Below are positions 1-64,000 of a DNA stretch of 64,000 nt, in pieces (within the stretch, counting starts at the first letter, position 1; each line of letters opens with the position of its first letter). The stretch spans positions 372,001 through 436,000 of the forward strand of contig NZ_JAGQDG010000001.1 of the NCBI RefSeq assembly GCF_018069865.1, given 5' to 3'. The notes beneath the pieces are model-generated. The model did no database searches. It worked only from the letters and a program-made list of their open reading frames with translations, and had not been told where the DNA came from. Made by a program: the position numbers and the translations under genes. Origin of the DNA: Ideonella paludis (GTDB taxonomy: Bacteria; Pseudomonadota; Gammaproteobacteria; Burkholderiales; Burkholderiaceae_C).

Positions 1-539
1 ATTTGTTGGCCGCCCACCAAGAGCTGCAAAAGCTGGCCCTGCTCTATCCGGCCGGGCCGCTGAGCTTTGAACAGATTCAGGCCGCCGTGTTGGATGTAGC
101 CCGCTATGACGTCTTCCAGCTCGGCGCTGCCGTGCTGGCCGGCCAGACCGAGCGCGCGCTGCGCATGCTCGACGGCCTCAAAGCCGAGGGCGAGGCCGCC
201 GTGCTGGTGCACTGGACGCTGGCCGAGGACATCCGCGCCCTCAAGCGCGCCCGCGACGCCATGGACGGCGGCAAACCCCTGCCCATGGCGCTGCGCGAGG
301 CCCGGGTTTGGGGCGATAAGGAACGCGCATTTGAGCGTGTGCTGCCGCAGACCAGCGGCGCTCAGCTGGCCCGCTTGGTGGCCGCCGCCAGCGTCTGCGA
401 CGGCTTGGTCAAGGGCCTGCGCCACCCGGACTGGCCCGAAGACGCCTGGGACGGCTTGCGCCGTTTGCTGCTGCTGACGCTGGATGCCTTGGCACCGCGT
501 GAACCCGGTCGGGGCAAGTTGGCGCTGAGCGCGCTCTAA
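1..539 (+). CDS. holA: DNA polymerase III delta subunit, C-terminal part (5' partial)
   Basis: The last 178 or so codons of the clamp-loader delta subunit, which opens the beta sliding clamp during replication. The segment AAHQELQKLALLYP and the following VARYDVFQLGAAVLAG and EGEAAVLVHWTLAEDIRAL match the collar-domain half of HolA. The reading frame is open at the left edge, so the N-terminal AAA+-like domains lie outside the window. In many betaproteobacteria holA follows leuS and lptE, which would be upstream. The protein ends in a normal TAA. The identification rests on recognised family sequence; I see nothing unusual in the part present. Confidence 0.93.
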   Translation, partial: LLAAHQELQKLALLYPAGPLSFEQIQAAVLDVARYDVFQLGAAVLAGQTERALRMLDGLKAEGEAAVLVHWTLAEDIRALKRARDAMDGGKPLPMALREARVWGDKERAFERVLPQTSGAQLARLVAAASVCDGLVKGLRHPDWPEDAWDGLRRLLLLTLDALAPREPGRGKLALSAL

Positions 540-609
540 GCCAAACCGGGGCGAGCCACGGGTCAGTCCTAGCGGACCTCACGCACTGAGGCGCCGCGTC
601 TCGTGCTCC

Positions 610-1560
610 TCAATAGCCCCGGGCCACATCCACCACATGCTGCAGCGGCTCGCCCGCTCGGAGAGCCCGCACATTGGCGGCCACCACAGCCGCTGCACTG
701 CGCGGGTCGGTTTGGGCAGCGGCGTGCGGCAGCACCGTGATGTCGGGACGCCGCCAAAACGGGTGGTCAGCCGGCAAGGGCTCGGTGGCGAAGACATCGA
801 GCACAGCATGAGAGAGATGGCCTGAGTCCAGCGCCGCCAAAAGATCAGCCTCCACCAGATGGGCCCCGCGCGCCAGATTGACCACCGCTGCGCCGCGCGG
901 CAGAGCATCAAAACACTTGGCATTGAGCAGCCCCCGGGTGATCGGCGTCAGCGGCAGCAGGTTGATCAGCACATCGGCCTCGGCCAGAGCGCACCGGAGC
1001 GCCAGCGGCCCTTCATGAAGCGTCACCCCGTGCGCGCCGGAGGCTGTGTCCCTGCGCGTGCCCATTCGCCAGGCGGCCACCCGATACCCCATGCCCTTCA
1101 GTCGCATGCCCAGGGTGCGGCCCATCTCGCCCCAGCCCAGCACCAAGACCCGCACCTCATCAGCCCGCCGTTGCGTCAGCGGCTGCCAACAGGCTTGCGC
1201 TTGCTGGCGGGCATAGCGGAAAAAGCCGCGATGCAGGGCCAGCACCGCCCACTGGCCGGTCTCGGCCATGGCCACATTCATGTGCGGGTCTACCATGCGG
1301 CATACCGGCACCCCTATGGGCAATGATTCATCGGCCACCAAGCGATCAACCCCTGCCCACAAGGACTGGATCAGGCGCAGGCTTGGCAGCTCTCGCAAGG
1401 CGCCTGGCGTTGGATTCGCCACCACAGCCACGTCGATCTCTGCATTTTGTTCAGGCGCCAAGGTGGTCAAAACTTGCTCTTCAGGCATTTCGGCCTGAAG
1501 ATGCTTTTGCCAGTCCTGCAGCGACGCAGCATCCATGCTGCCCAAAAGGTAAATCTTCAT
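610..1560 (-). CDS. D-2-hydroxyacid dehydrogenase, GhrA-like glyoxylate/hydroxypyruvate reductase
   Basis: A cytosolic NAD(P)-dependent D-2-hydroxyacid dehydrogenase of 316 aa, closest in layout to GhrA, which reduces glyoxylate and hydroxypyruvate. A Rossmann glycine motif (GWGEMG, about residue 140) is followed by the catalytic Arg in NLARGAHL, the Glu in DVFATEPLP and the His in LPHAAAQT. I place the start at the ATG that begins MKIYLLGSMD, because homologues begin with this first beta-strand; ten further in-frame codons exist upstream. It is a single gene, divergent from the GGDEF/EAL gene. Given the urate genes about 7 kb away, glyoxylate from purine breakdown is a possible substrate, but that is inference. 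Confidence 0.88.
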   Translation of the reverse strand: MKIYLLGSMDAASLQDWQKHLQAEMPEEQVLTTLAPEQNAEIDVAVVANPTPGALRELPSLRLIQSLWAGVDRLVADESLPIGVPVCRMVDPHMNVAMAETGQWAVLALHRGFFRYARQQAQACWQPLTQRRADEVRVLVLGWGEMGRTLGMRLKGMGYRVAAWRMGTRRDTASGAHGVTLHEGPLALRCALAEADVLINLLPLTPITRGLLNAKCFDALPRGAAVVNLARGAHLVEADLLAALDSGHLSHAVLDVFATEPLPADHPFWRRPDITVLPHAAAQTDPRSAAAVVAANVRALRAGEPLQHVVDVARGY

Positions 1561-1659
1561 GGAGCTTCCGGCTTGACGGGCAAAATTCACAGTTTCGTTG
1601 ATGTTTAGACAACGCTAGCGAGCGACGTTGGCGTCAAACTTTGCCCAAAGCAGGGCTCA

Positions 1660-1681
1660 GTCGAGAGAATGCTAACTCGAC
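1660..1681. repeat. Short inverted repeat in the divergent intergenic region
   Basis: GTCGAG and CTCGAC arms of 6 bp separated by 10 bp, between the dehydrogenase start and the GGDEF/EAL start. It could be an operator for either gene. Arms this short can arise by chance, so confidence is low. Confidence 0.25.
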
Positions 1682-1757
1682 GAAGACAGAGTCATGGGGA
1701 CTGTTGGAGCAGTCCTGCCTCATAACGCGCCACAGAGCGCACACAGTGGAGAGACCG

Positions 1758-3890
1758 TTGGCAAAAGGCGGCAAGCGGCCCATCAAGTGGTCTTTGCGCG
1801 CGACAGTGATCAGCATCATCGTCGCAGGCATTGTCGTGCCCGCCTTGTTCTTGGTCGCCCTGGAGCCCAAGCTCAGCAGTGGCACCGACCCAGCTTTGGG
1901 CGCGCCCTATCGGCACGACATCCTGAACCAAGCCGCGGCCTCCCTGGAAACACTGCCCAGCCAAGACGCGCTGGAGCCGTGGCTGCAAAAGCTGCTGGCC
2001 CACCCCGATGTCTGCGCCATTGAGCTGGACCGCGGCCTGAGCCGCCCGCCCGGCCCCGCTCGGTATGCCTCGCATTGCGCCAGCGGACTGAAGCTCTATT
2101 GGGCGGAGATCGCGGTCAATATGCCCGCCACCTCGCCGGCGACGCTACGTGTCGGCTTTGAGCCCGGCCTGCCAACGGCCCTGCTGCAAGAGCGGCGCTG
2201 GGCCATGTGGCGCCTGGTCGGGCTGCAACTGGCCCTGGGCACCCTGGCCATGCTGGCGGTGATGAGCCTGCTGCTGCTGCACCCGCTGCGCCGCCTCAAG
2301 CACCAAGCCATGGCCCTGGCTGCGCCCGGCCGTAATGCCGAGGAAGCCACGACCCTGCGCTGGAAGCGCGCTGACGAGATTGGTGAGCTTGGCCAGCAAC
2401 TCAACCATGCCAGCGGCCGTATCGCTGATTTGGTGGGCGAGCTGGAAAACAGCAATATCGAGCTGCGCCGTCTGGCCATGTATGACCAGCTCACGGGCCT
2501 GCCCAATCGCCGGCTGTTCAAAGAGCTGTACGACCATGCCCAAGCAGTGGCTCGGCGCAGCCGCGGCACCATGGCCTTGATGTTCATCGACCTGGACCGC
2601 TTCAAGCAAATCAACGATGCCCACGGCCACGCGGCGGGCGATGTCCTCTTGCTGTGCATCAGCCAGCGCCTGCGCGACACCGCGCGCGAGTCCGACATCA
2701 TCGGGCGTCTCAGTGGCGACGAGTTCGTGGCCCTGCTGCCGCAAGCCCAAAACTTTGAGGCCATCGCCCACACCGCCCTGCGACTGATCCACGCCATCGA
2801 AGAGCCCGTGGTGATTGACGCTGTGGGCACCAAGGTGCGTATTTCGGCCACCATTGGCGTGGCCCGCTTCCCGCGCGATGGCGAAGACTTCGACGACCTG
2901 CTGCGCCATGCCGACCAAGCCATGTACCGCGCCAAGTCCATGGGCCGTGGCCGCTACGCGCTCTACCGCGACGGCGATGTGCAGGCGATGCCCGCGCCCA
3001 TCAACGACGAGACGGACACGGAGATTCAGCACGCGCTGACGCGCCAAGAGCTGATGATGTTCTACCACCCTGTGGTGGACACACGCACGGGTCAATCCGC
3101 CGGCACCGAAGCACTGATGCGCTGGCGTCACCCGCATCGCGGCCTGCTCACACCCTCGCAGTTCATTCGGCGCGCCGAGAAGGCCGGCGTGCTGCATCAA
3201 CTGGCCGCGCGCGCCATTGATCTGGCTTGCGCCCAAGTAGCGGCGTGGAAAGGCCAAGGCCGCTTCCCGGGCAGCATTGCGATCAATGTGTCGGATGCGC
3301 AGTTCCGCCATGAAGACTGGCTGGAGACGCTGAGCATTGCGCTCAAGAAGTACCGAGTCGAGCCGGGCGAGTTGGAAGTGGAGCTGACGGAAGCCACCCT
3401 GATGTCCGACCCCGAACACACCGACGAGCGAGTGCGCGCTCTGCGCGAGATGGGTGTGGGGCTGGTCATCGACGACTTTGGCTCGGGCATGTTCTCGCTG
3501 ACTCGCCTGATGGCCCTGCAGCCCAACCGAGTCAAGCTGGACCCGACCTTTGTGCAAAGCATGGAAGACAACGAGTTGTCGCGCAAGATGGTGGCCAGCA
3601 TGGTGCGCATGGGCCGAGGCTTGGGCTGGGAGGTGATCGCCGAAGGTGTGGAGACCACCAGCCAGCGCGACATGCTGGGTCGCCTGGGCTGCCCGCTGCA
3701 GCAGGGCTATCTGTTTGGCGAGCCTCAAGCCGCCCTGAAAGAGCCCCCCTGGCCGCTACCCACCTGGAGCATTGGTGGCGGCTTGCCAGCGGCACCCAAA
3801 GTGGCCGCCAATGCAGCCATGCTGGCACCCGGCTATATCGAACCCGGCAACTCGCCCAGCCAAGCGCGCAAACGCCCCAAAGCGCACTGA
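1758..3890 (+). CDS. Membrane GGDEF-EAL protein (cyclic-di-GMP turnover)
   Basis: An inner-membrane protein of about 710 aa that should make and/or degrade cyclic-di-GMP. The order is a transmembrane helix at about residues 12-34, a periplasmic loop of roughly 120 residues, a second helix at about 152-176, a HAMP-like linker, a GGDEF domain from MYDQLTGLPNRR, then an EAL domain. The cyclase signature is SGDEF, a variant also found in active enzymes. The EAL domain keeps TEALMRW, NVSDAQF, ELTE, DDFGSG, KLD and AEGVET, so phosphodiesterase activity is likely. I chose the TTG preceded by GGAG 8 bp upstream; the frame is open to an ATG 39 codons earlier. The 3' end overlaps pncC by 58 bp, tail to tail. 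Confidence 0.93.
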   Translation: MAKGGKRPIKWSLRATVISIIVAGIVVPALFLVALEPKLSSGTDPALGAPYRHDILNQAAASLETLPSQDALEPWLQKLLAHPDVCAIELDRGLSRPPGPARYASHCASGLKLYWAEIAVNMPATSPATLRVGFEPGLPTALLQERRWAMWRLVGLQLALGTLAMLAVMSLLLLHPLRRLKHQAMALAAPGRNAEEATTLRWKRADEIGELGQQLNHASGRIADLVGELENSNIELRRLAMYDQLTGLPNRRLFKELYDHAQAVARRSRGTMALMFIDLDRFKQINDAHGHAAGDVLLLCISQRLRDTARESDIIGRLSGDEFVALLPQAQNFEAIAHTALRLIHAIEEPVVIDAVGTKVRISATIGVARFPRDGEDFDDLLRHADQAMYRAKSMGRGRYALYRDGDVQAMPAPINDETDTEIQHALTRQELMMFYHPVVDTRTGQSAGTEALMRWRHPHRGLLTPSQFIRRAEKAGVLHQLAARAIDLACAQVAAWKGQGRFPGSIAINVSDAQFRHEDWLETLSIALKKYRVEPGELEVELTEATLMSDPEHTDERVRALREMGVGLVIDDFGSGMFSLTRLMALQPNRVKLDPTFVQSMEDNELSRKMVASMVRMGRGLGWEVIAEGVETTSQRDMLGRLGCPLQQGYLFGEPQAALKEPPWPLPTWSIGGGLPAAPKVAANAAMLAPGYIEPGNSPSQARKRPKAH

Positions 3891-4372
3891 AGCGTGGCCG
3901 AGCGCACGGCCTGTCGATCCCCAGGCCACACATGGCGCTCTGAGCGCAGCGTCACCGCTCCGCCCAGCGCTGGGCGATGCGCCCATGCAAAGCACACGGT
4001 GCCCACCGGTTTATCGGCCGTGCCACCGCCCGGCCCGGCAATGCCCGTGACCGCCAGCGACCAATGCGCCGCGCTGCGCAAGAGCGCGCCTTCGGCCATG
4101 GCGCGCGCCACCGGGTCACTGACGGCACCGTGGGCTTCCAGCAAGGCCTGCGGCACCCCCAGCAGGTCCACCTTGGCAGCATTGCTGTAGGTCACAAAGC
4201 CGCGATCAAACCAATCGCTGGAGCCGGCCAGCTCGGTACACGCAGCGGCGATGAGCCCGCCGGTGCAGCTTTCAGCACAGCACAACTGCTGCCCCCGCAG
4301 GCGCAGGGCTTGAGCCAGCTCAGGCAGCAAAGTCGCCAGATTGTTCTGGACTTCGGCGGTCAGCAGGTGCAT
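3833..4372 (-). CDS. pncC: Nicotinamide-nucleotide amidohydrolase (CinA C-terminal family)
   Basis: A stand-alone CinA C-terminal domain protein of 179 aa that deamidates nicotinamide mononucleotide to nicotinate mononucleotide in pyridine nucleotide salvage. Family motifs are AESCTGG, GFVTYSNAAK and TGIAGPGGG. The N-terminal MoaB-like domain of full CinA is absent, as in E. coli PncC (YgaD). It lies 18 bp downstream of pgpA and is probably the last gene of a thiL-pgpA-pncC operon. That order is common in betaproteobacteria. Its last 58 bp are antisense to the end of the GGDEF/EAL gene. Confidence 0.95.
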   Translation of the reverse strand: MHLLTAEVQNNLATLLPELAQALRLRGQQLCCAESCTGGLIAAACTELAGSSDWFDRGFVTYSNAAKVDLLGVPQALLEAHGAVSDPVARAMAEGALLRSAAHWSLAVTGIAGPGGGTADKPVGTVCFAWAHRPALGGAVTLRSERHVWPGDRQAVRSATLQCALGRLRAWLGELPGSI

Positions 4373-4390
4373 GGCGGCTCCGAGGCAAAG

Positions 4391-4960
4391 TCAGCTGGCA
4401 GAGCGCCACAGCGCCATCACCATCAAGGTGCACAGGGCGGCCACCAGGTCATCAAAGAGAATGCCGAAGCCTTGGGCCCAGCCCGGCGTCTGACCGGGCT
4501 TGGATTTGAAGAGGCCGTCCGCCCAGCGCACCGGCCCCGGCTTGGCTGCATCAAACAAGCGGAACAAGGCAAAGGCGACCAACTGGGTCCACCAGCCGGC
4601 CGGGGTCACGATCCACAACACCAGCCAAAAAGCCAGCACCTCATCCCAGACGATGGCGCCGGGGTCGGCCGTGGCCATGGCTTGCGCGGTCCGCGTACAG
4701 GCCCACCAGCCCAGCAGCAGGCCGCCAGCCAACACGCCGGCCCATTGCAGATCGGAAAGCCAATGGTCCAGTACCAGGAAGGAGGCCCAGGCCCACAGCG
4801 TGCCCACCGTACCAGGGGCCACAGGGGCCAAGCCACTGCCAAAACCGAAGGAGATCCAGTGCAGCGGATGCGACAGCATCAGCCGGGCGCTGGCGCGACG
4901 CGGGGCCGTCTGGCCATGCTCATCCCGCACAATCTCAGCGTCACTGAAGGGCGCGCTCAT
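4391..4960 (-). CDS. pgpA: Phosphatidylglycerophosphatase A
   Basis: An integral inner-membrane enzyme of 189 aa that removes the phosphate of phosphatidylglycerophosphate to give phosphatidylglycerol. The signature GFGSGLAPVAPGTVGTL near residue 38 and the acidic VWDEVLAFW are typical, with several hydrophobic helices. The start codon overlaps the stop codon of thiL in an ATGA arrangement, so the two are translationally coupled. The pairing of pgpA with thiL is widespread in proteobacteria. Confidence 0.96.
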   Translation of the reverse strand: MSAPFSDAEIVRDEHGQTAPRRASARLMLSHPLHWISFGFGSGLAPVAPGTVGTLWAWASFLVLDHWLSDLQWAGVLAGGLLLGWWACTRTAQAMATADPGAIVWDEVLAFWLVLWIVTPAGWWTQLVAFALFRLFDAAKPGPVRWADGLFKSKPGQTPGWAQGFGILFDDLVAALCTLMVMALWRSAS

Positions 4961-5922
4961 GACTTGAAGTGGTCAAACGCGGACAGACCCGCCAGGTCAA
5001 CGGGCGTCCCACGCTGCGTCACCACCAGCCCTCGCTCAGGCGCCACGACGCGCCCCACGCAATGAACGGGTGTGAACGCGCTTGCCGCGGACAGCAGCAC
5101 CTCCTCATGTCGCTCTGCAGGCGCCGTGAAGAGCAATTCATAGTCATCACCGCCCGTCAGCAAGCAGGTGCGCTGCCAATCGTCTGACTGTGCGGCCAAG
5201 ATGGCGGAGCGGGGAAAGGCGGCCAAGTCCAGCTCAGCCCCCACGCCGGAGGCGCGCAGCACATGACCCAGATCACCCAGCAGGCCGTCCGAGATATCAA
5301 TCGCCGAGCTGGCGATACCGCGCAGCGCAAGGCCCAATTCGACACGCGGCGTGGGGCACTCCATCGCTCGCCGCACGTGGTCAAACGCGTCGCCCGTCAG
5401 GCTGAGGCTGCCGCGGAACACCTCCAGCGCCAGCCGTGCATCACCTAAATGGCCGCTGACCCAGATCTCGTCGCCCACTCGGGCGCCGCTGCGCAACAGC
5501 GCGTGGCCCGGTGGCACTTCGCCCATCACCGTGATGCCAATGCACAGCACCGGCCCGCCCGTGGTGTCGCCGCCCACCAACTCGATGCCGTGGGCATCGG
5601 CCAGCGCCAGCAGCCCTTGTGCAAAGGGCGCCAGAAAGCGCTCCTCGGCCCGGGGCATGGACAAGCTGAGCGTGAAGGCCAGCGGGCTGGCGCCCGAGGC
5701 CGCCAAGTCGCTCAAGTTGACGGCCAAGGCCTTGTGGCCCAGCCGCTCGGGCGCGACAGTGGACAGGAAGTGGCGGCCTTCGACCAAGAGGTCGGTGGAC
5801 ACCGCCAACTGCTGCCCCGGTGTCGGGCGCAGCAGGGCACAGTCATCGCCCACGCCCAGCGCCGCCCGTTTCACGGGGCGCTTGAAGTAGCGGGCAATCA
5901 AATCGAATTCACCAAGGGCCAT
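4957..5922 (-). CDS. thiL: Thiamine-monophosphate kinase
   Basis: A cytosolic kinase of 321 aa that phosphorylates thiamine monophosphate to thiamine diphosphate with ATP. The protein starts with the family sequence GEFDLIARYF, then shows GVGDDCALL, STDLLVEGRHF, VGGDTTGG and DISDGLLGDLGH, which are metal- and nucleotide-binding segments of the PurM/ThiL fold. It is first in the thiL-pgpA-pncC group and starts 46 bp after the response-regulator gene ends. Confidence 0.97.
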   Translation of the reverse strand: MALGEFDLIARYFKRPVKRAALGVGDDCALLRPTPGQQLAVSTDLLVEGRHFLSTVAPERLGHKALAVNLSDLAASGASPLAFTLSLSMPRAEERFLAPFAQGLLALADAHGIELVGGDTTGGPVLCIGITVMGEVPPGHALLRSGARVGDEIWVSGHLGDARLALEVFRGSLSLTGDAFDHVRRAMECPTPRVELGLALRGIASSAIDISDGLLGDLGHVLRASGVGAELDLAAFPRSAILAAQSDDWQRTCLLTGGDDYELLFTAPAERHEEVLLSAASAFTPVHCVGRVVAPERGLVVTQRGTPVDLAGLSAFDHFKS

Positions 5923-5968
5923 GGGGCCGATTGTCGCGCCTTGCCGCAGCGGCAGCGCACATGAGTGC

Positions 5969-6625
5969 TTACTCGCGACCCTGCACCTTGTTGGCCAACT
6001 CGACGGCCGACTTCACACCCATCTTGTCAAACACGCGGGCGCGGTGCACCTCCACCGTGCGCACGCTGATCTGCAGGTCATCGGCAATCAGCTTGTTGGG
6101 CTTGCCCGCGATCACCAAGTGCATGACCTCGCGCTCACGGTCGGTCAGGTCGGCCAAAGCCTGCTGCACTGCGGTCTTGCTGCGCACCAAGCGCAGTGCC
6201 GCCTCACTGCGCGCCAGGGCTTGCTCGACCTTGTCCACCAGCGCGTTGTCCGAGAAGGGCTTTTCGACAAAGTCAAAGGCCCCGCGCTTGACGGTTTGCA
6301 CCGCCGTGGGCACGTCGCCATGGCCGGTCAGAAAGATCACGGGCAAGCGCTCGATCAAGCCGCGCTCGATGAGTCGGTCAAACAGCGCCAAGCCATTCAT
6401 GCCCGGCATGCGCACATCGAGCAGCAGGCATGATGGCGCGGACGGCCAGCCCAAATCTTGGGCTCCCCCGGGGAGGCGCTGGTCCAACAATTGTTCAAAG
6501 GCTTCGGCGCTGGCAAAACCCTCAGAGAGCAAGCGGCGCGAGCGCAAAAGCCAGCCGAGGGCATCACGCACCACGTCCTCGTCATCCACCAGATAGACCA
6601 TGGGCAGGCCGAATGTGCTTGTCAT
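5969..6625 (-). CDS. Response regulator, FixJ/DctR type (REC plus LuxR HTH)
   Basis: A cytosolic DNA-binding response regulator of 218 aa. The receiver domain has the acidic pair DDED near residue 15, the phospho-acceptor Asp in LLLDVRMPGMNG (about residue 69), FLTGHGD and the Lys in VEKPF. A LuxR-type helix-turn-helix follows (LTDREREVMHLVIAG to MGVKSAVELA). The loop before the phosphorylated strand carries about ten extra residues (PGGAQDLGW). The start overlaps the stop of the histidine kinase gene (ATGA), so the two are coupled partners. Their position behind the ABC importer suggests they sense or control that uptake system, but the ligand is unknown. Confidence 0.93.
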   Translation of the reverse strand: MTSTFGLPMVYLVDDEDVVRDALGWLLRSRRLLSEGFASAEAFEQLLDQRLPGGAQDLGWPSAPSCLLLDVRMPGMNGLALFDRLIERGLIERLPVIFLTGHGDVPTAVQTVKRGAFDFVEKPFSDNALVDKVEQALARSEAALRLVRSKTAVQQALADLTDREREVMHLVIAGKPNKLIADDLQISVRTVEVHRARVFDKMGVKSAVELANKVQGRE

Positions 6626-8697
6626 GAGCGAGGCTCCTCGGGAGGCTGTGAATCGGTGGCAGTCGCCAGGGCTGGCGACGGGCGTTGAGGCTCAGGGACG
6701 GGCAGGGTGAATCGAAATTCGCAGCCGCCGCCGTCTGCCGCCGCCGCCGTGTCGAAGTCCAAGGCACCGCCATGCTGCTCAATCACGGTACGGCACAGCG
6801 ACAAGCCCAAGCCCATGCCCTCTTCACGGGTGGTGAAAAAGGGCGTGAACAGTTTGGCAGCGACCTCTGGCGCAATACCCGGCCCGCGGTCGATGACCGC
6901 AAAGCGCACCCATCGTTCATGAGTTTGGGTCACGCGCAGCAGCAGCACGCGCTCGGTCACATCGACCTTGCCGTCCATGGCCTGCAAGCCATTGCGGGTC
7001 AGGTTGAGCAGCACTTGCTCGACCATGGTGCGGTCGGCCAGCACCCGAGGAGCGGGCTTGGGGCATTGGACCTCCAGCCGCGTGCCTGTTTTGCGAGCCT
7101 GCAGGCGCACCAGGGGCATGACGGACTCGATGAGCAAGTCCGCGGTAATGGGCTCTTTGGCCTGCTCGCGCCGCCGCACCAAACCATGCACGCTCTTGAT
7201 GACCCGGCCAGCGCGCTCAGCCTGCTCGGCAATACGCTCCAGCGCTTGCTTGATCATGCTGGGCGGCATGTCTGGGTCGTCCAGCAGGTTGAGAGACCCC
7301 GTGGCGTAGCTGGCGATGGCGGCCAGCGGCTGGTTCAACTCATGGCTCAGCAGCGTGGCCATCTCGCCCACACTGGCCAAGCGGGCGGCGGCCGCCAAGC
7401 GCTCTTGCTGCTGGCGCGAGCGCTCTTCCATGCGGCGCTGCTCACTCACATCCAAGGCCGCACTCATCCAGCCCGCATGGTGGCCGACGCGGTCCAGCAA
7501 CGGGGCCTCATAAATCATCACCGGAAAGCGCTCACCGCTTTTGCGAATGAACAGCGTCTCAAAGCCTTGTCGCTGGGTCGCCAGATCGGTCACTTCGGGG
7601 TTCAGTCGATCAGCTTGGCGGCGCTGGTATTCCTCGACATGTTCGGGCGGCCAATAAGGGGGCGGTGTCTGGCCGATGATCTCTTCGGCACTGAAGCCCA
7701 CCATGTCACAAAAAGCCGGATTGACATAGGTAACGCGGCCTTGACGGTCGCGGGCACGCAAACCGGTGACCAGCGAGTCCTCCATCGCGCGACGAAAAGC
7801 CAAGGCATCGGCCAAGGCCAACTCGGCCCGGGCCCGGCGACGCACATCGCGCGCCAGTAACACCACCAAGGCGAACAGCACCAAGGACAAGCCCAGCACC
7901 AGGGCCGTGGTGAGGTTGGGGATCAAACCGGGCCGGCCATAAACAGCATCCGCCCGCAACAGCAAAGGCGGCCCAGCAACATCCACCAAGCGCGTGGCCT
8001 GGTAGATGCCTGTGCCGCGCTGGGCGCCAGAACGGGCCAGGCGAGTGCCATCGGCTTCCACCAAGGAGACTTCGTGCTCGGTCACACCGAAGCTCTGCAC
8101 CGCGCTGTCCAAGAGCGAGGGCAGGCTCAACGTGGCGACCACAAACCCCTTGAGCTCGCCTTGAACCTGGGTGGGAATGCACAAGTCCAGCACCTCCAGC
8201 CCATGGCCGGCCTGCTGGGGCACAAAGTAGGAGCGCGACAGCACCGGTGAGGAGGTGCGCAGCGCCAAGGCGCAGGCGGCTTGCATCTCCACCTCTTGAT
8301 CGCTGCGGCGCATTTGCGCAAACACAGCGCCCTCCAGCGGGCTGTCCAAGGCATCTAAGGTCTTGAGGGCAGCGTCGCGCCATTCCAAGCGCAGCATCTC
8401 GCGCCGCTGCTTGAGCATGGCCTCAGCGTCGTAATGCCATTGCGCCAGGGGTGGGTCGTTCCAAGTCAGCGATTGCGCAGCTTGCACCGCACGCTGGGTC
8501 GCGCGCCGCATTTCAGAGGCGACGGCCGAGGCCACCGACTCGGCTCGGTCTTGCGCGCGGTTGGACTCATGCTCCAAGGTCAGGCGCACCAGCCAAGTCT
8601 GGGCCACGGCGAGCAAGGCGACCAAGGCCACCCACAGCAGCCAGCGCGGGCGGCGTCTGAGGCGGCGGATGTCCAGTAGAGAGGAGAGGTCGGTCAT
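6622..8697 (-). CDS. Membrane PAS sensor histidine kinase (FixL/DctB-like)
   Basis: An inner-membrane sensor kinase of about 691 aa. A helix near residues 20-40 and a second near 255-280 frame a periplasmic region of roughly 210 residues, probably the ligand-sensing part. Next come a PAS domain (GRVTYVNPAFCDMVGFSAEE), a His box (LLSHELNQPLAAI) and an ATPase domain (NLTRNGLQAM, DRGPGIAP, FFTTREEGMGLGLSLC). The Asn-Gln-Pro after the His is typical of FixL/DctB/TodS-type kinases. I use the ATG with GGGG just upstream; a GTG two codons earlier is equally possible. It lies 46 bp after the permease gene and may be read from the same transcript. Confidence 0.93.
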   Translation of the reverse strand: MTDLSSLLDIRRLRRRPRWLLWVALVALLAVAQTWLVRLTLEHESNRAQDRAESVASAVASEMRRATQRAVQAAQSLTWNDPPLAQWHYDAEAMLKQRREMLRLEWRDAALKTLDALDSPLEGAVFAQMRRSDQEVEMQAACALALRTSSPVLSRSYFVPQQAGHGLEVLDLCIPTQVQGELKGFVVATLSLPSLLDSAVQSFGVTEHEVSLVEADGTRLARSGAQRGTGIYQATRLVDVAGPPLLLRADAVYGRPGLIPNLTTALVLGLSLVLFALVVLLARDVRRRARAELALADALAFRRAMEDSLVTGLRARDRQGRVTYVNPAFCDMVGFSAEEIIGQTPPPYWPPEHVEEYQRRQADRLNPEVTDLATQRQGFETLFIRKSGERFPVMIYEAPLLDRVGHHAGWMSAALDVSEQRRMEERSRQQQERLAAAARLASVGEMATLLSHELNQPLAAIASYATGSLNLLDDPDMPPSMIKQALERIAEQAERAGRVIKSVHGLVRRREQAKEPITADLLIESVMPLVRLQARKTGTRLEVQCPKPAPRVLADRTMVEQVLLNLTRNGLQAMDGKVDVTERVLLLRVTQTHERWVRFAVIDRGPGIAPEVAAKLFTPFFTTREEGMGLGLSLCRTVIEQHGGALDFDTAAAADGGGCEFRFTLPVPEPQRPSPALATATDSQPPEEPRS

Positions 8698-8743
8698 GGG
8701 CACCCCATTGTGCCGACCGCCTGCCTACCTGCCGCCGTGGAAA

Positions 8744-9520
8744 CTACGCAGCCTGAGAGCCCCGATGTGCCCAGCCCGTGGTGCGCTTCTCCACCCAGGA
8801 GAAGAGCTCATACATGACCATGGCCATCGCGCCGATGGTGACCAGGCCCGCAAAAGCCAGCGGCATGCGCTGCTGGCTGCCGGCGCTTTGCATCAGGTAG
8901 CCGATACCGGAATCGCCAGCGGTCATTTCCGCGAGCACAGTGCCCACGAACGCCAGGGTGATGGCAATCTTGAGCGAGCCATAGAAGTAAGGCATGGACC
9001 GCGGCAAGCCCACCTTGACCAGCACATCCCAGCGCTTGGCGCCCAAGACCCGCAACACGTCTTCCAACTCGGGCTCCAAGGTGGCCAAGCCCGTGGCGAT
9101 GTTGACGGTGATCGGGAAGAAGGAAATCAGAAAGGCCGTGATGATGCCTGGGCCCAAACCAATGCCAAACCACACCACCAAAATGGGCACCACGGCGGCC
9201 TTGGGCACCGCATTGAAGGCCACCATCAAGGGGTACAGGGCTTTGTAAGCCAGGCGGGAGCTGCCGATCAAAAAACCCAGCAACACGCCCACCACAATGC
9301 TGATGGCAAAGCCCAGCATCGTGACCCAGAAGGTCTTCCAAGCGGCCTCCAGCAGCGGCTCTCTGAACTCCCCAAACTGCAGCGCAATCTGCCACGGGCT
9401 GGGGAAGATGTAGTCGGGCACGCTCAGCAGCGTGACGATGAGCTGCCAAAGCAACAAGGTGACAGCCAAGACCACCAGGGGCGCATAGCGCTCAAGCTGA
9501 GAAGAAAGCGACTTGCTCAT
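8744..9520 (-). CDS. ABC transporter permease, NitT/TauT family
   Basis: An inner-membrane permease of 258 aa with about six helices. The EAA-type coupling segment is LRVLGAKRWDVLVKVGLP. Permeases of this class (SsuC, TauC, NrtB, ThiX) work as homodimers with one ATPase gene and one binding protein. It overlaps the ATPase gene by 4 bp and completes a three-gene importer cassette downstream of puuD. Substrate cannot be read from the permease; context points to urate, allantoin or a related purine product. Confidence 0.92.
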   Translation of the reverse strand: MSKSLSSQLERYAPLVVLAVTLLLWQLIVTLLSVPDYIFPSPWQIALQFGEFREPLLEAAWKTFWVTMLGFAISIVVGVLLGFLIGSSRLAYKALYPLMVAFNAVPKAAVVPILVVWFGIGLGPGIITAFLISFFPITVNIATGLATLEPELEDVLRVLGAKRWDVLVKVGLPRSMPYFYGSLKIAITLAFVGTVLAEMTAGDSGIGYLMQSAGSQQRMPLAFAGLVTIGAMAMVMYELFSWVEKRTTGWAHRGSQAA

Positions 9521-10329
9521 TGCGGCACCACCACACCGGTTTTACGCATGGCGCCGATATGGCCACGCAGTTCATGGACGATTTCAGTGAACTCGGGGGT
9601 GTAGGTGATCTCCAAGTCACGCGGCCGCGGCAAGTTGATGTCTCTTTGCACCACAAAGCGCCCAGGGCTCTTGCTCATGCAATAGACCTTGTCGGCCAGG
9701 AACACGCTCTCGCGCAGATCATGGGTCACCAAGATCACGTTGAACTGCTGGGCGGCGTGCAGGTCGCGCAAAGCGCACCACAGCTCTTCCCGGGTGAAGG
9801 CATCCAGGGCACCGAAGGGCTCATCGAGCAGCAGCATCTTGGGCTCATGGATCAGGGCCCGGCAAATGCTGGCACGCTGCTGCATGCCGCCTGAGAGCTG
9901 CCAGGGGAACTTGTCCTCATAGCCCCCTAAGCCCACGCTCTGCAACAAGGTGCGAGCGCGCGCCTCAAATTCGGCCCGCTTGGCCTTGAACTGGCTGCGA
10001 TAGGGCTCCACGATCTCCAAGGGCAGCAGCACGTTTTGCATGGTGGTGCGCCAGGGCAGCAAGCTGGGCGCTTGAAAGGCCATGCCGCTGATCTTGAGCG
10101 GGCCGGTCACCGGCTGTCCATCAATGGTGATGCTGCCTTTGCTGGGCATTTTCAGGCCCGTCGTCAGCTTCATGAAGGTGGACTTGCCACACCCTGATGG
10201 GCCGACGATGGCGATGAACTCACCGCGGCCCACCTGCAAGGAAATGTCCTCGACAGCAAACTGACCTTGAGCCAATAACTCATCGTTATAGGCCAACCAA
10301 ACGTTCTGAAAATCAACAAAGGCAGACAT
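9517..10329 (-). CDS. ABC transporter ATP-binding protein, NitT/TauT family
   Basis: The nucleotide-binding subunit of the importer, 270 aa. Walker A is GPSGCGKST, the signature is LSGGMQQR, Walker B is MLLLDEPFGALD, and the H-loop is VTHD. I start at the ATG of MSAFVDFQNVWLAY, which has GAGG 7-10 bp upstream; four further codons are open before it. The start falls 9 bp after the binding-protein stop. The order binding protein, ATPase, permease is typical of taurine/sulfonate/nitrate-type systems. Confidence 0.94.
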   Translation of the reverse strand: MSAFVDFQNVWLAYNDELLAQGQFAVEDISLQVGRGEFIAIVGPSGCGKSTFMKLTTGLKMPSKGSITIDGQPVTGPLKISGMAFQAPSLLPWRTTMQNVLLPLEIVEPYRSQFKAKRAEFEARARTLLQSVGLGGYEDKFPWQLSGGMQQRASICRALIHEPKMLLLDEPFGALDAFTREELWCALRDLHAAQQFNVILVTHDLRESVFLADKVYCMSKSPGRFVVQRDINLPRPRDLEITYTPEFTEIVHELRGHIGAMRKTGVVVPQ

Positions 10330-10337
10330 CAAAGGCC

Positions 10338-11390
10338 TCACTTGCGCGGCGCGGGCAAGATATTGCGATCAGCCGCGCTGGGCAGCAGGGCATCGGTCCA
10401 AATGGCGCCGACATTGACCCGTGTCTTGGTGGCAAAGGCATCTGACACTTGCGACGCCATCAGCGACAGCCGACCCGGATTGACCGCGCCAAAGCCCTCG
10501 GCACGCGCGTCGGGGCTGGCCACGACGGCATCAATCGCCATGCGCAAACGGCGCTTCTCAAGATCCACATTGATGATGCCGTCGCGTGCCTTGACATAGG
10601 CGATGGCTTCATCCGGGTTGACCATGACCTCCTTGGCCCCTTTGGTGAAGGCTGACAAGAAGGCCTTCACCGCTTGCGGGTTCTCCTTGATCAACTTGGG
10701 GCTGGCGATGATGGCGTTGCCATAGAGCTTCACGCCATGGCTCGCAAACGGCATGACCACGATGTCTTCGGTCTTGACACCCCGTGCCTCCAAGTTCAGC
10801 AAGGAGGTGAAGGAGAAGCCAGTGATCGCATCGACATCGCCCCGCACCAGCATGGTCTCGCGCAGCGGCGGGTCCATGGTCGTCCACTGGACCGCCCCCA
10901 GACTGTTCGCCTTGGCGAAGATGGGGAAGGCCTTGCGGCCCGCATCAAAGCTGGGGGCGCCCAGCTTCTTGCCGGCCAGGTCGGCAGGCTTGCTGATCTT
11001 GCTGCTCTTGAGCGCCAAGACCGCTGCGGGCGTGTTGTTGTAGACCATCATCACCGCCACGGGCTTGTTGGGCGCGTCAGGGTTGTTGGCATGGAACTCC
11101 ATCAAGGCGGCGACGTCCGCAAAGCCCATGTCATAGGCCCCCGACGCCACGCGTGTGACAGTGCCGCTGGACCCAGTGCCCGCGTCGATGGTCACGTCCA
11201 GCCCAGCAGCTTTGTAGTAGCCCTTGGCACTGGAGGCCAAGAACAAGGCCGCGGGGCCCTCAAAGCGCCAATCCAACTGGAACTTCAGCGGCGTGCTGGC
11301 CTGGGCCACAGCGCCTGTGCTGCACACCAGGGTGGCAGCGAGCGTCACGCCCATCCAGCGCCGACGAGATAAGGAAGTGACAAGCGACAT
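10338..11390 (-). CDS. ABC transporter substrate-binding protein, NMT1/THI5-like
   Basis: A periplasmic binding protein of 350 aa with a signal peptide of about 31 residues (SRRRWMGVTLAATLVCSTGAV, then AQA). The mature protein begins PLKFQLDWRFEGPAALF, the hallmark of NMT1/THI5-like proteins that bind small nitrogen- or sulfur-containing molecules such as hydroxymethylpyrimidine, taurine or nitrate. It lies 48 bp downstream of puuD on the same strand. The link to PuuD suggests a purine-derived ligand. A thiamine precursor is the main alternative because thiL is about 5 kb away, but thiL is not in this gene group. Confidence 0.92.
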   Translation of the reverse strand: MSLVTSLSRRRWMGVTLAATLVCSTGAVAQASTPLKFQLDWRFEGPAALFLASSAKGYYKAAGLDVTIDAGTGSSGTVTRVASGAYDMGFADVAALMEFHANNPDAPNKPVAVMMVYNNTPAAVLALKSSKISKPADLAGKKLGAPSFDAGRKAFPIFAKANSLGAVQWTTMDPPLRETMLVRGDVDAITGFSFTSLLNLEARGVKTEDIVVMPFASHGVKLYGNAIIASPKLIKENPQAVKAFLSAFTKGAKEVMVNPDEAIAYVKARDGIINVDLEKRRLRMAIDAVVASPDARAEGFGAVNPGRLSLMASQVSDAFATKTRVNVGAIWTDALLPSAADRNILPAPRK

Positions 11391-11438
11391 GGCAAAACTC
11401 CGATCAAAGTGCTGAGACAGGGACTGAGCCGAGAGAAC

Positions 11439-12632
11439 TCAGGGGGGAAAACCTTGCTGCTGCCAGCGCGCCAACAACTGGCGCTCTGACTCCGTCATTT
11501 GGGTGGCATTGTTGATGGGCATGGCCCGCTGCAGCACCGCCTGCTGAACGATGGCTGCAGCATGGCGCTGCACCAACTCCGGCGTATGCAAAGCAACACC
11601 CTTGTTCTGAACCTGAGCGTTGTGACACAGCACGCAGCGCTGCTCGATCACCGCTCTGACCTCACTGAACTGAACCGGCGCCGGCGCCGCCACGGCGGGG
11701 CTGGGCTTGGGGGCCAAGATCACGGCCAAGCCCAGCAACAGCACACACCCAGCCACCGCATAGCCCCAAGGCGCAGCGCGGCCCTCCACATGGGCCTTGT
11801 GGCGCGCCACAAAGCTGTAGCGGATCAAGGCACCCGCCAGCATCAAGGCCACCAACACCAGCCAGTTGTGCGGCGCACCTGTGAGCCAGCCATAGTGGTT
11901 GGAGATCATCGCGATCAGCACCGGCAGCGTGAAATAGGTGTTGTGCACGCTGCGCTGCTTGCCGCGCTGGCCGTGAATGGGGTCAGGCGCTTGCCCGGCA
12001 CGCAACTGCGCCACCACGGTGCGCTGGCCCGGGATGATCCAGAAGAACACATTGGCACTCATGGCCGTGGCCATCATGGCGCCCACCAGCAAAAAGGCGG
12101 CGCGGCCCGCAAACAACTGGCACGCCGCCCAAGACGCCAGCACCACCACCACGGTAATGATGGCCCCCACCAAGCGCTCACCATCCGGACGCTGGCCAAA
12201 CACTCGGCAAACGAGGTCGTAAATCAGCCAGAACACGACCAGAAACGCCAGCGCAGCGGCAATGGCAGCGCCCGCTGACCAGTCATAGACCGATTTATCG
12301 ATCAAGTAGGTGCCGGCATTGAAGAGGTAGAGCACGGTGAACAGGGCAAAGCCGGTCAGCCAGGTGCTGTAGCTTTCCCAGTAGAACCAGTGCAAGTTCT
12401 TGGGCAAGCTCGGCGGCGAGACCAAATACTTCTGGGGGTTGTAGAAGCCGCCACCGTGCACAGCCCACAACTCACCGTCAACCTTTTTGGCCACGAGATC
12501 GGGCGCCGTGGGCTTGGTGAGGCTGCTGTCGAGGAAAACGAAGTAGAAGGACGAGCCGATCCAGGCAATGGCCGTGATGACGTGCGCCCAGCGCAGCAGG
12601 AGATTGGCCCAGTCGAGCAAATATGCGTCCAT
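11439..12632 (-). CDS. puuD: Membrane urate hydroxylase with C-terminal cytochrome c domain
   Basis: An inner-membrane enzyme of 397 aa that oxidises urate to 5-hydroxyisourate and passes electrons to a cytochrome c, unlike soluble uricases that make peroxide. About eight transmembrane helices are preceded by LLRWAHVITAIAWIGSSFY and GELWAVHGGGFY. After a linker rich in Ala and Pro comes a small cytochrome c domain with the haem motif CVLCH near residue 340 and a downstream Met (AMPINNATQM) as likely axial ligand. It heads the minus-strand group with the ABC importer. A GTGTATACAC palindrome lies about 140 bp upstream. Confidence 0.96.
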   Translation of the reverse strand: MDAYLLDWANLLLRWAHVITAIAWIGSSFYFVFLDSSLTKPTAPDLVAKKVDGELWAVHGGGFYNPQKYLVSPPSLPKNLHWFYWESYSTWLTGFALFTVLYLFNAGTYLIDKSVYDWSAGAAIAAALAFLVVFWLIYDLVCRVFGQRPDGERLVGAIITVVVVLASWAACQLFAGRAAFLLVGAMMATAMSANVFFWIIPGQRTVVAQLRAGQAPDPIHGQRGKQRSVHNTYFTLPVLIAMISNHYGWLTGAPHNWLVLVALMLAGALIRYSFVARHKAHVEGRAAPWGYAVAGCVLLLGLAVILAPKPSPAVAAPAPVQFSEVRAVIEQRCVLCHNAQVQNKGVALHTPELVQRHAAAIVQQAVLQRAMPINNATQMTESERQLLARWQQQGFPP

Positions 12633-12937
12633 GGCAACCCATTAGCAGGAACCGCGCCAGCCGAGGTGTACTCACGGAGCTGACCCGCCTGCTCTCACCA
12701 CAGCGGGCTCTGTGAGAAGCGAAGGGTCGCAAACTGAGACGAGTGGCTCAGGCACCGCGGCGACGTGGCTCGAAGTGTATACACCAAAGTAGCGTCACCA
12801 CCCCGGATTTTCCCGGGCATGGTGCATGCCCCCCAACCCATGTTGGTGCAGCACCTCTCAAGAGGGCACCAGACCGCCTGGAGATTTCTTGCGCCCCCAG
12901 CGCGACTTTGGCCGGCGAAGGCGACGCTCGTCGGGGC
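12633..12937. other. Intergenic region between puuD and uraH
   Basis: About 305 bp without a gene. It forms the upstream region of puuD and the downstream region of uraH (both minus strand). It holds one GTGTATACAC palindrome, described separately. I see no convincing terminator behind uraH and no clear -35/-10 pair for puuD. Confidence 0.6.
12772..12787. promoter_or_regulatory. Putative GntR-regulator operator upstream of puuD
   Basis: A perfect 10 bp palindrome GTGTATACAC inside a 16 bp window that matches the stronger uraH/gntR site at 13 of 16 positions. It sits about 140 bp before the puuD start codon. FCD-type GntR regulators often bind palindromes of the GTATAC kind. The recurrence of the core only in the promoter regions of the urate genes supports a role as operator. 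Confidence 0.65.
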
Positions 12938-13291
12938 TCATGAGCCGCGATAAGTGGACCAGGACCACGGGCTCACCAGCAAAGGCACGTGATAGTGGCC
13001 CTGCACATCAGCGATGCCGAAATCGAGATGCACCGTGCCCACGAAGGGCGGCTCTGGCAACACCACGCCACGCGCTCGGAAGTAGTCCGCCGCCTCAAAG
13101 CTCAGCCGCCAGGTACCGGCGACCAGCGCTGCCCCTTCCAGCAGGGGCCCATCAGCCCGGCCATCGGCATTCAGCGTGACGCGCTTGACCAACTCAGCTT
13201 GGCCGTCTTGGACGCGCTGCAGCGTGACTTGCATGCCGGCGGCAGGACAGCCATGTGCGGTGTCCAGAACGTGGGTAGAGAGTCGGCCCAT
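12938..13291 (-). CDS. uraH: 5-hydroxyisourate hydrolase (transthyretin-like)
   Basis: A 117 aa enzyme of the transthyretin-related family that hydrolyses 5-hydroxyisourate, the PuuD product, to OHCU. It begins LSTHVLDTAHGCPAAGM, containing a catalytic His, and ends in the diagnostic C-terminal YRGS. The start is fixed by AAAGGAG eight bases before ATG; thirty more in-frame codons upstream run through the promoter and operator and should not be translated. It is transcribed away from the gntR regulator, with a 16 bp palindrome between them. Confidence 0.97.
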   Translation of the reverse strand: MGRLSTHVLDTAHGCPAAGMQVTLQRVQDGQAELVKRVTLNADGRADGPLLEGAALVAGTWRLSFEAADYFRARGVVLPEPPFVGTVHLDFGIADVQGHYHVPLLVSPWSWSTYRGS

Positions 13292-13327
13292 GGCGGCTCC
13301 TTTCAGACAAAAGGGGTAGACAAAATT

Positions 13328-13357
13328 TTGCACGATGACTGCATCAAAGTGTATACA
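13328..13357 (+). promoter_or_regulatory. Probable promoter of the gntR-puuE-uraD/allC operon
   Basis: TTGCAC and TATACA hexamers separated by 18 bp, on the plus strand. The -10 hexamer lies in the centre of the 16 bp palindrome, so a bound regulator would block polymerase. The expected transcript starts about 20 bp before the GTG start codon. Confidence 0.5.
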
Positions 13358-13361
13358 CTTT
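13346..13361. promoter_or_regulatory. Perfect 16 bp palindromic operator, gntR/uraH divergent region
   Basis: AAAGTGTATACACTTT, symmetrical over all 16 positions. It lies between the divergent uraH and gntR genes and shares its GTGTATACAC core with the site upstream of puuD. The likely ligand is the FCD-type regulator encoded immediately downstream, giving autoregulation and control of uraH. Confidence 0.8.
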
Positions 13362-13386
13362 AGGAAGACCATCCAAGCCATCTTCT

Positions 13387-14160
13387 GTGGTGACCACCAA
13401 GCCTAGACCCCGCAGCGCAGCGGCAGCGAGCAGCAAAAGCCCGCGCCGCAGCAAGGCCTCGCGCGAGGCCATTGAGCCCGTCGGCGGTGCCAGCACCGGC
13501 GCCACCGAGCGCATCGTGGCCTCTATCACCGCCGCCATCGTGGAGCGGCGCCTGATGCCAGGCACCAAGCTGGCCGAGCAAAAAATCGCCGACATCTTCG
13601 CCGTCTCGCGCACCATCGTGCGTCAAGCGCTGAACCAGCTCTCGCGCGACCATCTGGTCACCCTCTCCCCTGCCCGCGGCGCCTTTGTGGCCACGCCCAG
13701 TGTGGAGGAGGCGCGGCAGGTGTTTCAGGTGCGCGGCATGCTGGAGACGGCCATGGTCAAAGCCCTGGCCAGCAGCATCACCGATGCCCAAATCAGCCAA
13801 CTGCGGCAACACCTGCAGCTGGAGCGCGAGGCCATCGCCCGCACCGATGTGCCCGGCCGCACCCGCTTGCTGGCGGACTTCCATGTGGTCTTGGCGCGCA
13901 TGTTGGGCAACACCGTCTTGGCCGAGCTGTTGAACGACCTGCTGAACCGCTCCTCGCTGATTGCGCTGATGTACCAATCCAGCCACTCGGCCGAACATTC
14001 CCAGGACGAACACAGCCGCATCGTCGATGCCCTGGCCGCCCGCGATGGCAAGACTGCCACCAAGCTCTTGACCCAGCATCTCAGCAGCGTCGAGCGCAAC
14101 CTCCACTTAGACCCACGCAGCCCTGACCTCGCCCTGGCACTTCTGCCCCCCACACCATGA
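13387..14160 (+). CDS. GntR family regulator with FCD domain
   Basis: A DNA-binding regulator of 257 aa. After a basic, low-complexity N-terminus (residues 1-40) comes the winged helix (GTKLAEQKIADIFAVSRTIVR), then an all-helical FCD ligand domain with a metal-site pattern (FHVVLARMLGN and EHSRIVDAL). Regulators of this type usually repress catabolic genes until a pathway metabolite binds. Translation appears to start at GTG, with no strong ribosome site nearby. The stop overlaps the puuE start (ATGA). It probably controls the urate genes through the 16 bp palindrome. Confidence 0.93.
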   Translation: MVTTKPRPRSAAAASSKSPRRSKASREAIEPVGGASTGATERIVASITAAIVERRLMPGTKLAEQKIADIFAVSRTIVRQALNQLSRDHLVTLSPARGAFVATPSVEEARQVFQVRGMLETAMVKALASSITDAQISQLRQHLQLEREAIARTDVPGRTRLLADFHVVLARMLGNTVLAELLNDLLNRSSLIALMYQSSHSAEHSQDEHSRIVDALAARDGKTATKLLTQHLSSVERNLHLDPRSPDLALALLPPTP

Positions 14161-15131
14161 GCACTTCTGCCCACTATCCCCGAGACCTGCGCGGCTATGG
14201 CCGCAACCCGCCCCACGCCCAATGGCCCGGCCAAGCGCGCGTGGCGGTGCAGTTCGTGCTGAACTATGAAGAGGGCGGCGAGAACTCGGTGCTGCATGGG
14301 GATGCGGGGTCAGAGCAGTTCCTCTCGGAAATGTTCAACCCACCGGCCTTTGCCGACCGGCATTTGTCGATGGAGGGCATTTACGAATACGGCTCGCGTG
14401 TGGGCGTGTGGCGCCTGCTGCGCGAGTTTGAACGCCGCGGTTTGCCGCTCACGGTCTTTGGCGTCGCTATGGCCTTGGAGCGTCACCCCGAGTTGTGTGC
14501 AGCGTTTGTAGAGATGGGCCACGAGATCGCCTGCCATGGTTGGCGCTGGATCCACTACCAAAACATGCCGCCCGAGCAAGAGCGCGAGCACCTAGAGCGC
14601 GGCATGGCCCTCATCGAGAAGCTGACCGGCCCGCTGCTGCCGCCCGAGCAGCGCATCCACGGCGCCGGCTGGTACACCGGCCGCGACAGCCCCAACACCC
14701 GCCGCCTGGTGGCCGACCACGGTGGCTTTGCCTATGACAGCGACTACTACGGGGATGATCTGCCCTTCTGGCTGACCGTGCGCAAGAGCGATGGCAACAC
14801 CTGTCCGCACCTGGTCGTGCCCTACACGCTGGATTGCAACGACATGCGCTTTGCCCTGCCGCAGGGCTTCAGCCATGGCGATGAGTTTTTCGAGTACCTG
14901 CGGGATGCCTTTGATGTGCACTGGGCCGAGGGCGACGAGCGCCCCAGCATGATGAGCATTGGCATGCACTGCCGCCTCTTGGGCCGCCCCGGCCGCATGC
15001 GCGCCTTGCAAAGGTTTCTGGACCATATCCAACGCCATGACCGCGTCTGGATCACGCGCCGCATCGACATTGCGCGCCATTGGCGACAGACCCACCCCTA
15101 CGACGCCAGCACTGCTTTTTTGTGGGAATGA
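14157..15131 (+). CDS. puuE: Allantoinase PuuE (polysaccharide-deacetylase fold)
   Basis: An enzyme of 324 aa that opens allantoin to allantoate; it belongs to the metal-independent allantoinases related to chitin deacetylases, not to the AllB amidohydrolase family. It begins YPRDLRGYGRNPPHAQWPG and contains VNYEEGGE-like LNYEEGGENS, HEIACHGWRWIHY and GWYTGRDSPNTR, all typical of PuuE. It is the second gene of the plus-strand operon, overlapping gntR, and is followed after 1 bp by the uraD-allC fusion. Confidence 0.96.
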   Translation: MSTSAHYPRDLRGYGRNPPHAQWPGQARVAVQFVLNYEEGGENSVLHGDAGSEQFLSEMFNPPAFADRHLSMEGIYEYGSRVGVWRLLREFERRGLPLTVFGVAMALERHPELCAAFVEMGHEIACHGWRWIHYQNMPPEQEREHLERGMALIEKLTGPLLPPEQRIHGAGWYTGRDSPNTRRLVADHGGFAYDSDYYGDDLPFWLTVRKSDGNTCPHLVVPYTLDCNDMRFALPQGFSHGDEFFEYLRDAFDVHWAEGDERPSMMSIGMHCRLLGRPGRMRALQRFLDHIQRHDRVWITRRIDIARHWRQTHPYDASTAFLWE

Positions 15132-15132
15132 C

Positions 15133-16920
15133 ATGAGCCCGAACGCCCCAGCCAAGACCTTGAACCTGAACACCTTGAATGAGGCCAGCGCCGACGCCTT
15201 CGCCCAACATCTCAACGGCATTTATGAGCATTCGCCGTGGGTGGCAGAGCGCGCCGCCGCGCTGCGACCCTTTGCCAGCCTGCATGCGCTGAAACATGCC
15301 TTGGTGAGCGTGGTGCGCCAAGCCAGCCGCGAGGAGCAACTGGCCTTGATCCGAGCCCACCCCGAGTTGGCGGGCAAGGCCATGGTCGCGAAGTCGTTGA
15401 CGGCCGAGTCCACCCATGAGCAAAGCACCGCCGGCCTGACGCACTGCAGCCCTGAGGAATTTGCGCATTTGCAGCGGCTCAATGCCGACTACAACGCCCG
15501 CTTTGGCTGGCCCTTCATCTTGGCCGTGCGGGGCCCGCGCGGCTTAGGCTTGAGCCGCCAAGAGATCATCAGCACCTTCGAGCGCCGGCTGCAGGGCTCG
15601 GCCGCCTTTGAGTTTGCCGAGGTGCTGCGCAACATCCACCGCATCGCTGAGATTCGCCTCAACGACAAGTTCGGCCACACCCCGCTGCAAGGCCAGCAGG
15701 TCTGGGACTGGGCCGAAGCCCTGGCCCAGCACAGCGAGGTGGAAGGCGCACTGACCGTCACCTATTTGACCGAGCCGCATCGCGCCTGCGCCAAGCAGCT
15801 GGCCGATTGGATGCGCGAGGACTGCGGCTTTGACCGGGTGGAGATTGACGCTGTCGGCAATGTGGTAGGCGTCTACGAGGGCCTGACCGCCGATGCGCCG
15901 CGCTTGCTGACGGGCAGCCACTACGACACCGTGCGCAACGGTGGCAAGTACGACGGGCGGCTGGGCATTCTGGTGCCCATGGCCGTGGTGAAGGCCCTCA
16001 AGGCCAGCGGCACCCGCCTGCCCTTTGCCTTAGAGGTGGTGGGCTTTTCGGAAGAAGAAGGCCAGCGCTACAAAGCCACCTTCTTGGGATCGTCCGCCCT
16101 GACCGGCAGCTTCGATGCCGGCTGGCTGGATCAGCAAGACGCCCAGGGCACACCCATGCGCGAGGCCATGCGCCGCGCAGGCTTGTGTGTGGAGGACATT
16201 CCCACGCTGCGGCGCGACGGGTCACGCTATCTCGGCTTTGTCGAGGTGCATATCGAACAAGGCCCGGTGCTCAATGGGCTGGACCTGCCGCTGGGCGTGG
16301 TGAGCTCCATCAACGGCAGCGTGCGCTTCATGGGTGAGGCCATCGGCCAGGCCTGCCATGCCGGCACCACCCCAATGGGCCAACGCCAAGATGCTGCCGC
16401 GGCGGTGGCCGAGCTGATCTTGGCCCTGGAGAAGCGCGCCGCCCAAGTGCCCGATGTGGTGGGCACCGTGGGCTTGCTGGAGGTGCCGCAAGGGTCTATC
16501 AATGTGGTGCCGGGGCGCTGCCGCTTCAGCCTGGACATCCGCGCCACCACCAATGCGGCACGCGATGCCTGTGTGGCGGACATCCGCGAGCACATCGCTC
16601 GCATCAGCGAGGCCCGCGGCGTGCAGATCGTGCTGGAAGAAACCATGCGTGCCAGCGCTGCGCCCAGCCACCCACAGTGGCAAGCGCAGTGGGAGGCTGC
16701 TGTCTCCGCGCTGGGGCTGCCGGTGCACCGCATGCCCAGCGGTGCGGGGCACGACGCCATGATGCTGCACACCGTGATGCCCCAAGCCATGCTGTTTGTG
16801 CGCGGACTCAATGCGGGCATCAGCCACAACCCGCTGGAATCCATCACCGCCGACGATGCCGACTTGGCCGTCCAAGCCTTTCACCACCTGCTGACCGCCG
16901 TGGCCAGCCCCAACGCCTGA
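15133..16920 (+). CDS. uraD-allC: Fused OHCU decarboxylase and allantoate amidohydrolase
   Basis: A 595 aa fusion of two consecutive pathway activities. Residues 1 to about 165 are UraD, which decarboxylates OHCU to S-allantoin, with the catalytic HPEL at 76-79 and FGWPFI at 124-129. Residues from about 180 onward are an M20-type allantoate amidohydrolase with metal ligands in GSHYDT (261-266), GGKYDG and FSEEEGQ, and VEVHIEQGPVL. PuuE, which acts between these two steps, is encoded immediately upstream. I start at ATG 1 bp after the puuE stop; an open frame extends further upstream inside puuE but is not needed. Confidence 0.95.
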   Translation: MSPNAPAKTLNLNTLNEASADAFAQHLNGIYEHSPWVAERAAALRPFASLHALKHALVSVVRQASREEQLALIRAHPELAGKAMVAKSLTAESTHEQSTAGLTHCSPEEFAHLQRLNADYNARFGWPFILAVRGPRGLGLSRQEIISTFERRLQGSAAFEFAEVLRNIHRIAEIRLNDKFGHTPLQGQQVWDWAEALAQHSEVEGALTVTYLTEPHRACAKQLADWMREDCGFDRVEIDAVGNVVGVYEGLTADAPRLLTGSHYDTVRNGGKYDGRLGILVPMAVVKALKASGTRLPFALEVVGFSEEEGQRYKATFLGSSALTGSFDAGWLDQQDAQGTPMREAMRRAGLCVEDIPTLRRDGSRYLGFVEVHIEQGPVLNGLDLPLGVVSSINGSVRFMGEAIGQACHAGTTPMGQRQDAAAAVAELILALEKRAAQVPDVVGTVGLLEVPQGSINVVPGRCRFSLDIRATTNAARDACVADIREHIARISEARGVQIVLEETMRASAAPSHPQWQAQWEAAVSALGLPVHRMPSGAGHDAMMLHTVMPQAMLFVRGLNAGISHNPLESITADDADLAVQAFHHLLTAVASPNA

Positions 16921-16925
16921 ACCAC

Positions 16926-18179
16926 ATGACTGCACTCACCGACTACACCGCCCTGGACGCCTGGGTGGACGCCCACTTTGAGGAGCAAGTCCGCTTTCTG
17001 CAAGCCCTGGTGCAAGTGCCCACCGACACGCCGCCCGGCAACAACGCACCCCATGCCGAGCGCCTGCGCGAACTCTTGGCCGAAATGGGGCTGGCGGCCG
17101 AGGCCTTTCCCGTTCCCGCCGAGGAGGTGCAGGCCTACGGCATGCAAAGCATCACCAACCTGATCGTGCGGCGGCGCTTTGCCGACGGCGGCCCCACGAT
17201 TGCGCTGAACGCCCACGGCGATGTCGTGCCGCCCGGTGAGGGCTGGACACACGGCCCCTACAGCGGCGAGGTGGTGGACGGCAAGCTCTATGGCCGCGCG
17301 GCGGCCGTCAGCAAATGCGACATGAGCACCTTCACCTTTGCACTGCGGGCGCTGGAGTCTTTGGGCGCGCCGCGCCGAGGCGGGGTGGAGTTGCATTTCA
17401 CCTACGACGAAGAGTTCGGTGGCGAGTTGGGCCCCGGCTGGCTCTTGAAGCACGGCCACACCCGGCCCGACCTGATGATTGCCGCCGGCTTCAGCTACCA
17501 AGTGGTGGTGGCTCACAACGGCTGCTTGCAGTTGGAGGTGACCGTGCAGGGCGATATGTCCCATGCCGCCATCCCCGACAGTGGCACCGATGCGCTGCAA
17601 GGCGCCGTGCACATCATGAATGCGCTGTACCGGCTCAACAGCGATTACCTCCAGGTGCGCTCCAGCGTCGAGGGCATCACCCACCCTTATCTGAACATTG
17701 GCCTGATCCAAGGCGGCACCAACACCAATGTGATCCCCGGCAAAGTGGTGCTCAAGCTGGACCGCCGCATGATCCCCGAAGAAGACCCGAGCGTGGTGGA
17801 GGCCAGCCTGCGCGAGTGCATTGCTCAGGCCGCAGCCCGCTTCAGCCCGCCGCGTGGCGGCAAGCAATTGCGCGTGGAAGTGCGGCGCTTGCTGCTGGCC
17901 CGCGCCATGCAGCCGCTGCCCGGCAACGCGCCGCTGGTGGCCGCCATCCAAACCCACGGCCAGGCTGTGTTTGGAGAAGCCATCCCTGCGGTGGGGACGC
18001 CGCTTTACACCGATGTCCGTCTGTATGGCGAGCGCCAGATTCCCGGCGTGATCTACGGCGCCGGGCCGCGCACCGTGCGCGAAAGCAATGCCAAGCGGGC
18101 GGATGAACACATCGTGCTGGAAGACCTGCGGCGCGCCACCAAGGTTCTCGCACGCTCACTGCGGGATTTACTGACGTAA
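16926..18179 (+). CDS. M20 family metallohydrolase in the urate operon
   Basis: A zinc-dependent amidohydrolase/peptidase of 417 aa of the ArgE/DapE type. Likely metal ligands are the His and Asp of NAHGDVVPP, the Asp in SKCDM, and the acidic pair in YDEEFGG; the dimerisation domain follows. The motif GRAAAVSKCDM replaces the usual GRGxxDMKGG form. It starts 5 bp after uraD-allC and closes the operon. The substrate is unknown. The position suggests hydrolysis of a ureido compound after allantoate, such as ureidoglycine or ureidoglycolate, but a carbamoyl or peptide substrate cannot be excluded. Confidence 0.88.
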   Translation: MTALTDYTALDAWVDAHFEEQVRFLQALVQVPTDTPPGNNAPHAERLRELLAEMGLAAEAFPVPAEEVQAYGMQSITNLIVRRRFADGGPTIALNAHGDVVPPGEGWTHGPYSGEVVDGKLYGRAAAVSKCDMSTFTFALRALESLGAPRRGGVELHFTYDEEFGGELGPGWLLKHGHTRPDLMIAAGFSYQVVVAHNGCLQLEVTVQGDMSHAAIPDSGTDALQGAVHIMNALYRLNSDYLQVRSSVEGITHPYLNIGLIQGGTNTNVIPGKVVLKLDRRMIPEEDPSVVEASLRECIAQAAARFSPPRGGKQLRVEVRRLLLARAMQPLPGNAPLVAAIQTHGQAVFGEAIPAVGTPLYTDVRLYGERQIPGVIYGAGPRTVRESNAKRADEHIVLEDLRRATKVLARSLRDLLT

Positions 18180-18242
18180 ACCCGCACGGCCTGCCTACAA
18201 TCGCCAGCCCCAGCCTGAGACCTCGGTTGGCAAGGAGAAGCT

Positions 18243-20561
18243 TTGAATACTGCCGACGAAAAGCGCGACGAACTCCGCCGCGCCGCGCTTGAATATCACG
18301 AGTTCCCGACGCCCGGAAAGCTGGAGATTGCTGCAACCAAGCAGCTGATCAACCAGCGCGATCTGGCTCTGGCCTATTCCCCAGGCGTGGCCTTTGCGTG
18401 TGAGGCGATTGTTGACGACCCCGCCAACGCCTTCCGCTACACCTCGCGCGGCAACCTGGTGGCGGTGGTCACCAACGGCACGGCCGTGCTGGGCTTGGGC
18501 AATATCGGCCCGCTGGCGTCCAAGCCGGTGATGGAAGGCAAGGCCGTTCTGTTCAAGAAGTTTGCGGGCATTGACGTCTTTGACTTGGAGATCAAAGAGG
18601 ACAACCTCGACAAGCTGGTGGACATCGTCGCGGCGCTGGAGCCCACCTTTGGCGGCATCAACCTTGAAGACATCAAGGCGCCCGACTGTTTCTATGTCGA
18701 GCGCAAGCTGCGCGAGCGACTCAAGATTCCCGTCTTCCACGACGACCAGCACGGCACCGCCATCGTGGTGGGCGCCGCCTTGCTGAATGGCCTCAAAGTC
18801 GTGGGCAAGGACATCAAGAACGTCAAGCTGGTGTCCTCCGGCGCTGGCGCGGCGGCCCTGGCTTGCTTGAACCTCTTGGTCAAGCTGGGCCTGCCCCGCG
18901 AGAACATTTGGGTCACCGACTTGGCCGGCGTGGTCTACAAGGGCCGCACCGAGCTGATGGACCCGGACAAGGCCGAATTCGCCCAAGAGACCGAGCAGCG
19001 CACGCTGCGCGAGGCGATTGCCGGCGCGGACATCTTCTTGGGCCTGTCGGCCGGTGGCGTGTTGAAGGCCGATATGGCCGCCAGCATGGCCGCCAAACCC
19101 TTGATCTTTGCGCTGGCCAACCCGACGCCGGAGATCATGCCCGAGGAGGTCAAGGCCGTGCGCAGCGATGCCATCATGGCGACCGGGCGGACCGATTACC
19201 CGAACCAGGTCAACAACGTCCTGTGCTTCCCTTACATCTTCCGAGGTGCGCTGGACTGCGGCGCCACCACCATCACCGACGAGATGGAAATTGCCTCGGT
19301 GCACGCCATTGCCGACTTGGCACAAGCCGAGCAAAACGAGGTGGTGGCTGCTGCCTATGCCGGGGAGAAGCTGGCCTTTGGCCCTGAGTACCTCATCCCC
19401 AAGCCCTTTGACCCGCGCTTGATGATGAAGATCGCGCCAGCGGTGGCCCAAGCGGCGGCCGACAGTGGCGTGGCACAGCGCCCGGTCACCGACATGGAGG
19501 CCTATCGCGAGCGGCTGCAAAGCTTTGTCTATGCGTCGGGCACGGTCATGAAGCCGATTTACGCGGCCGCCAAGCGTGCCGCCAAAAAGCGCGTGGCTTA
19601 TGCCGAGGGTGAAGACGAGCGCGTGCTGCGGGCCTGCCAAATCGTGGTCGATGAGGGCTTGGCGCGCCCCACCCTGATCGGGCGCCCCGCCATCATTGCC
19701 CAGCGCATTGAAAAGTTCGGCCTGCGTCTGCAAGAAGGCCTGGACTACGAGGTCGTCAACGTTGAGCAAGACGACCGCTACCGCGACTTCTGGCAGACCT
19801 ACCACCGCATGGCAGAACGCCGTGGCGTGACGGAGCAGTTGGCCAAGATTGAGATGCGCCGCCGCCTGACCCTGATCGGGTCCATGCTGCTGCACAAGGG
19901 CGATGTGGACGGCCTGATTTGCGGCACCTGGGGCAGCACCGCGACTCACTTGGAGTACATCGACCAGGTCATCGGCAAGACCGCTGGCGGCAGCCCGCGC
20001 ACCGAGCAAGACGTGCGGGTCTATGCCTGCATGAACGGGCTGATGCTGCCGGGGCGCCAGGTCTTCTTGGTGGACACCCACGTCAATTACGACCCCACGG
20101 CCGAAGAGTTGTGCGAGATCACCGTGATGGCCGCTGAAGAGATGATGCGGTTTGGCATCAAGCCCAAGGTGGCGCTGCTGTCGCACTCCAATTTCGGCTC
20201 GTCCAACCAACCCAGTGCGGTCAAGATGCGCCAGACCTTCCAGCTCTTGCGCGAGCAAGCGCCTTGGCTGGAGGTGGACGGCGAGATGCATGGCGATGTG
20301 GCCCTGGACCCGGAGGCCCGCACCCGGCTGATGCCCAACACCTTGCTGCAGGGCGAAGCCAACTTGCTGGTGCTGCCCAATATTGACGCGGCCAATATCA
20401 GCTACAACCTGCTCAAGACCGCCTCGGGTGGCGGCATTGCCATCGGCCCCGTGCTCTTGGGCGCCGCCAAGCCCGTGCACATCCTGACGCCCTCAGCCAC
20501 CGTGCGCCGGGTGGTCAACATGACGGCGCTGACCGTGGCCGACGCCAACGCAGCACGCTGA
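18243..20561 (+). CDS. maeB: NADP-dependent malic enzyme with C-terminal phosphotransacetylase-like domain
   Basis: A cytosolic enzyme of 772 aa that oxidatively decarboxylates malate to pyruvate and NADPH. Residues 1 to about 430 form the malic enzyme part ([46 protein letters not shown]). The rest is a phosphate-acetyltransferase-like domain ([19 protein letters not shown]), which in MaeB is regulatory and binds acetyl-CoA. The TTG start is supported by AAGGAG placed 5 bp upstream. It ends in a strong rho-independent terminator, so it is transcribed alone or with the urate operon 63 bp before it. Confidence 0.96.
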
Positions 20562-20593
20562 TCTCGGCGCTTCAGGCGCCGCTTGAAGCCCCC

Positions 20594-20621
20594 AAGGCGA
20601 GACCGCTGGTCTCGCCTTTTT
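20594..20621 (+). terminator. Rho-independent terminator after maeB
   Basis: An 11 bp perfect stem (AAGGCGAGACC with GGTCTCGCCTT) around a GCT loop, ending in a run of five T. It lies 33 bp after the maeB stop codon. Confidence 0.93.
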
Positions 20622-20790
20622 CATGGCCGCCCCAAAATCGTGCGTGCCAACAACAGCGGCACCACCCCGAGCCTCAGGCAGGAAATTTTGCGGTGCGACA
20701 AATTTCGCAAAACCCTGCAAATTCTCACGAATTGCGAGAGTGCTCACTCACAACTTAACCTTGGCTTTGCTCAGTTTTGCGGCAGCTCTC

Positions 20791-20819
20791 TTGTGGTTTT
20801 CACGCCAATCAGATAGCAT
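20791..20819 (+). promoter_or_regulatory. Possible promoter of the RNase gene
   Basis: TTGTGG and TAGCAT hexamers with a 17 bp spacer, 28 bp before the GTG start codon of the RNase. Agreement with the consensus is moderate. About 80 bp upstream, TTTTGCG and CGCAAAA form a 7 bp inverted repeat with 13 bp between the arms, possibly an operator. Confidence 0.35.
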
Positions 20820-20846
20820 CACGGTTTAAGTCTTCAGGGTAAACCC

Positions 20847-21329
20847 GTGACACACATCGGTCCTCTGCTGGTGTCTGAATCCTCGTCAAAGTCTGGGCCC
20901 AAGCCCTCACCGCGCACGCGAGGTTTTGGCCTGCTTGCAGCTGTGTCGATGAGCGTCGCACTCATGACCGCCACCCTCGGGTTGGGCGTGCATGGGTCGG
21001 CTCAGGCCCGAGACTCAGCAGAGTCCACCCCGGTGGTCATGGCTGAGATCTCACGGTCTGCACTCCCCGTCGAAGCACAGCGTACTGAACGGCTGATTCT
21101 GGCCGGTGGCCCCTTCCCTTACAGCAAGGATGGCACCGTGTTTGGCAACCGTGAGAGGCTGTTGCCCAGGCAGGCTCGGGGCTACTACCGCGAATACACC
21201 GTCCCAACACCTGGCTCGCGTGACCGGGGTGCTCGGCGGATTGTCTGCGGTGGTCAGCAAGCTCAGGCTCCTGACGCATGTTTTTATACCGCTGATCACT
21301 ATGCGAGCTTCAAGCGCATCGTGAAGTGA
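20847..21329 (+). CDS. Secreted guanyl-specific ribonuclease (barnase/RNase Sa type)
   Basis: A 160 aa preprotein with a long basic N-region and a hydrophobic signal segment (FGLLAAVSMSVALMTATLGLGV), then a microbial RNase domain of about 95 residues. The catalytic pattern of the N1/Sa family is present: Glu in YYREYTV, Arg in RGARRIVCGG, and His in TADHYASFKRI. It cleaves single-stranded RNA after guanosine. Export protects the cell, and the barstar gene 51 bp downstream supplies the intracellular inhibitor. Translation starts at GTG without a strong ribosome site; a later ATG inside the signal region is an alternative. Confidence 0.9.
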   Translation: MTHIGPLLVSESSSKSGPKPSPRTRGFGLLAAVSMSVALMTATLGLGVHGSAQARDSAESTPVVMAEISRSALPVEAQRTERLILAGGPFPYSKDGTVFGNRERLLPRQARGYYREYTVPTPGSRDRGARRIVCGGQQAQAPDACFYTADHYASFKRIVK

Positions 21330-21380
21330 CCAGCCGATCGGTTCTCGGTTTTTTATTTTGAACACAAGGAGGAACGCGAC

Positions 21381-21776
21381 ATGCTTTTGCAATCTGTGCG
21401 TCCCAACATCGTGCAGGCGATACGCGCATTCCGGGTCGATGACCTGATGCGCGCGGCCCAGGAGTCGGGCCAGCACTTCTTGTTTGCCAATCTCACCGAA
21501 GCCCAGTCCAAGCAGGACGTGTTGGAGGGCATTGCCACCTCCTTCTTGTTCCCGCAGCACTTCGGCAAGAACTTGGATGCGCTCTACGACTGCATGACCG
21601 ACCTGGTCCACAAGTCCGGCAGCCAGCCCGGCTTTGTGGTGGTGCTGGAGCAGATTCCAGACAACTCCAAGTTCGACCGTGAGTCGCGCGAACAATTGCT
21701 GGATGTCTTCCGAGATGCAGCGGACTTCTGGGCGGATCGCAAGATACCGTTCCGATGTTTCTATTCTTTTCAGTAG
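21381..21776 (+). CDS. Barstar family ribonuclease inhibitor
   Basis: A cytosolic protein of 131 aa that binds and blocks the barnase-type RNase. The barstar fold core is visible: FLFANLTEAQSKQDVLEG followed by FPQHFGKNLDALYDCMTDL, matching the FPxYFGxNWDALxDCL signature, with the acidic helix that covers the RNase active site. AAGGAGG lies 8 bp before the ATG. It forms a two-gene unit with the RNase. The stop codon lies inside one arm of a 15 bp inverted repeat, which is unusual. Confidence 0.93.
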   Translation: MLLQSVRPNIVQAIRAFRVDDLMRAAQESGQHFLFANLTEAQSKQDVLEGIATSFLFPQHFGKNLDALYDCMTDLVHKSGSQPGFVVVLEQIPDNSKFDRESREQLLDVFRDAADFWADRKIPFRCFYSFQ

Positions 21777-21814
21777 CCCGCTCCCAAGAAACAGGGTCAT
21801 GGGAGCGGGCTACT
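21772..21814. repeat. 15 bp perfect inverted repeat spanning the barstar stop codon
   Basis: AGTAGCCCGCTCCCA and TGGGAGCGGGCTACT, separated by 13 bp. The first arm includes the barstar stop codon. There is no T-run behind it, so it is not a standard terminator. It may stabilise the mRNA end or be a remnant of a small palindromic repeat element. Confidence 0.75.
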
Positions 21815-21943
21815 GAGACGGCCCCCGAAGTCAAGCCAGCCAGCAAGGCCAGCAGCAAAGCCGGTGGAAACCCCAGCTTTGGCATGAACATGCCGATGAT
21901 GAGCAGTGCTTTTGACACCTCGATGTGGTTGAACGCCGCCTAA
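21815..21943 (+). other. Unassigned coding-like segment after barstar
   Basis: An open stretch of about 42 codons that reads APEVKPASKASSKAGG and then NPSFGMNMPMMSSAF to a TAA. Third positions are strongly GC-biased, as in real genes here, and it is followed by a good terminator. There is no start codon with a ribosome site in frame: the frame continues back through the inverted repeat into the barstar gene. It could be the surviving C-terminus of a lost gene, for example a phasin-like protein, or a non-coding 3' region. No function assigned. Confidence 0.25.
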
Positions 21944-21968
21944 GCGCCGCGCAAGACACCACAAGGAC

Positions 21969-21998
21969 AACGGCCCGCGTTTGCACGCGGGCCGTTTT
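21969..21998 (+). terminator. Rho-independent terminator after the RNase/barstar region
   Basis: A 12 bp stem (AACGGCCCGCGT with ACGCGGGCCGTT) around a four-base loop, with four T at the end. It closes the plus-strand transcript 25 bp after the open segment behind barstar. Confidence 0.9.
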
Positions 21999-22043
21999 CA
22001 TTTCATGCAGGCCCCTGCAGCAAGGCGGGAGCAACGCTGAGCG

Positions 22044-22811
22044 TCAGCCTGAGGGCAAGGCCTGCGCCAAGGCCACATACTCAGCCACAGGCACCTCTTC
22101 AGCACGGCGCTGGAGGTCAAACTCACCGCTAAAGCCTTGCTCCTCGAGCCAGCGGCCCAAGGTGTTGCGCAAGATCTTGCGGCGCTGCGAGAAAGCGCAC
22201 TGCACCATGTCCTCGAAGCGCGCTTGGTCCAGCGCCACCGCGTTGGGCAGTGGGACCATGCGCACCACAGCGGAGTCCACGCGCGGTGGCGGGTCGAACG
22301 ACTCCGGCGGCACCTCCAAGATCGATTCAATGTCGTAGCGCCACTGCAGCATCACCGACAAGCGCCCATAGGCCTTGCTGCCCGGCTCGGCCGCCATGCG
22401 GTCGACCACCTCTTTTTGCAGCATGAAGTGCTGGTCCGCCACACGATCCACACAGCCCAGCAGGTGAAACAAGATGGGCGTGGAGATGTTGTAGGGCAGG
22501 TTGCCCGCGATGCGCAGCTTGGCGCCAAACTCATCGGCCAACGCGTGGAAGTCCACCGTCAGCACATCCGCCTCGATGACGCGCAAGCCCTCTTGGCGAC
22601 GCAGCTTGGCGGCCAGGTCGCGGTCCAACTCAATCACCGTCAGTGGCTTGCAGCAGGCCAGCAAAGGCAGGGTCAAGGCGCCCAGACCCGGGCCAATCTC
22701 AATAACAGGCTCACCCGACTGCGGGTTGATGGCCCGCACAATGCTGTCGATGATGAAGCCGTCGGTCAGAAAGTGCTGACCGAAGCGCTTGCGCGCTTGA
22801 TGGCCGCTCAC
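22044..22811 (-). CDS. rsmA: 16S rRNA (adenine1518/1519-N6) dimethyltransferase
   Basis: A 255 aa SAM-dependent enzyme, also called KsgA, that dimethylates two adjacent adenines in helix 45 of 16S rRNA late in 30S assembly. [15 protein letters not shown], the SAM motif [15 protein letters not shown] and the catalytic NLPYN are all present. Its ATG overlaps the surA stop (ATGA). The order lptD-surA-(pdxA)-rsmA is conserved in gammaproteobacteria; here pdxA is absent between surA and rsmA, as in many betaproteobacteria. Confidence 0.97.
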
Positions 22812-24121
22812 TGGGGCGCTTCCCGCATCTCAACGTAGGCCCGCGAGCGCAACTCGTTGATCCACTCGGTGTAGGTGCTCTCGTAGCGCTGCTCGCGCAG
22901 CACGTTGCGGGCCTGCTCGCGCACTTGCTTGGGGTCCATGGGTACGTCGCGGCGGTCGGTCACTTGAATCAAGTGGAAGCCGAAGCGGGATTCAATCGGC
23001 GGCGAAATGCCGCCCAATTGCAGACGGCCCATGGCCTCTTCAAACTCGGGCACGAACTGGCCTGGGTTGGCCCAACCCAAGTCGCCACCGCTGGTGGCGC
23101 TGCCATCTTCGGAGTTCTTGCGTGCCAACTCTTCAAAGCTGGCCTTGCCTGTGACCACCGCCTCGCGGAATTCGGCCAGACGGCGTTTGGCCGCTTCTGG
23201 GCTGAGCCGCACTGAGGGGCGCAGCAGGATGTGACGGGCGCGGGTCTGGGTGACGGTGACCTCGCTGCCATCGCTGCGCGACAGCACTTTGATCAGATGA
23301 AAACCCGCACCGCTGCGGATCAGCTTTGGTGTGACGCCGCCCACAGGCACGGACTGCACGGCTTCAACGAACAGGTCCGGCAATTTGTCTTGGGGCTTGG
23401 CGCCGATCTCACCGCCGCGCTCGCGGTTGCCATCCTCGGAGTATTGCCGGGCCAATTTGTCGAAGGCCTCACCGGCCAAGAGACGACGCTGGACTTCCTC
23501 AGCACGCGCACGGCGCTGGTTCTCGACTTCGCGGCTGGCCCCCTCGGGCACGGTCACCAGAATCTGTGCCAAATTGAGTGTCGCGACCCGGCCGCGCTGG
23601 GCGGCTTGTTCCTCGATAAAGCGTTCGACATCGGCGTCGCTGATGCGCAGCCGACCCTGCACCTCACGCTCGCGGGTGCGCTCCGCCAGGATTTGGTCGC
23701 GCAAGTTATTGCGAAAGCGTGTCATGTCCAGGCCCTCGGCCTTGAGCCGCTCGCGCAAGACATCCACACTCATTTTGTTGGCGGCCGCCACATTGGCCAC
23801 GGCACGGTCCAACTCGGCCTCATCGACCTTCATGCCGCTGTCGCGGGCATAGGTGATGATCACCCGCTCATTGATCAGCGCCTCCACCACCTCTTTGCGC
23901 AACTGCGCATCGGCAGGCAGCTTGGCATTGCTGCGTCGGGCTTGCTCGCGCAGCTCAGCGATGCGCTGGTCGACCTCATTGCGGGTCACCAGTTCGTTGT
24001 TCACCACGGCCACGATGAAGTCCGCCGAGCGGGGTGTGGTTTGCGCCAGCGCCACAGCCACAGGCACAGCCAGCAGAGTCGCCAGACCGAAACGACGAAG
24101 TCGAGAAGCGAGAGTTGTCAT
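22808..24121 (-). CDS. surA: Periplasmic peptidyl-prolyl isomerase/chaperone SurA
   Basis: A 437 aa periplasmic chaperone for outer-membrane beta-barrel proteins, LptD among them. A signal peptide ([17 protein letters not shown]) precedes the SurA N-domain ([19 protein letters not shown]) and two parvulin PpiC domains (about residues 170-275 and 285-390; [11 protein letters not shown] and [11 protein letters not shown]). Its coupling by 4 bp overlaps to both lptD and rsmA indicates a single transcript. Confidence 0.97.
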
Positions 24122-26478
24122 GGGTTTACCGTTGTCGTGGGCTGGGCGTCATCTTCGCGCAGCAGCCTATAGCCGGGGATATTGTCCTTCAGGACCTTCA
24201 AGGGGCTGGGGCCGAGCCGGGAGAGGCCAATCAACTCCAACTGGAACATCCAACGCGTGGTGGCCTCACTGCGCGCCGTTGAGGTGCGCTCGACCACGAT
24301 TCTGCCTATCCAGCAGCCCGCATCCCATTCCAGGCCCAGTAAAGAATCGGTGAGACGCCTGTCACGCACGCTGTAGTTGGTGCGGCCGACGCCGTACAGC
24401 GTGGTCTGGCAGCCCCGCCCGCTGGCGGCACCACGGTAGAGCGGCCACTGCCCGGCGAGGTCGATCTGCTCGTTCAAGTCACGCGCAAAGCGGTAGGTGG
24501 CAGCCAAGGTATGGAAGGGCTTGGGTTGCCAGCGCACCGAGGTGATGCTGCGCGCAAAACGGTCGGTGTCGGTATTGAACTGCAGGGTGCCGTCAATGCG
24601 CCAATCGGGCGCAGGGCTGCCGCTGCCGTAGAGCAGCAGATCGGAAAAACGATTGGCCGTAGTGAGCCCGTCTGGTGTGAGCTTTTGCTCGCGGAACAGG
24701 TAGCGCTGAGCCGCGCCCAAACGCAGGCGCTCAGCACCGGTTCGCGGATCAATCAGGCGCGAGGTCGCGCCGACCGTGAGCTGCTGGGCATCGCTGATGC
24801 GGTCAACCCCGGTGAAGGCGTTGTCGGCGTAAATGGACAGCTCATTGAAGTCCCGCGCCGCCGTGTCAAACAGCGGGAGATCAGTTTGCGCGCGGAACGG
24901 CGTGTAGACGTAATGCAGGCGCGGCTCCAGGGTCTGAAGCAGCGGCACATCCAGCCACTGCGCCGGACGCTCCAAGCGCAGGCCGCTGTCCAGGCTGACA
25001 GTGGGGATCAAGCGGCGGCGCTCAAAGGCCGGGCTGGCGGCCACCGCATCGACCTGATAGCTGGCCGCATTGAGCCGCAGGGTCGGACTGATCCATCCCC
25101 AGCCCTCATCCCAATGGCGGTTGATCTCGGCCTGCACATGCAAGCGCTGCCCGTTCGGGCGCGTGTCATCGGCGGAACGGTCGGCCAGCACAAAGCGGTT
25201 GTACTCGGCCGCGAGCTGCATGCGCGCGCCGCCCGGGGCGTCGCCCTCCACACGCAACCCCACTTGCGGCAGGCGTTGATAAGGTGGCACCACCGCGTCG
25301 GTGGTGCTCTGCAGCACTTGCCAAGTCTGCGCTCGGGCATAAGTGCCCCAGCGCAGAGCGTCATCACCGGTGGTCCATTGCCGCTGGATCTTCAGGTCTT
25401 GCGGCAGCAAGCGCTGCATTTGGCTGGGCAGCACCCGGCTGAAGTCTTTCCAGTACTCGTCATCCGTGGCGCGCTGCACGGCCAAGTCATAACGCAGCCC
25501 GGTGTTGAGCTCGCCGCTGTGGCTGAAGTCGACCGAGCCCCGAGAGCGCGCGGCGGCCCGGTCGTCCGGTACCCAATGCCCCGCGAAGCGGCCGCGGTCT
25601 TGCTCACCCAAATAGCGGAACTCCGCTTGCAAAGACGCGCCTCGCCGCGCCAAGAAACCCGGCGTGAGGGTGAGGTCGTAGTTCGGGGCGAGATTGAAGT
25701 AGTAGGGCACCGCCAGGTCGATACCCGAGCGGTTGTCCACATTCACACTCGGCGGCAGCCAGCCGGACTTGCGGGCATCGGTGGACGGAAAGCTCAGCAC
25801 CGGCGCATAGAGAATGGGGACGCCCAAAAACCGCAAGGTAGCGCCTTCGGCCCGGCCTTCATTGTTCTCAAAGTCCAGCGAGAGCTTGTCCGCCGAGAGG
25901 ACCCAATCGGGCTCCAAGTCTTCCTCGCGCCGGCAACTGGTGTAGCTGGCGGCTTGGGCGGTGAGCCGGCGGTCGGAGAAGAACTCGATGTCTTTGGCTT
26001 GGCCACCGGCGCCGGTGCGGGCAAAGTCAAAGACTGAATCCTTGAGCACGCCCTCGCGGGTTTTCAGGTTGACCTGGGCTTCGCTGCCGCTGAAGCGGTC
26101 GGCCCCACGGCGCACCGTCACGCGGCCCTTGGCCACCGCCAGTTGTGAGGCATGCTGAACACTCAAGGCATCGGTGGTCAACACCAAGTCGCCTTGCGAC
26201 AGCGTCACCTCACCCGTGGCCACGGTCTCCAGGTCCATGGTGGTGCGCAGGCGCAAGGCCGTCAGCACGATGTCCTTGGCGCTGGCCGGCCGCTCGGCCT
26301 GCATGACTGTCACCTCGTCTGCAGCGGCAGAAGCAGCCGCTGCAGGCGCTGCGGCCGCCTGCGCAGCACCAAGCGCATCGATGCGCAGCGGCAAAGCTTG
26401 CTGAGGGCTCGTTTGCGCCCAGGCAGCCGCGGGCAGCAAGGCCAGGATCAAGGCCACAGGCGTCAGGCTTGCGCGCAT
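24118..26478 (-). CDS. lptD: LPS-assembly outer membrane protein LptD
   Basis: A 786 aa outer-membrane protein that, with LptE, inserts lipopolysaccharide into the outer leaflet. A signal peptide (LTPVALILALLPAAAWAQ) is followed by the OstA/LptA-like jellyroll (TTDALSVQHASQLAVAKG) and a large C-terminal barrel. Cysteines in TSCRREE, GRGCQTT and DAGCWIG could make the inter-domain disulfides known from E. coli LptD. I start at the ATG just before the signal peptide; the frame stays open for about 220 more codons upstream, across the divergent amgK promoter and start, which is not credible coding. Confidence 0.95.
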   Translation of the reverse strand: MRASLTPVALILALLPAAAWAQTSPQQALPLRIDALGAAQAAAAPAAAASAAADEVTVMQAERPASAKDIVLTALRLRTTMDLETVATGEVTLSQGDLVLTTDALSVQHASQLAVAKGRVTVRRGADRFSGSEAQVNLKTREGVLKDSVFDFARTGAGGQAKDIEFFSDRRLTAQAASYTSCRREEDLEPDWVLSADKLSLDFENNEGRAEGATLRFLGVPILYAPVLSFPSTDARKSGWLPPSVNVDNRSGIDLAVPYYFNLAPNYDLTLTPGFLARRGASLQAEFRYLGEQDRGRFAGHWVPDDRAAARSRGSVDFSHSGELNTGLRYDLAVQRATDDEYWKDFSRVLPSQMQRLLPQDLKIQRQWTTGDDALRWGTYARAQTWQVLQSTTDAVVPPYQRLPQVGLRVEGDAPGGARMQLAAEYNRFVLADRSADDTRPNGQRLHVQAEINRHWDEGWGWISPTLRLNAASYQVDAVAASPAFERRRLIPTVSLDSGLRLERPAQWLDVPLLQTLEPRLHYVYTPFRAQTDLPLFDTAARDFNELSIYADNAFTGVDRISDAQQLTVGATSRLIDPRTGAERLRLGAAQRYLFREQKLTPDGLTTANRFSDLLLYGSGSPAPDWRIDGTLQFNTDTDRFARSITSVRWQPKPFHTLAATYRFARDLNEQIDLAGQWPLYRGAASGRGCQTTLYGVGRTNYSVRDRRLTDSLLGLEWDAGCWIGRIVVERTSTARSEATTRWMFQLELIGLSRLGPSPLKVLKDNIPGYRLLREDDAQPTTTVNP

Positions 26479-26712
26479 GCGCGCGGGCGGCACAGCCGGC
26501 GCACCCGAGCCCAGGCGGCGCGAACGAACGCGGTGCTCGCAGAGGCTCAGGCGTGACGGAGAGAAGGACAACAAAACAAAACCGTTCGGTGAGGGCCGTC
26601 CACCGCGGCAGCGGTCTGCAAAGCGGCCAGCGCTCAGCGGCCAGCCCAGAGGGCGCGGAAGGGGGCTCGGTAGAATCGAGGCATTATCCACGAGGGTCGT
26701 TGCACCCAGCGC

Positions 26713-27777
26713 ATGTCCATGTCTGCCCACTCTACGGCCAACTCGTCCTCCATTGCCTGGGCCGCCCCCGAACGCGAACGCGCTTTTCACGCCTGGTTGA
26801 CGCCGCTGCTGGCCACTCATCAGCTGGATGCAACCAGCCTCGCACCCGCTTCGGCAGACGCCAGTTTTCGCCGCTACTTCCGCATCCGGGGCGCCGCGGG
26901 AACCTTGATCATCATGGACGCGCCACCGCCCCTCGAGGACGTGCGCCCCTTTTTGCACGTGGCCGGGCTCATTCACCAAGCAGGTTTGAACGCGCCGGAC
27001 GTGCTGGCGGCCGATGAAGCACAGGGCTTTTTGCTCCTCAGCGACCTGGGCCAAGGGCTCTATCTGAACGCCTTGAAAGAGGCCAACCAGGCGCAGGCGG
27101 ATCGCCTGATGCGCGACGCCATCCGCGCCTTGGTGCATTGGCAAAGTACGGTAAAGGCCGACAGCCTGCCGCTGTATGACGCACCCTTGCTACAGCGCGA
27201 GCTGGACTTGTTCCCCGACTGGTGTGTGGCCAAGGAGTTTGGCCTCACCTGGGGCGACAAAGAAAAGCAGATGTGGGCGGGCGTCTGCACGCACCTGCTC
27301 GACAGCGCGCTGGCACAGCCCACGGTGGCCGTGCACCGGGATTGGATGCCGCGCAACCTGATGGTGTCTGACCCCAACCCCGGCATTCTGGACTTTCAAG
27401 ATGCGGTGCGCGGCCCGATCAGCTACGACGTAGCCTCGATGCTGCGGGACGCCTTTTTGTCCTGGGACGAAGAGCATGAGCTGGACTGGGCCGTGCGCTA
27501 CTGGGAGCAGGCCCGCAAGGCCGGCCTGCCGGTGGACGAAGACTTTGGTGAGTTCTGGCGCCAACTGGAGTGGATGGGCCTGCAACGCCACCTGAAGATC
27601 TTGGGCATCTTCTGCCGCCTGAAACACCGCGACGGCAAGCCCAAGTACAGCGAGGACCTGCCGCGCTTTTTCAACTACGCCACGAAGGTGGCGATGCGCT
27701 ATGCACCGCTCAAGCCACTGGTGCGCTTGTTGGAGCCGCTGCAGGGCCAAGCCGTGACGGTGGGCTACACGTTTTAG
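26713..27777 (+). CDS. amgK: AmgK-like N-acetylmuramate/N-acetylglucosamine anomeric kinase
   Basis: A cytosolic phosphotransferase of 354 aa, aminoglycoside-phosphotransferase fold. AmgK phosphorylates the anomeric carbon of MurNAc in cell-wall recycling that bypasses de novo UDP-MurNAc synthesis. The brace HRDWMPRNLM holds the catalytic Asp, and ILDFQDAVRGPISYD the metal-binding Asp. It is divergent from lptD, exactly as amgK is in Pseudomonas. The usual partner murU (nucleotidyltransferase) should follow but is replaced by a LysR gene. Without murU nearby the specific function is slightly less certain. Confidence 0.87.
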   Translation: MSMSAHSTANSSSIAWAAPERERAFHAWLTPLLATHQLDATSLAPASADASFRRYFRIRGAAGTLIIMDAPPPLEDVRPFLHVAGLIHQAGLNAPDVLAADEAQGFLLLSDLGQGLYLNALKEANQAQADRLMRDAIRALVHWQSTVKADSLPLYDAPLLQRELDLFPDWCVAKEFGLTWGDKEKQMWAGVCTHLLDSALAQPTVAVHRDWMPRNLMVSDPNPGILDFQDAVRGPISYDVASMLRDAFLSWDEEHELDWAVRYWEQARKAGLPVDEDFGEFWRQLEWMGLQRHLKILGIFCRLKHRDGKPKYSEDLPRFFNYATKVAMRYAPLKPLVRLLEPLQGQAVTVGYTF

Positions 27778-27790
27778 GGTCTGTTGCCCT

Positions 27791-28747
27791 TTAAGAGGTC
27801 TCACAGCCGGCAGCGGCCAGCCACGGGTCGCGGTCTTGCCCACCAAAGGACGCCACCAGAAAGTCCATCATCGCGCGCGTGCGGGCCGGCACATGCTGGC
27901 GGGTAGGCATGCAGATCCACAGGTCAGAGCTGAACAGCCGCCACTGCGGCAGCACCCGCTCAAGGGCGTGCTCGAGCAAGGCGTCTTCCACCACGTAAGA
28001 GGGCAGGCCCGCAATGCCCAAGCCCGCGAGCGCCGCCGCATAGTTGGTGTCCACATGGGTGGTGGAGAGCACGCCACGTCCGGGCGAGATGAAGAAGGAC
28101 TCGGTGCCCGCGGTTTCACTGCTGCAGGTACCGCAATAAAAAGTGAGCCCGCGCAGCACGTCGGAGGTGGGTGGGATCAGCACGTCATGCAAGGCGAATT
28201 CGCGAGGGTGAGTGGGACGCCCGCGCGCATTCAGATACTCGGGCGAGGCCACGGTCACCACCTCCGTGCGGGCCAACCGCTTGGCCACAAAGTGGCCATC
28301 CAAGGGCTTGCGTGACAGCACCAAGGTGAGGTCATAGCTTTCATCCACCGACTCGACCGGGCCGTGGGCTGCAATCTCCACGGTGACGTGCGGGTGCTGG
28401 GCATGAAAGCGCGGCAGCAGCTTGGCCAACTGGTGGGTGGCCACTGAGGGCGGGCACAGCAGGCGCACATGGCCGCGCACTTCAGTCACGGCCGCACTAG
28501 CCAGGGCTTCCGCCTCCTCCAAATCCACCAAGATTTGGCGCACCCGCTCCAGGTATTGCTCGCCCACATCGGTGAGCGCAATGCGCCGCGTGGTGCGGTT
28601 CATCAAGCGTGCGCCCAAGTGCTCTTCCAACTCGGCCACCACCCGTGTGACCACCGCAGGGGCCAAATTCAGGGCACGCGAGGCGGCGCTGAAACTGCCT
28701 TCATCAATGACCCGCGCAAACACGCGCATGGCGCGAAGGGTGTCCAT
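27791..28747 (-). CDS. LysR family transcriptional regulator
   Basis: A 318 aa regulator with an N-terminal winged helix (MRVFARVIDEGSFSAASRAL, then RVVAELEEHLGARLMNRTTR) and a periplasmic-binding-protein-like effector domain. AAAGGAAT precedes the ATG. It is convergent with amgK (13 bp between stops) and divergent from the DUF4148 gene, with an AT-rich stretch in the 202 bp between them that could hold its binding site. The class with AVVTRVVAELE often controls a neighbouring oxidoreductase or transporter; none is obvious here, so the target is unknown. Confidence 0.93.
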   Translation of the reverse strand: MDTLRAMRVFARVIDEGSFSAASRALNLAPAVVTRVVAELEEHLGARLMNRTTRRIALTDVGEQYLERVRQILVDLEEAEALASAAVTEVRGHVRLLCPPSVATHQLAKLLPRFHAQHPHVTVEIAAHGPVESVDESYDLTLVLSRKPLDGHFVAKRLARTEVVTVASPEYLNARGRPTHPREFALHDVLIPPTSDVLRGLTFYCGTCSSETAGTESFFISPGRGVLSTTHVDTNYAAALAGLGIAGLPSYVVEDALLEHALERVLPQWRLFSSDLWICMPTRQHVPARTRAMMDFLVASFGGQDRDPWLAAAGCETS

Positions 28748-28949
28748 TGATTATTCCTTTTTCACAAACAGACATCTGCGATTTTTGATATTTATTCCGA
28801 TTGAGTCAATAGGTACAGTTCACCCCATCGATGAGCCGCCATGAAGAACACGACTCACCGAGGCTGGACAAGACGGAGCCACAGAACAAGTGAGGGCTCA
28901 CCGCCATGCCCGGTATTTGAACTTCAACCATTGAATCAAGGAAATCATC

Positions 28950-29399
28950 ATGAACCGTACCGTGACCCTCTTTGCTGCTGCTGCCATCACCGTGCTGAGC
29001 AACGCCGCCATGGCCCAAGACGCCATTCCAGCCACCTGGGCCAATGAAGTCGCCAAGCCGGTGACCTCGACCACCACCCGCGAAGCCGTGCGTGCCGAGA
29101 TGGAAGCCGCCCGCCAATCTGGCCAGCTCAACCCCTTTGACAGCGATGTGCATGCCCGGGTGAACGCCACCATCCAAGCGCCCACCATGCTGGCGCGTAC
29201 GCAGCAAGGGGCGGAGCGCGTTGCCGCCCTGGGCCGCCAAGCCAGCAGCTCGGGCCTGAGCCGCGAGCAAGTGCGCGCTGAGTTCATGGCCGCTCGCAAG
29301 GCCGGCGAGATCAACACCTTCGACAACCTGGCGGACCTGAATACGACTGGCAAGAGCATCCGTGTGGCACCTGCCGCATTGGCACAGTCCGGCCGCTAA
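28950..29399 (+). CDS. Small secreted DUF4148-type protein
   Basis: A 149 aa exported protein with a signal peptide (VTLFAAAAITVLSNAAMAQ). The mature part has two copies of a helical motif: TREAVRAEMEAARQSGQLN near residue 46 and SREQVRAEFMAARKAGEIN near residue 108. This repeat is typical of the DUF4148 family, abundant in Burkholderiales and of unknown function. It is transcribed alone and followed by a strong terminator, which fits a highly expressed periplasmic protein. Regulation by the divergent LysR protein is possible. Confidence 0.85.
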   Translation: MNRTVTLFAAAAITVLSNAAMAQDAIPATWANEVAKPVTSTTTREAVRAEMEAARQSGQLNPFDSDVHARVNATIQAPTMLARTQQGAERVAALGRQASSSGLSREQVRAEFMAARKAGEINTFDNLADLNTTGKSIRVAPAALAQSGR

Positions 29400-29440
29400 G
29401 GCCTGAGCCACCGCCCCAATGCGGTGGCCCCACAAAAGCC

Positions 29441-29472
29441 AAAGGGCGGGTTGAACCCGCCCTTTTCTTTTT
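29441..29472 (+). terminator. Rho-independent terminator after the DUF4148 gene
   Basis: AAAGGGCGGG pairs with CCCGCCCTTT around a short loop, followed by a T-rich tail (TTTTCTTTTTT). It also lies just beyond the stop codon of the convergent M20 gene. Confidence 0.92.
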
Positions 29473-29489
29473 TCAAATGCCGCTCAGGC

Positions 29490-30956
29490 TCAGGGATGGG
29501 CGGCCACCACCTGCGCCACGGCCGCCGTCAAACGCCGCGCATAAGGCAGGTGCAAGAACTCATTCGGGCCATGCGCATTGCTCTTGGGGCCAAGCACGCC
29601 GCAAACCATCATTTGCGCGCTGGGGAAGCCTTGCTGCAGCAGGTTCATCAGCGGGATGGTGCCGCCCTGCCCGATGTAGCCCAGCGGTGCGCCAAAGTAG
29701 TCTCGCGAGGCCCGGTCCATGGCCTGCTCCAACCACGGCGCCAGGCTGGGCGCATTCCAGCCGGTGGCGCCCCAGTTGTTCATGCGGCCATCCGGGTGGA
29801 AGGTGACTTTGGCGTTATAGGGCGCGTTGTCTTCTAACAGCGCCTTGAGCTGCACCGCCGCCTCGTGGCCTTCCACCAGCGGCGGCAGGCGCAAGCTCAG
29901 CTTGAAGGCGGTGTAGGGGCGCAGCACATTGCCTGCATTGGCCAGGGCCGGCATGCCATCCACACCCGTGATGGACAGCGTGGGCCGCCAGGTCCGGTTG
30001 AGCAAGGCTTGCACCGAATCCTTGGTGGTGGGCAGCGCAAACGCGCCATCGGCACCGCAGGCCCAGGGGTAGCGCTTCCAAACCTCGTCGCCCAAGATGT
30101 CGGCCGTGGCTTGAGCCTGGGCCACACGCTCCGCAGGGATTTCGCAATGGAACACCGCAGGCAGCAACTGGCCCGTCTTGGCGTCTTCCAGGCGGTCCAA
30201 GACCTGGCGCATGATGCGAAAGCTAGAGGGCACCAAGCCGCTGGCGTCTCCGGAGTGAATGCCTTCGGTCAGGATCTCGACCTTGAGCGTGCCGGTGATG
30301 TTGCCGCGCAAGCTGGTGGTGAGCCAGAGTTGGTCGTAGTTGCCCGCACCGCTGTCGAGGCAGACCACCAAGCTGACATCCCCCAAGCGCGGGCGCAAGG
30401 CATCGAGGTAGATCGGTAGGTCAAATGAGCCCGACTCTTCGCAGCTTTCGATCAAGCCCACGATGCGTGGATGCGGCAGGTTTTGGGCTTTCAGCGCCTC
30501 GATGGCGCTGACGGCGGCATAGACGGCATAGCCATCATCCGCGCCCCCCCGGCCATAGAGCTTGTCGCCCTCCAGCTTGGGTGTCCAAGGCCCCAGGTCA
30601 GAGCGCCAGCCGCTGAACTCCGGCTGTTTGTCCAAATGGCCGTACATCAGCACCGTCTGGGTGCTGCCCGCCTTGGTGGCAGGCACTTCAAAAAAGATCA
30701 CCGGCGTGCGGCCGGGTTGGCGCACCACTTCCAGCGTGAGGCCAGGCACCTTGCGGCTCTCGACCCAGGCTGCGGCGTCGCGCACCACTTTGTCGATCAA
30801 ACCATGCGCTTCCCACTCGGGGTCGAACATGGGGCTCTTGGCCGGGACGGCGATGTACTCCGTCAAGCAAGGCACGATGCGCTCGGCCCAGGCTTCATCA
30901 ACAAATGAGGCCAGTTGCTGGGCGTCCAGCGCAGGAAGTTTTTCTGGGGCGTTCAT
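29490..30956 (-). CDS. M20 family metallopeptidase (PepD/CNDP-like dipeptidase)
   Basis: A cytosolic zinc peptidase of 488 aa with long-form M20 architecture. Metal ligands are seen in MYGHLDKQPEF, GRGGADDGYA and ESCEESGS; the insertion LTEGIHSGDASG is typical of the CNDP/PepV-like lid domain. It probably cleaves dipeptides or related amides. I start at the ATG of MNAPEKLPAL, with GGAG 9 bp before it; another ATG lies five codons upstream. It is divergent from an orphan substrate-binding protein, and convergent with the DUF4148 gene. It belongs to a different M20 branch from the enzyme in the urate operon. Confidence 0.93.
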   Translation of the reverse strand: MNAPEKLPALDAQQLASFVDEAWAERIVPCLTEYIAVPAKSPMFDPEWEAHGLIDKVVRDAAAWVESRKVPGLTLEVVRQPGRTPVIFFEVPATKAGSTQTVLMYGHLDKQPEFSGWRSDLGPWTPKLEGDKLYGRGGADDGYAVYAAVSAIEALKAQNLPHPRIVGLIESCEESGSFDLPIYLDALRPRLGDVSLVVCLDSGAGNYDQLWLTTSLRGNITGTLKVEILTEGIHSGDASGLVPSSFRIMRQVLDRLEDAKTGQLLPAVFHCEIPAERVAQAQATADILGDEVWKRYPWACGADGAFALPTTKDSVQALLNRTWRPTLSITGVDGMPALANAGNVLRPYTAFKLSLRLPPLVEGHEAAVQLKALLEDNAPYNAKVTFHPDGRMNNWGATGWNAPSLAPWLEQAMDRASRDYFGAPLGYIGQGGTIPLMNLLQQGFPSAQMMVCGVLGPKSNAHGPNEFLHLPYARRLTAAVAQVVAAHP

Positions 30957-31071
30957 GGTGGTGATCTCCACACAGTCGGGCGATGCCGAATTGTGCGCCT
31001 ACCCAGCGCCGCCTATGCTTTGCGCTGTTGGACGCCAGACCACCTCCCCCTAAGTTGCCTTTGCCGCCTTG

Positions 31072-32223
31072 ATGCCCTTGAGTTCCTCCCGCCGCCATTG
31101 GCTGCGCTTTGGCCTGGCGGCTGCAGCCTGCCCTCGCGCAGGCCTGGCCGCCCCTGAAGGCGCGACGCAAGCCCCGCGCAATGCCGTGGTGGTGGGCCAG
31201 ACGCTCTCGCTCGATGCTGGCCGAAATGCCTCTGCCGTAGCCGTGCGCCAAGGCATAGAAACCGCACTGCAAGTGGTGCGGCTGAACGGCGGCATCCGCG
31301 GCCGGCCCTTGTGGCTGCGCACCTTGGATGACCAAGGCGACCCAGAGAAGGCCACCCAGAACGCGCAGCGCTTGGCGGCCGACGGCGCCTTGCTGCTCTT
31401 TGCGCCTTTAGGAGACCGCTGCGCCAGCGCCGTGCTCGCTGAGGCCCGCCGCAGCCAGACCCCCTTGATGGCGCCGCTCTCAGGGCTGGCGCGCTTCTAT
31501 GAGGCTGCACCTTCTGGCGTGTATCCGGTGCGCGCCAGCGCTGCAGCGGAATGTGAGGCGCTGTGGCGCCAGGCCAAAGCCCTGGGCATGAAGCGGCTGG
31601 CCACCTTGCATCTGGACGACGAATGGGGCCAGAGCCTGCGCGACGATGCCCGCACCACGGCGCTCAGCCTCAGCTTGGCTCAACCTATGTCGCTGAGCGT
31701 AACGCCAGGCAGCCCTGCTCAAGCGCTGTCGCCCCTCCTTGAGCGTGCCCGCACTGCGGATGTGGTGCTCTTGCTGACCGGTGGGCCTGCTGCGGCTGAG
31801 TTTGTGCGGCAGGCGCGGCGCCAGGGCCTGCGCGCTGTGATCATGGGCCTGAGCAGCACAGCCACGGAGCTGCTTCAGCCACTCGGTGCCGAGGCCTACG
31901 GCCTGCAGTTCAGCCAAGTGGTGCCCAGCCCGTGGAGCACCAGCTTGCTGTGGGTGCAACAGTACCAGGCTGCCTTCAAAGCGACTTTTCGTGGCCAACA
32001 TTTGTCGCACCTCAGCCTAGAAGCCTATGTCAGCACGCTGGCCTTGGCCGAAGCGCTGCGCGTGGCCGGGCCACAACCCACACGAGATGGCTTGCGCGCT
32101 GCCCTGAGCAACCACAGCGTGGAGCTCGACGGCTTCAGCAGCCACTACCTGGACGCAGAGCCCAGGGGCAGCCGCTACGTAGATATCGCCCTGGTCGGAC
32201 ATGAGGGGCGATGGCGGCAATGA
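31072..32223 (+). CDS. Orphan Leu/Ile/Val-type substrate-binding protein
   Basis: A 383 aa exported periplasmic-binding-protein-fold protein. The N-terminus SSRRHWLRFGLAAAACPRAG resembles a twin-arginine-style signal with only a partial motif. The mature domain shows VVVGQTLSLDAGRNASAVAV and GGIRGRPLWLRTLDDQGDP, the LivJ/UrtA-type (peripla_BP_6) sequence. No permease or ATPase genes are adjacent, so it is either an accessory receptor or delivers ligand to a transporter elsewhere. The ATG directly follows a TTG that could also be used. Confidence 0.85.
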   Translation: MPLSSSRRHWLRFGLAAAACPRAGLAAPEGATQAPRNAVVVGQTLSLDAGRNASAVAVRQGIETALQVVRLNGGIRGRPLWLRTLDDQGDPEKATQNAQRLAADGALLLFAPLGDRCASAVLAEARRSQTPLMAPLSGLARFYEAAPSGVYPVRASAAAECEALWRQAKALGMKRLATLHLDDEWGQSLRDDARTTALSLSLAQPMSLSVTPGSPAQALSPLLERARTADVVLLLTGGPAAAEFVRQARRQGLRAVIMGLSSTATELLQPLGAEAYGLQFSQVVPSPWSTSLLWVQQYQAAFKATFRGQHLSHLSLEAYVSTLALAEALRVAGPQPTRDGLRAALSNHSVELDGFSSHYLDAEPRGSRYVDIALVGHEGRWRQ

Positions 32224-32236
32224 CGCCGCCTGGTGC

Positions 32237-34042
32237 TCAGGGCTTGGCGTTTTGCAGCAGATCGCGCCAAGTCAGCGACCTGGTGGGCGGTTGGCATTGA
32301 AACGGCAGCGCTTGCTCGTTGGTAGGCTGGTCGCAGGCCGCGAAGAACTCCTTGGCCATGGGGTTGCGGAACTCCTTGAGTCGGGCCGCCACATAGCGGG
32401 CCTCGTCATGGCTGCCTTGCGCTTCCAGGGCTTTGGCCCAGGCCAGCATCAGCCGCGCATCCAGCAAAGCGTGGGTGGTGGTGCTGAAGGCTTCCGGCGT
32501 CAAGATGGCCGGGTCCATGGTGGTGGCCAAGGCATAGTCCGCTTGGTAGCGGTAAAACACGCTGTTCTGTCCGCGGGCAATGCGCTTCTCTAAGGACGGC
32601 GCGTTGGCGCTGGGCAGATAAATCTCCACCACACGCCAGTAGTCCAAGGCGGCGAACACCGCGCCGCAGGCCAGCAAAGCGCCCCAGAGCTGCAGCGGTT
32701 TGTGAGCCACCCATGGAAGCGCCTCTGCGCTGGGCGCCGCCTCTGAGGGGGGCGTCTGCGGGGGAGACACCAAGGCAAAGCCCCAGGCCCAAGCCGCAGG
32801 AAGCAGGAAGTAGGCGTACCACAGCGGATACTCCAGCAAGCTGTGCAAGCCGATGAGCAAGAGCATCACCACGGCGGCGCGGCCCTGGCTGGCGGACTCG
32901 CCCGTGACCCGCCAAGCCCTCTGCGCTGCCAAGCCCAAGCTCCACACCAATAAGCCCAACACCAGCCCGCCCAGAACGACACCCAGCTCCACCAACAACT
33001 GCAAAGGCAGGTTGTGAGAGTGATCAAAGAACGCCGTCGGGCGGCCCGGAAACGGCGTCAGCGTCCAGGCAAAGTTGTACTGGCCCATGCCCACGCCCGT
33101 CCAAGGCTGCTGCAGGACCATGGCCCAGGTGTTGGACCAAATGCCAAAGCGCGAGGCAGACAGATCGGCCTCTGCCAAGCGAGCCTCGCCGCCAAAGGTG
33201 TGCTGCGTGGATTGCGCCCAGAGGCTGAGCAAGAACCAAAACACGACATACAGAACAGGCGCCGCCCACAGCGCCCAGCGCACCGGCCGCTGCAAGCGCT
33301 TATCCACCACCGCCCATAAGGCCAGCAACACAATGCCCAACACCCCAGTGCGAGACGCCGTGAGCACCACGCCCAAGACCATCAAGGCGGCCATGGCCAC
33401 AAACGCACGACCCGGCAGGGTCCAGCCCAAGAGGCGGCGCTGCTCCGCCAAAGGCACCAGCGCAATCAAGGCCCACATCAGCCAAGAACTGAGGTGATTG
33501 GGCTGGCGCAGATTGCCCACCGCGCGGCCGACGATGCCGCTCGGCGCAATCCACTGGCTGATGCCGCCTTCCAGCCATGTCGGCGCAAACACTTGCACCA
33601 CCGCAATCAAGGCGCTGAGCACCCCGCCGCACACCACTGCTGAGGCGAAGGCATGAAAGGCTGCTTGCCCTTGGTCTTGCGCCCGCCGCGCACAGCCGGC
33701 AGCCCACAGCACCGCCGCCGTGCCACCCAACAAGGCCAAACCCGACAAGGCCAAAGAACTGGGCCAGGCGCCGGCCCACCAGCTCCACAGCGCCGCGCCG
33801 ACCAAGAGCGCCAGGGCCGACATCATCGGTGCCGCCTGCCGCCATTGCGCCCCCGACGCCTGCATCTGCCCCCGAAAAGTCAGCAACACCACCCCCCAGC
33901 CGAGAAAACTCAGCAGGTGATTGAACATGGTGACGGTGGGGGTGCGGCTGAAGGCCAGGAGGATGGGGGCGGTGGCGGCGAGGAGGCAGCTGGCCAGCAA
34001 GACATCTCTGGCTTGCGAGGACATGGGGGGGTGAGAGGACAT
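32237..34042 (-). CDS. PglL/TfpO-type O-oligosaccharyltransferase or O-antigen ligase
   Basis: A 601 aa inner-membrane protein with about 11-12 helices, a Wzy_C-type core and a C-terminal periplasmic extension with helical repeats. The conserved periplasmic motif HSHNLPLQLLVELG and GNLRQPNHLSSWLMW resemble PglL-family enzymes that transfer lipid-linked glycans to pilins and other proteins. AAAGG lies before the ATG. It has normal GC content, unlike the second ligase across the divergent gap. Neighbouring pilin genes favour pilin as acceptor; O-antigen ligation is the alternative. Confidence 0.86.
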   Translation of the reverse strand: MSSHPPMSSQARDVLLASCLLAATAPILLAFSRTPTVTMFNHLLSFLGWGVVLLTFRGQMQASGAQWRQAAPMMSALALLVGAALWSWWAGAWPSSLALSGLALLGGTAAVLWAAGCARRAQDQGQAAFHAFASAVVCGGVLSALIAVVQVFAPTWLEGGISQWIAPSGIVGRAVGNLRQPNHLSSWLMWALIALVPLAEQRRLLGWTLPGRAFVAMAALMVLGVVLTASRTGVLGIVLLALWAVVDKRLQRPVRWALWAAPVLYVVFWFLLSLWAQSTQHTFGGEARLAEADLSASRFGIWSNTWAMVLQQPWTGVGMGQYNFAWTLTPFPGRPTAFFDHSHNLPLQLLVELGVVLGGLVLGLLVWSLGLAAQRAWRVTGESASQGRAAVVMLLLIGLHSLLEYPLWYAYFLLPAAWAWGFALVSPPQTPPSEAAPSAEALPWVAHKPLQLWGALLACGAVFAALDYWRVVEIYLPSANAPSLEKRIARGQNSVFYRYQADYALATTMDPAILTPEAFSTTTHALLDARLMLAWAKALEAQGSHDEARYVAARLKEFRNPMAKEFFAACDQPTNEQALPFQCQPPTRSLTWRDLLQNAKP

Positions 34043-34235
34043 GCACAGCCTTTACGAAGAGCGCTCTGGATTCTGGCCTAAACACTCCTGGGCTTGCTTC
34101 CACCCTTCGGTCAACCCGCTCCGATGCGCTAGTTCCTGCAGCCTGTAACGGTGGGAGTGGGCATACTGCGCATCAGGCGCGGCGACGCCTGCTTCGGCCC
34201 ACGGTGCCCTTTTTCAGTCCACCACCAACCGCATC

Positions 34236-35645
34236 ATGCACATCGACCTCTTGCGCTGGACGCGCTATGCGACCTATGTTTACTTGGTGTCGGTGCCCGG
34301 TTTGGTAGATAGCTTGAATTTGCTTGGGATGCATGACACGGCCCGAGCGCTTCAGGCCGCATTGTGCTGCTTGGCCATTCTGGCTTGGAGTCAAAAATTT
34401 GATCCAAGCGCCATTCAACTGAGCCGCACTCAGTATGGCTTGCTGGGCATCGCCATCGTTTTGACGTTGGCCTCCATATGGCAATCTCAATGGCCGGTTT
34501 TTGCGGCGACTGAAGCTTGCCTTTGGGTGGGCCTGATCGCAGTGGCTTGGGTGTTTGCCACCTCACCCACTGATGCTTTGTCCAAAGAGGTTCCAGTCGT
34601 TGTGGTACTTGCTGTTCTCTTGATGGGCTTGCTGGAACTCAGGGACATTGCGTTTGCATGGCTTTCGTCTTCCCCCTTGGATGCTGCCGCAGTCGGATAT
34701 GGGCATCCGAACAGACGGCACTTCAATCACGTTCAAACCATGGCATTGATCATGGCTGCCATGGCGATTTGGTATCCCACCCACCGCTGGATGCGTTGGC
34801 CTGCGGGGTTTGGTGTCGCTGTGGGCTTAGCGTTGGTTTGGTTGAGTGGAGCAAGGAGTACTTTGCTAGCACTTGTCTTGGTTGGATTTGGGTTTTTAGC
34901 CTTATGCAGCCCAGCGAGACGCGTATGGTCAGCACGCCTGCTTTGCTTGGGAAGTGCTGCTCTTATGGCCTACCAGATCTTTTATGTTGTGATTCCGCAT
35001 AGTTTGGGGATTGAGTGGAGCCCGGGTATTGCACTCAATGAGCGCGAACACGGCGGCTCTATCGAAGCTCGCTTAGTTCACTGGAAACTGGCCTTTGAAA
35101 TGGCTCTTCAGAAGCCTCTGACAGGGTGGGGCGGCCTGCATTACGCCACTCAGCACAATGTGGACGCAGCACACCCCCATAACATTGTGTTGCAGTGGGC
35201 CGCCGAATGGGGTTGGATCTCGACTCTGCTCGCCTTGGGCGCGCTGGTCTGGTGGACCCGCCATCTTTGGCTGGCGATGTGGCAGCGTCTGGGTGGCGCC
35301 ATCTGGCCCTACATGCCTATGATCACGGCAGCTTGGATGGCGACTTTGGCCGGATGGATCGACGCCATGTTCTCCGGGACATTAACGATGCCGGTCTCTC
35401 AGGTGTGGTGGTGTTTTTGCCTTGGCATTGCATGGCACTCGGTTATTGAAAGATCCGTCTTGCCAGTGCGGCCATGCAGCTTGCAGAGAAGCTCGTTTAA
35501 AAATTTACTGGGTCACGCAACAGTATTGGCATTGCTGACAACAACATTTATCAGTCACAAAACAACTTACCAAGAAAAACCAGAGGCAACCCTAGATCAA
35601 AGTTTTATCAAACCTCGTTTATGGGTGTCGGGGTCAATCAAATGA
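34236..35645 (+). CDS. O-antigen ligase-like membrane protein (second ligase, AT-richer)
   Basis: A 469 aa inner-membrane protein with about ten helices. A Wzy_C-type motif (AAHPHNIVLQWAAEWGW) matches the HxHN...LQ...E.G pattern of the other ligase; NRRHFNHVQTMALIM corresponds to the upstream conserved loop (N-R-x-F-N/H). Codon use and base composition are clearly AT-richer than the neighbours, mainly in the second half. No strong ribosome site is seen before the ATG. It ends 17 bp from the convergent AT-rich pilin. The two probably entered the genome together and may form a ligase-acceptor pair. Confidence 0.82.
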   Translation: MHIDLLRWTRYATYVYLVSVPGLVDSLNLLGMHDTARALQAALCCLAILAWSQKFDPSAIQLSRTQYGLLGIAIVLTLASIWQSQWPVFAATEACLWVGLIAVAWVFATSPTDALSKEVPVVVVLAVLLMGLLELRDIAFAWLSSSPLDAAAVGYGHPNRRHFNHVQTMALIMAAMAIWYPTHRWMRWPAGFGVAVGLALVWLSGARSTLLALVLVGFGFLALCSPARRVWSARLLCLGSAALMAYQIFYVVIPHSLGIEWSPGIALNEREHGGSIEARLVHWKLAFEMALQKPLTGWGGLHYATQHNVDAAHPHNIVLQWAAEWGWISTLLALGALVWWTRHLWLAMWQRLGGAIWPYMPMITAAWMATLAGWIDAMFSGTLTMPVSQVWWCFCLGIAWHSVIERSVLPVRPCSLQRSSFKNLLGHATVLALLTTTFISHKTTYQEKPEATLDQSFIKPRLWVSGSIK

Positions 35646-35662
35646 GTGCCTTTGGCTAATCT

Positions 35663-36091
35663 TTACGAGCCAGACCTACACTCAGAGGGCCTTACCTCTG
35701 AAGGCAATGTACCTTCAGCACATCGCCACACAATATTCCCTGAACCGCTCACCAACTCGGGCCTCAAAATCAAAGTTTGATCAAGGCCAACTTTTTCATT
35801 ATATACAACTTCAATAACCCCACCAGCCTCAACAGAGACGCTCTTAACTACACCACCCGCAATCACATTTTTGATACCCAAATCATCAATAGAACTGGGC
35901 CAATTATTTTGAGATGCTCTATATTCAGAAACTGCTGTCTTTACACCAGCAGCCAGACTTAAACCTTCAACAACCCTGGCGCGCCTCGTGTAGTCCTGAT
36001 AGGCTGGCAAAGCCACAGCCGCTAAAATACCCACAATGGCTACAACTATCATGAGCTCTATCAATGTGAATCCAGAATTGGAGTATTTCAT
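35663..36091 (-). CDS. Type IV major pilin homologue, AT-rich copy
   Basis: A 142 aa prepilin with a six-residue leader (MKYSNSG) cleaved before Phe by PilD, Glu5 (GFTLIE) and the hydrophobic helix [22 protein letters not shown]-terminal disulfide loop is formed by the cysteines in WRCAEGT and SECRSGS, and the protein ends in Ser. Its N-terminal half is nearly the same as the second pilin at protein level, but the codons differ at many third positions, with A/T preferred. This argues for separate ancestry or transfer and not for recent duplication. Confidence 0.94.
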
Positions 36092-36163
36092 ATCAAGATC
36101 TTGCCGAAAATTTAGCAGCCAACCTCAAAGCACACATCAAGACAAACAAGCCCACAAGGGACT

Positions 36164-36184
36164 GAAGGGGGCAAAGCCCCCTTC
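36164..36184 (-). terminator. Hairpin between the two pilin genes
   Basis: GAAGGGGGC and GCCCCCTTC, 9 bp arms with a three-base loop, 20 bp downstream of the stop of the GC-rich pilin. No T-run follows on the minus strand, so it may attenuate or protect the mRNA end, letting partial read-through to the second pilin. Confidence 0.5.
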
Positions 36185-36204
36185 CAAAAACCAACAAGAT
36201 TCAA

Positions 36205-36657
36205 TCAGCTACCGCTGTTGCGGCACTCAGTAGGAACAATCTTTACGTCAAGTTTGTCATTCTGGCAAGACCAGGAAATGCCAGCGCCAGACGTCGGTGT
36301 AGCCACCAACTTGAGTGTGTTAGCTCCAGCGGCCGCCACCTTATCATTAAAGGTAATGGTGATCACACCCTTAGTATCGCTGTCCTTAGTAACGGTCACC
36401 TTGGATACAGAGTTACCCTTGATAGCATCGTCAGCTGCCAAACCAGCATCTGAGTTAGTCGATGGCATCTTGTTATTAGCCGAGTAATACTCAGCAATGG
36501 CGGTTTTCGCACCACCAGCCAAAGACAAGCCTTCCGTGACACGCGCACGCTTGGTGTAGTCTTGGTAAGCAGGCAACGCGACAGCGGCCAAGATGCCGAC
36601 GATGGCCACCACGATCATCAGTTCGATCAGGGTGAAACCTTGTTGAATACGCTTCAT
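36205..36657 (-). CDS. pilA: Type IV major pilin PilA
   Basis: A 150 aa prepilin. The leader MKRIQQG is followed by [19 protein letters not shown], then a globular domain with cysteines in SWSCQND and TECRNSGS closing the D-loop; the last residue is Ser. The start is set by GGAG before ATG; 19 more codons upstream are open but unlikely. A sigma-54 promoter lies about 75 bp upstream, fitting PilS/PilR control in pseudomonads. The C-terminal Ser is the residue glycosylated by TfpO in P. aeruginosa group I pilins, and ligase genes lie close by. Confidence 0.95.
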
Positions 36658-36730
36658 GAGATGCTCCGTTCGGTCAATAGAAGTGAGAGGAAAGAGGGGC
36701 AGGTTGTACTGCACCTGCTGAACCTTCTAT

Positions 36731-36747
36731 TAGCGAGGACCGTGCCA
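36731..36747 (-). promoter_or_regulatory. Sigma-54 (-24/-12) promoter of pilA
   Basis: Minus-strand TGGCACG, four bases, TCGCT. The -24 element is perfect and the -12 element differs from TTGCT in one position. An A-rich stretch lies just upstream. The transcript would start roughly 65 bp before the pilA ATG. Confidence 0.8.
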
Positions 36748-36817
36748 GCTTTTTTTGAGCCTGTTTGGCGTGATTTTTGAGCGCTAGCGACAAAAAAGGT
36801 CAGGTTTCACCCGCCAT

Positions 36818-36848
36818 TTTGGTCACCTCAGACCCCGATGTGACCAAA
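36818..36848. repeat. 9 bp inverted repeat upstream of the pilA promoter
   Basis: TTTGGTCAC and GTGACCAAA separated by 13 bp, about 70-100 bp upstream of the -24 element of pilA and downstream of the phosphodiesterase stop. The distance suits an activator site such as for PilR, but PilR sites are not usually of this form. It may equally be a weak terminator of the cyclase operon. Confidence 0.5.
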
Positions 36849-36893
36849 TTTGTCAGTAGGGTGTCTAATCGAGGCAGGCCAGCGGCCCAGCGG

Positions 36894-37673
36894 TCAGCCC
36901 GCCAGGGCGATGCTTTGCCCAGCCACCAGCATGTGGAGGCTCACGCCCGGCAGCAGGCGCGCCAAGTCGTGTTGGATGGCGTCCATTTCGCCGGGCTTCA
37001 CGTGGGTCAGCATCAGGCTCAAGTCGCCCGAGACTTGTGTCAGCTCTGCGGCGAGTGAGGAGGGGCAATGGTGGCCGGCCTCTTGCGCCAGCAGATGTTC
37101 GCTCTCGGGGAAGGCGATTTCAATCACCAAGTGGCTGACTTGTCGGCCTTGCAGGGCTTGCCACAGTGCTGGGTTGGGGCCGGTGTCGCCGGTGTAGACC
37201 CAGTCACCGCGGGTGCCGCGCACGGCATAGCCGACGGCCGGGACGCTGTGAGCGGCGGGCAGCACTTCAATGGCGCGCTGCTCGTGCCCCAATGTCAGAA
37301 CGTCGCCAACGTGCAGGGGCACTAGTTCCAGCACCGGTTTGTCTTTGCTGGGGATGCGGGTGAAGTCGGGCCAAAGATGGTCATTAAAGAGATGCGACTT
37401 CAGCACGGCCAAGGTGGCGGGCAGAGCATGGACTTGAATGGGCGGACGGCCGGCGCGGCGGCGCATCACGCTGTCGGCCAGCAAGGGGATGCCCAGCACA
37501 TGATCCAGGTGCGAGTGGCTGACCAGGATGTGGTCGATGCGCGCCAGTTCCGCCAAGTCCAGGTCGCCCACGCCGGTGCCAGCGTCGATCAGGATGTCGT
37601 CGTCCAGCAAGAAGGAGGTGGTGCGGCAGCCTTTGGCAATGGAGCCGGAACAGCCCAGCACGCGGATGGTCAC
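36894..37673 (-). CDS. Metallo-beta-lactamase-fold cyclic-nucleotide phosphodiesterase (class II)
   Basis: A 259 aa metal-dependent hydrolase. The metal motif HSHLDH, downstream YTGDTGPNP and LTHVKPGE with further His and Asp residues, and overall layout fit class II 3',5'-cyclic-nucleotide phosphodiesterases (yeast PDE1/Vibrio CpdP type), which hydrolyse cAMP. Its ATG overlaps the stop of the adenylate cyclase gene (ATGA). Joint translation of a cAMP synthase and a cAMP hydrolase strengthens both assignments. Confidence 0.86.
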   Translation of the reverse strand: MTIRVLGCSGSIAKGCRTTSFLLDDDILIDAGTGVGDLDLAELARIDHILVSHSHLDHVLGIPLLADSVMRRRAGRPPIQVHALPATLAVLKSHLFNDHLWPDFTRIPSKDKPVLELVPLHVGDVLTLGHEQRAIEVLPAAHSVPAVGYAVRGTRGDWVYTGDTGPNPALWQALQGRQVSHLVIEIAFPESEHLLAQEAGHHCPSSLAAELTQVSGDLSLMLTHVKPGEMDAIQHDLARLLPGVSLHMLVAGQSIALAG

Positions 37674-39991
37674 GAGGTGGGCCCTCCTGCAGCGGGCAGC
37701 TCGGTGCGGCTGCTCGCCTGCTCTGCCGCACGGTCGAGATCAGCCGCCAGGCGCTGAGCCAGCGCAGCAAACAAGTCGGCAGTTTGGAGGGAGGGACGGG
37801 TGCCTTCGGCCTGCTGCTGCGGTGTGGCGGGAGAGTTCAAAGCGAGTAATTCGTTGAGGCGGCCGAGATAGGCGCGCGCAGGTCCGTCATGGTGAAGGCG
37901 CGCAGCAGCCAGCGCAAGCTGCCAATTGCGCAGTTGATCCTGAGTTGCGGCATCTGCAAAACACTCGGCAGGAACCGGCGTGAAGATGTTCACAAATTGT
38001 TGCCGACCTTTCACTTGGGTCTGGTCCACCTCGACCCAAAAAATGTCCGGCAAGTCCAAACGGGCGGCGTGGCAGGTGGTGTCGCTGACCAGCAAGCCCA
38101 CACCGGCCTGGCGGGTTTGGCTCTCCAAGCGCGCCGCTAGGTTCACCGCATCGCCCACGGCGGTGTAAGCCCGCCGCGCACTGGAGCCCAGGTCGCCGAC
38201 ACAGACCACGCCAGTGGCCACACCAATGCCATAGCCCACCTCGGGCAGGCCGCGCGCGCGCAGGGTTTCATTCAGGGGAATGGTGCCTTGGGCCAAGGCC
38301 ATCGCGGCGCGCACCGCCCGGGCCGCATGGTCGGCCTGAGGTTGGGGGGCGCCCCAAAATGCCATCACGGCGTCGCCGATGAATTTATCCAGGGTGCCGC
38401 CATGCTCATGGACGATGGCGGTGGCGGTGGACAGGTATTGGTTGAGCAAGTCGCGTAAGGCCAGGGGAGGCAGGTTCTCTGCCAGGCCGGTGAAGCCGCG
38501 CAGATCGCAAAAGAGGATGGTGAGCTCGCGGTTTTCGGCTTCCAGGTTCTGCGCTTGAGGGTCGCGTGCCAAGGCTTTGGCGCGGTCGGGCGGGAGATAG
38601 CTGCTGAAGAGGCGCACCAACGAGCGGCGCCCTTCCCACTCGCGCACGTAGCTGACGCTGACGGCGCCGAAGAACAGAATGGCCGACAGCACCAGTGCCG
38701 TGGCAACAGGCAAGACCAAACCCGCTCTGGAGTAGGCCAGCAGATTACTGACCACCAAGGCCGCAGCCAGTGCGGCGGCACCCACCATGGCCCAGCGGCC
38801 GGCCAACTGGGTGGCAATGAGGGCCGCAAGCACCAAGGACACCACGATCAATGCCACCTCGTAACCCGGCGCCCAGTCAGGGCGCTGGGGCAGGTGGCCG
38901 TCGAGCATGCCGGCCAACAAATTGGCATGGACTTCAACCCCCGGCATGGCGGCATTGACGGGGGTGGAGCGCAGGTCGGCCAAACCGGGGGCTGAGCTGC
39001 CCACCAGAACCAACTTGCCGGCCAACTCGGCGGCCGGGACATGCCCCGCCAGCAAGGCGGCAGCCGGCACATAGCGAAAGGCACCGCCCAACTTGCCGCC
39101 TTTGCCCCGATAGGGCACACGCAGGGCACCGTGTTCATCCAATGCCAGCACGGTGGCGCCGCTGCCGTCGGTGGGCGTCAAGCGCAATGCCACCAAATCA
39201 ACCGTGTTCTTCTGCCCTGCCGCGGGCACCCACACGGGCTCGACCGCAGGCGAGCCCGCGGCCAGACGCGCCAGCGCCAGCGCCAGCGAGGGCTGTAGTT
39301 GCTGGTCAACCCGGCCCACTGCGGGCACGGAACGCACCACACCGTCATCATCAGGCCAGGCATTGAAGAATCCGGCTGCGGGGGCTGCGGCTTGGAGGCT
39401 CGCCACATTGGCGCCAAAGCCACTCCAACGCGGCAAGCGAATCTGTGGTGCTTCAGCAGGGATGGTGAACAAGGCCTGAGGCAGCGTGCCCTCGCGCACG
39501 CCCCCGCGGTCGTTGCTGAGGTAGTAGCCCAGGACAACCGGACGGCCTTTCAGGGCTTTGGCAAAGACGGCGTCGTTATCGGTGGTTTGCCGCCAGCGAG
39601 GCAGCTGCTCGGCCAAGGCTGGGTCCGATTGCGCCAAGGCTTTGAGCAGCGGCCAGGCCCCCAGGTCGGGCTCGGCAAAGACGAAGTCAAAGCCGATGGC
39701 GGCCACCCGCTGGCGCTGGACCAATTCATCGACGAGGCGTGCAAAGTGGGTGCGAGGCCAGGGCCAGCGGCCCAATTCAGCCAAGCTGGTCTCGTCGACA
39801 TCGACGATGACGATGTCAGGATGCGCGCCTTGCTGCAGATAGGCGTTCTGACGCAGGTCGTCAAAGGCCAGCTCTAAGCGCTGCAAGGCTGCGATGGGCG
39901 CGACGGCTGCATGCCAGCCACCCAGAGCCACGAGAAGCAAGCTGGCCAGCCACAAACCGCCACGTGACACCAACCAGCGCAGTCGTCTCAC
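37670..39991 (-). CDS. CHASE2-domain adenylate cyclase (class III)
   Basis: A 773 aa inner-membrane receptor cyclase. One N-terminal helix, a large periplasmic CHASE2 sensor (DIVIVDVDETSLAELGRWPWP), three helices at about residues 370-445, and a cytosolic class III cyclase domain. Metal Asp is in FCDLRGFT; TLDKFIGDAVMAFWG carries the Lys, and AYTAVGDAVNLAARLES the Asp, that select ATP over GTP. The C-terminal 120 residues continue past the catalytic core without a recognised domain. It lies downstream of the FHA gene in the same direction and overlaps the phosphodiesterase gene. Confidence 0.93.
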   Translation of the reverse strand: MRRLRWLVSRGGLWLASLLLVALGGWHAAVAPIAALQRLELAFDDLRQNAYLQQGAHPDIVIVDVDETSLAELGRWPWPRTHFARLVDELVQRQRVAAIGFDFVFAEPDLGAWPLLKALAQSDPALAEQLPRWRQTTDNDAVFAKALKGRPVVLGYYLSNDRGGVREGTLPQALFTIPAEAPQIRLPRWSGFGANVASLQAAAPAAGFFNAWPDDDGVVRSVPAVGRVDQQLQPSLALALARLAAGSPAVEPVWVPAAGQKNTVDLVALRLTPTDGSGATVLALDEHGALRVPYRGKGGKLGGAFRYVPAAALLAGHVPAAELAGKLVLVGSSAPGLADLRSTPVNAAMPGVEVHANLLAGMLDGHLPQRPDWAPGYEVALIVVSLVLAALIATQLAGRWAMVGAAALAAALVVSNLLAYSRAGLVLPVATALVLSAILFFGAVSVSYVREWEGRRSLVRLFSSYLPPDRAKALARDPQAQNLEAENRELTILFCDLRGFTGLAENLPPLALRDLLNQYLSTATAIVHEHGGTLDKFIGDAVMAFWGAPQPQADHAARAVRAAMALAQGTIPLNETLRARGLPEVGYGIGVATGVVCVGDLGSSARRAYTAVGDAVNLAARLESQTRQAGVGLLVSDTTCHAARLDLPDIFWVEVDQTQVKGRQQFVNIFTPVPAECFADAATQDQLRNWQLALAAARLHHDGPARAYLGRLNELLALNSPATPQQQAEGTRPSLQTADLFAALAQRLAADLDRAAEQASSRTELPAAGGPTS

Positions 39992-40054
39992 ATCAAGGGC
40001 CGAGTGTGCGTGGGGGTCTTCTCAAAACGCCACCAGTCCGGTGAACGTGGAGGG

Positions 40055-40690
40055 TCAGCCCTGAATGAACTGCATTTGGGTTCCGGCCAGCTCGATCACA
40101 TCGCCGTTCTTGAGCGGCATGACGTCATCACTGAGGCGTACCCCATTGATGCTGGGACGGGATTCGCCTTCGACGTGGGCCAAGACATAGCCTGTCGGAC
40201 GCTTGGCGATAGACGCGACCTGCGTGCCGGGCTTACCCACGGTGGTGACCACCTTGGTCAGCAAGACCTCGCGGCCCGCCGCGCCGCCGTTCAACACCTT
40301 GATGGACGCCGGCAGTTGGCTGACGGTGGGTGGGGGCACAACGGCTTGCGCACCGCCAAATGCGCCGGGGCGCAACACCATCGTCTTCTCGTAGTCGGCT
40401 GCTTCTTCGGTTTGATAACGGATACGGTACTTACCGATCTCTACGGTGTCGTTGTGCGCCAACAACTGTTTTTTGATGGCTTTGCCGTTGATATAGGTGC
40501 CGTTCGTGCTGTTGAGGTCTTCGATGTAGACCTCATTGCCCACAGCCAGCAGCACAGCGTGCTCACCGCTGACGGCCAAGTTATCAATCACGATGTCGTT
40601 GTAGGGGCGGCGTCCCAGGGTGGTGCGATCCTTGGTGATCTGCACCTCTTTGATGACGACGTTGTCGAGTGAAACGACCAGCTTGCCCAT
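40055..40690 (-). CDS. FHA domain protein
   Basis: A cytosolic protein of 211 aa with a canonical N-terminal FHA domain that binds phosphothreonine peptides: GRRPYNDIVIDN, VSGEHAVL and STNGTYING give the binding residues. A linker with possible phosphorylation sites (YEKTMVLRPG) leads to a second, degenerate FHA-like domain lacking the Arg and Ser of the pocket. Start at the ATG of MGKLVVSLDN, with AGAGGA upstream. It sits between the PP2C and cyclase genes and is a natural substrate or adaptor for the kinase of this operon. Confidence 0.93.
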   Translation of the reverse strand: MGKLVVSLDNVVIKEVQITKDRTTLGRRPYNDIVIDNLAVSGEHAVLLAVGNEVYIEDLNSTNGTYINGKAIKKQLLAHNDTVEIGKYRIRYQTEEAADYEKTMVLRPGAFGGAQAVVPPPTVSQLPASIKVLNGGAAGREVLLTKVVTTVGKPGTQVASIAKRPTGYVLAHVEGESRPSINGVRLSDDVMPLKNGDVIELAGTQMQFIQG

Positions 40691-40765
40691 GGAAATCCTC
40701 TTGTTGTCGAGTGGCCGAACTGCTGACAAAACCACCCCGATCAGAGGTAGCTGTGCGGGGTCAGC

Positions 40766-41557
40766 TCAGCGACGGAACGGCCACCAGGCCCGCCCTGCTG
40801 TAGCGGCGCCTCCCTTGGCTCGAACCAGAATCACGGCGATATTATCCCGTCCACCGGCGTCATTGGCGGCCTGTACCAGCGCCCTGCCCATGGCTTCCAG
40901 TTCAGATTCCGCACACATGACGGCCTCTATGCGGGCATCTGGCAACATATCGGAGAGACCGTCGGAGCACAGTAACAGCAGATCGCCCGCTTGTATATCG
41001 TGCTCGCGGACCTCCAGCAAGACCTCGGGCTCCACCCCCACCGCCCGAGTCACCAAGTTGCGGTGCACGGACTTGGCGGCATCTTCCGGCGTGATCAAGC
41101 CCGCATCCAGTTGCTCTTGCAGCAGGGAGTGGTCGCGGCTGAGTTGCTCCAGCCGATCGCCCCGCAAACGGTAAGCGCGAGAGTCACCAATGTGGCCAAT
41201 CCACAGGCGGTCGTTCATCACCATGGCCGCAACCAAGGTGGTGCCCATGCCGGCCCACTCGGGCTTGCTGTTGGCGGCTTCAAAGACCTTGCGGTTGGCT
41301 TCTTGGGCGCTGCGCATCAAGGCCTGAGCCGTGTCGGCCGCCAGACGGGGCGCTCCAGGGTCGGCCAGCCATTGCGTCATGTGCTCGCGCATAGTGGTGG
41401 CGGCCATGTCGCTGGCGACTTCACCGGCTTGATAGCCGCCCATGCCATCGGCCAAGACCGCCAGCGCCAGCGCCTCGTCAACCTGGACCACGTCCTCGTT
41501 GTTGCTCCGCGCGCGGCCCGTGTCGATCACGCTGAAGTAGTCGAGGTGCAGGGTCAC
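40766..41557 (-). CDS. PP2C-type Ser/Thr protein phosphatase
   Basis: A soluble 263 aa metal-dependent phosphatase (Stp/PppA-like). Motifs SNNEDVV, VLADGMGGYQAGEVAS, IGHIGDSRAYRL, ALLLCSDGLSDML and GGRDNIAVILV supply the metal-binding Asp residues in the expected order. It should reverse phosphorylation by the kinase encoded 30 bp upstream. The pair, plus FHA protein, resembles the PpkA-PppA-Fha trio known from type VI secretion, but no T6SS genes are nearby. Confidence 0.94.
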   Translation of the reverse strand: MTLHLDYFSVIDTGRARSNNEDVVQVDEALALAVLADGMGGYQAGEVASDMAATTMREHMTQWLADPGAPRLAADTAQALMRSAQEANRKVFEAANSKPEWAGMGTTLVAAMVMNDRLWIGHIGDSRAYRLRGDRLEQLSRDHSLLQEQLDAGLITPEDAAKSVHRNLVTRAVGVEPEVLLEVREHDIQAGDLLLLCSDGLSDMLPDARIEAVMCAESELEAMGRALVQAANDAGGRDNIAVILVRAKGGAATAGRAWWPFRR

Positions 41558-41587
41558 GATGTGTCCGGGGATGTTGGCGTCAAAGAA

Positions 41588-42577
41588 TTACACATTGTGC
41601 CTTGTCGCGGCAGGCTCGTCCGGCCGGGCCAGCCCGCAGGCCAGTGCCATCTTGCACAACTCCCGCGCCAGATCGTCGCCATCTGGCGGACGGTCAGCCG
41701 CTTGTTTGGCCAGCAGGCTGGCCACCAAGAGGCCTACACCCCTGGGTAAATCAGGGCGAAACTCGGCCAGCGCAGGCGCGGGACGCTGGGCAATTTCTGC
41801 CAATAAACCCCCGAGGCTCGCGGACTCGAAGGGTAGACGGCCGGTCAGCGCTTGGAAGAGCAGCACACCCACCGCATAGAGGTCGGCCCGGCCGTCGACA
41901 GCAGCGCCGGCCAGTTGCTCAGGCGCCATATAGGCCGGAGACCCCAGCAACACGCCACTGCGACTGGCCGCGGCGTCGGTCAGCCGGGCACAGCCGAAGT
42001 CGGTGACCTTGACCAAGCCACTGCGCCGCTGCAGCAAGATATTGCCGGGCTTGATGTCGCGATGCAGCACGCCTCTGCGATGTGCATAGGCCAGCGCCGC
42101 GGCCACACGCGCCGCCACGAGCAAGGCGGCGGATGCGTCCAGCTTGCGCGGGCCGGCCAAGACCTGTCCCAAATCTTCGCCCGAAATCCACTCCATGGCG
42201 ATCCAGCCTCTGCGGGCGTCGCCTTGGCCATCGATGCCTGCGGCATAGCTGCGGACGATGTCAGGGTGCTGAAGGTGGCCTGCCGCCGCGGTTTCCTTCA
42301 TGAAGCGATCGCAAGCGACCTCGCTACGCCCCAATTGGATGGTTTTGATGGCGACGGGCAAGCCGGTGCCCAAATCGGTGGCCAAGTGCAGCTCACCTTG
42401 GCCGCCTTGGGCCACGCAACGCAGCAGACTGAAGCTGCCCAAGCGGGCGGCCTTCGCCGGCCTATCGGCAGGCAGGGGCCCACCCGAGGTGAGCAGGCCG
42501 TCGTCGGCATCCTCGGCCAACGCTGTGGCTTCGCGGCCTAGCCCTAAGCGTCCCCAAAATCCTTTGGCGTTACCCAT
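41588..42577 (-). CDS. Soluble Hanks-type Ser/Thr protein kinase
   Basis: A 329 aa kinase. After 45 low-complexity residues comes the Gly-rich loop (VAQGGQGELHLA), the ATP-binding Lys (VAIKTI), the catalytic loop VLHRDIKPGN, the magnesium site TDFGCAR and the APE-like MAPEQLAG. No transmembrane helix is visible, unlike most PknB-type receptors, so it must be activated from inside the cell. It is first in the operon that continues with phosphatase, FHA protein, cyclase and phosphodiesterase. In the APE motif and activation loop all key residues are present, so it should be active. Confidence 0.94.
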   Translation of the reverse strand: MGNAKGFWGRLGLGREATALAEDADDGLLTSGGPLPADRPAKAARLGSFSLLRCVAQGGQGELHLATDLGTGLPVAIKTIQLGRSEVACDRFMKETAAAGHLQHPDIVRSYAAGIDGQGDARRGWIAMEWISGEDLGQVLAGPRKLDASAALLVAARVAAALAYAHRRGVLHRDIKPGNILLQRRSGLVKVTDFGCARLTDAAASRSGVLLGSPAYMAPEQLAGAAVDGRADLYAVGVLLFQALTGRLPFESASLGGLLAEIAQRPAPALAEFRPDLPRGVGLLVASLLAKQAADRPPDGDDLARELCKMALACGLARPDEPAATRHNV

Positions 42578-42620
42578 GACACACCCACCCCCCGGTCGGT
42601 TGATCTTTGGGTCACATTAC

Positions 42621-42648
42621 CACAGGGCCAGTCGCGCCTGGCCCTGTG
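42621..42648 (-). terminator. Strong hairpin between TerC and the kinase gene
   Basis: An 11 bp perfect stem (CACAGGGCCAG with CTGGCCCTGTG) around TCGCGC, 13 bp after the terC stop on the minus strand. There is no T-run, so it may be an mRNA-stabilising end or an imperfect terminator. It also lies about 45 bp upstream of the kinase start on the opposite side of that gene's reading direction. Confidence 0.5.
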
Positions 42649-42660
42649 TCAGGGGCGGGT

Positions 42661-43398
42661 TTACGCTGCGCTGGCTGGCTTCCGAGCTGCCAAGAGCTTG
42701 CCCACGACCAAGACCAGCAGGGCGCCTGCGGCACCTGCGGCATAGCGCACCGAGGCCACCACTTCAGGGGCTGCGCCGGGCTTGTCAGGCGCCACAGTGG
42801 GCACGTAGGACAGCACAGCCGGGTCGGCCACCGCCATGGTGCCGGCGATCCAGCCCAAGAGCATGCCCCCAATGGTGATGATGAGTGGGAAGCGGTCCAT
42901 CAGCTTGATGACGAGCTGACTGCCCCACACGATGATGGGGATGCTGACCAAGAGGCCAAAAACCACCAAAGGCATTTGATGGCCTTCGCCCGCGCCCTGA
43001 GCCGCACCGGCAATGGCGATGACGTTGTCCACACTCATCACCAAGTCTGCAATCACCACGGTTTTGACCGCAGCCCAGAGCTTGTCACTGGCTTCGATAT
43101 TGCCGTGCTCATCGCCATCTTCGGGCATCAGCAGCTTCACACCGATCCACACCAGCAAGGCCGCGCCCACCAGTTTCAAGAACGGAATGGCCAGCAAGGT
43201 CAGTGCGAAGAAGATCAGGATGACCCGCAGCACGATGGCACCCACGGTGCCCCAGATGATGCCCTTGTTGCGCAAACTGGGGTCGAGCCTGCGGCACGCC
43301 AAGGCGATCACCACCGCGTTGTCGCCACCCAAGAGGATGTCGATCATGATGATCTGGCCGACGGCGATCCAAAAGTCGGCGTGCATGAACTGATCCAT
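42661..43398 (-). CDS. TerC family integral membrane protein (YjbE-like)
   Basis: A 245 aa inner-membrane protein with about seven helices. The family motifs IDILLGGDNAVVIALA and VIADLVMSVDNVIAIAGAA contain the paired Asp-Asn residues in membrane helices thought to bind metal. Relatives (YkoY, YceF, Alx) export manganese, often to load secreted enzymes. AGGA lies 8 bp before the chosen ATG; the frame is open 58 codons further. A Mn riboswitch (yybP-ykoY) often precedes such genes, but I do not recognise its conserved core in the 200 bp upstream. Confidence 0.9.
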   Translation of the reverse strand: MDQFMHADFWIAVGQIIMIDILLGGDNAVVIALACRRLDPSLRNKGIIWGTVGAIVLRVILIFFALTLLAIPFLKLVGAALLVWIGVKLLMPEDGDEHGNIEASDKLWAAVKTVVIADLVMSVDNVIAIAGAAQGAGEGHQMPLVVFGLLVSIPIIVWGSQLVIKLMDRFPLIITIGGMLLGWIAGTMAVADPAVLSYVPTVAPDKPGAAPEVVASVRYAAGAAGALLVLVVGKLLAARKPASAA

Positions 43399-43520
43399 GG
43401 AGGAGATCCTGTCAAACTGAATTCGTAGAAGGGCGCAGTGTAGGCAGCACACGCCACCTTTGTCGTGCGTGAAACTACAGACAGCGCCCGGCGAGGCGCT
43501 CGCGCGCCGGCCCAATGCAA

Positions 43521-43542
43521 ACAGGCCGCAAACGCGGCCTGT
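43521..43542 (-). terminator. Hairpin downstream of sucD
   Basis: ACAGGCCGC and GCGGCCTGT, 9 bp arms around four bases, followed on the minus strand by TTTGC. A second 8 bp hairpin (GCAGGGGC with GCCCCTGC) lies 34 bp closer to the sucD stop. Together they plausibly end the sucCD transcript before terC. Confidence 0.6.
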
Positions 43543-43604
43543 GGTGGGGGCGGGCTCTATTGTGCCAGCCACTCAGCAGGGGCCCATGAGCCCCTGCGCT
43601 GACG

Positions 43605-44498
43605 TCAGAGCATGGCCTTGAGCAGGCGGCCCATTTCAGACGGATTGCGTGTGACCTTGAAGCCGCACTCTTCCATGATGGCGAGCTTGGCGTCAGCCGT
43701 GTCAGCGCCGCCGGAGATCAAGGCACCGGCATGGCCCATGCGCTTGCCCGCAGGCGCAGTCACGCCAGCGATGAAGCCGACGATCGGCTTCTTCATATTG
43801 GCCTTGCACCACATCGCAGCTTCAGCCTCGTCCGGGCCACCGATTTCGCCGATCATGATGACGGCATCGGTATCGGGGTCGTCGTTGAAGGCGCGCATCA
43901 CGTCGATGTGCTTCAGGCCGTTGATGGGGTCGCCACCAATGCCGACCGCCGAAGACTGGCCCAGACCGATTTCGGTCAATTGCGCCACAGCTTCATAGGT
44001 CAAGGTGCCCGAGCGCGAGACCACGCCGATGCGGCCCTTGCGGTGGATGTGACCAGGCATGATGCCGATCTTGATTTCTTCCGGGGTGATCAGGCCGGGG
44101 CAGTTGGGGCCCAACAGCAAGGTCTTCTTGCCGCCTGCCGCTTCCTTGGCCTTCATCTTGTTGCGCACTTCGAGCATGTCGCGCACAGGAATGCCTTCGG
44201 TGATGCAGATGGCCAAGTCCAGGTCGGCTTCCACGGCTTCCCAGATGGCTGCAGCAGCGCCTGCGGGCGGCACATAGATCACGGACACGGTGGCACCGGT
44301 CTGGGCCGAGGCCTCTTTAACCGAAGCGTAAATGGGAATGCCTTCGAAGTCTTCGCCAGCCTTCTTGGGGTTCACGCCGGCCACGAAGCAGTTCTTGCCA
44401 TTGGCATAGGCCACGCAGCCCCGGGTGTGGAACTGACCGGTCTTGCCCGTGATGCCCTGGGTGATGACGCGTGTGTCTTTGTTGATAAAGATCGACAT
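43605..44498 (-). CDS. sucD: Succinyl-CoA synthetase alpha subunit
   Basis: A 297 aa subunit of the TCA-cycle enzyme that couples succinyl-CoA cleavage to nucleoside triphosphate formation. The CoA-binding Rossmann part (VITQGITGKTGQFHT) and the active-site phosphohistidine motif GHAGALISGG are present. It lies 23 bp downstream of sucC. Length and sequence are ordinary. Confidence 0.98.
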   Translation of the reverse strand: MSIFINKDTRVITQGITGKTGQFHTRGCVAYANGKNCFVAGVNPKKAGEDFEGIPIYASVKEASAQTGATVSVIYVPPAGAAAAIWEAVEADLDLAICITEGIPVRDMLEVRNKMKAKEAAGGKKTLLLGPNCPGLITPEEIKIGIMPGHIHRKGRIGVVSRSGTLTYEAVAQLTEIGLGQSSAVGIGGDPINGLKHIDVMRAFNDDPDTDAVIMIGEIGGPDEAEAAMWCKANMKKPIVGFIAGVTAPAGKRMGHAGALISGGADTADAKLAIMEECGFKVTRNPSEMGRLLKAML

Positions 44499-44521
44499 GT
44501 GTAGATTCCTTCGCTCTGGGC

Positions 44522-45682
<1,161 letters not shown>

Positions 45683-45725
45683 GGGTGGTCTTTTCGTGAG
45701 TTCAGGACGAAAGAGGTCTAGCGGC

Positions 45726-46358
45726 CTAAGCCGCGTCGCGAGACGCTGCCGGGGTCACCGGCGCGTGATTTTCCGATACTTTGTTGGCATCAGGCTGACG
45801 AAACCAGCGAGGATAGTGCAATCGCACCACCTCGCCGTCCCGTCTCAGTGCATGACAGCGATCAAGCTGGAAAGGGGCCTGATCGCCTTCTCCCTTTGTG
45901 TCCAGCACAAGGCCGGCAAACGCTTGGATGACAGCGGTCGGCAGTACATCGGCCAATTCTGTCAAATGTGTACACCCCGCCACGCCGCCCAGGCGCTCTC
46001 GCACCGCGCGCTTGAAGCCCTTCAGCAGATTCAGGCCTTCGAGCTGTGCATAGGCGTCGCCGTGGTTGTCACATTGCCCCCGATAGGGCACAGCCAAGGA
46101 CTCCGCTCCGGCGTGATGGATGTTGAATTGGGTGTCGATCACCAGCCTCAAGACCAGGTCGTGGATGGCATGCCCGGCGGGCAAGACCCCCTGGCTGCCC
46201 CGAATCTCACGGGTCTTGGTGTCGCGCAAACGGGCGTCAACCTCCCACAGGCCGTCGGCACGGGAGTACATCTCCACCTGCACGGCACGGGTGTGCTGAA
46301 GCACGCGTTGGGGGTCGGAAGCTGGCAAGGGCATGGGATGAGGCCGTCTAGCGCGCAT
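45726..46358 (-). CDS. DUF2889 domain protein
   Basis: A protein of about 210 aa of the DUF2889 family, function unknown. Family features are [37 protein letters not shown], the Cys pair context (RGQCDN and GGVAGCTHL) and [16 protein letters not shown]. The conserved Cys and His residues suggest a metal site. I choose the ATG of MRARRPHP, with GAGG 5 bp upstream. It lies between recX and sucC on the same strand, an arrangement I recall from related Burkholderiales. Confidence 0.85.
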
Positions 46359-46450
46359 CACCTCGGCTGGCAGGGGGCCACTTGAGCCCCCCAAAGCTCA
46401 AAGGCCGGGGAGAGTTACAGCGCTGAAACAGGTCGGCACTGTATCACGCG

Positions 46451-46486
46451 TGCTGCAATGCAGCATTTGTGCGCCAAGTTGGCGCA
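46451..46486. repeat. Two adjacent inverted repeats between recX and the DUF2889 gene
   Basis: TGCTGCA-A-TGCAGCA (7 bp arms) and, 4 bp on, TGCGCCAA-G-TTGGCGCA (8 bp arms), each with a single central base. They lie about 95-130 bp upstream of the DUF2889 start and 15 bp past the recX stop. No T-run follows. One-base spacers make stable RNA hairpins unlikely, so dimeric DNA-binding protein sites are favoured. Confidence 0.6.
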
Positions 46487-46501
46487 ATAAGGCCCCGCCA
46501 C

Positions 46502-47053
46502 TCACTCCTCGTCGGGGTCGCGGCCACCGACGACACGGCGCACGGACTCGGCGCTGAAGCCCCGCGCGGCCAGAAACCGCATCTGGCGAGCGCGCTCGTG
46601 GGCCTCGGTGGCCACCACCCCAAAGCGCTTCAGCCACACCTCGTGGGCCCGCTGGACCTCTGTGGATCGAAGCTGCTGAGCAGTGTCCGCATCCAGCGTC
46701 AAACCGTGTTGAGCCAGCTCATGCCGAATTCGGCGCTCACCATGGCGGGCGGCGCGCGCATTCACCCGGGTCTCGACAAAACGCGTGTCGCTTTGATACT
46801 GACGCGAAGCGAGCCAGTCCAGCACCGCATCCACTTCGGCGTGCAGCGCCTCGGCACTGGGGGCTTCTTGCGGCTGCGCCGCTGCGGCTTCGTGATCCCA
46901 AGGGTCCACGGCAGGCGCTTCGGCGGCGGCGGCCGCCCGCTTGCGCGCATGGGCCAGCAAGCGGGTCTGCAGCTCAGAGCGGCTGTACTCGCGGCGTGCC
47001 AGCAGCGCCAAGGCCTGAGCCTTCAGGCTGAGCAAAGGGCAGTGGCCAGCCAT
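46502..47053 (-). CDS. recX: Regulatory protein RecX
   Basis: A 183 aa RecA modulator. Three-helix RecX repeats are visible: LKAQALALLARREYSRSELQ, VLDWLASRQYQSDTRFVE and RIRHELAQHGL..., ending RFLAARGFSAESVRRVV. A low-complexity Ala-rich insert (residues 40-65) separates the first repeat from the rest. It follows recA by 42 bp on the same strand and is probably read from the SOS-controlled recA promoter. Confidence 0.95.
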   Translation of the reverse strand: MAGHCPLLSLKAQALALLARREYSRSELQTRLLAHARKRAAAAAEAPAVDPWDHEAAAAQPQEAPSAEALHAEVDAVLDWLASRQYQSDTRFVETRVNARAARHGERRIRHELAQHGLTLDADTAQQLRSTEVQRAHEVWLKRFGVVATEAHERARQMRFLAARGFSAESVRRVVGGRDPDEE

Positions 47054-47095
47054 GCCTCAGCCTTTAGGAGCGCGCGACCTCAGGCGACTCAGGGC

Positions 47096-48130
47096 TCAGG
47101 CGGCGCCTGCAGACTCCGCCAGCAAAGGCACGCCAACGGCCGCGCGCACCTTGTTTTCGATCTCGCGGGCGATGTCGGGGTTCTCGCGCAGGAACTCGCG
47201 AGAGTTGTCCTTGCCCTGGCCGATCTTCTCGCCGTTGTAGGCATACCAGGCGCCGGACTTGTCGACGATTTTGTTGGCCACGCCCAGGTCGATGATCTCG
47301 CCCTCGCGGCTCACGCCCTCACCGTAGAGGATGTCGAATTCGGCTTCCTTAAAGGGCGGCGCCACCTTGTTCTTGACAACCTTGACGCGGGTTTCGCTGC
47401 CCACGATCTCTTCACCCTTCTTGATGGAGCCAATGCGGCGGATGTCCAGGCGCACCGAGGCATAGAACTTCAAGGCATTGCCGCCGGTGGTGGTTTCAGG
47501 GCTGCCAAACATCACGCCGATCTTCATGCGGATCTGGTTGATGAAGATGACCATGCAGTTGGACTTCTTGATGGTGGCCGTCAGCTTGCGCAGGGCCTGG
47601 CTCATCAGGCGGGCTTGCAGGCCGGGCAGGGAATCGCCCATCTCGCCTTCCAATTCGGCCTTGGGGGTGAGTGCAGCCACCGAGTCCACGACGATCAGGT
47701 CCACAGCGCCAGAGCGCACCAGCGAATCCACGATCTCCAGGGCTTGCTCGCCGGTATCGGGCTGGCTGATCAGCAACTCTTGCAAATTGACGCCCAACTT
47801 TTGAGCGTATTGGATGTCCAGCGCGTGCTCGGCATCAATGAACGCGGCCACACCGCCGACCTTTTGCATTTCGGCCACGACTTGCAAGGTCAGCGTGGTC
47901 TTGCCAGAGGATTCCGGGCCATAGATTTCCACCACGCGGCCCCGAGGCAAGCCGCCCACACCCAGCGCCACATCCAGCCCCAAGGAGCCGGTGGAGACGA
48001 CTTGGATGTCCTCGACCACCTCGCCTTCCCCCAGGCGCATGATGGAGCCCTTGCCGAATTGCTTCTCGATCTGGGCAAGTGCGGCTTGCAGGGCTTTGGC
48101 TTTTTCGGGGTTGGCAGTCTTGGCGTCCAT
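47096..48130 (-). CDS. recA: Recombinase RecA
   Basis: A 344 aa protein for homologous recombination and SOS induction. Walker A is GPESSGKTT, followed by [18 protein letters not shown] and the DNA-binding loop region [15 protein letters not shown] start at the ATG of [10 protein letters not shown], with GGAGAA 5 bp upstream; nine more codons are open before it. A LexA box overlaps the promoter 40-55 bp upstream. recX follows. Normal length and sequence. Confidence 0.99.
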
Positions 48131-48156
48131 GAGGTTCTCCGGGAATGTTTCGAACA

Positions 48157-48185
48157 ATTATGTCAGAAGCTGGATGTTTGTACAG
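48157..48185 (-). promoter_or_regulatory. recA promoter with LexA (SOS) box
   Basis: On the minus strand CTGT-N8-CCAG, one mismatch from the CTGT-N8-ACAG LexA site, occupies 48170-48185. It covers a -35 hexamer TGTACA; a -10 hexamer CATAAT follows after 16 bp. The layout is a repressed SOS promoter directly before recA. Confidence 0.85.
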
Positions 48186-48325
48186 TATCGCGTTCACGTG
48201 AACGGACAGCGCGGGTCGGACTGCCTAAAATCGGGGCATCGGCAACAAAGTCATTGCTCACAACGCAGCGGTTAGCGGCGCAATGTGGCCATGCAAAGAG
48301 TGCCCCCACTGAGGAGACAAGCTGT

Positions 48326-48997
48326 ATGCGCATTCTTATCGCCGAAGATGATCAGGTGTTGGCCGACGGTCTGCTGCGCTCGCTGCGCGGTTCGGGCTAT
48401 GCGGTCGACCAAGTCAGCAGCGGCAGCGAAGCTGACGCCGCCTTGGCCTCTCACGAGTTTGATCTGCTCATTTTGGACCTGGGCCTGCCGCGCCTGCATG
48501 GGCTGGAAGTCCTGCGCAAGCTGCGCGCACGTGGCACGTCCATGCCGGTGTTGATCCTCACCGCCGCCGACTCCATTGACCAGCGCGTCAAGGCGCTGGA
48601 TTTGGGCGCGGACGATTTCATGGCCAAGCCCTTCTCGCTGCAAGAGTTGGAAGCCCGCGTGCGGGCGCTGACGCGGCGCGGCCTGGGCACCGCGTCCAGC
48701 ATCATCAAGCATGGCCCGCTGACCTTTGATGCCACGGGCCGCGTGGCCTACATCAACGAGCAGATGATCGAGTTGTCAGCGCGCGAGATCAGCTTGCTCG
48801 AAGTGTTGCTGCAGCGCGCCGGGCGCTTGGTCAGCAAAGACCAGTTGGTGGCTCGCCTGTGCGAGTGGGGCGAAGAGGTCAGCAACAACGCCATCGAGGT
48901 CTATATCCACCGCCTGCGCAAGAAAATCGAGCAAGGCCCGATCCGCATTGCGACGGTGCGAGGCCTGGGCTATTGCCTCGAAAAGATCGCCTCGTGA
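48326..48997 (+). CDS. OmpR/PhoB-type response regulator (TctD/QseB-like)
   Basis: A 223 aa response regulator. Acidic pocket in IAEDDQVL, phospho-Asp in LLILDLGLPRLHG (about 51), Thr/Lys in LTAADS and MAKPF, then a winged-helix output domain (ELSAREISLLEVLLQRAG to TVRGLGYCLEKI). GAGGAG lies 9 bp before the ATG. It is divergent from recA and 33 bp upstream of its kinase gene. The TctD subgroup usually controls tricarboxylate uptake, but no tctCBA genes lie in the window. Confidence 0.95.
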   Translation: MRILIAEDDQVLADGLLRSLRGSGYAVDQVSSGSEADAALASHEFDLLILDLGLPRLHGLEVLRKLRARGTSMPVLILTAADSIDQRVKALDLGADDFMAKPFSLQELEARVRALTRRGLGTASSIIKHGPLTFDATGRVAYINEQMIELSAREISLLEVLLQRAGRLVSKDQLVARLCEWGEEVSNNAIEVYIHRLRKKIEQGPIRIATVRGLGYCLEKIAS

Positions 48998-49030
48998 CCC
49001 AGGCCGTCCACTGAGCCCAACCGGCACGTC

Positions 49031-50512
49031 GTGATCAAAGCTTTAGGCCGGGAGCAACGTTCGCTGTTTGGCGAGATCCTGGACTGGATGCTCGTGCCGC
49101 TGCTGCTGCTGTGGCCCATGAGTGCAGCCCTGACCTGGCTGGTCGCACAGAACATCGCGGCCCGGCCCTACGACCGAGACCTGGCGCAACTCACCCGCAT
49201 GGTGTCGCGCCAGATGGTGGCTGACCCTCAGGGCAAGCCAGGCAAGGCGAAGTTGTCAGAGCCCGCGGCCGCGCTGCTGCGCAGCGATGATGTGGACAAG
49301 ATCTTCTTCCAAGTGCTGGGGGCGCGTGGCGAGCTGATTGCCGGCGACCGGGAGCTACCGTCTCCCCCAGAAGGCAGTAACGCGGTGGTCGGCGAGGTCC
49401 AGTTTCGCGACGAAGTGGTTCAGAACGAGGCCGTGCGCATCGCCAGCCTGCGGCTCACGCCCGGCATGTCGGCCGAGCCTGGCATCACGCTGGTGCAGGT
49501 GGCCGAGACCATGGACAAACGCGAGCGCCTGACCACGGAGATCATCAAAGGCGTGCTGTTGCCGCAGTATGTGATCTTGCCGCTGGCAGTCTTGCTGGTG
49601 TGGTTTGCGCTGGCGCGCGGCATTGCACCGCTGTCTCACCTTCAGCAGCGCATCTTGAAGCGTGAAAGCCACGACCTCAGCCCCATTGATGTGCAAGATG
49701 CGCCCGAAGAAGTCGCACCGCTGGTGCGCTCCATCAATGAACTGCTGGCCCGACTCGATCAGTCCATGAGCGCTCAAAAGCACTTTTTGGCGGATGCTGC
49801 GCACCAGCTCAAAACACCGTTAGCGGGCTTGCGCACTCAAGCTGAATTGGCGCAGCGCGAACTCGATGAGCGCGGCGATGTGGTGTCGGTGCGCAAGTCT
49901 TTGCAGCAGATCTCGCGCTCCAGCCAACGCGCGGCCCACATGGTCAACCAGCTCCTCTCGATGGCCCGGGCCGAGGATGAAGAACAAGCCCGCCGCCAGC
50001 AGGCCTTCAACATCGCGCGCCTGGCCACCGATACCGTACAGGACTTTGTGCCCAAGGCCATGGACAAGCGTATCGACCTGGGCTACGAAGGCCCCGAAAG
50101 CAGCGAGCAGGTGCCGCGCTTGGTGGGGCAGCCCTTGTTGGTCCGCGAGATGATCCGCAATCTGGTGGACAACGCGCTGCAGTACACGCCCGAGGGGGGC
50201 TGCGTGACGGTGCGCATCATGGCGGACCCCTTCGGCCAAGTGCTGGTGCTCCAAGTCGAAGACAACGGCCCAGGCATTCCTGAGGCCGAGCGCGAGTTGG
50301 TGTTCCAGCCCTTCTATCGTGCATTGGGCACCAATGTCGATGGCAGCGGCCTGGGCCTGGCCATCGTGAAAGAGATCGTAGAGAAACACGACGCCACCTT
50401 GACCGTCGAGGACGCCCGCCCCGCCGTGGGAGAGCATGCTGATCGACCTGGCACGCGCTTCACGGTGCGATTCCCCCTGCCCACTCAGGCTGAAGGCGGC
50501 ACAGAGACTTGA
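49031..50512 (+). CDS. Sensor histidine kinase (TctE-like)
   Basis: A 493 aa inner-membrane kinase. Helix one at about residues 20-40, a periplasmic 2CSK_N-like sensor of about 130 residues (PYDRDLAQLTRMVSRQM), helix two near 175-197, then the His box FLADAAHQLKTPLAGLRTQ and ATPase motifs NLVDNALQYTP, DNGPGIP, GSGLGLAIV. It starts at GTG. The 2CSK_N sensor is typical of TctE. Partner of the response regulator just upstream. Confidence 0.94.
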   Translation: MIKALGREQRSLFGEILDWMLVPLLLLWPMSAALTWLVAQNIAARPYDRDLAQLTRMVSRQMVADPQGKPGKAKLSEPAAALLRSDDVDKIFFQVLGARGELIAGDRELPSPPEGSNAVVGEVQFRDEVVQNEAVRIASLRLTPGMSAEPGITLVQVAETMDKRERLTTEIIKGVLLPQYVILPLAVLLVWFALARGIAPLSHLQQRILKRESHDLSPIDVQDAPEEVAPLVRSINELLARLDQSMSAQKHFLADAAHQLKTPLAGLRTQAELAQRELDERGDVVSVRKSLQQISRSSQRAAHMVNQLLSMARAEDEEQARRQQAFNIARLATDTVQDFVPKAMDKRIDLGYEGPESSEQVPRLVGQPLLVREMIRNLVDNALQYTPEGGCVTVRIMADPFGQVLVLQVEDNGPGIPEAERELVFQPFYRALGTNVDGSGLGLAIVKEIVEKHDATLTVEDARPAVGEHADRPGTRFTVRFPLPTQAEGGTET

Positions 50513-50644
50513 AAGTAGGGGGGAGCACTCCCCTAGGGCCGGGAGGCCCGTAGGGATGGGTGATTGAAGGCGCGCTTTCTACAGTGCGACTCAGCGTTCG
50601 GTAGGGATCGAGCGCCGGAATGAAAACCACTCAAGGAGCCCCTC

Positions 50645-51265
50645 ATGAACCGCACTCTGCTGACCGCCGCCGCCCTGTTGACCCTGGCTGGCACCACCTT
50701 CGCCAACGACACCACCGGTGGCGTCTCGCCCCACCAAGCACGCACCGCGCCCAAGGCCCTGCCCAAGGTGGTGATGGCCCAAGAATTCAACACCCAGGCC
50801 GCCAACCTGATCAACTTTGATGCCGCTGCGGCGCCCAACCTGTTCATCAACACCACCTCGCTGCTGTCCGTGGGCACAGTGCAGTTCAATGGCTCCAGCA
50901 CCCAGGCCTTGGATGGCGGGGCCGTTCTGGACCAAAGCTCCAACTTCGCCGTCACCGGTCAGTCGGCACCGAACTTCCTGGCCTTCAACTGCGAAACCAC
51001 CATGGCCGACGGCGGCGTTCCGCGCTTGCCCGAAGTGGTGCGCTTTGCCAGCGAAGTCAGCCAGGTCTCGCTGAAGATTGGCTCGGGCCTGGATGTGGGC
51101 GCCAAAGTGACGATGTTCGGCATCGGCAGCCAAGGCGTCGAAAAGAAGGTCGCCACCTTGGCTGCTGCGCTCAAAACCGTGAAGTTCAGCAAGCCGCTGA
51201 CCCATGTGCTGATGAGCGCAGGCGCTTGCAAGTTCGTGGTGGACGACATCAGCTTCGTCAACTGA
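50645..51265 (+). CDS. Secreted protein of unknown function
   Basis: A 206 aa exported protein with a clean signal peptide (TLLTAAALLTLAGTTFAN). The mature sequence is rich in short beta-strand segments (AANLINFDAAAAPNLFINT, SVGTVQFNGSSTQAL, TMADGGVPRLPEVVRF) and has two Cys residues (FNCETT and GACKF) that could pair. The pattern resembles the beta-sandwich proteins often carrying PEP-CTERM tails, but no such sorting tail is present. AAGGAG lies 6 bp before the ATG. It stands alone between the kinase gene and the rod-shape operon. I cannot assign a function. Confidence 0.85.
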   Translation: MNRTLLTAAALLTLAGTTFANDTTGGVSPHQARTAPKALPKVVMAQEFNTQAANLINFDAAAAPNLFINTTSLLSVGTVQFNGSSTQALDGGAVLDQSSNFAVTGQSAPNFLAFNCETTMADGGVPRLPEVVRFASEVSQVSLKIGSGLDVGAKVTMFGIGSQGVEKKVATLAAALKTVKFSKPLTHVLMSAGACKFVVDDISFVN

Positions 51266-51280
51266 AGACCCACGGCATGA

Positions 51281-51300
51281 AAAGGGGCCGAAGGCCCCTG
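51281..51300 (-). terminator. Rho-independent terminator of the mreBCD-mrdA-rodA operon
   Basis: On the minus strand AGGGGCC pairs with GGCCCCT around TTC, followed by TTT. It lies directly behind the rodA stop and close to the stop of the convergent secreted-protein gene, so it may serve both. Confidence 0.8.
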
Positions 51301-51302
51301 CC

Positions 51303-52457
51303 TCAGCTCTGCATCAGCCGGCGGCTCTTGGCAATGGACATCAACATGCCCAAAGCCAAGCCCAGCGTCACCATGGCCGTTCCGCCGTAGCTGATGAAGG
51401 GCAAAGGAATGCCCACCACCGGCAAGATGCCGCTGACCATGCCCATGTTCACCATGGCATAGGTGAAGAAGCTCAGTGTGATGGCCCCGGCCAAAAGGCG
51501 AGAGAACACGGTGGGGGCCTCAGCCGCAATCATCAGTCCGCGCAAGAGCACGAAGGTGAAAGCGGCAATCAAGCCCAGCACGCCGACCAAGCCGAACTCC
51601 TCAGCAAAGGCGGCAAAGATGAAGTCGGTGGTGCGCTCAGGGATGAACTCCAGGTGCGTCTGCGTGCCGTTCATGAAGCCCTTGCCCGTCCAGCCGCCAG
51701 AGCCAATGGCAATCATGCCCTGGATGATGTGAAAGCCTTTGCCCAGCGGGTCTTTGGTCGGGTCCAGCAGGGTGCAGACGCGTGTCTTTTGGTACTCACG
51801 CAGCAGCGGCCATTTCACATCGGCCTGGCAGATTTGGTCCTCAGACAGCACCAAGGCCACCGCGCCAATCAGCGCCACCAACACCACAGGCAAGATCAGC
51901 CGCCAAGACAGGCCGGCGAAGAAAATCACATAGAGCCCGGCGGAGAGGATGAGGATGGACGTGCCGAGGTCAGGCTGCTTGGCCACCAAGGCCACGGGTA
52001 CCAAGAGCAACAGCCCCGCGACCGCGAAATCCAGCGGCCGCAACTGCCCCTCGCGCTTTTGAAACCACCAAGCCAGCATCAGCGGCATAGCCAGCTTCAT
52101 GATCTCGCTGGGCTGGATCACCACCCCCACATGCAGCCAACGCGTGGCGCCCTTCTTGGTGATGCCGAAAATCATGGTCGCCACCAGCAGCGTGACCCCC
52201 ACCACATAGAGCGGCACCGCCAGCGCCATCAAGCGCTGGGGTGGCACTTGGGCCACCACAAACAAGATCGCCAGCGCGATCATCATGTTGCGGCCATGGT
52301 CGACAAAACGCGTGCCGTGGTCGTAGCCCGCCGAGTACATGGTGACCAAGCCAAAGGCGGCCAAGATCAGCAAGCCCAAGGTCAGCGGCACATCAAAGCT
52401 CGAAAACACGGGCCGCACCCGCTGCCACAAGGAGGGCCGCTCGAACACCACACTCAT
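51303..52457 (-). CDS. rodA: Rod shape-determining peptidoglycan polymerase RodA
   Basis: A 384 aa SEDS-family glycosyltransferase with ten helices that polymerises lipid II in the elongasome. TMYSAGYDHGTRF, the catalytic-loop context WTGKGFMNGTQTHLEFIPERTTDFIFA and the C-terminal GIPLPFISYGGTAM are typical. It overlaps mrdA by 4 bp and ends the operon. Its partner PBP2 is encoded just upstream. Confidence 0.97.
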   Translation of the reverse strand: MSVVFERPSLWQRVRPVFSSFDVPLTLGLLILAAFGLVTMYSAGYDHGTRFVDHGRNMMIALAILFVVAQVPPQRLMALAVPLYVVGVTLLVATMIFGITKKGATRWLHVGVVIQPSEIMKLAMPLMLAWWFQKREGQLRPLDFAVAGLLLLVPVALVAKQPDLGTSILILSAGLYVIFFAGLSWRLILPVVLVALIGAVALVLSEDQICQADVKWPLLREYQKTRVCTLLDPTKDPLGKGFHIIQGMIAIGSGGWTGKGFMNGTQTHLEFIPERTTDFIFAAFAEEFGLVGVLGLIAAFTFVLLRGLMIAAEAPTVFSRLLAGAITLSFFTYAMVNMGMVSGILPVVGIPLPFISYGGTAMVTLGLALGMLMSIAKSRRLMQS

Positions 52458-54592
52458 GGTCGCACTCCTGAGGCGCGCAAAGCGGGCCCGACATCCAGCG
52501 TCATCGCCCTGGGCCGGGCTGCTGAGGGGGCTGGCGCCGATGCCGCTGGGCGCGAAGCCATGCTGCCCGCAGAGGCCGCCGCAGAGGCAGCCGCCGCAGA
52601 CGCCGCCGCCCCTGTGGGCGCTTCCGGCGTGGCTGCCGGGCCCGAGCTTGACGGCAGCGGCACCGACGCGGCAGGCCTGGGCGTGCCCACGGGCGCGACG
52701 GACTGGCCCTTTTGGGTCAGGGCAATATCCTCTTCGCTGGGGTAGTGGCCCAGCAGCACATAGTCAAACACGCGCCGCGCAATGGGTGCCGCCGCCGCCG
52801 CACCCCAGCCCGCGTTCTCCACGATGACAGCCAAGGCAATGCGAGGCTTGTCCAAGGGCGCGAAGGCCACATACAGAGAGTGATCGCGCAGGTGCTCGGC
52901 CATGCGAGCCGCGCTGTATTTCTCGTTCTGGCGAATGCCCACGGCCTGAGCCGTACCCGTCTTGCCGCCACTGGCGTAGGGCGCGCCCACAAAAATGCGG
53001 GTTGACGTGCCCTGCTGGGTCACGCCGTGCATGGCCTGCATGATCACATTCACCTGTTCGGGCTTCAGCGCCAGCGGCTCCAGCGCCTTGGACGACACGG
53101 CGCGCCGCTGATGAGTGACCACATCTTCAATCTCTTTGACCAGGCGTGGCTCAAAGCGCTGACCACCCGCGGCCAAGATGGCCATGGCATTGGCCAACTG
53201 CAGCATGGTGAAGTTGTTATAGCCCTGGCCAATGCCCAAGGAAATGGTTTCCCCGGCATACCACTTGCGCTGCTCGGGGCGCTTATAAGTGCGTCGCTTC
53301 CACTCTTGTGAAGGCAAGACCCCTGTGACTTCACCTTCCAAATCGATGTTGGTGCGGCGCCCGAAACCAAAGGGGCTGAGCTGGTCGTGGATCATGTCCA
53401 CGCCCATCTCATTGGCCAAGGTGTAGTAGTAGACGTTAGAGGACTCGACGATGGAGCGCCGCATGTCCATCGCGCCACCGCGCTCGTTCTCGGGGCTGCC
53501 GTAGCGATGCCCGCCAAACATGAAGAAGCCCGGGTCATTGATGATGGTGGAGGGCGAGCGCTTGCCCGCGTTCAAGGCCGCCATCGCCATGAAGGGCTTG
53601 TAGGTGGAGCCCGGCGGATACGTGCCCCGCAGGGCGCGGTTCAGCAGGGGTTTGTCGATGGACTCATTGAGCTCGCGCCAGTTATCAACGTCGATGCCGT
53701 CCACGAACTTATTGGGGTCAAAAGTGGGCTTGGAGACAAAGGCCAGGATCTCCCCGTTGCGCGGATCAATCGCGACCAAAGCGCCACGCCGCGCCCCGAA
53801 CATCTCCTCGACCAAGGCCTGCAGCTTGATGTCCACCGACAGCACCAAGGTGTTGCCTGGCGTGGCCGGCAGGTTGTCCAGCCGCCGTACCGCGCGGCCG
53901 CCGGCCGAGGTTTCCATCTGCTCAAAGCCCGTGGTGCCGTGCAGGTCCAACTCGTAGCTTTGCTCCAAGCCCAGCTTGCCGATGTACTCGGTGCCACGGT
54001 AGTTGGCCTGGGCTTCATCTTCCCAGTCTTCCATGGCCTTTTTCTCGGCCTGGTTGATGCGGCCGATATAGCCAATCAAGTGGCTGCCGGTCTCACCCAA
54101 GGGATAGTTGCGGAACAAGCGGGCTTTGATCTCGACGCCTGGAAACTGAAAGCGCCGGGCAATGAAGCGCGCCACTTCTTCATCCTTGAGCCGGTTGCGG
54201 ATGGGCAGGGACTCAAAGCTCTTGCTCTCATCCAACTGGCGCTTGAAGCGCCGGCGGTCGCGCGGTTGAATGTCAATGAACTCAGCCAGCTTGTTGATCG
54301 TGGCCTCCAGGTCTGCCACCCGCGACGGCGTGATCTCCAGCGTGTAAGCGGTGTAGTTGGTGGCCAGCACCACGCCATTGCGGTCGACGATGCGGCCACG
54401 ATTGGGCACGATGGGCACGACTGCGATGCGGTTGGCTTCGGCCCGATTGGCCAAGTCCTCGTACCGCACCACCTGCAGATGCACCATGCGAGCGACCAGC
54501 AAACCAAAGCCGAGCAAGATGAACAGCACGGCCGCAATGATGCGCAGCCTGAAGCGGTCCAGTTCAGCCTCAAGATTCTTCAGCTCAGTCAT
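52454..54592 (-). CDS. mrdA: Penicillin-binding protein 2
   Basis: A 712 aa class B PBP, the cell-elongation transpeptidase. One N-terminal helix, a pedestal domain (NRGRIVDRNGVVLA), and the transpeptidase domain with active-site Ser in PPGSTYKPF, the SSN motif in VESSNVYY and KTGT in SGGKTGTAQ. After the catalytic domain (VFDYVLLGHYPSEED) comes a C-terminal tail of about 80 residues made mostly of Ala, Pro and Ser, predicted to be disordered in the periplasm. It is co-translated with rodA. Confidence 0.97.
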   Translation of the reverse strand: MTELKNLEAELDRFRLRIIAAVLFILLGFGLLVARMVHLQVVRYEDLANRAEANRIAVVPIVPNRGRIVDRNGVVLATNYTAYTLEITPSRVADLEATINKLAEFIDIQPRDRRRFKRQLDESKSFESLPIRNRLKDEEVARFIARRFQFPGVEIKARLFRNYPLGETGSHLIGYIGRINQAEKKAMEDWEDEAQANYRGTEYIGKLGLEQSYELDLHGTTGFEQMETSAGGRAVRRLDNLPATPGNTLVLSVDIKLQALVEEMFGARRGALVAIDPRNGEILAFVSKPTFDPNKFVDGIDVDNWRELNESIDKPLLNRALRGTYPPGSTYKPFMAMAALNAGKRSPSTIINDPGFFMFGGHRYGSPENERGGAMDMRRSIVESSNVYYYTLANEMGVDMIHDQLSPFGFGRRTNIDLEGEVTGVLPSQEWKRRTYKRPEQRKWYAGETISLGIGQGYNNFTMLQLANAMAILAAGGQRFEPRLVKEIEDVVTHQRRAVSSKALEPLALKPEQVNVIMQAMHGVTQQGTSTRIFVGAPYASGGKTGTAQAVGIRQNEKYSAARMAEHLRDHSLYVAFAPLDKPRIALAVIVENAGWGAAAAAPIARRVFDYVLLGHYPSEEDIALTQKGQSVAPVGTPRPAASVPLPSSSGPAATPEAPTGAAASAAAASAAASAGSMASRPAASAPAPSAARPRAMTLDVGPALRASGVRP

Positions 54593-54634
54593 GGTCGGCC
54601 CACCCCTGCCCCGACCGCATCCGCACAGGCGTGC

Positions 54635-55156
54635 TCATAGCGGTCGGTTCTTGTCCGGATCGGGCGGGCGGCGCTGGGGCGCCAGCAGCAGCCAGGTCAC
54701 GACCGGCCAAAGCAGGCCCTCCAGCGCTGGAGCGATCAGCACCCCCCAACCGGGGAAGCCATCACCCGCCAACAGGCGCACGGCTAGGGCCACCAAGGCC
54801 GAAGCATAGAAGAGCGGCAACACGTGCAGCACTTGCTCGAACAAGCTGAACCACAAGACCCGCCGGTGGATGGTGATGGCCAAAAAGCTCAGCAAGGTGT
54901 AGGAGAGCGCATGCTGGCCCAACAAGGAGCCGGCATGGACATCCATCAGCAAGCCAAACACAAAGGCCGCGCCCACGCCCACGCGGCGCGGTTGATGCAC
55001 GTTCCAAAACACCAGCACCAGCGCCATCACATCGGGCAGGATGGGCGCATGGCCCAGCGGCACCATGTTCAGGCCCATGGCCACGAACAGGCTGAGCCAC
55101 AAGAACACCGGATTGACGGGCAACAAGAGCTGGTCTGAGCTGCGACGCATGATCAT
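54635..55156 (-). CDS. mreD: Rod shape-determining protein MreD
   Basis: A 173 aa inner-membrane protein with five or six helices, part of the MreBCD elongation complex. The sequence PVNPVFLWLSLFVAMGLNM and VFWNVHQPRRVGVGAAFVFGLLMDV is typical of proteobacterial MreD. Overlaps mreC by 4 bp. Confidence 0.96.
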   Translation of the reverse strand: MIMRRSSDQLLLPVNPVFLWLSLFVAMGLNMVPLGHAPILPDVMALVLVFWNVHQPRRVGVGAAFVFGLLMDVHAGSLLGQHALSYTLLSFLAITIHRRVLWFSLFEQVLHVLPLFYASALVALAVRLLAGDGFPGWGVLIAPALEGLLWPVVTWLLLAPQRRPPDPDKNRPL

Positions 55157-56082
55157 TTGCGGCCTCCGACCCGGCCGTGCCGGCTGCTGCTGCGCTCAGG
55201 CTCGGCGGGCTCTTGCGGCCGAGGCGGTTGATGCAGAGCCAGGGGCTCCAGCACCAGCACGTGGCGCACACCGTCGGGCGGCGCCGTGGGCGTGAGGCTG
55301 ATGCGCGCAAACGAGGTGTCGCCGCGCGCGTCGACCTTGGCCACGCGAGCCACTTGCAGGCCTTGCGGATAAACACCATCCACACCGCTGGTGATCAGCA
55401 CATCGCCCACCTGAACATCGTCGTTACTGGCCATGAAGCGCAGCTCCATGGCGCGGCCGTCGCCAGTGCCAAAGGCTGCGCTGCGGTGCTCGGTGCGCGG
55501 GTTGAGCACCGGGATGGCTGCGTCTTTGTCCACCAGCAAGGTCACCTCGGCCGACAGCGGATAGACCCGAGTCACTTGGCCGAGAACGCCCTGCTCATTG
55601 ATGACCGGCGAGCCCGCCACCAAACCATGTTGAGAGCCACGGTCCAGAAAGATCTTGCGGGAGTAGGCATCGGGGGCTTCGTACAGCACCTCGGCCGGTT
55701 GCGACTTGACGGTGACCTGCGGGCGCAGCTCCAGCAAGGCGCGCAGACGGGTGTTCTCTTCCACCAAACGGTCGGCACGGGAAGAGCGCTCGGCCTGCTG
55801 CGCCAGCTTGGCCCGCATGGCGTTTTCTTGGGCGCGGGCGGCTTCCAGGCCTTGCAGATAGTCGCCCGCCTGACGGTAAGCCGCCACGGGCAAGCTGAGG
55901 GCCTGTTGCGCAGGCAGCAGCACCGTGGCCATGGCCGAGCGCAAAGGCTGGGTCAAGGTGAACCGAGAATCGGCGGCCATCAAGAACAGCGCCAAGGCAG
56001 AGAAAAAGACGACCTTGGTCAGGGCCGAGGGGCCCTGCCTGAAAAACGGCGGCGGTGAGCGTTCAAGCGTGCCGAGAGACAT
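55153..56082 (-). CDS. mreC: Rod shape-determining protein MreC
   Basis: A 309 aa bitopic inner-membrane protein. One helix at about residues 20-45, a coiled coil (AARAQENAMRAKLAQQAERS) and a periplasmic beta-rich domain with the family signature FLDRGSQHGLVAGSPVI and NEQGVLGQVTRVYP. The C-terminus is a short Pro/Glu/Arg-rich tail. It scaffolds PBP2 and is followed directly by mreD. Confidence 0.96.
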   Translation of the reverse strand: MSLGTLERSPPPFFRQGPSALTKVVFFSALALFLMAADSRFTLTQPLRSAMATVLLPAQQALSLPVAAYRQAGDYLQGLEAARAQENAMRAKLAQQAERSSRADRLVEENTRLRALLELRPQVTVKSQPAEVLYEAPDAYSRKIFLDRGSQHGLVAGSPVINEQGVLGQVTRVYPLSAEVTLLVDKDAAIPVLNPRTEHRSAAFGTGDGRAMELRFMASNDDVQVGDVLITSGVDGVYPQGLQVARVAKVDARGDTSFARISLTPTAPPDGVRHVLVLEPLALHQPPRPQEPAEPERSSSRHGRVGGRK

Positions 56083-56136
56083 GGCGGCTGGCCAAAGGCC
56101 AACAAAGGGGTGAGAGAACGCGCAGCGGTGGGCCGC

Positions 56137-57546
<1,410 letters not shown>

Positions 57547-57845
57547 ATGGCACTCACCCCTACGGATGTGAGCCGGATCGCCCATCTGGCGCGGCTGGAC
57601 ATCTCCCCCCAAGAAGCGGACGCCATGCTCACGCAACTCAACGGCTTTTTCAGCATCGTCGAGCAAATGAGCGCAGTTGACACCCAAGGCGTCGAGCCCC
57701 TTTACACGCCGCTGTCGGCGGTCCAGGAAGTCCACCTTCGCCTGCGCGACGATGCGGTGACCGAGACCAACCAGCGCGCCCTCAACCAAGCCAGCGCCCC
57801 AGCCGTGGAAGACGGCCTGTTCCTCGTGCCCAAGGTGATCGAATA

Positions 57846-57846
<1 letters not shown>
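57547..57846 (+). CDS. gatC: Asp/Glu-tRNA amidotransferase subunit C
   Basis: A 99 aa subunit that stabilises GatA and links it to Gat[20 protein letters not shown] and the C-terminal [10 protein letters not shown] plus [11 protein letters not shown] are typical. The gene starts at the ATG; the frame is open further upstream through the leader but that part is not conserved. Overlaps gatA by one base (TAATG). Confidence 0.97.
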
Positions 57847-59339
<1,493 letters not shown>

Positions 59340-59341
59340 CC

Positions 59342-60796
59342 ATGTCCAACACTTCTCAACTCGTGCGTGGGTACGAGGTCGTGATCGGCCTGGAAAACCA
59401 CGTCCAGCTCTCCACCGTCTCCAAGATTTTCTCGGGCTCCTCCACCGCCTTTGGCGCTGAGCCCAACACCCAGGCCAGCCCCGTGGACTTGGCCTTGCCG
59501 GGCACGCTGCCGGTGCTCAACCGCGCGGCCGTCGAGCGCGCCATCCGCTTTGGTTTGGCCGTCGGCGCAAAGGTCGCGCCGCTGTCCATCTTTGCGCGCA
59601 AGAACTACTTCTACCCGGACCTGCCCAAGGGCTACCAGATCAGCCAGTTCGAGATCCCGGTGGTGCAGGGCGGGCAGGTCGAGTTCTTTGTGGGCGATGT
59701 CAAAAAGACCGTCCAGCTGACCCGCGCCCACCTGGAAGAAGACGCGGGCAAGAGCCTGCATGAAGACTTCCACGGCCAATCAGGGATCGACCTGAACCGC
59801 GCCGGCACCCCACTGCTGGAGATCGTCTCCGAGCCCGACATGCGCTCGGCCGCCGAAGCCGCCGAATATGCCAAGACCCTGCATGCGCTGGTGATGTGGC
59901 TGGGCATTTGCGACGGCAATATGCAAGAAGGCTCTTTCCGCTGCGACGTTAATGTGTCAGTGCGCAAGCCCGGCGCCCCCTACGGCACGCGCCGCGAAAT
60001 CAAAAACCTCAACAGCTTCCGCTATCTGGTGGACGCGGTGAACTACGAGGTCAACTGGCAGATCGACGAGATCGAGGACGGCCGCAGCATCCAGCAAGCC
60101 ACGGTGCTCTACAACCCCGACCGGGGTGAGACCCGCGCCATGCGCAGCAAGGAAGACTCGGCCGACTACCGCTACTTCCCCGACCCGGACCTGCCGCCGC
60201 TGGTGATTGCGCCGCAGTGGGTCGAGCGCGTGCGCGGCGAGATGCCCGAGTTGCCCCGCGCCATGGCCGAGCGCTTTGTCGCCCAAGACGGCCTGCCCGC
60301 CTATGACGCGACGATGATGACGCAGAGCTTGGCCCTGGCCCGCTACTATGAAACCGCCCGCGACGCCTGCAAAGCGCCCAAGCTGGTGGCCAACTGGTTG
60401 ATGGGCGAGATCAGCAAGCGCTTGAACAGCGAGGGCAAAGACATTGCCGAAGCACCGGTGGCGGCCACCACGCTGGCGGCGCTGATTGCGCGCATCCTAG
60501 ACGGCACCATCTCCAACAACTCGGCCCGCCAAGTCTTCGAGGCCTTGTGGACGGGGGAAGGCAGCGACGTGGACGCCCTCATTGATGCCAAGGACCTGCG
60601 CCAGTCCAACGACACCGGCGCCTTGGAGGCCCTCATTGACGAGGTGCTGGCCGCCAATGCCAAGTCGGTGGAAGAGTTCCGCGCGGGTAAAGAGAAGGCC
60701 TTCAATGCCTTGGTCGGCCAGGTGATGAAGGCCTCCAAGGGCAAGGCCAACCCGGCGCAGGCGGGTGAGCTGCTGAAACGCAAGCTGGGCGCTTGA
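59342..60796 (+). CDS. gatB: Asp/Glu-tRNA amidotransferase subunit B
   Basis: A 484 aa kinase/transamidase subunit. [15 protein letters not shown] (usually IGLEIHVQL, so one residue is altered), [26 protein letters not shown] and [10 protein letters not shown] are family landmarks; the C-terminal YqeY-like tRNA-binding domain ([14 protein letters not shown]) is complete. Starts 2 bp after gatA. Confidence 0.98.
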
Positions 60797-60841
60797 GCCC
60801 AGACCCCAGGCCACTCTCCAGCCTCACGGCGGGGTGGCCTC

Positions 60842-61162
60842 TCAGAGTTTGTGCACAAACTCCGGCAGCAGCAATTCGCAGTTCAGCAGCGGGCCGTCGC
60901 CCTCTTGCCACGTCGCGCGCCGCCCCGTCACAGCCAAGGTCACGGTCTTCTTGGCGTCCCGGTAGCGGACAGCCGGCTCGCGCAGGCGCTTGACGGCCCA
61001 CCAGGTCTGGCCGGCCTGCACCCGTCCGGCGCGCGGCGTCAGGTCGGCTTGCAGGATCAAGCCGCCTTCACATTGGTAGCGGGCTGAGCCGGCCTGCGCC
61101 CCGGCACTCCACAGGCCCAGCCCCAGCAAGACAGCCAGGCCAGCGGCCCCAAAACAACTCAT
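60842..61162 (-). CDS. Small secreted protein, possibly MliC-like
   Basis: A 106 aa exported protein with a signal peptide (AAGLAVLLGLGLWSAGAQA). The mature domain has YQCEGG near its N-terminus, a central WWAVKRL and ARYRDAKK-like VRYRDAKKTVTLAV stretch, and LLNCELL near its end, giving a two-Cys beta-barrel-like layout similar to MliC/PliC lysozyme inhibitors. The similarity is by pattern only. Its ATG overlaps the stop of the DUF4124 gene, so the two are co-translated. Confidence 0.75.
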   Translation of the reverse strand: MSCFGAAGLAVLLGLGLWSAGAQAGSARYQCEGGLILQADLTPRAGRVQAGQTWWAVKRLREPAVRYRDAKKTVTLAVTGRRATWQEGDGPLLNCELLLPEFVHKL

Positions 61163-61815
61163 GGTTTCGCTCCAGATGCAGCCGCCGGCCCGGCACCCCA
61201 CAGGGTTTTGAGCTGGGCCAACTCTTGATCGAACTGCATGTTCATGCGGTCGCGCTCGGCCTCTCGGTCGCGCAGGACCGCCGATTGCGCCTCTAGCGCG
61301 GCACCATTGGTCTCCAAGCGCTGCCGCAGACCCGCTGCGTTGGCGGGGTTCTTCTCCTGCTTGAGCTGCTGCGCCAAGGCGTCGCGTTCGCGCTCCAGCG
61401 CCTGCAGGCGGGCTCGGGACTCACTCATCTGGCGCACCACCGGCTCCATGGCTCGGGTGCGACCCTGGGCGTGAGCGGATTCGTCGGGATAGCGGCGCAG
61501 CAACTGCCGAGCCTTGCGCGTATTCTCTTCTTGCTGGGCTTGGCTTTGCAACGCAGCTTGGCGCTGCTCCTCCAGCCTCGCCAACTCCTCAGGGCTGGCC
61601 AAAGGCCGCGTGATAGCCCGGACTGAGCCATCCCGATTCAGCAGCTTCTGCTCCTGGCTCTGGCACTCTGGAATGGGGCGATCCGAGCTCAACCGCCGGC
61701 CGCTCTTGTCAATGCAGCTGAAAATCTTGGGCGCCGGTGCTTGGGCCCAGGCCGCACCCACCCACACAGCGCTCAGCAAGAGCACCGTGACCGAGGTGAG
61801 TCGAGCCCCGCGCAT
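61159..61815 (-). CDS. DUF4124 domain secreted protein
   Basis: A 218 aa exported protein. Signal peptide (VTVLLLSAVWVGAAWAQ), then the DUF4124 core IFSCIDKSGRRLSSDRPIPEC with its two Cys, then about 130 residues of Glu/Arg/Gln-rich helical coiled coil (LEEQRQAALQSQAQQEENTR, RLQALERERDALAQQL). Function unknown; such proteins are frequent in beta- and gammaproteobacteria. I use the ATG before the signal peptide, which lies next to the pyrE stop; the upstream 21 codons overlap pyrE. Confidence 0.88.
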   Translation of the reverse strand: MRGARLTSVTVLLLSAVWVGAAWAQAPAPKIFSCIDKSGRRLSSDRPIPECQSQEQKLLNRDGSVRAITRPLASPEELARLEEQRQAALQSQAQQEENTRKARQLLRRYPDESAHAQGRTRAMEPVVRQMSESRARLQALERERDALAQQLKQEKNPANAAGLRQRLETNGAALEAQSAVLRDREAERDRMNMQFDQELAQLKTLWGAGPAAASGAKP

Positions 61816-61816
61816 C

Positions 61817-62491
61817 TCAGATGCCGTAGCGTTGGCGGTAAGCGGCCACCCGCTCGGTGTTGGCGCGCAGCGTTGCATCGCCCGTGGTCGCCAAGAAAGC
61901 CATCAAGTCGGCCAGCGTGGCAATCGAGACCACGCGCAAGCCCAGCTCCTGCTCCACATACTGCACGCCAGAGCGGGGGTTGGCCGGGTCATCCTTGGCG
62001 CGCTCCTGGCGGTCCATGGTGATGGCCACACCCACCGGGGTGGCACCGGCGGCGCGGATCATGTCAGCCGCCTCGCGCTTGGAGGCGCCATCCGTGATCA
62101 CGTCGTCAATGATCAACACCCGCCCCTTGACGGGCGCCCCCACCAAGGTACCGCCCTCGCCGTGATCCTTGGCTTCTTTGCGGTTGTAGGCATAGGGCAC
62201 GCTCTTGCCCTCTTTGGCCAAGCCAATGGCCACCGCCGCAGCCAAGGTAATGCCTTTGTAGGCGGGGCCAAAGAGCATGTCGAACTCCAAGCCCGAGGCG
62301 ATGAGCCGACGTGCATAGAATTCGCCCAGCCTCATGAGCTTGGCACCGTCGTCAAACAAGCCGGTGTTGAAGAAATAGGGGGACAGCCGACCCGCCTTGG
62401 TCGTGAACTCGCCGAAGCGCAGAACCCCCGCCTCGACGGAGAACTTCACGAATTCCTGTGCCAGGGCGTCGGTGTGCGGGGTGGTTGTCAT
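61817..62491 (-). CDS. pyrE: Orotate phosphoribosyltransferase
   Basis: A 224 aa cytosolic enzyme of pyrimidine synthesis making OMP from orotate and PRPP. The PRPP motif VLIIDDVITDGAS and the FFNTGLF and FGPAYKGI segments are diagnostic. Only 17 bp separate its start from the divergent exonuclease gene, so the promoters of both must lie within or over each other's coding sequence. Confidence 0.98.
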   Translation of the reverse strand: MTTTPHTDALAQEFVKFSVEAGVLRFGEFTTKAGRLSPYFFNTGLFDDGAKLMRLGEFYARRLIASGLEFDMLFGPAYKGITLAAAVAIGLAKEGKSVPYAYNRKEAKDHGEGGTLVGAPVKGRVLIIDDVITDGASKREAADMIRAAGATPVGVAITMDRQERAKDDPANPRSGVQYVEQELGLRVVSIATLADLMAFLATTGDATLRANTERVAAYRQRYGI

Positions 62492-62508
62492 TGCGAAGGA
62501 TTCGTCAA

Positions 62509-63309
62509 GTGGGTTTCAAGCTCGTCACGCTCAATCTCAACGGCATCCGCTCCGCGGCCACCAAAGGCTTTGTGGAGTGGGCCGAACAATCTGTTGCTGA
62601 TTGTATTGGCGTCCAGGAAGTCAAAGCACAGGCGGCCGACATCGAGGGCCGGTTTGAGCAGGTGGCCCAGATGCCAGGCTACTTTCATTTCGCCCAGAAA
62701 AAAGGCTACTCGGGCGTGGGACTCTATACCCGCCATCAACCGAGCGACGTGATTCGCGGCCTGGGCGTGCCCGAGTTTGATGACGAAGGCCGCTGGGTCG
62801 AACTGCGCTTTGACAAACCCGGGCGCAAGCTGTCGATCATCAGTTGCTACTTCCCCAGCGGCTCCTCAGGCGAGGAGCGCCAGCAAGCCAAGTTTCGCTT
62901 CTTGGCGGCCATGGCCCCACACCTGCAAGCCCTGCGGGCGGAGCGCGAATTCATCTTGGTGGGTGACCTCAACATCGCCCACCGCGAGGCCGACCTGAAG
63001 AACTGGAAGGGCAACCTCAAGAACAGCGGCTTTCTGCCCGAGGAGCGGGCTTGGATGACCCAACTGCTGGACCCGGCCCAGGGTGGGTTGGTGGATGTGT
63101 ACCGCCGCCTGCACCCGGACACGACCAACGAGTGCTACACATGGTGGAGCAACCGTGGCCAGGCCTATGCCAAGAACGTGGGCTGGCGACTGGACTATCA
63201 CATCGCGACTTCAGCGGTAGCTTCAACGGCAAGAGGTGCTTCGATTTTCAAAGCCTCTAAGTTCAGTGACCACGCGCCCTTGAGCATCGACTACGACATG
63301 AACATCTGA
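62509..63309 (+). CDS. xth: Exodeoxyribonuclease III / AP endonuclease
   Basis: A 266 aa metal-dependent DNA repair nuclease that cuts at abasic sites and degrades 3' ends. Catalytic residues lie in GVQEVKA (Glu), GDLNIAH (Asp/Asn) and SDHAPL (Asp-His). The GTG start is preceded by AAGGA. It is the last core-type gene before the AT-rich region at the right edge. Confidence 0.95.
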   Translation: MGFKLVTLNLNGIRSAATKGFVEWAEQSVADCIGVQEVKAQAADIEGRFEQVAQMPGYFHFAQKKGYSGVGLYTRHQPSDVIRGLGVPEFDDEGRWVELRFDKPGRKLSIISCYFPSGSSGEERQQAKFRFLAAMAPHLQALRAEREFILVGDLNIAHREADLKNWKGNLKNSGFLPEERAWMTQLLDPAQGGLVDVYRRLHPDTTNECYTWWSNRGQAYAKNVGWRLDYHIATSAVASTARGASIFKASKFSDHAPLSIDYDMNI

Positions 63310-63337
63310 CGTGCCTCATGCAACGTCCCGCATGCGA

Positions 63338-63351
63338 ATTCAATGTTGAAT
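63338..63351. promoter_or_regulatory. Inverted repeat ATTCAA-TG-TTGAAT upstream of the RHH gene
   Basis: 6 bp arms with two central bases, 10 bp upstream of the -35 hexamer. Its 6-2-6 design equals that of the repeat covering the -10 hexamer, which suggests one dimeric regulator bound at both. Confidence 0.55.
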
Positions 63352-63361
63352 CACTATGGTT

Positions 63362-63390
63362 TTGACATTTATTTAATATTTGATTAACAT
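63362..63390 (+). promoter_or_regulatory. Promoter of the RHH-methyltransferase unit
   Basis: TTGACA (perfect), 17 bp, TAACAT, in an AT-rich stretch unlike the rest of the window. The transcript would begin about 23 bp before the GTG start codon. Confidence 0.75.
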
Positions 63391-63395
63391 TAATC
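63382..63395. promoter_or_regulatory. Inverted repeat GATTAA-CA-TTAATC overlapping the -10 element
   Basis: Perfect 6 bp arms around CA. It covers the -10 hexamer, so a protein bound here would block transcription of the RHH and methyltransferase genes. Confidence 0.6.
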
Positions 63396-63419
63396 GTGGT
63401 CCAGTCGCGGAGGATGCTG

Positions 63420-63647
63420 GTGAGCAATCAGAAGTCTGGGGGGCGCCGTGGCCGGCCTCCGCGTTCAGACGGGGTCAAGGGCGTGCAGAAGGGGTCGAGG
63501 CTTCAGATCAGTCTGACCATCACCCCAGACATGCTGGTGAAGGTTGATGGCCTTGCTGCCGCGATGGGGCAGACAAGGGCTGCCGTCATCAATCTGGCCA
63601 TCTATCGCCTGCTGTCGCAAGAGAGTGGTGCTGGCGCGCAGTCGTAG
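63420..63647 (+). CDS. Small ribbon-helix-helix (CopG-like) protein
   Basis: A 75 aa basic protein. The N-terminal 25 residues are rich in Arg, Gly and Pro (GGRRGRPPRSDG); the rest fits a ribbon-helix-helix fold: strand LQISLTITP, helix DMLVKVDGLAAAMG, helix TRAAVINLAIYRLLSQ. I choose GTG because CGGAGG lies 6 bp before it; an ATG two codons earlier touches the ribosome site and is less likely. It precedes a DNA methyltransferase by 31 bp and probably represses this unit. Confidence 0.75.
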   Translation: MSNQKSGGRRGRPPRSDGVKGVQKGSRLQISLTITPDMLVKVDGLAAAMGQTRAAVINLAIYRLLSQESGAGAQS

Positions 63648-63678
63648 CGCCAGCTCGCGCCTCACATCGGAATCGAAC

Positions 63679-64000
63679 ATGCCAAAGCGTCAATACAAGG
63701 TTGTTTCTCTGTTCTCCGGCGCTATGGGTCTGGATATCGGACTGGAGAGCACGGGGAGATTCAAGACACTCGCGGCCGTTGAGCTCCGCGCCCCCTTTTG
63801 CGAAACCATTCGAGCGAATCGGGATGCAGGCCGAACCAGCTCTCGAAAAATGAAGGTCTACGAGGGCGATATCCGCGAACTGTCTGCGGAACAGCTCATG
63901 GACGACCTCGGCATCAAGCCCGGCGAGTTGGATCTGTTGGTGGGTGGCCCCCCCTGCCAGTCGTTCAGCACCACAGGACGCCGAGGCACCGTTCAGGATC
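63679..64000 (+). CDS. C5-cytosine DNA methyltransferase, N-terminal part (3' partial)
   Basis: The first 107 codons of a DNA (cytosine-5) methyltransferase, running off the right edge. Motif I is VVSLFSGAMGLDIGLE (SAM site), and motif IV is GGPPCQSFS with the catalytic Cys followed by STTGRRGTVQD. The gene lies 31 bp behind the RHH gene in the same direction. It could belong to a type II restriction-modification pair, a BREX-like or other defence island, or be a solitary methylase. The recognition domain is outside the window. Confidence 0.93.
   Translation, partial: MPKRQYKVVSLFSGAMGLDIGLESTGRFKTLAAVELRAPFCETIRANRDAGRTSSRKMKVYEGDIRELSAEQLMDDLGIKPGELDLLVGGPPCQSFSTTGRRGTVQD

Follow-up and report, generated by a model that had tools for sequence, protein, structure and literature searches.

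The window, the whole 64,000-nucleotide stretch of Ideonella paludis DNA that was analysed, contains a collinear and conserved operon in which a Ser/Thr kinase, a PP2C phosphatase and an FHA adaptor are encoded next to a CHASE2 adenylate cyclase and a phosphodiesterase. The linker of the adaptor carries a motif that matches a published self-peptide rule, and among relatives the presence of this motif and of the cyclase is statistically dependent on the kinase. The operon as a whole was read as a sensor-linked phosphoswitch lying alongside, and probably gating, a cAMP circuit. This reading is tentative, with somewhat less than even confidence. Kinase-to-FHA signalling is likely, and FHA-to-cyclase control is plausible but unproven.

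Gene order and conservation of the operon

The operon consists of five minus-strand ORFs, all lying within 36894–42577 of the window. The first four genes are separated by 30, 75 and 63 bp, and the last two overlap by 4 bp; direction and spacing are exactly as described in the initial annotation when the coordinates are re-read. The five family names given there were also confirmed, with the Pkinase, Stp1-type PP2C, FHA, CHASE2 cyclase and PDEase_II matches all above their cut-offs. Upstream, and in the same orientation, lie genes for TerC and two succinyl-CoA ligase subunits (42661–45682). Only 83 bp separate TerC from the kinase gene, and the transcript may therefore exceed five genes. Two type IV pilin genes (35663–36714) lie directly downstream, again on the same strand, and are followed by two Wzy_C-type ligases (32237–35645), one with a PglL_A match. 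None of the eight neighbour proteins scanned (TerC, the two pilins, the two succinyl-CoA ligase subunits, DUF2889 and the two Wzy_C proteins) was a component of type VI secretion. Promoter and terminator scans returned 0 and 9 sites, with 1.8 and 8.4 expected from shuffles, and say nothing on transcription. CRP-like sites within the window showed no excess (15, with 19 expected).

Of 250 genomes searched within the order, 150 had an FHA match at E ≤ 1e-10, though some of these matches may be other FHA proteins. The window and 160 loci were examined, and five near-duplicates of the 161 were dropped to leave 156 distinct loci; kinase status could be assigned at all but four of the 156. The named loci were the best 80 of 553 confirmed ones, found by peptide patterns inside FHA1, and the unnamed regions from the order came from 149 further genomes with an FHA match, of which the 80 that scored best were taken and 69 were left out. 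The best-matching FHA protein is sometimes a paralogue, as in L164, whose genome has a full CHASE2-kinase elsewhere.

For each locus, the same-strand genes surrounding FHA were recorded as a string of letters (k for kinase, p for PP2C, f for FHA, a for cyclase and d for phosphodiesterase). The five-gene order first noted in the window was found complete (kpfad) at 54 of the 156 distinct loci. The other strings were pfd (25), pf (21), kpfd (18), kpf (11), kpfa (6), f (6), ppf (6), pfad (5), pfa (2), pfp (1) and fp (1). Same-order subsets account for 94 of the other 102 loci; genes drop out and the order stays. At the eight exceptions (L142, L144, L145, L157, L158, L169, L176 and L180), PP2C–FHA pairs flank an inverted kinase of about 450–560 aa, the first PP2C being unseen in L176. 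Complete operons were found in Acidovorax, Polaromonas, Ramlibacter and Hydrogenophaga, among other named environmental genera; examples are Polaromonas sp. CF318 (L053) and Ramlibacter ginsenosidimutans (L061). That the genes are chance neighbours with no functional tie is disfavoured and was judged extremely improbable. Every gene except FHA, which was the search query, is absent from some loci, as may be counted for such a reading; against it stand the 54 complete loci, the confinement of rearrangement to the 8 loci with a duplicated PP2C–FHA pair, and the dependent losses described below.

In the wider class, 70 of 185 genomes had an FHA homologue at E ≤ 1e-20; two of the 70 belong to the same family as the window. 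From the 68 genomes outside the order that had an FHA match, 40 were sampled, best first. A kinase lies near FHA at 29 of these 40 loci and a cyclase at 13, and the linker motif is present at 33. Nine of the 13 cyclases are on the opposite strand to FHA; an opposite-strand CHASE2 cyclase adjoins FHA in L192, L194 and L198–L203. The phosphodiesterase model gave no match at the 40 loci. Kinase, PP2C and FHA thus look like an old core, which the cyclase often accompanies and to which the phosphodiesterase was added within the order.

The linker motif of the adaptor and its statistical dependence on the kinase

The FHA adaptor (40055–40690, minus strand) is 211 aa long from its ATG, and an alternative GTG start lies upstream at 40735. 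By its own query it is single-copy in its genome, the next match having an E value of 0.0016. Alignment of 28 FHA proteins showed an FHA1 domain, a variable linker and then a conserved second domain without phosphothreonine-binding residues. FHA1 (40409–40687) scored 80.1 bits against the Pfam FHA model (cut-off 20.7), and its pocket residues are complete. The degenerate FHA2 (40058–40309) is a conserved β domain in the alignment and in the AlphaFold model, and is a possible partner-binding surface. The linker often contains [FY]EKTM[VI][LI]. In the window, alignment placed the motif DYEKTMVLRPG at 40364–40396, with Thr103 (codon 40382–40384) as the candidate phosphosite. An AlphaFold model of a 210-residue construct has two confident β domains joined by a disordered linker, and pLDDT falls below 50 at residues 100–105, which correspond to the motif. 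The segment is therefore probably accessible.

The Arg, Ser, His and Asn of FHA1, which we take to be the phosphothreonine-pocket residues, are intact at 152 of the 152 loci scored for kinase, a count to be read with the named loci having been picked by patterns that covered Ser, His and Asn. The pocket is kept at all 55 kinase-less loci, so FHA1 may bind phosphopeptides besides its own. Of 117 linker motifs, 108 have F or Y at −3, 114 have one of V, I, M and L at +2, and 113 have one of L, I, M, F and V at +3; position −2 and partly −3 were set by the selection pattern, and +2 and +3 were free. The self-peptides of DgcB, GarA and OdhI are hydrophobic at −3, +2 and +3 and have Glu at −2, according to PMC6733907. 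The linker motif matches this rule. With FHA1 intact, the motif is best explained as part of a self-peptide switch, self-binding being predicted from sequence.

The nearest solved folds of FHA1, compared over residues 1–97, include GarA, OdhI, EmbR and DgcB. GarA and OdhI regulate the TCA cycle (PMC5448819, PMC12321487), and the operon's FHA protein might likewise play a GarA-like part, regulating metabolism or type IV pili, the cyclase being an optional local addition. At 86 of the 156 loci there is a SucD-like gene no more than 6.5 kb upstream, and at 46 a pilin gene no more than 6 kb downstream, hinting at a target; TerC is upstream at 50. FHA is also kept without the cyclase at 76 of the 142 loci scorable for both kinase and cyclase. 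Nevertheless, the SucD and pilin genes may reflect synteny only, their models giving no match within 6 kb of FHA at the 40 loci outside the order. GarA and OdhI are phosphorylated on an N-terminal ETTS motif, which is absent from the aligned FHA proteins; the motif of the operon lies C-terminal to FHA1, which itself starts at the N-terminus. The protein scored 57.7 bits against the NCBIfam OdhI model, below the cut-off of 200, and differs further from GarA and OdhI in its second FHA-like domain, the cyclase in its operon and the CHASE2 kinase of its relatives. This alternative is unlikely.

The kinase (41588–42577, minus strand; 329 aa) is a soluble Hanks-type Ser/Thr kinase without an N-terminal CHASE2 domain. 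It scored 134.1 bits against PF00069 (cut-off 31.7) and has VAIK, HRDIKPGN, DFG and APE, which we take to be the Hanks catalytic motifs; K, HRD, DFG and APE align with relatives. Its glycine loop and activation loop look divergent in the same alignment. The initial annotation described it as lacking a membrane segment. That is true here, where no 19-residue Kyte-Doolittle window reached 1.6 (maximum 1.56), but it is a derived state, the sensor having been lost in the window's lineage, as judged by comparison with relatives. CHASE2 was detected by our own models on 66 of the 89 same-strand kinases of the 156 loci, some of the other 23 ending at contig edges, and by Pfam in seven of ten kinases tested. 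The window kinase groups with short kinases, and the 83 bp between kinase and TerC leave no room for a sensor remnant. Eight near relatives (L033–L037 and L040–L042) combine a short kinase with the motif but lack a cyclase; the window and L038 retain it. In L156, a 258-aa CHASE2 fragment persists upstream of PP2C with no recognisable kinase domain, which looks like a kinase in decay. The PP2C phosphatase (40766–41557, minus strand; 263 aa) is of the Stp1/IreP type, with 249.5 bits against NCBIfam NF033484 (cut-off 230).

Of the 97 loci with a kinase, 88 had the linker motif; of the 55 without, 26 did. With the tree ignored, the strict motif pattern was associated with the kinase at p = 1.8e-8 (Fisher). 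Relatives are not independent, so dependent and independent models were fitted on a tree. The tree was built without the linker and had 146 tips, each a locus with PP2C and known kinase status; parsimony placed 21 kinase changes and 15 motif changes on it. The dependent model was preferred (LR 14.5, p = 0.006), with a motif-loss rate of 1.92 without the kinase and 0.23 with it. None of 60 null simulations reached the observed LR, the largest coming close at 14.33. A PP2C-only tree gave p = 0.015, and 0.024 in a one-parameter test.

The first set of loci showed the association strongly (motif present/absent 55/5 with the kinase and 16/26 without; p = 8e-9), and the later loci L141–L191 alone did not (32/4 and 10/3; p = 0.36). 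Three of the ten motif-bearing kinase-less later loci have a full CHASE2-kinase elsewhere in the genome (1200 bits). Across the 55 kinase-less loci, the best kinase elsewhere had a median score of 336 bits where the motif was kept and 208 bits where it was lost (p = 0.0008), L183 being entered as 0 bits (its single weak match is 4.8e-16). A kinase of at least 310 bits elsewhere was found for 15 of 26 motif keepers and one of 29 losers; the motif calls at kinase-less loci include a few weak pattern matches, such as those in L092 and L093. Outside the order the motif was found at 25 of 29 loci with a kinase and 8 of 11 without, with no clear difference.

The linker-type motif is also enriched in the CHASE2-kinases (23 matches in 66 proteins, with 6.8 in shuffles), and 15 of the 23 matches fall in C-terminal tails. 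It was not above shuffles in the cyclase, in PP2C (2 in 150) or in the phosphodiesterase (1 in 102). Kinase tails carry one to three copies (EKTV, DKTV and similar) in L045, L048, L050, L053, L055, L080, L098, L146, L150, L151 and L038. A sequence resembling ETV–hydrophobic–hydrophobic–G was seen in 43 of the 66 CHASE2-kinases.

The CHASE2 cyclase, the phosphodiesterase and loss of the kinase

The class III CHASE2 adenylate cyclase (37670–39991, minus strand; 773 aa) matched PF05226 (CHASE2, 190 bits) and PF00211 (68.5 bits), both above cut-off. Hydrophobic segments of at least 1.6 (Kyte-Doolittle, 19 residues) occur near its N-terminus and at residues 373–450. Apart from its CHASE2 sensor domain (38825–39907), the genome has no CHASE2 match at E ≤ 1e-5. 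The catalytic domain (37994–38530), assigned by PF00211 and a motif check, contains FCDLRGFT, DKFIGDAVMAF and YTAVGDAVNLAARLE. Solved cyclase domains close by sequence include CyaB (3r5g, E = 2.4e-30). Its Lys and Thr substrate positions align with those of CyaB; we take these to be the substrate-specifying positions, and cAMP is the predicted product.

The phosphodiesterase (36894–37673, minus strand; 259 aa) has the MBL fold and is assigned to the class II, yeast PDE1 type. It scored 48 bits against PF02112 (PDEase_II, cut-off 23.7), with a profile coverage of only 63 residues, and also matched Lactamase_B_2 (64.7 bits). Against NCBIfam NF041851 it reached 34.4 bits, the cut-off being 400; that model covers one named subfamily and lowers only that label. 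Yeast PDE1 was its top PDB match by profile. By structure, yeast PDE1 (Z 27.6 over 251 of 259 residues) was tied with 1zkp (27.1) and YhfI (26.7), and the fold score was also near that of RNase Z. HxHxDH and later His, Asp and His residues, presumably metal ligands, were found, and HxHxDH and an FNDxxWPDxT stretch are common to the enzyme and yeast PDE1. The class II label is a prediction, and the enzyme probably acts on cAMP. The initial annotation took cyclase and phosphodiesterase for a complete cAMP module. Both are present here, but the pairing does not hold as a rule; the phosphodiesterase is found at 40 of 76 loci scored as lacking the cyclase and does not track the kinase.

On the 146-tip tree the cyclase depended on the kinase (LR 35.6, p = 3.5e-7), and a second tree gave p = 2e-5. 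None of 36 null simulations reached the observed value. The cyclase-loss rate without the kinase varied by run (28, 9 and 7), and only the contrast was used. Kinase and cyclase flank the retained PP2C–FHA pair, so that one deletion cannot remove both and spare the pair. Retention of the cyclase is strongly tied to the kinase. For the phosphodiesterase no dependence on the kinase was found (p = 0.37 and 0.89 on two trees). Cyclase and phosphodiesterase are linked (p = 4e-4); loss of the phosphodiesterase depending on the cyclase was rejected as the cause (1-df p = 0.53). A weak dependence between motif and phosphodiesterase (p = 0.045) is unpredicted by the phosphoswitch reading.

The cyclase did not depend on the motif (p = 0.11 and 0.12 on two trees), and the linker motif was found in 2 of 63 cyclases, with 4.5 expected in shuffles. 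That the cyclase bears the same docking site as the linker was ruled out on this count. Since the cyclase neither carries nor tracks the motif, the Thr103 switch must have a cyclase-independent job. The suggestion that the FHA protein couples phosphorylation to cyclase control divides in two: the kinase–FHA half is supported by a candidate linker phosphosite that decays without the kinase, and the cyclase half is weakened by the missing motif.

That the cyclase neither carries nor tracks the motif is also the main support for the chief rival of the adaptor-gates-cyclase reading. Here kinase–PP2C–FHA and cyclase–phosphodiesterase would be two parallel outputs of one stimulus, co-transcribed and receiving related signals, with no contact between FHA and the cyclase; the tie of the cyclase to the kinase would then come from a shared need to respond to the stimulus. 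CHASE2 occurs on both kinase and cyclase in most kinase-bearing relatives sampled, in two distinct clades, which fits this view. In the CHASE2 tree none of 126 tips was misplaced between the kinase and cyclase clades, and identity was 25%; a recent duplication giving rise to the two sensors was ruled out by these clean clades. Nevertheless, parallel outputs are hard to square with the much faster loss of the cyclase once the kinase is gone, and co-transcription alone leaves unexplained the opposite-strand cyclases beside FHA outside the order. The parallel-outputs explanation is a serious one, though somewhat less likely than the preferred reading.

Signals might also flow in reverse, with cAMP made by the cyclase feeding back on phosphorylation, for example via a cyclic-nucleotide-binding kinase. 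The same genome has, outside the window (G000:C11:523335–524552), an ORF of 501 aa that joins a Hanks kinase domain (219 bits) to one that binds cyclic nucleotides (47.6 bits), possibly a cyclic-nucleotide-regulated kinase judging by its domains. It lies about 87 kb outside the window, however, and nothing ties it to the operon; reverse flow is very unlikely.

Proposed mechanism and comparison with known systems

In the preferred phosphoswitch reading, the kinase would phosphorylate Thr103 in the flexible linker of the adaptor and PP2C would strip the phosphate. Action of the kinase on Thr103 is the most secure of these steps and is quite probable. FHA1 of the adaptor would then capture the phosphorylated linker, of FEKTMVL type, either within one molecule or across two, as happens in GarA, OdhI and DgcB; such self-binding is slightly favoured. 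It would alter which surface, the FHA1 groove or FHA2, remains free for a partner. The likeliest partner within the operon would be the CHASE2 adenylate cyclase, whose activity would then be set jointly by the periplasmic CHASE2 signal and the adaptor, and the phosphodiesterase would reset cAMP. Control of the cyclase by the adaptor is the more doubtful part, the balance tilting a little against it. With the kinase sensor lost in the window's lineage, external sensing there would rest on the cyclase. More generally, a tandem FHA adaptor phosphorylated in its linker by a usually CHASE2-sensing kinase might switch a separate CHASE2 cyclase, the signals of two envelope sensors thereby meeting in a single cAMP output in Betaproteobacteria and beyond; this wider reading is rather less likely than not.

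None of the parts of the operon is new in kind, and switches of the FHA self-peptide type have been described before. The literature searched yielded no account of the operon, nor of a CHASE2 cyclase with an FHA adaptor next to it. To our knowledge, links from bacterial Ser/Thr kinases to nucleotide second messengers are poorly known.

The FHA example that was found is DgcB of Bdellovibrio, an FHA–GGDEF diguanylate cyclase that is activated by a peptide in its own tail (PMC6733907). It resembles the system predicted here in its FHA self-peptide, in the same −3/−2/+2/+3 rule and in a nucleotide second messenger. DgcB differs in joining sensor and cyclase in one polypeptide and in making c-di-GMP; in the operon FHA is separate and stands beside a CHASE2 class III cyclase. 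The operon would be a cAMP counterpart in separate parts, with a named residue, Thr103. It is widespread and offers a natural comparison between lineages that differ in what they have lost: kinase, cyclase or sensor.

In type VI secretion, PpkA, PppA and Fha1 are a kinase, a PP2C phosphatase and an FHA protein encoded together. The operon too encodes these three kinds of protein and differs by its added cyclase and phosphodiesterase; its FHA protein scored 37.9 bits against the TagH/Fha1 model TIGR03354, below the cut-off of 120.25. PknB/Stk1–Stp systems are similar in that a Hanks kinase adjoins a PP2C of the Stp1 family. Unlike them, the operon's kinase has no PASTA match and scored 212.2 bits against the PknB/Stk1 PASTA kinase model NF033483 (cut-off 450), and its relatives use CHASE2.
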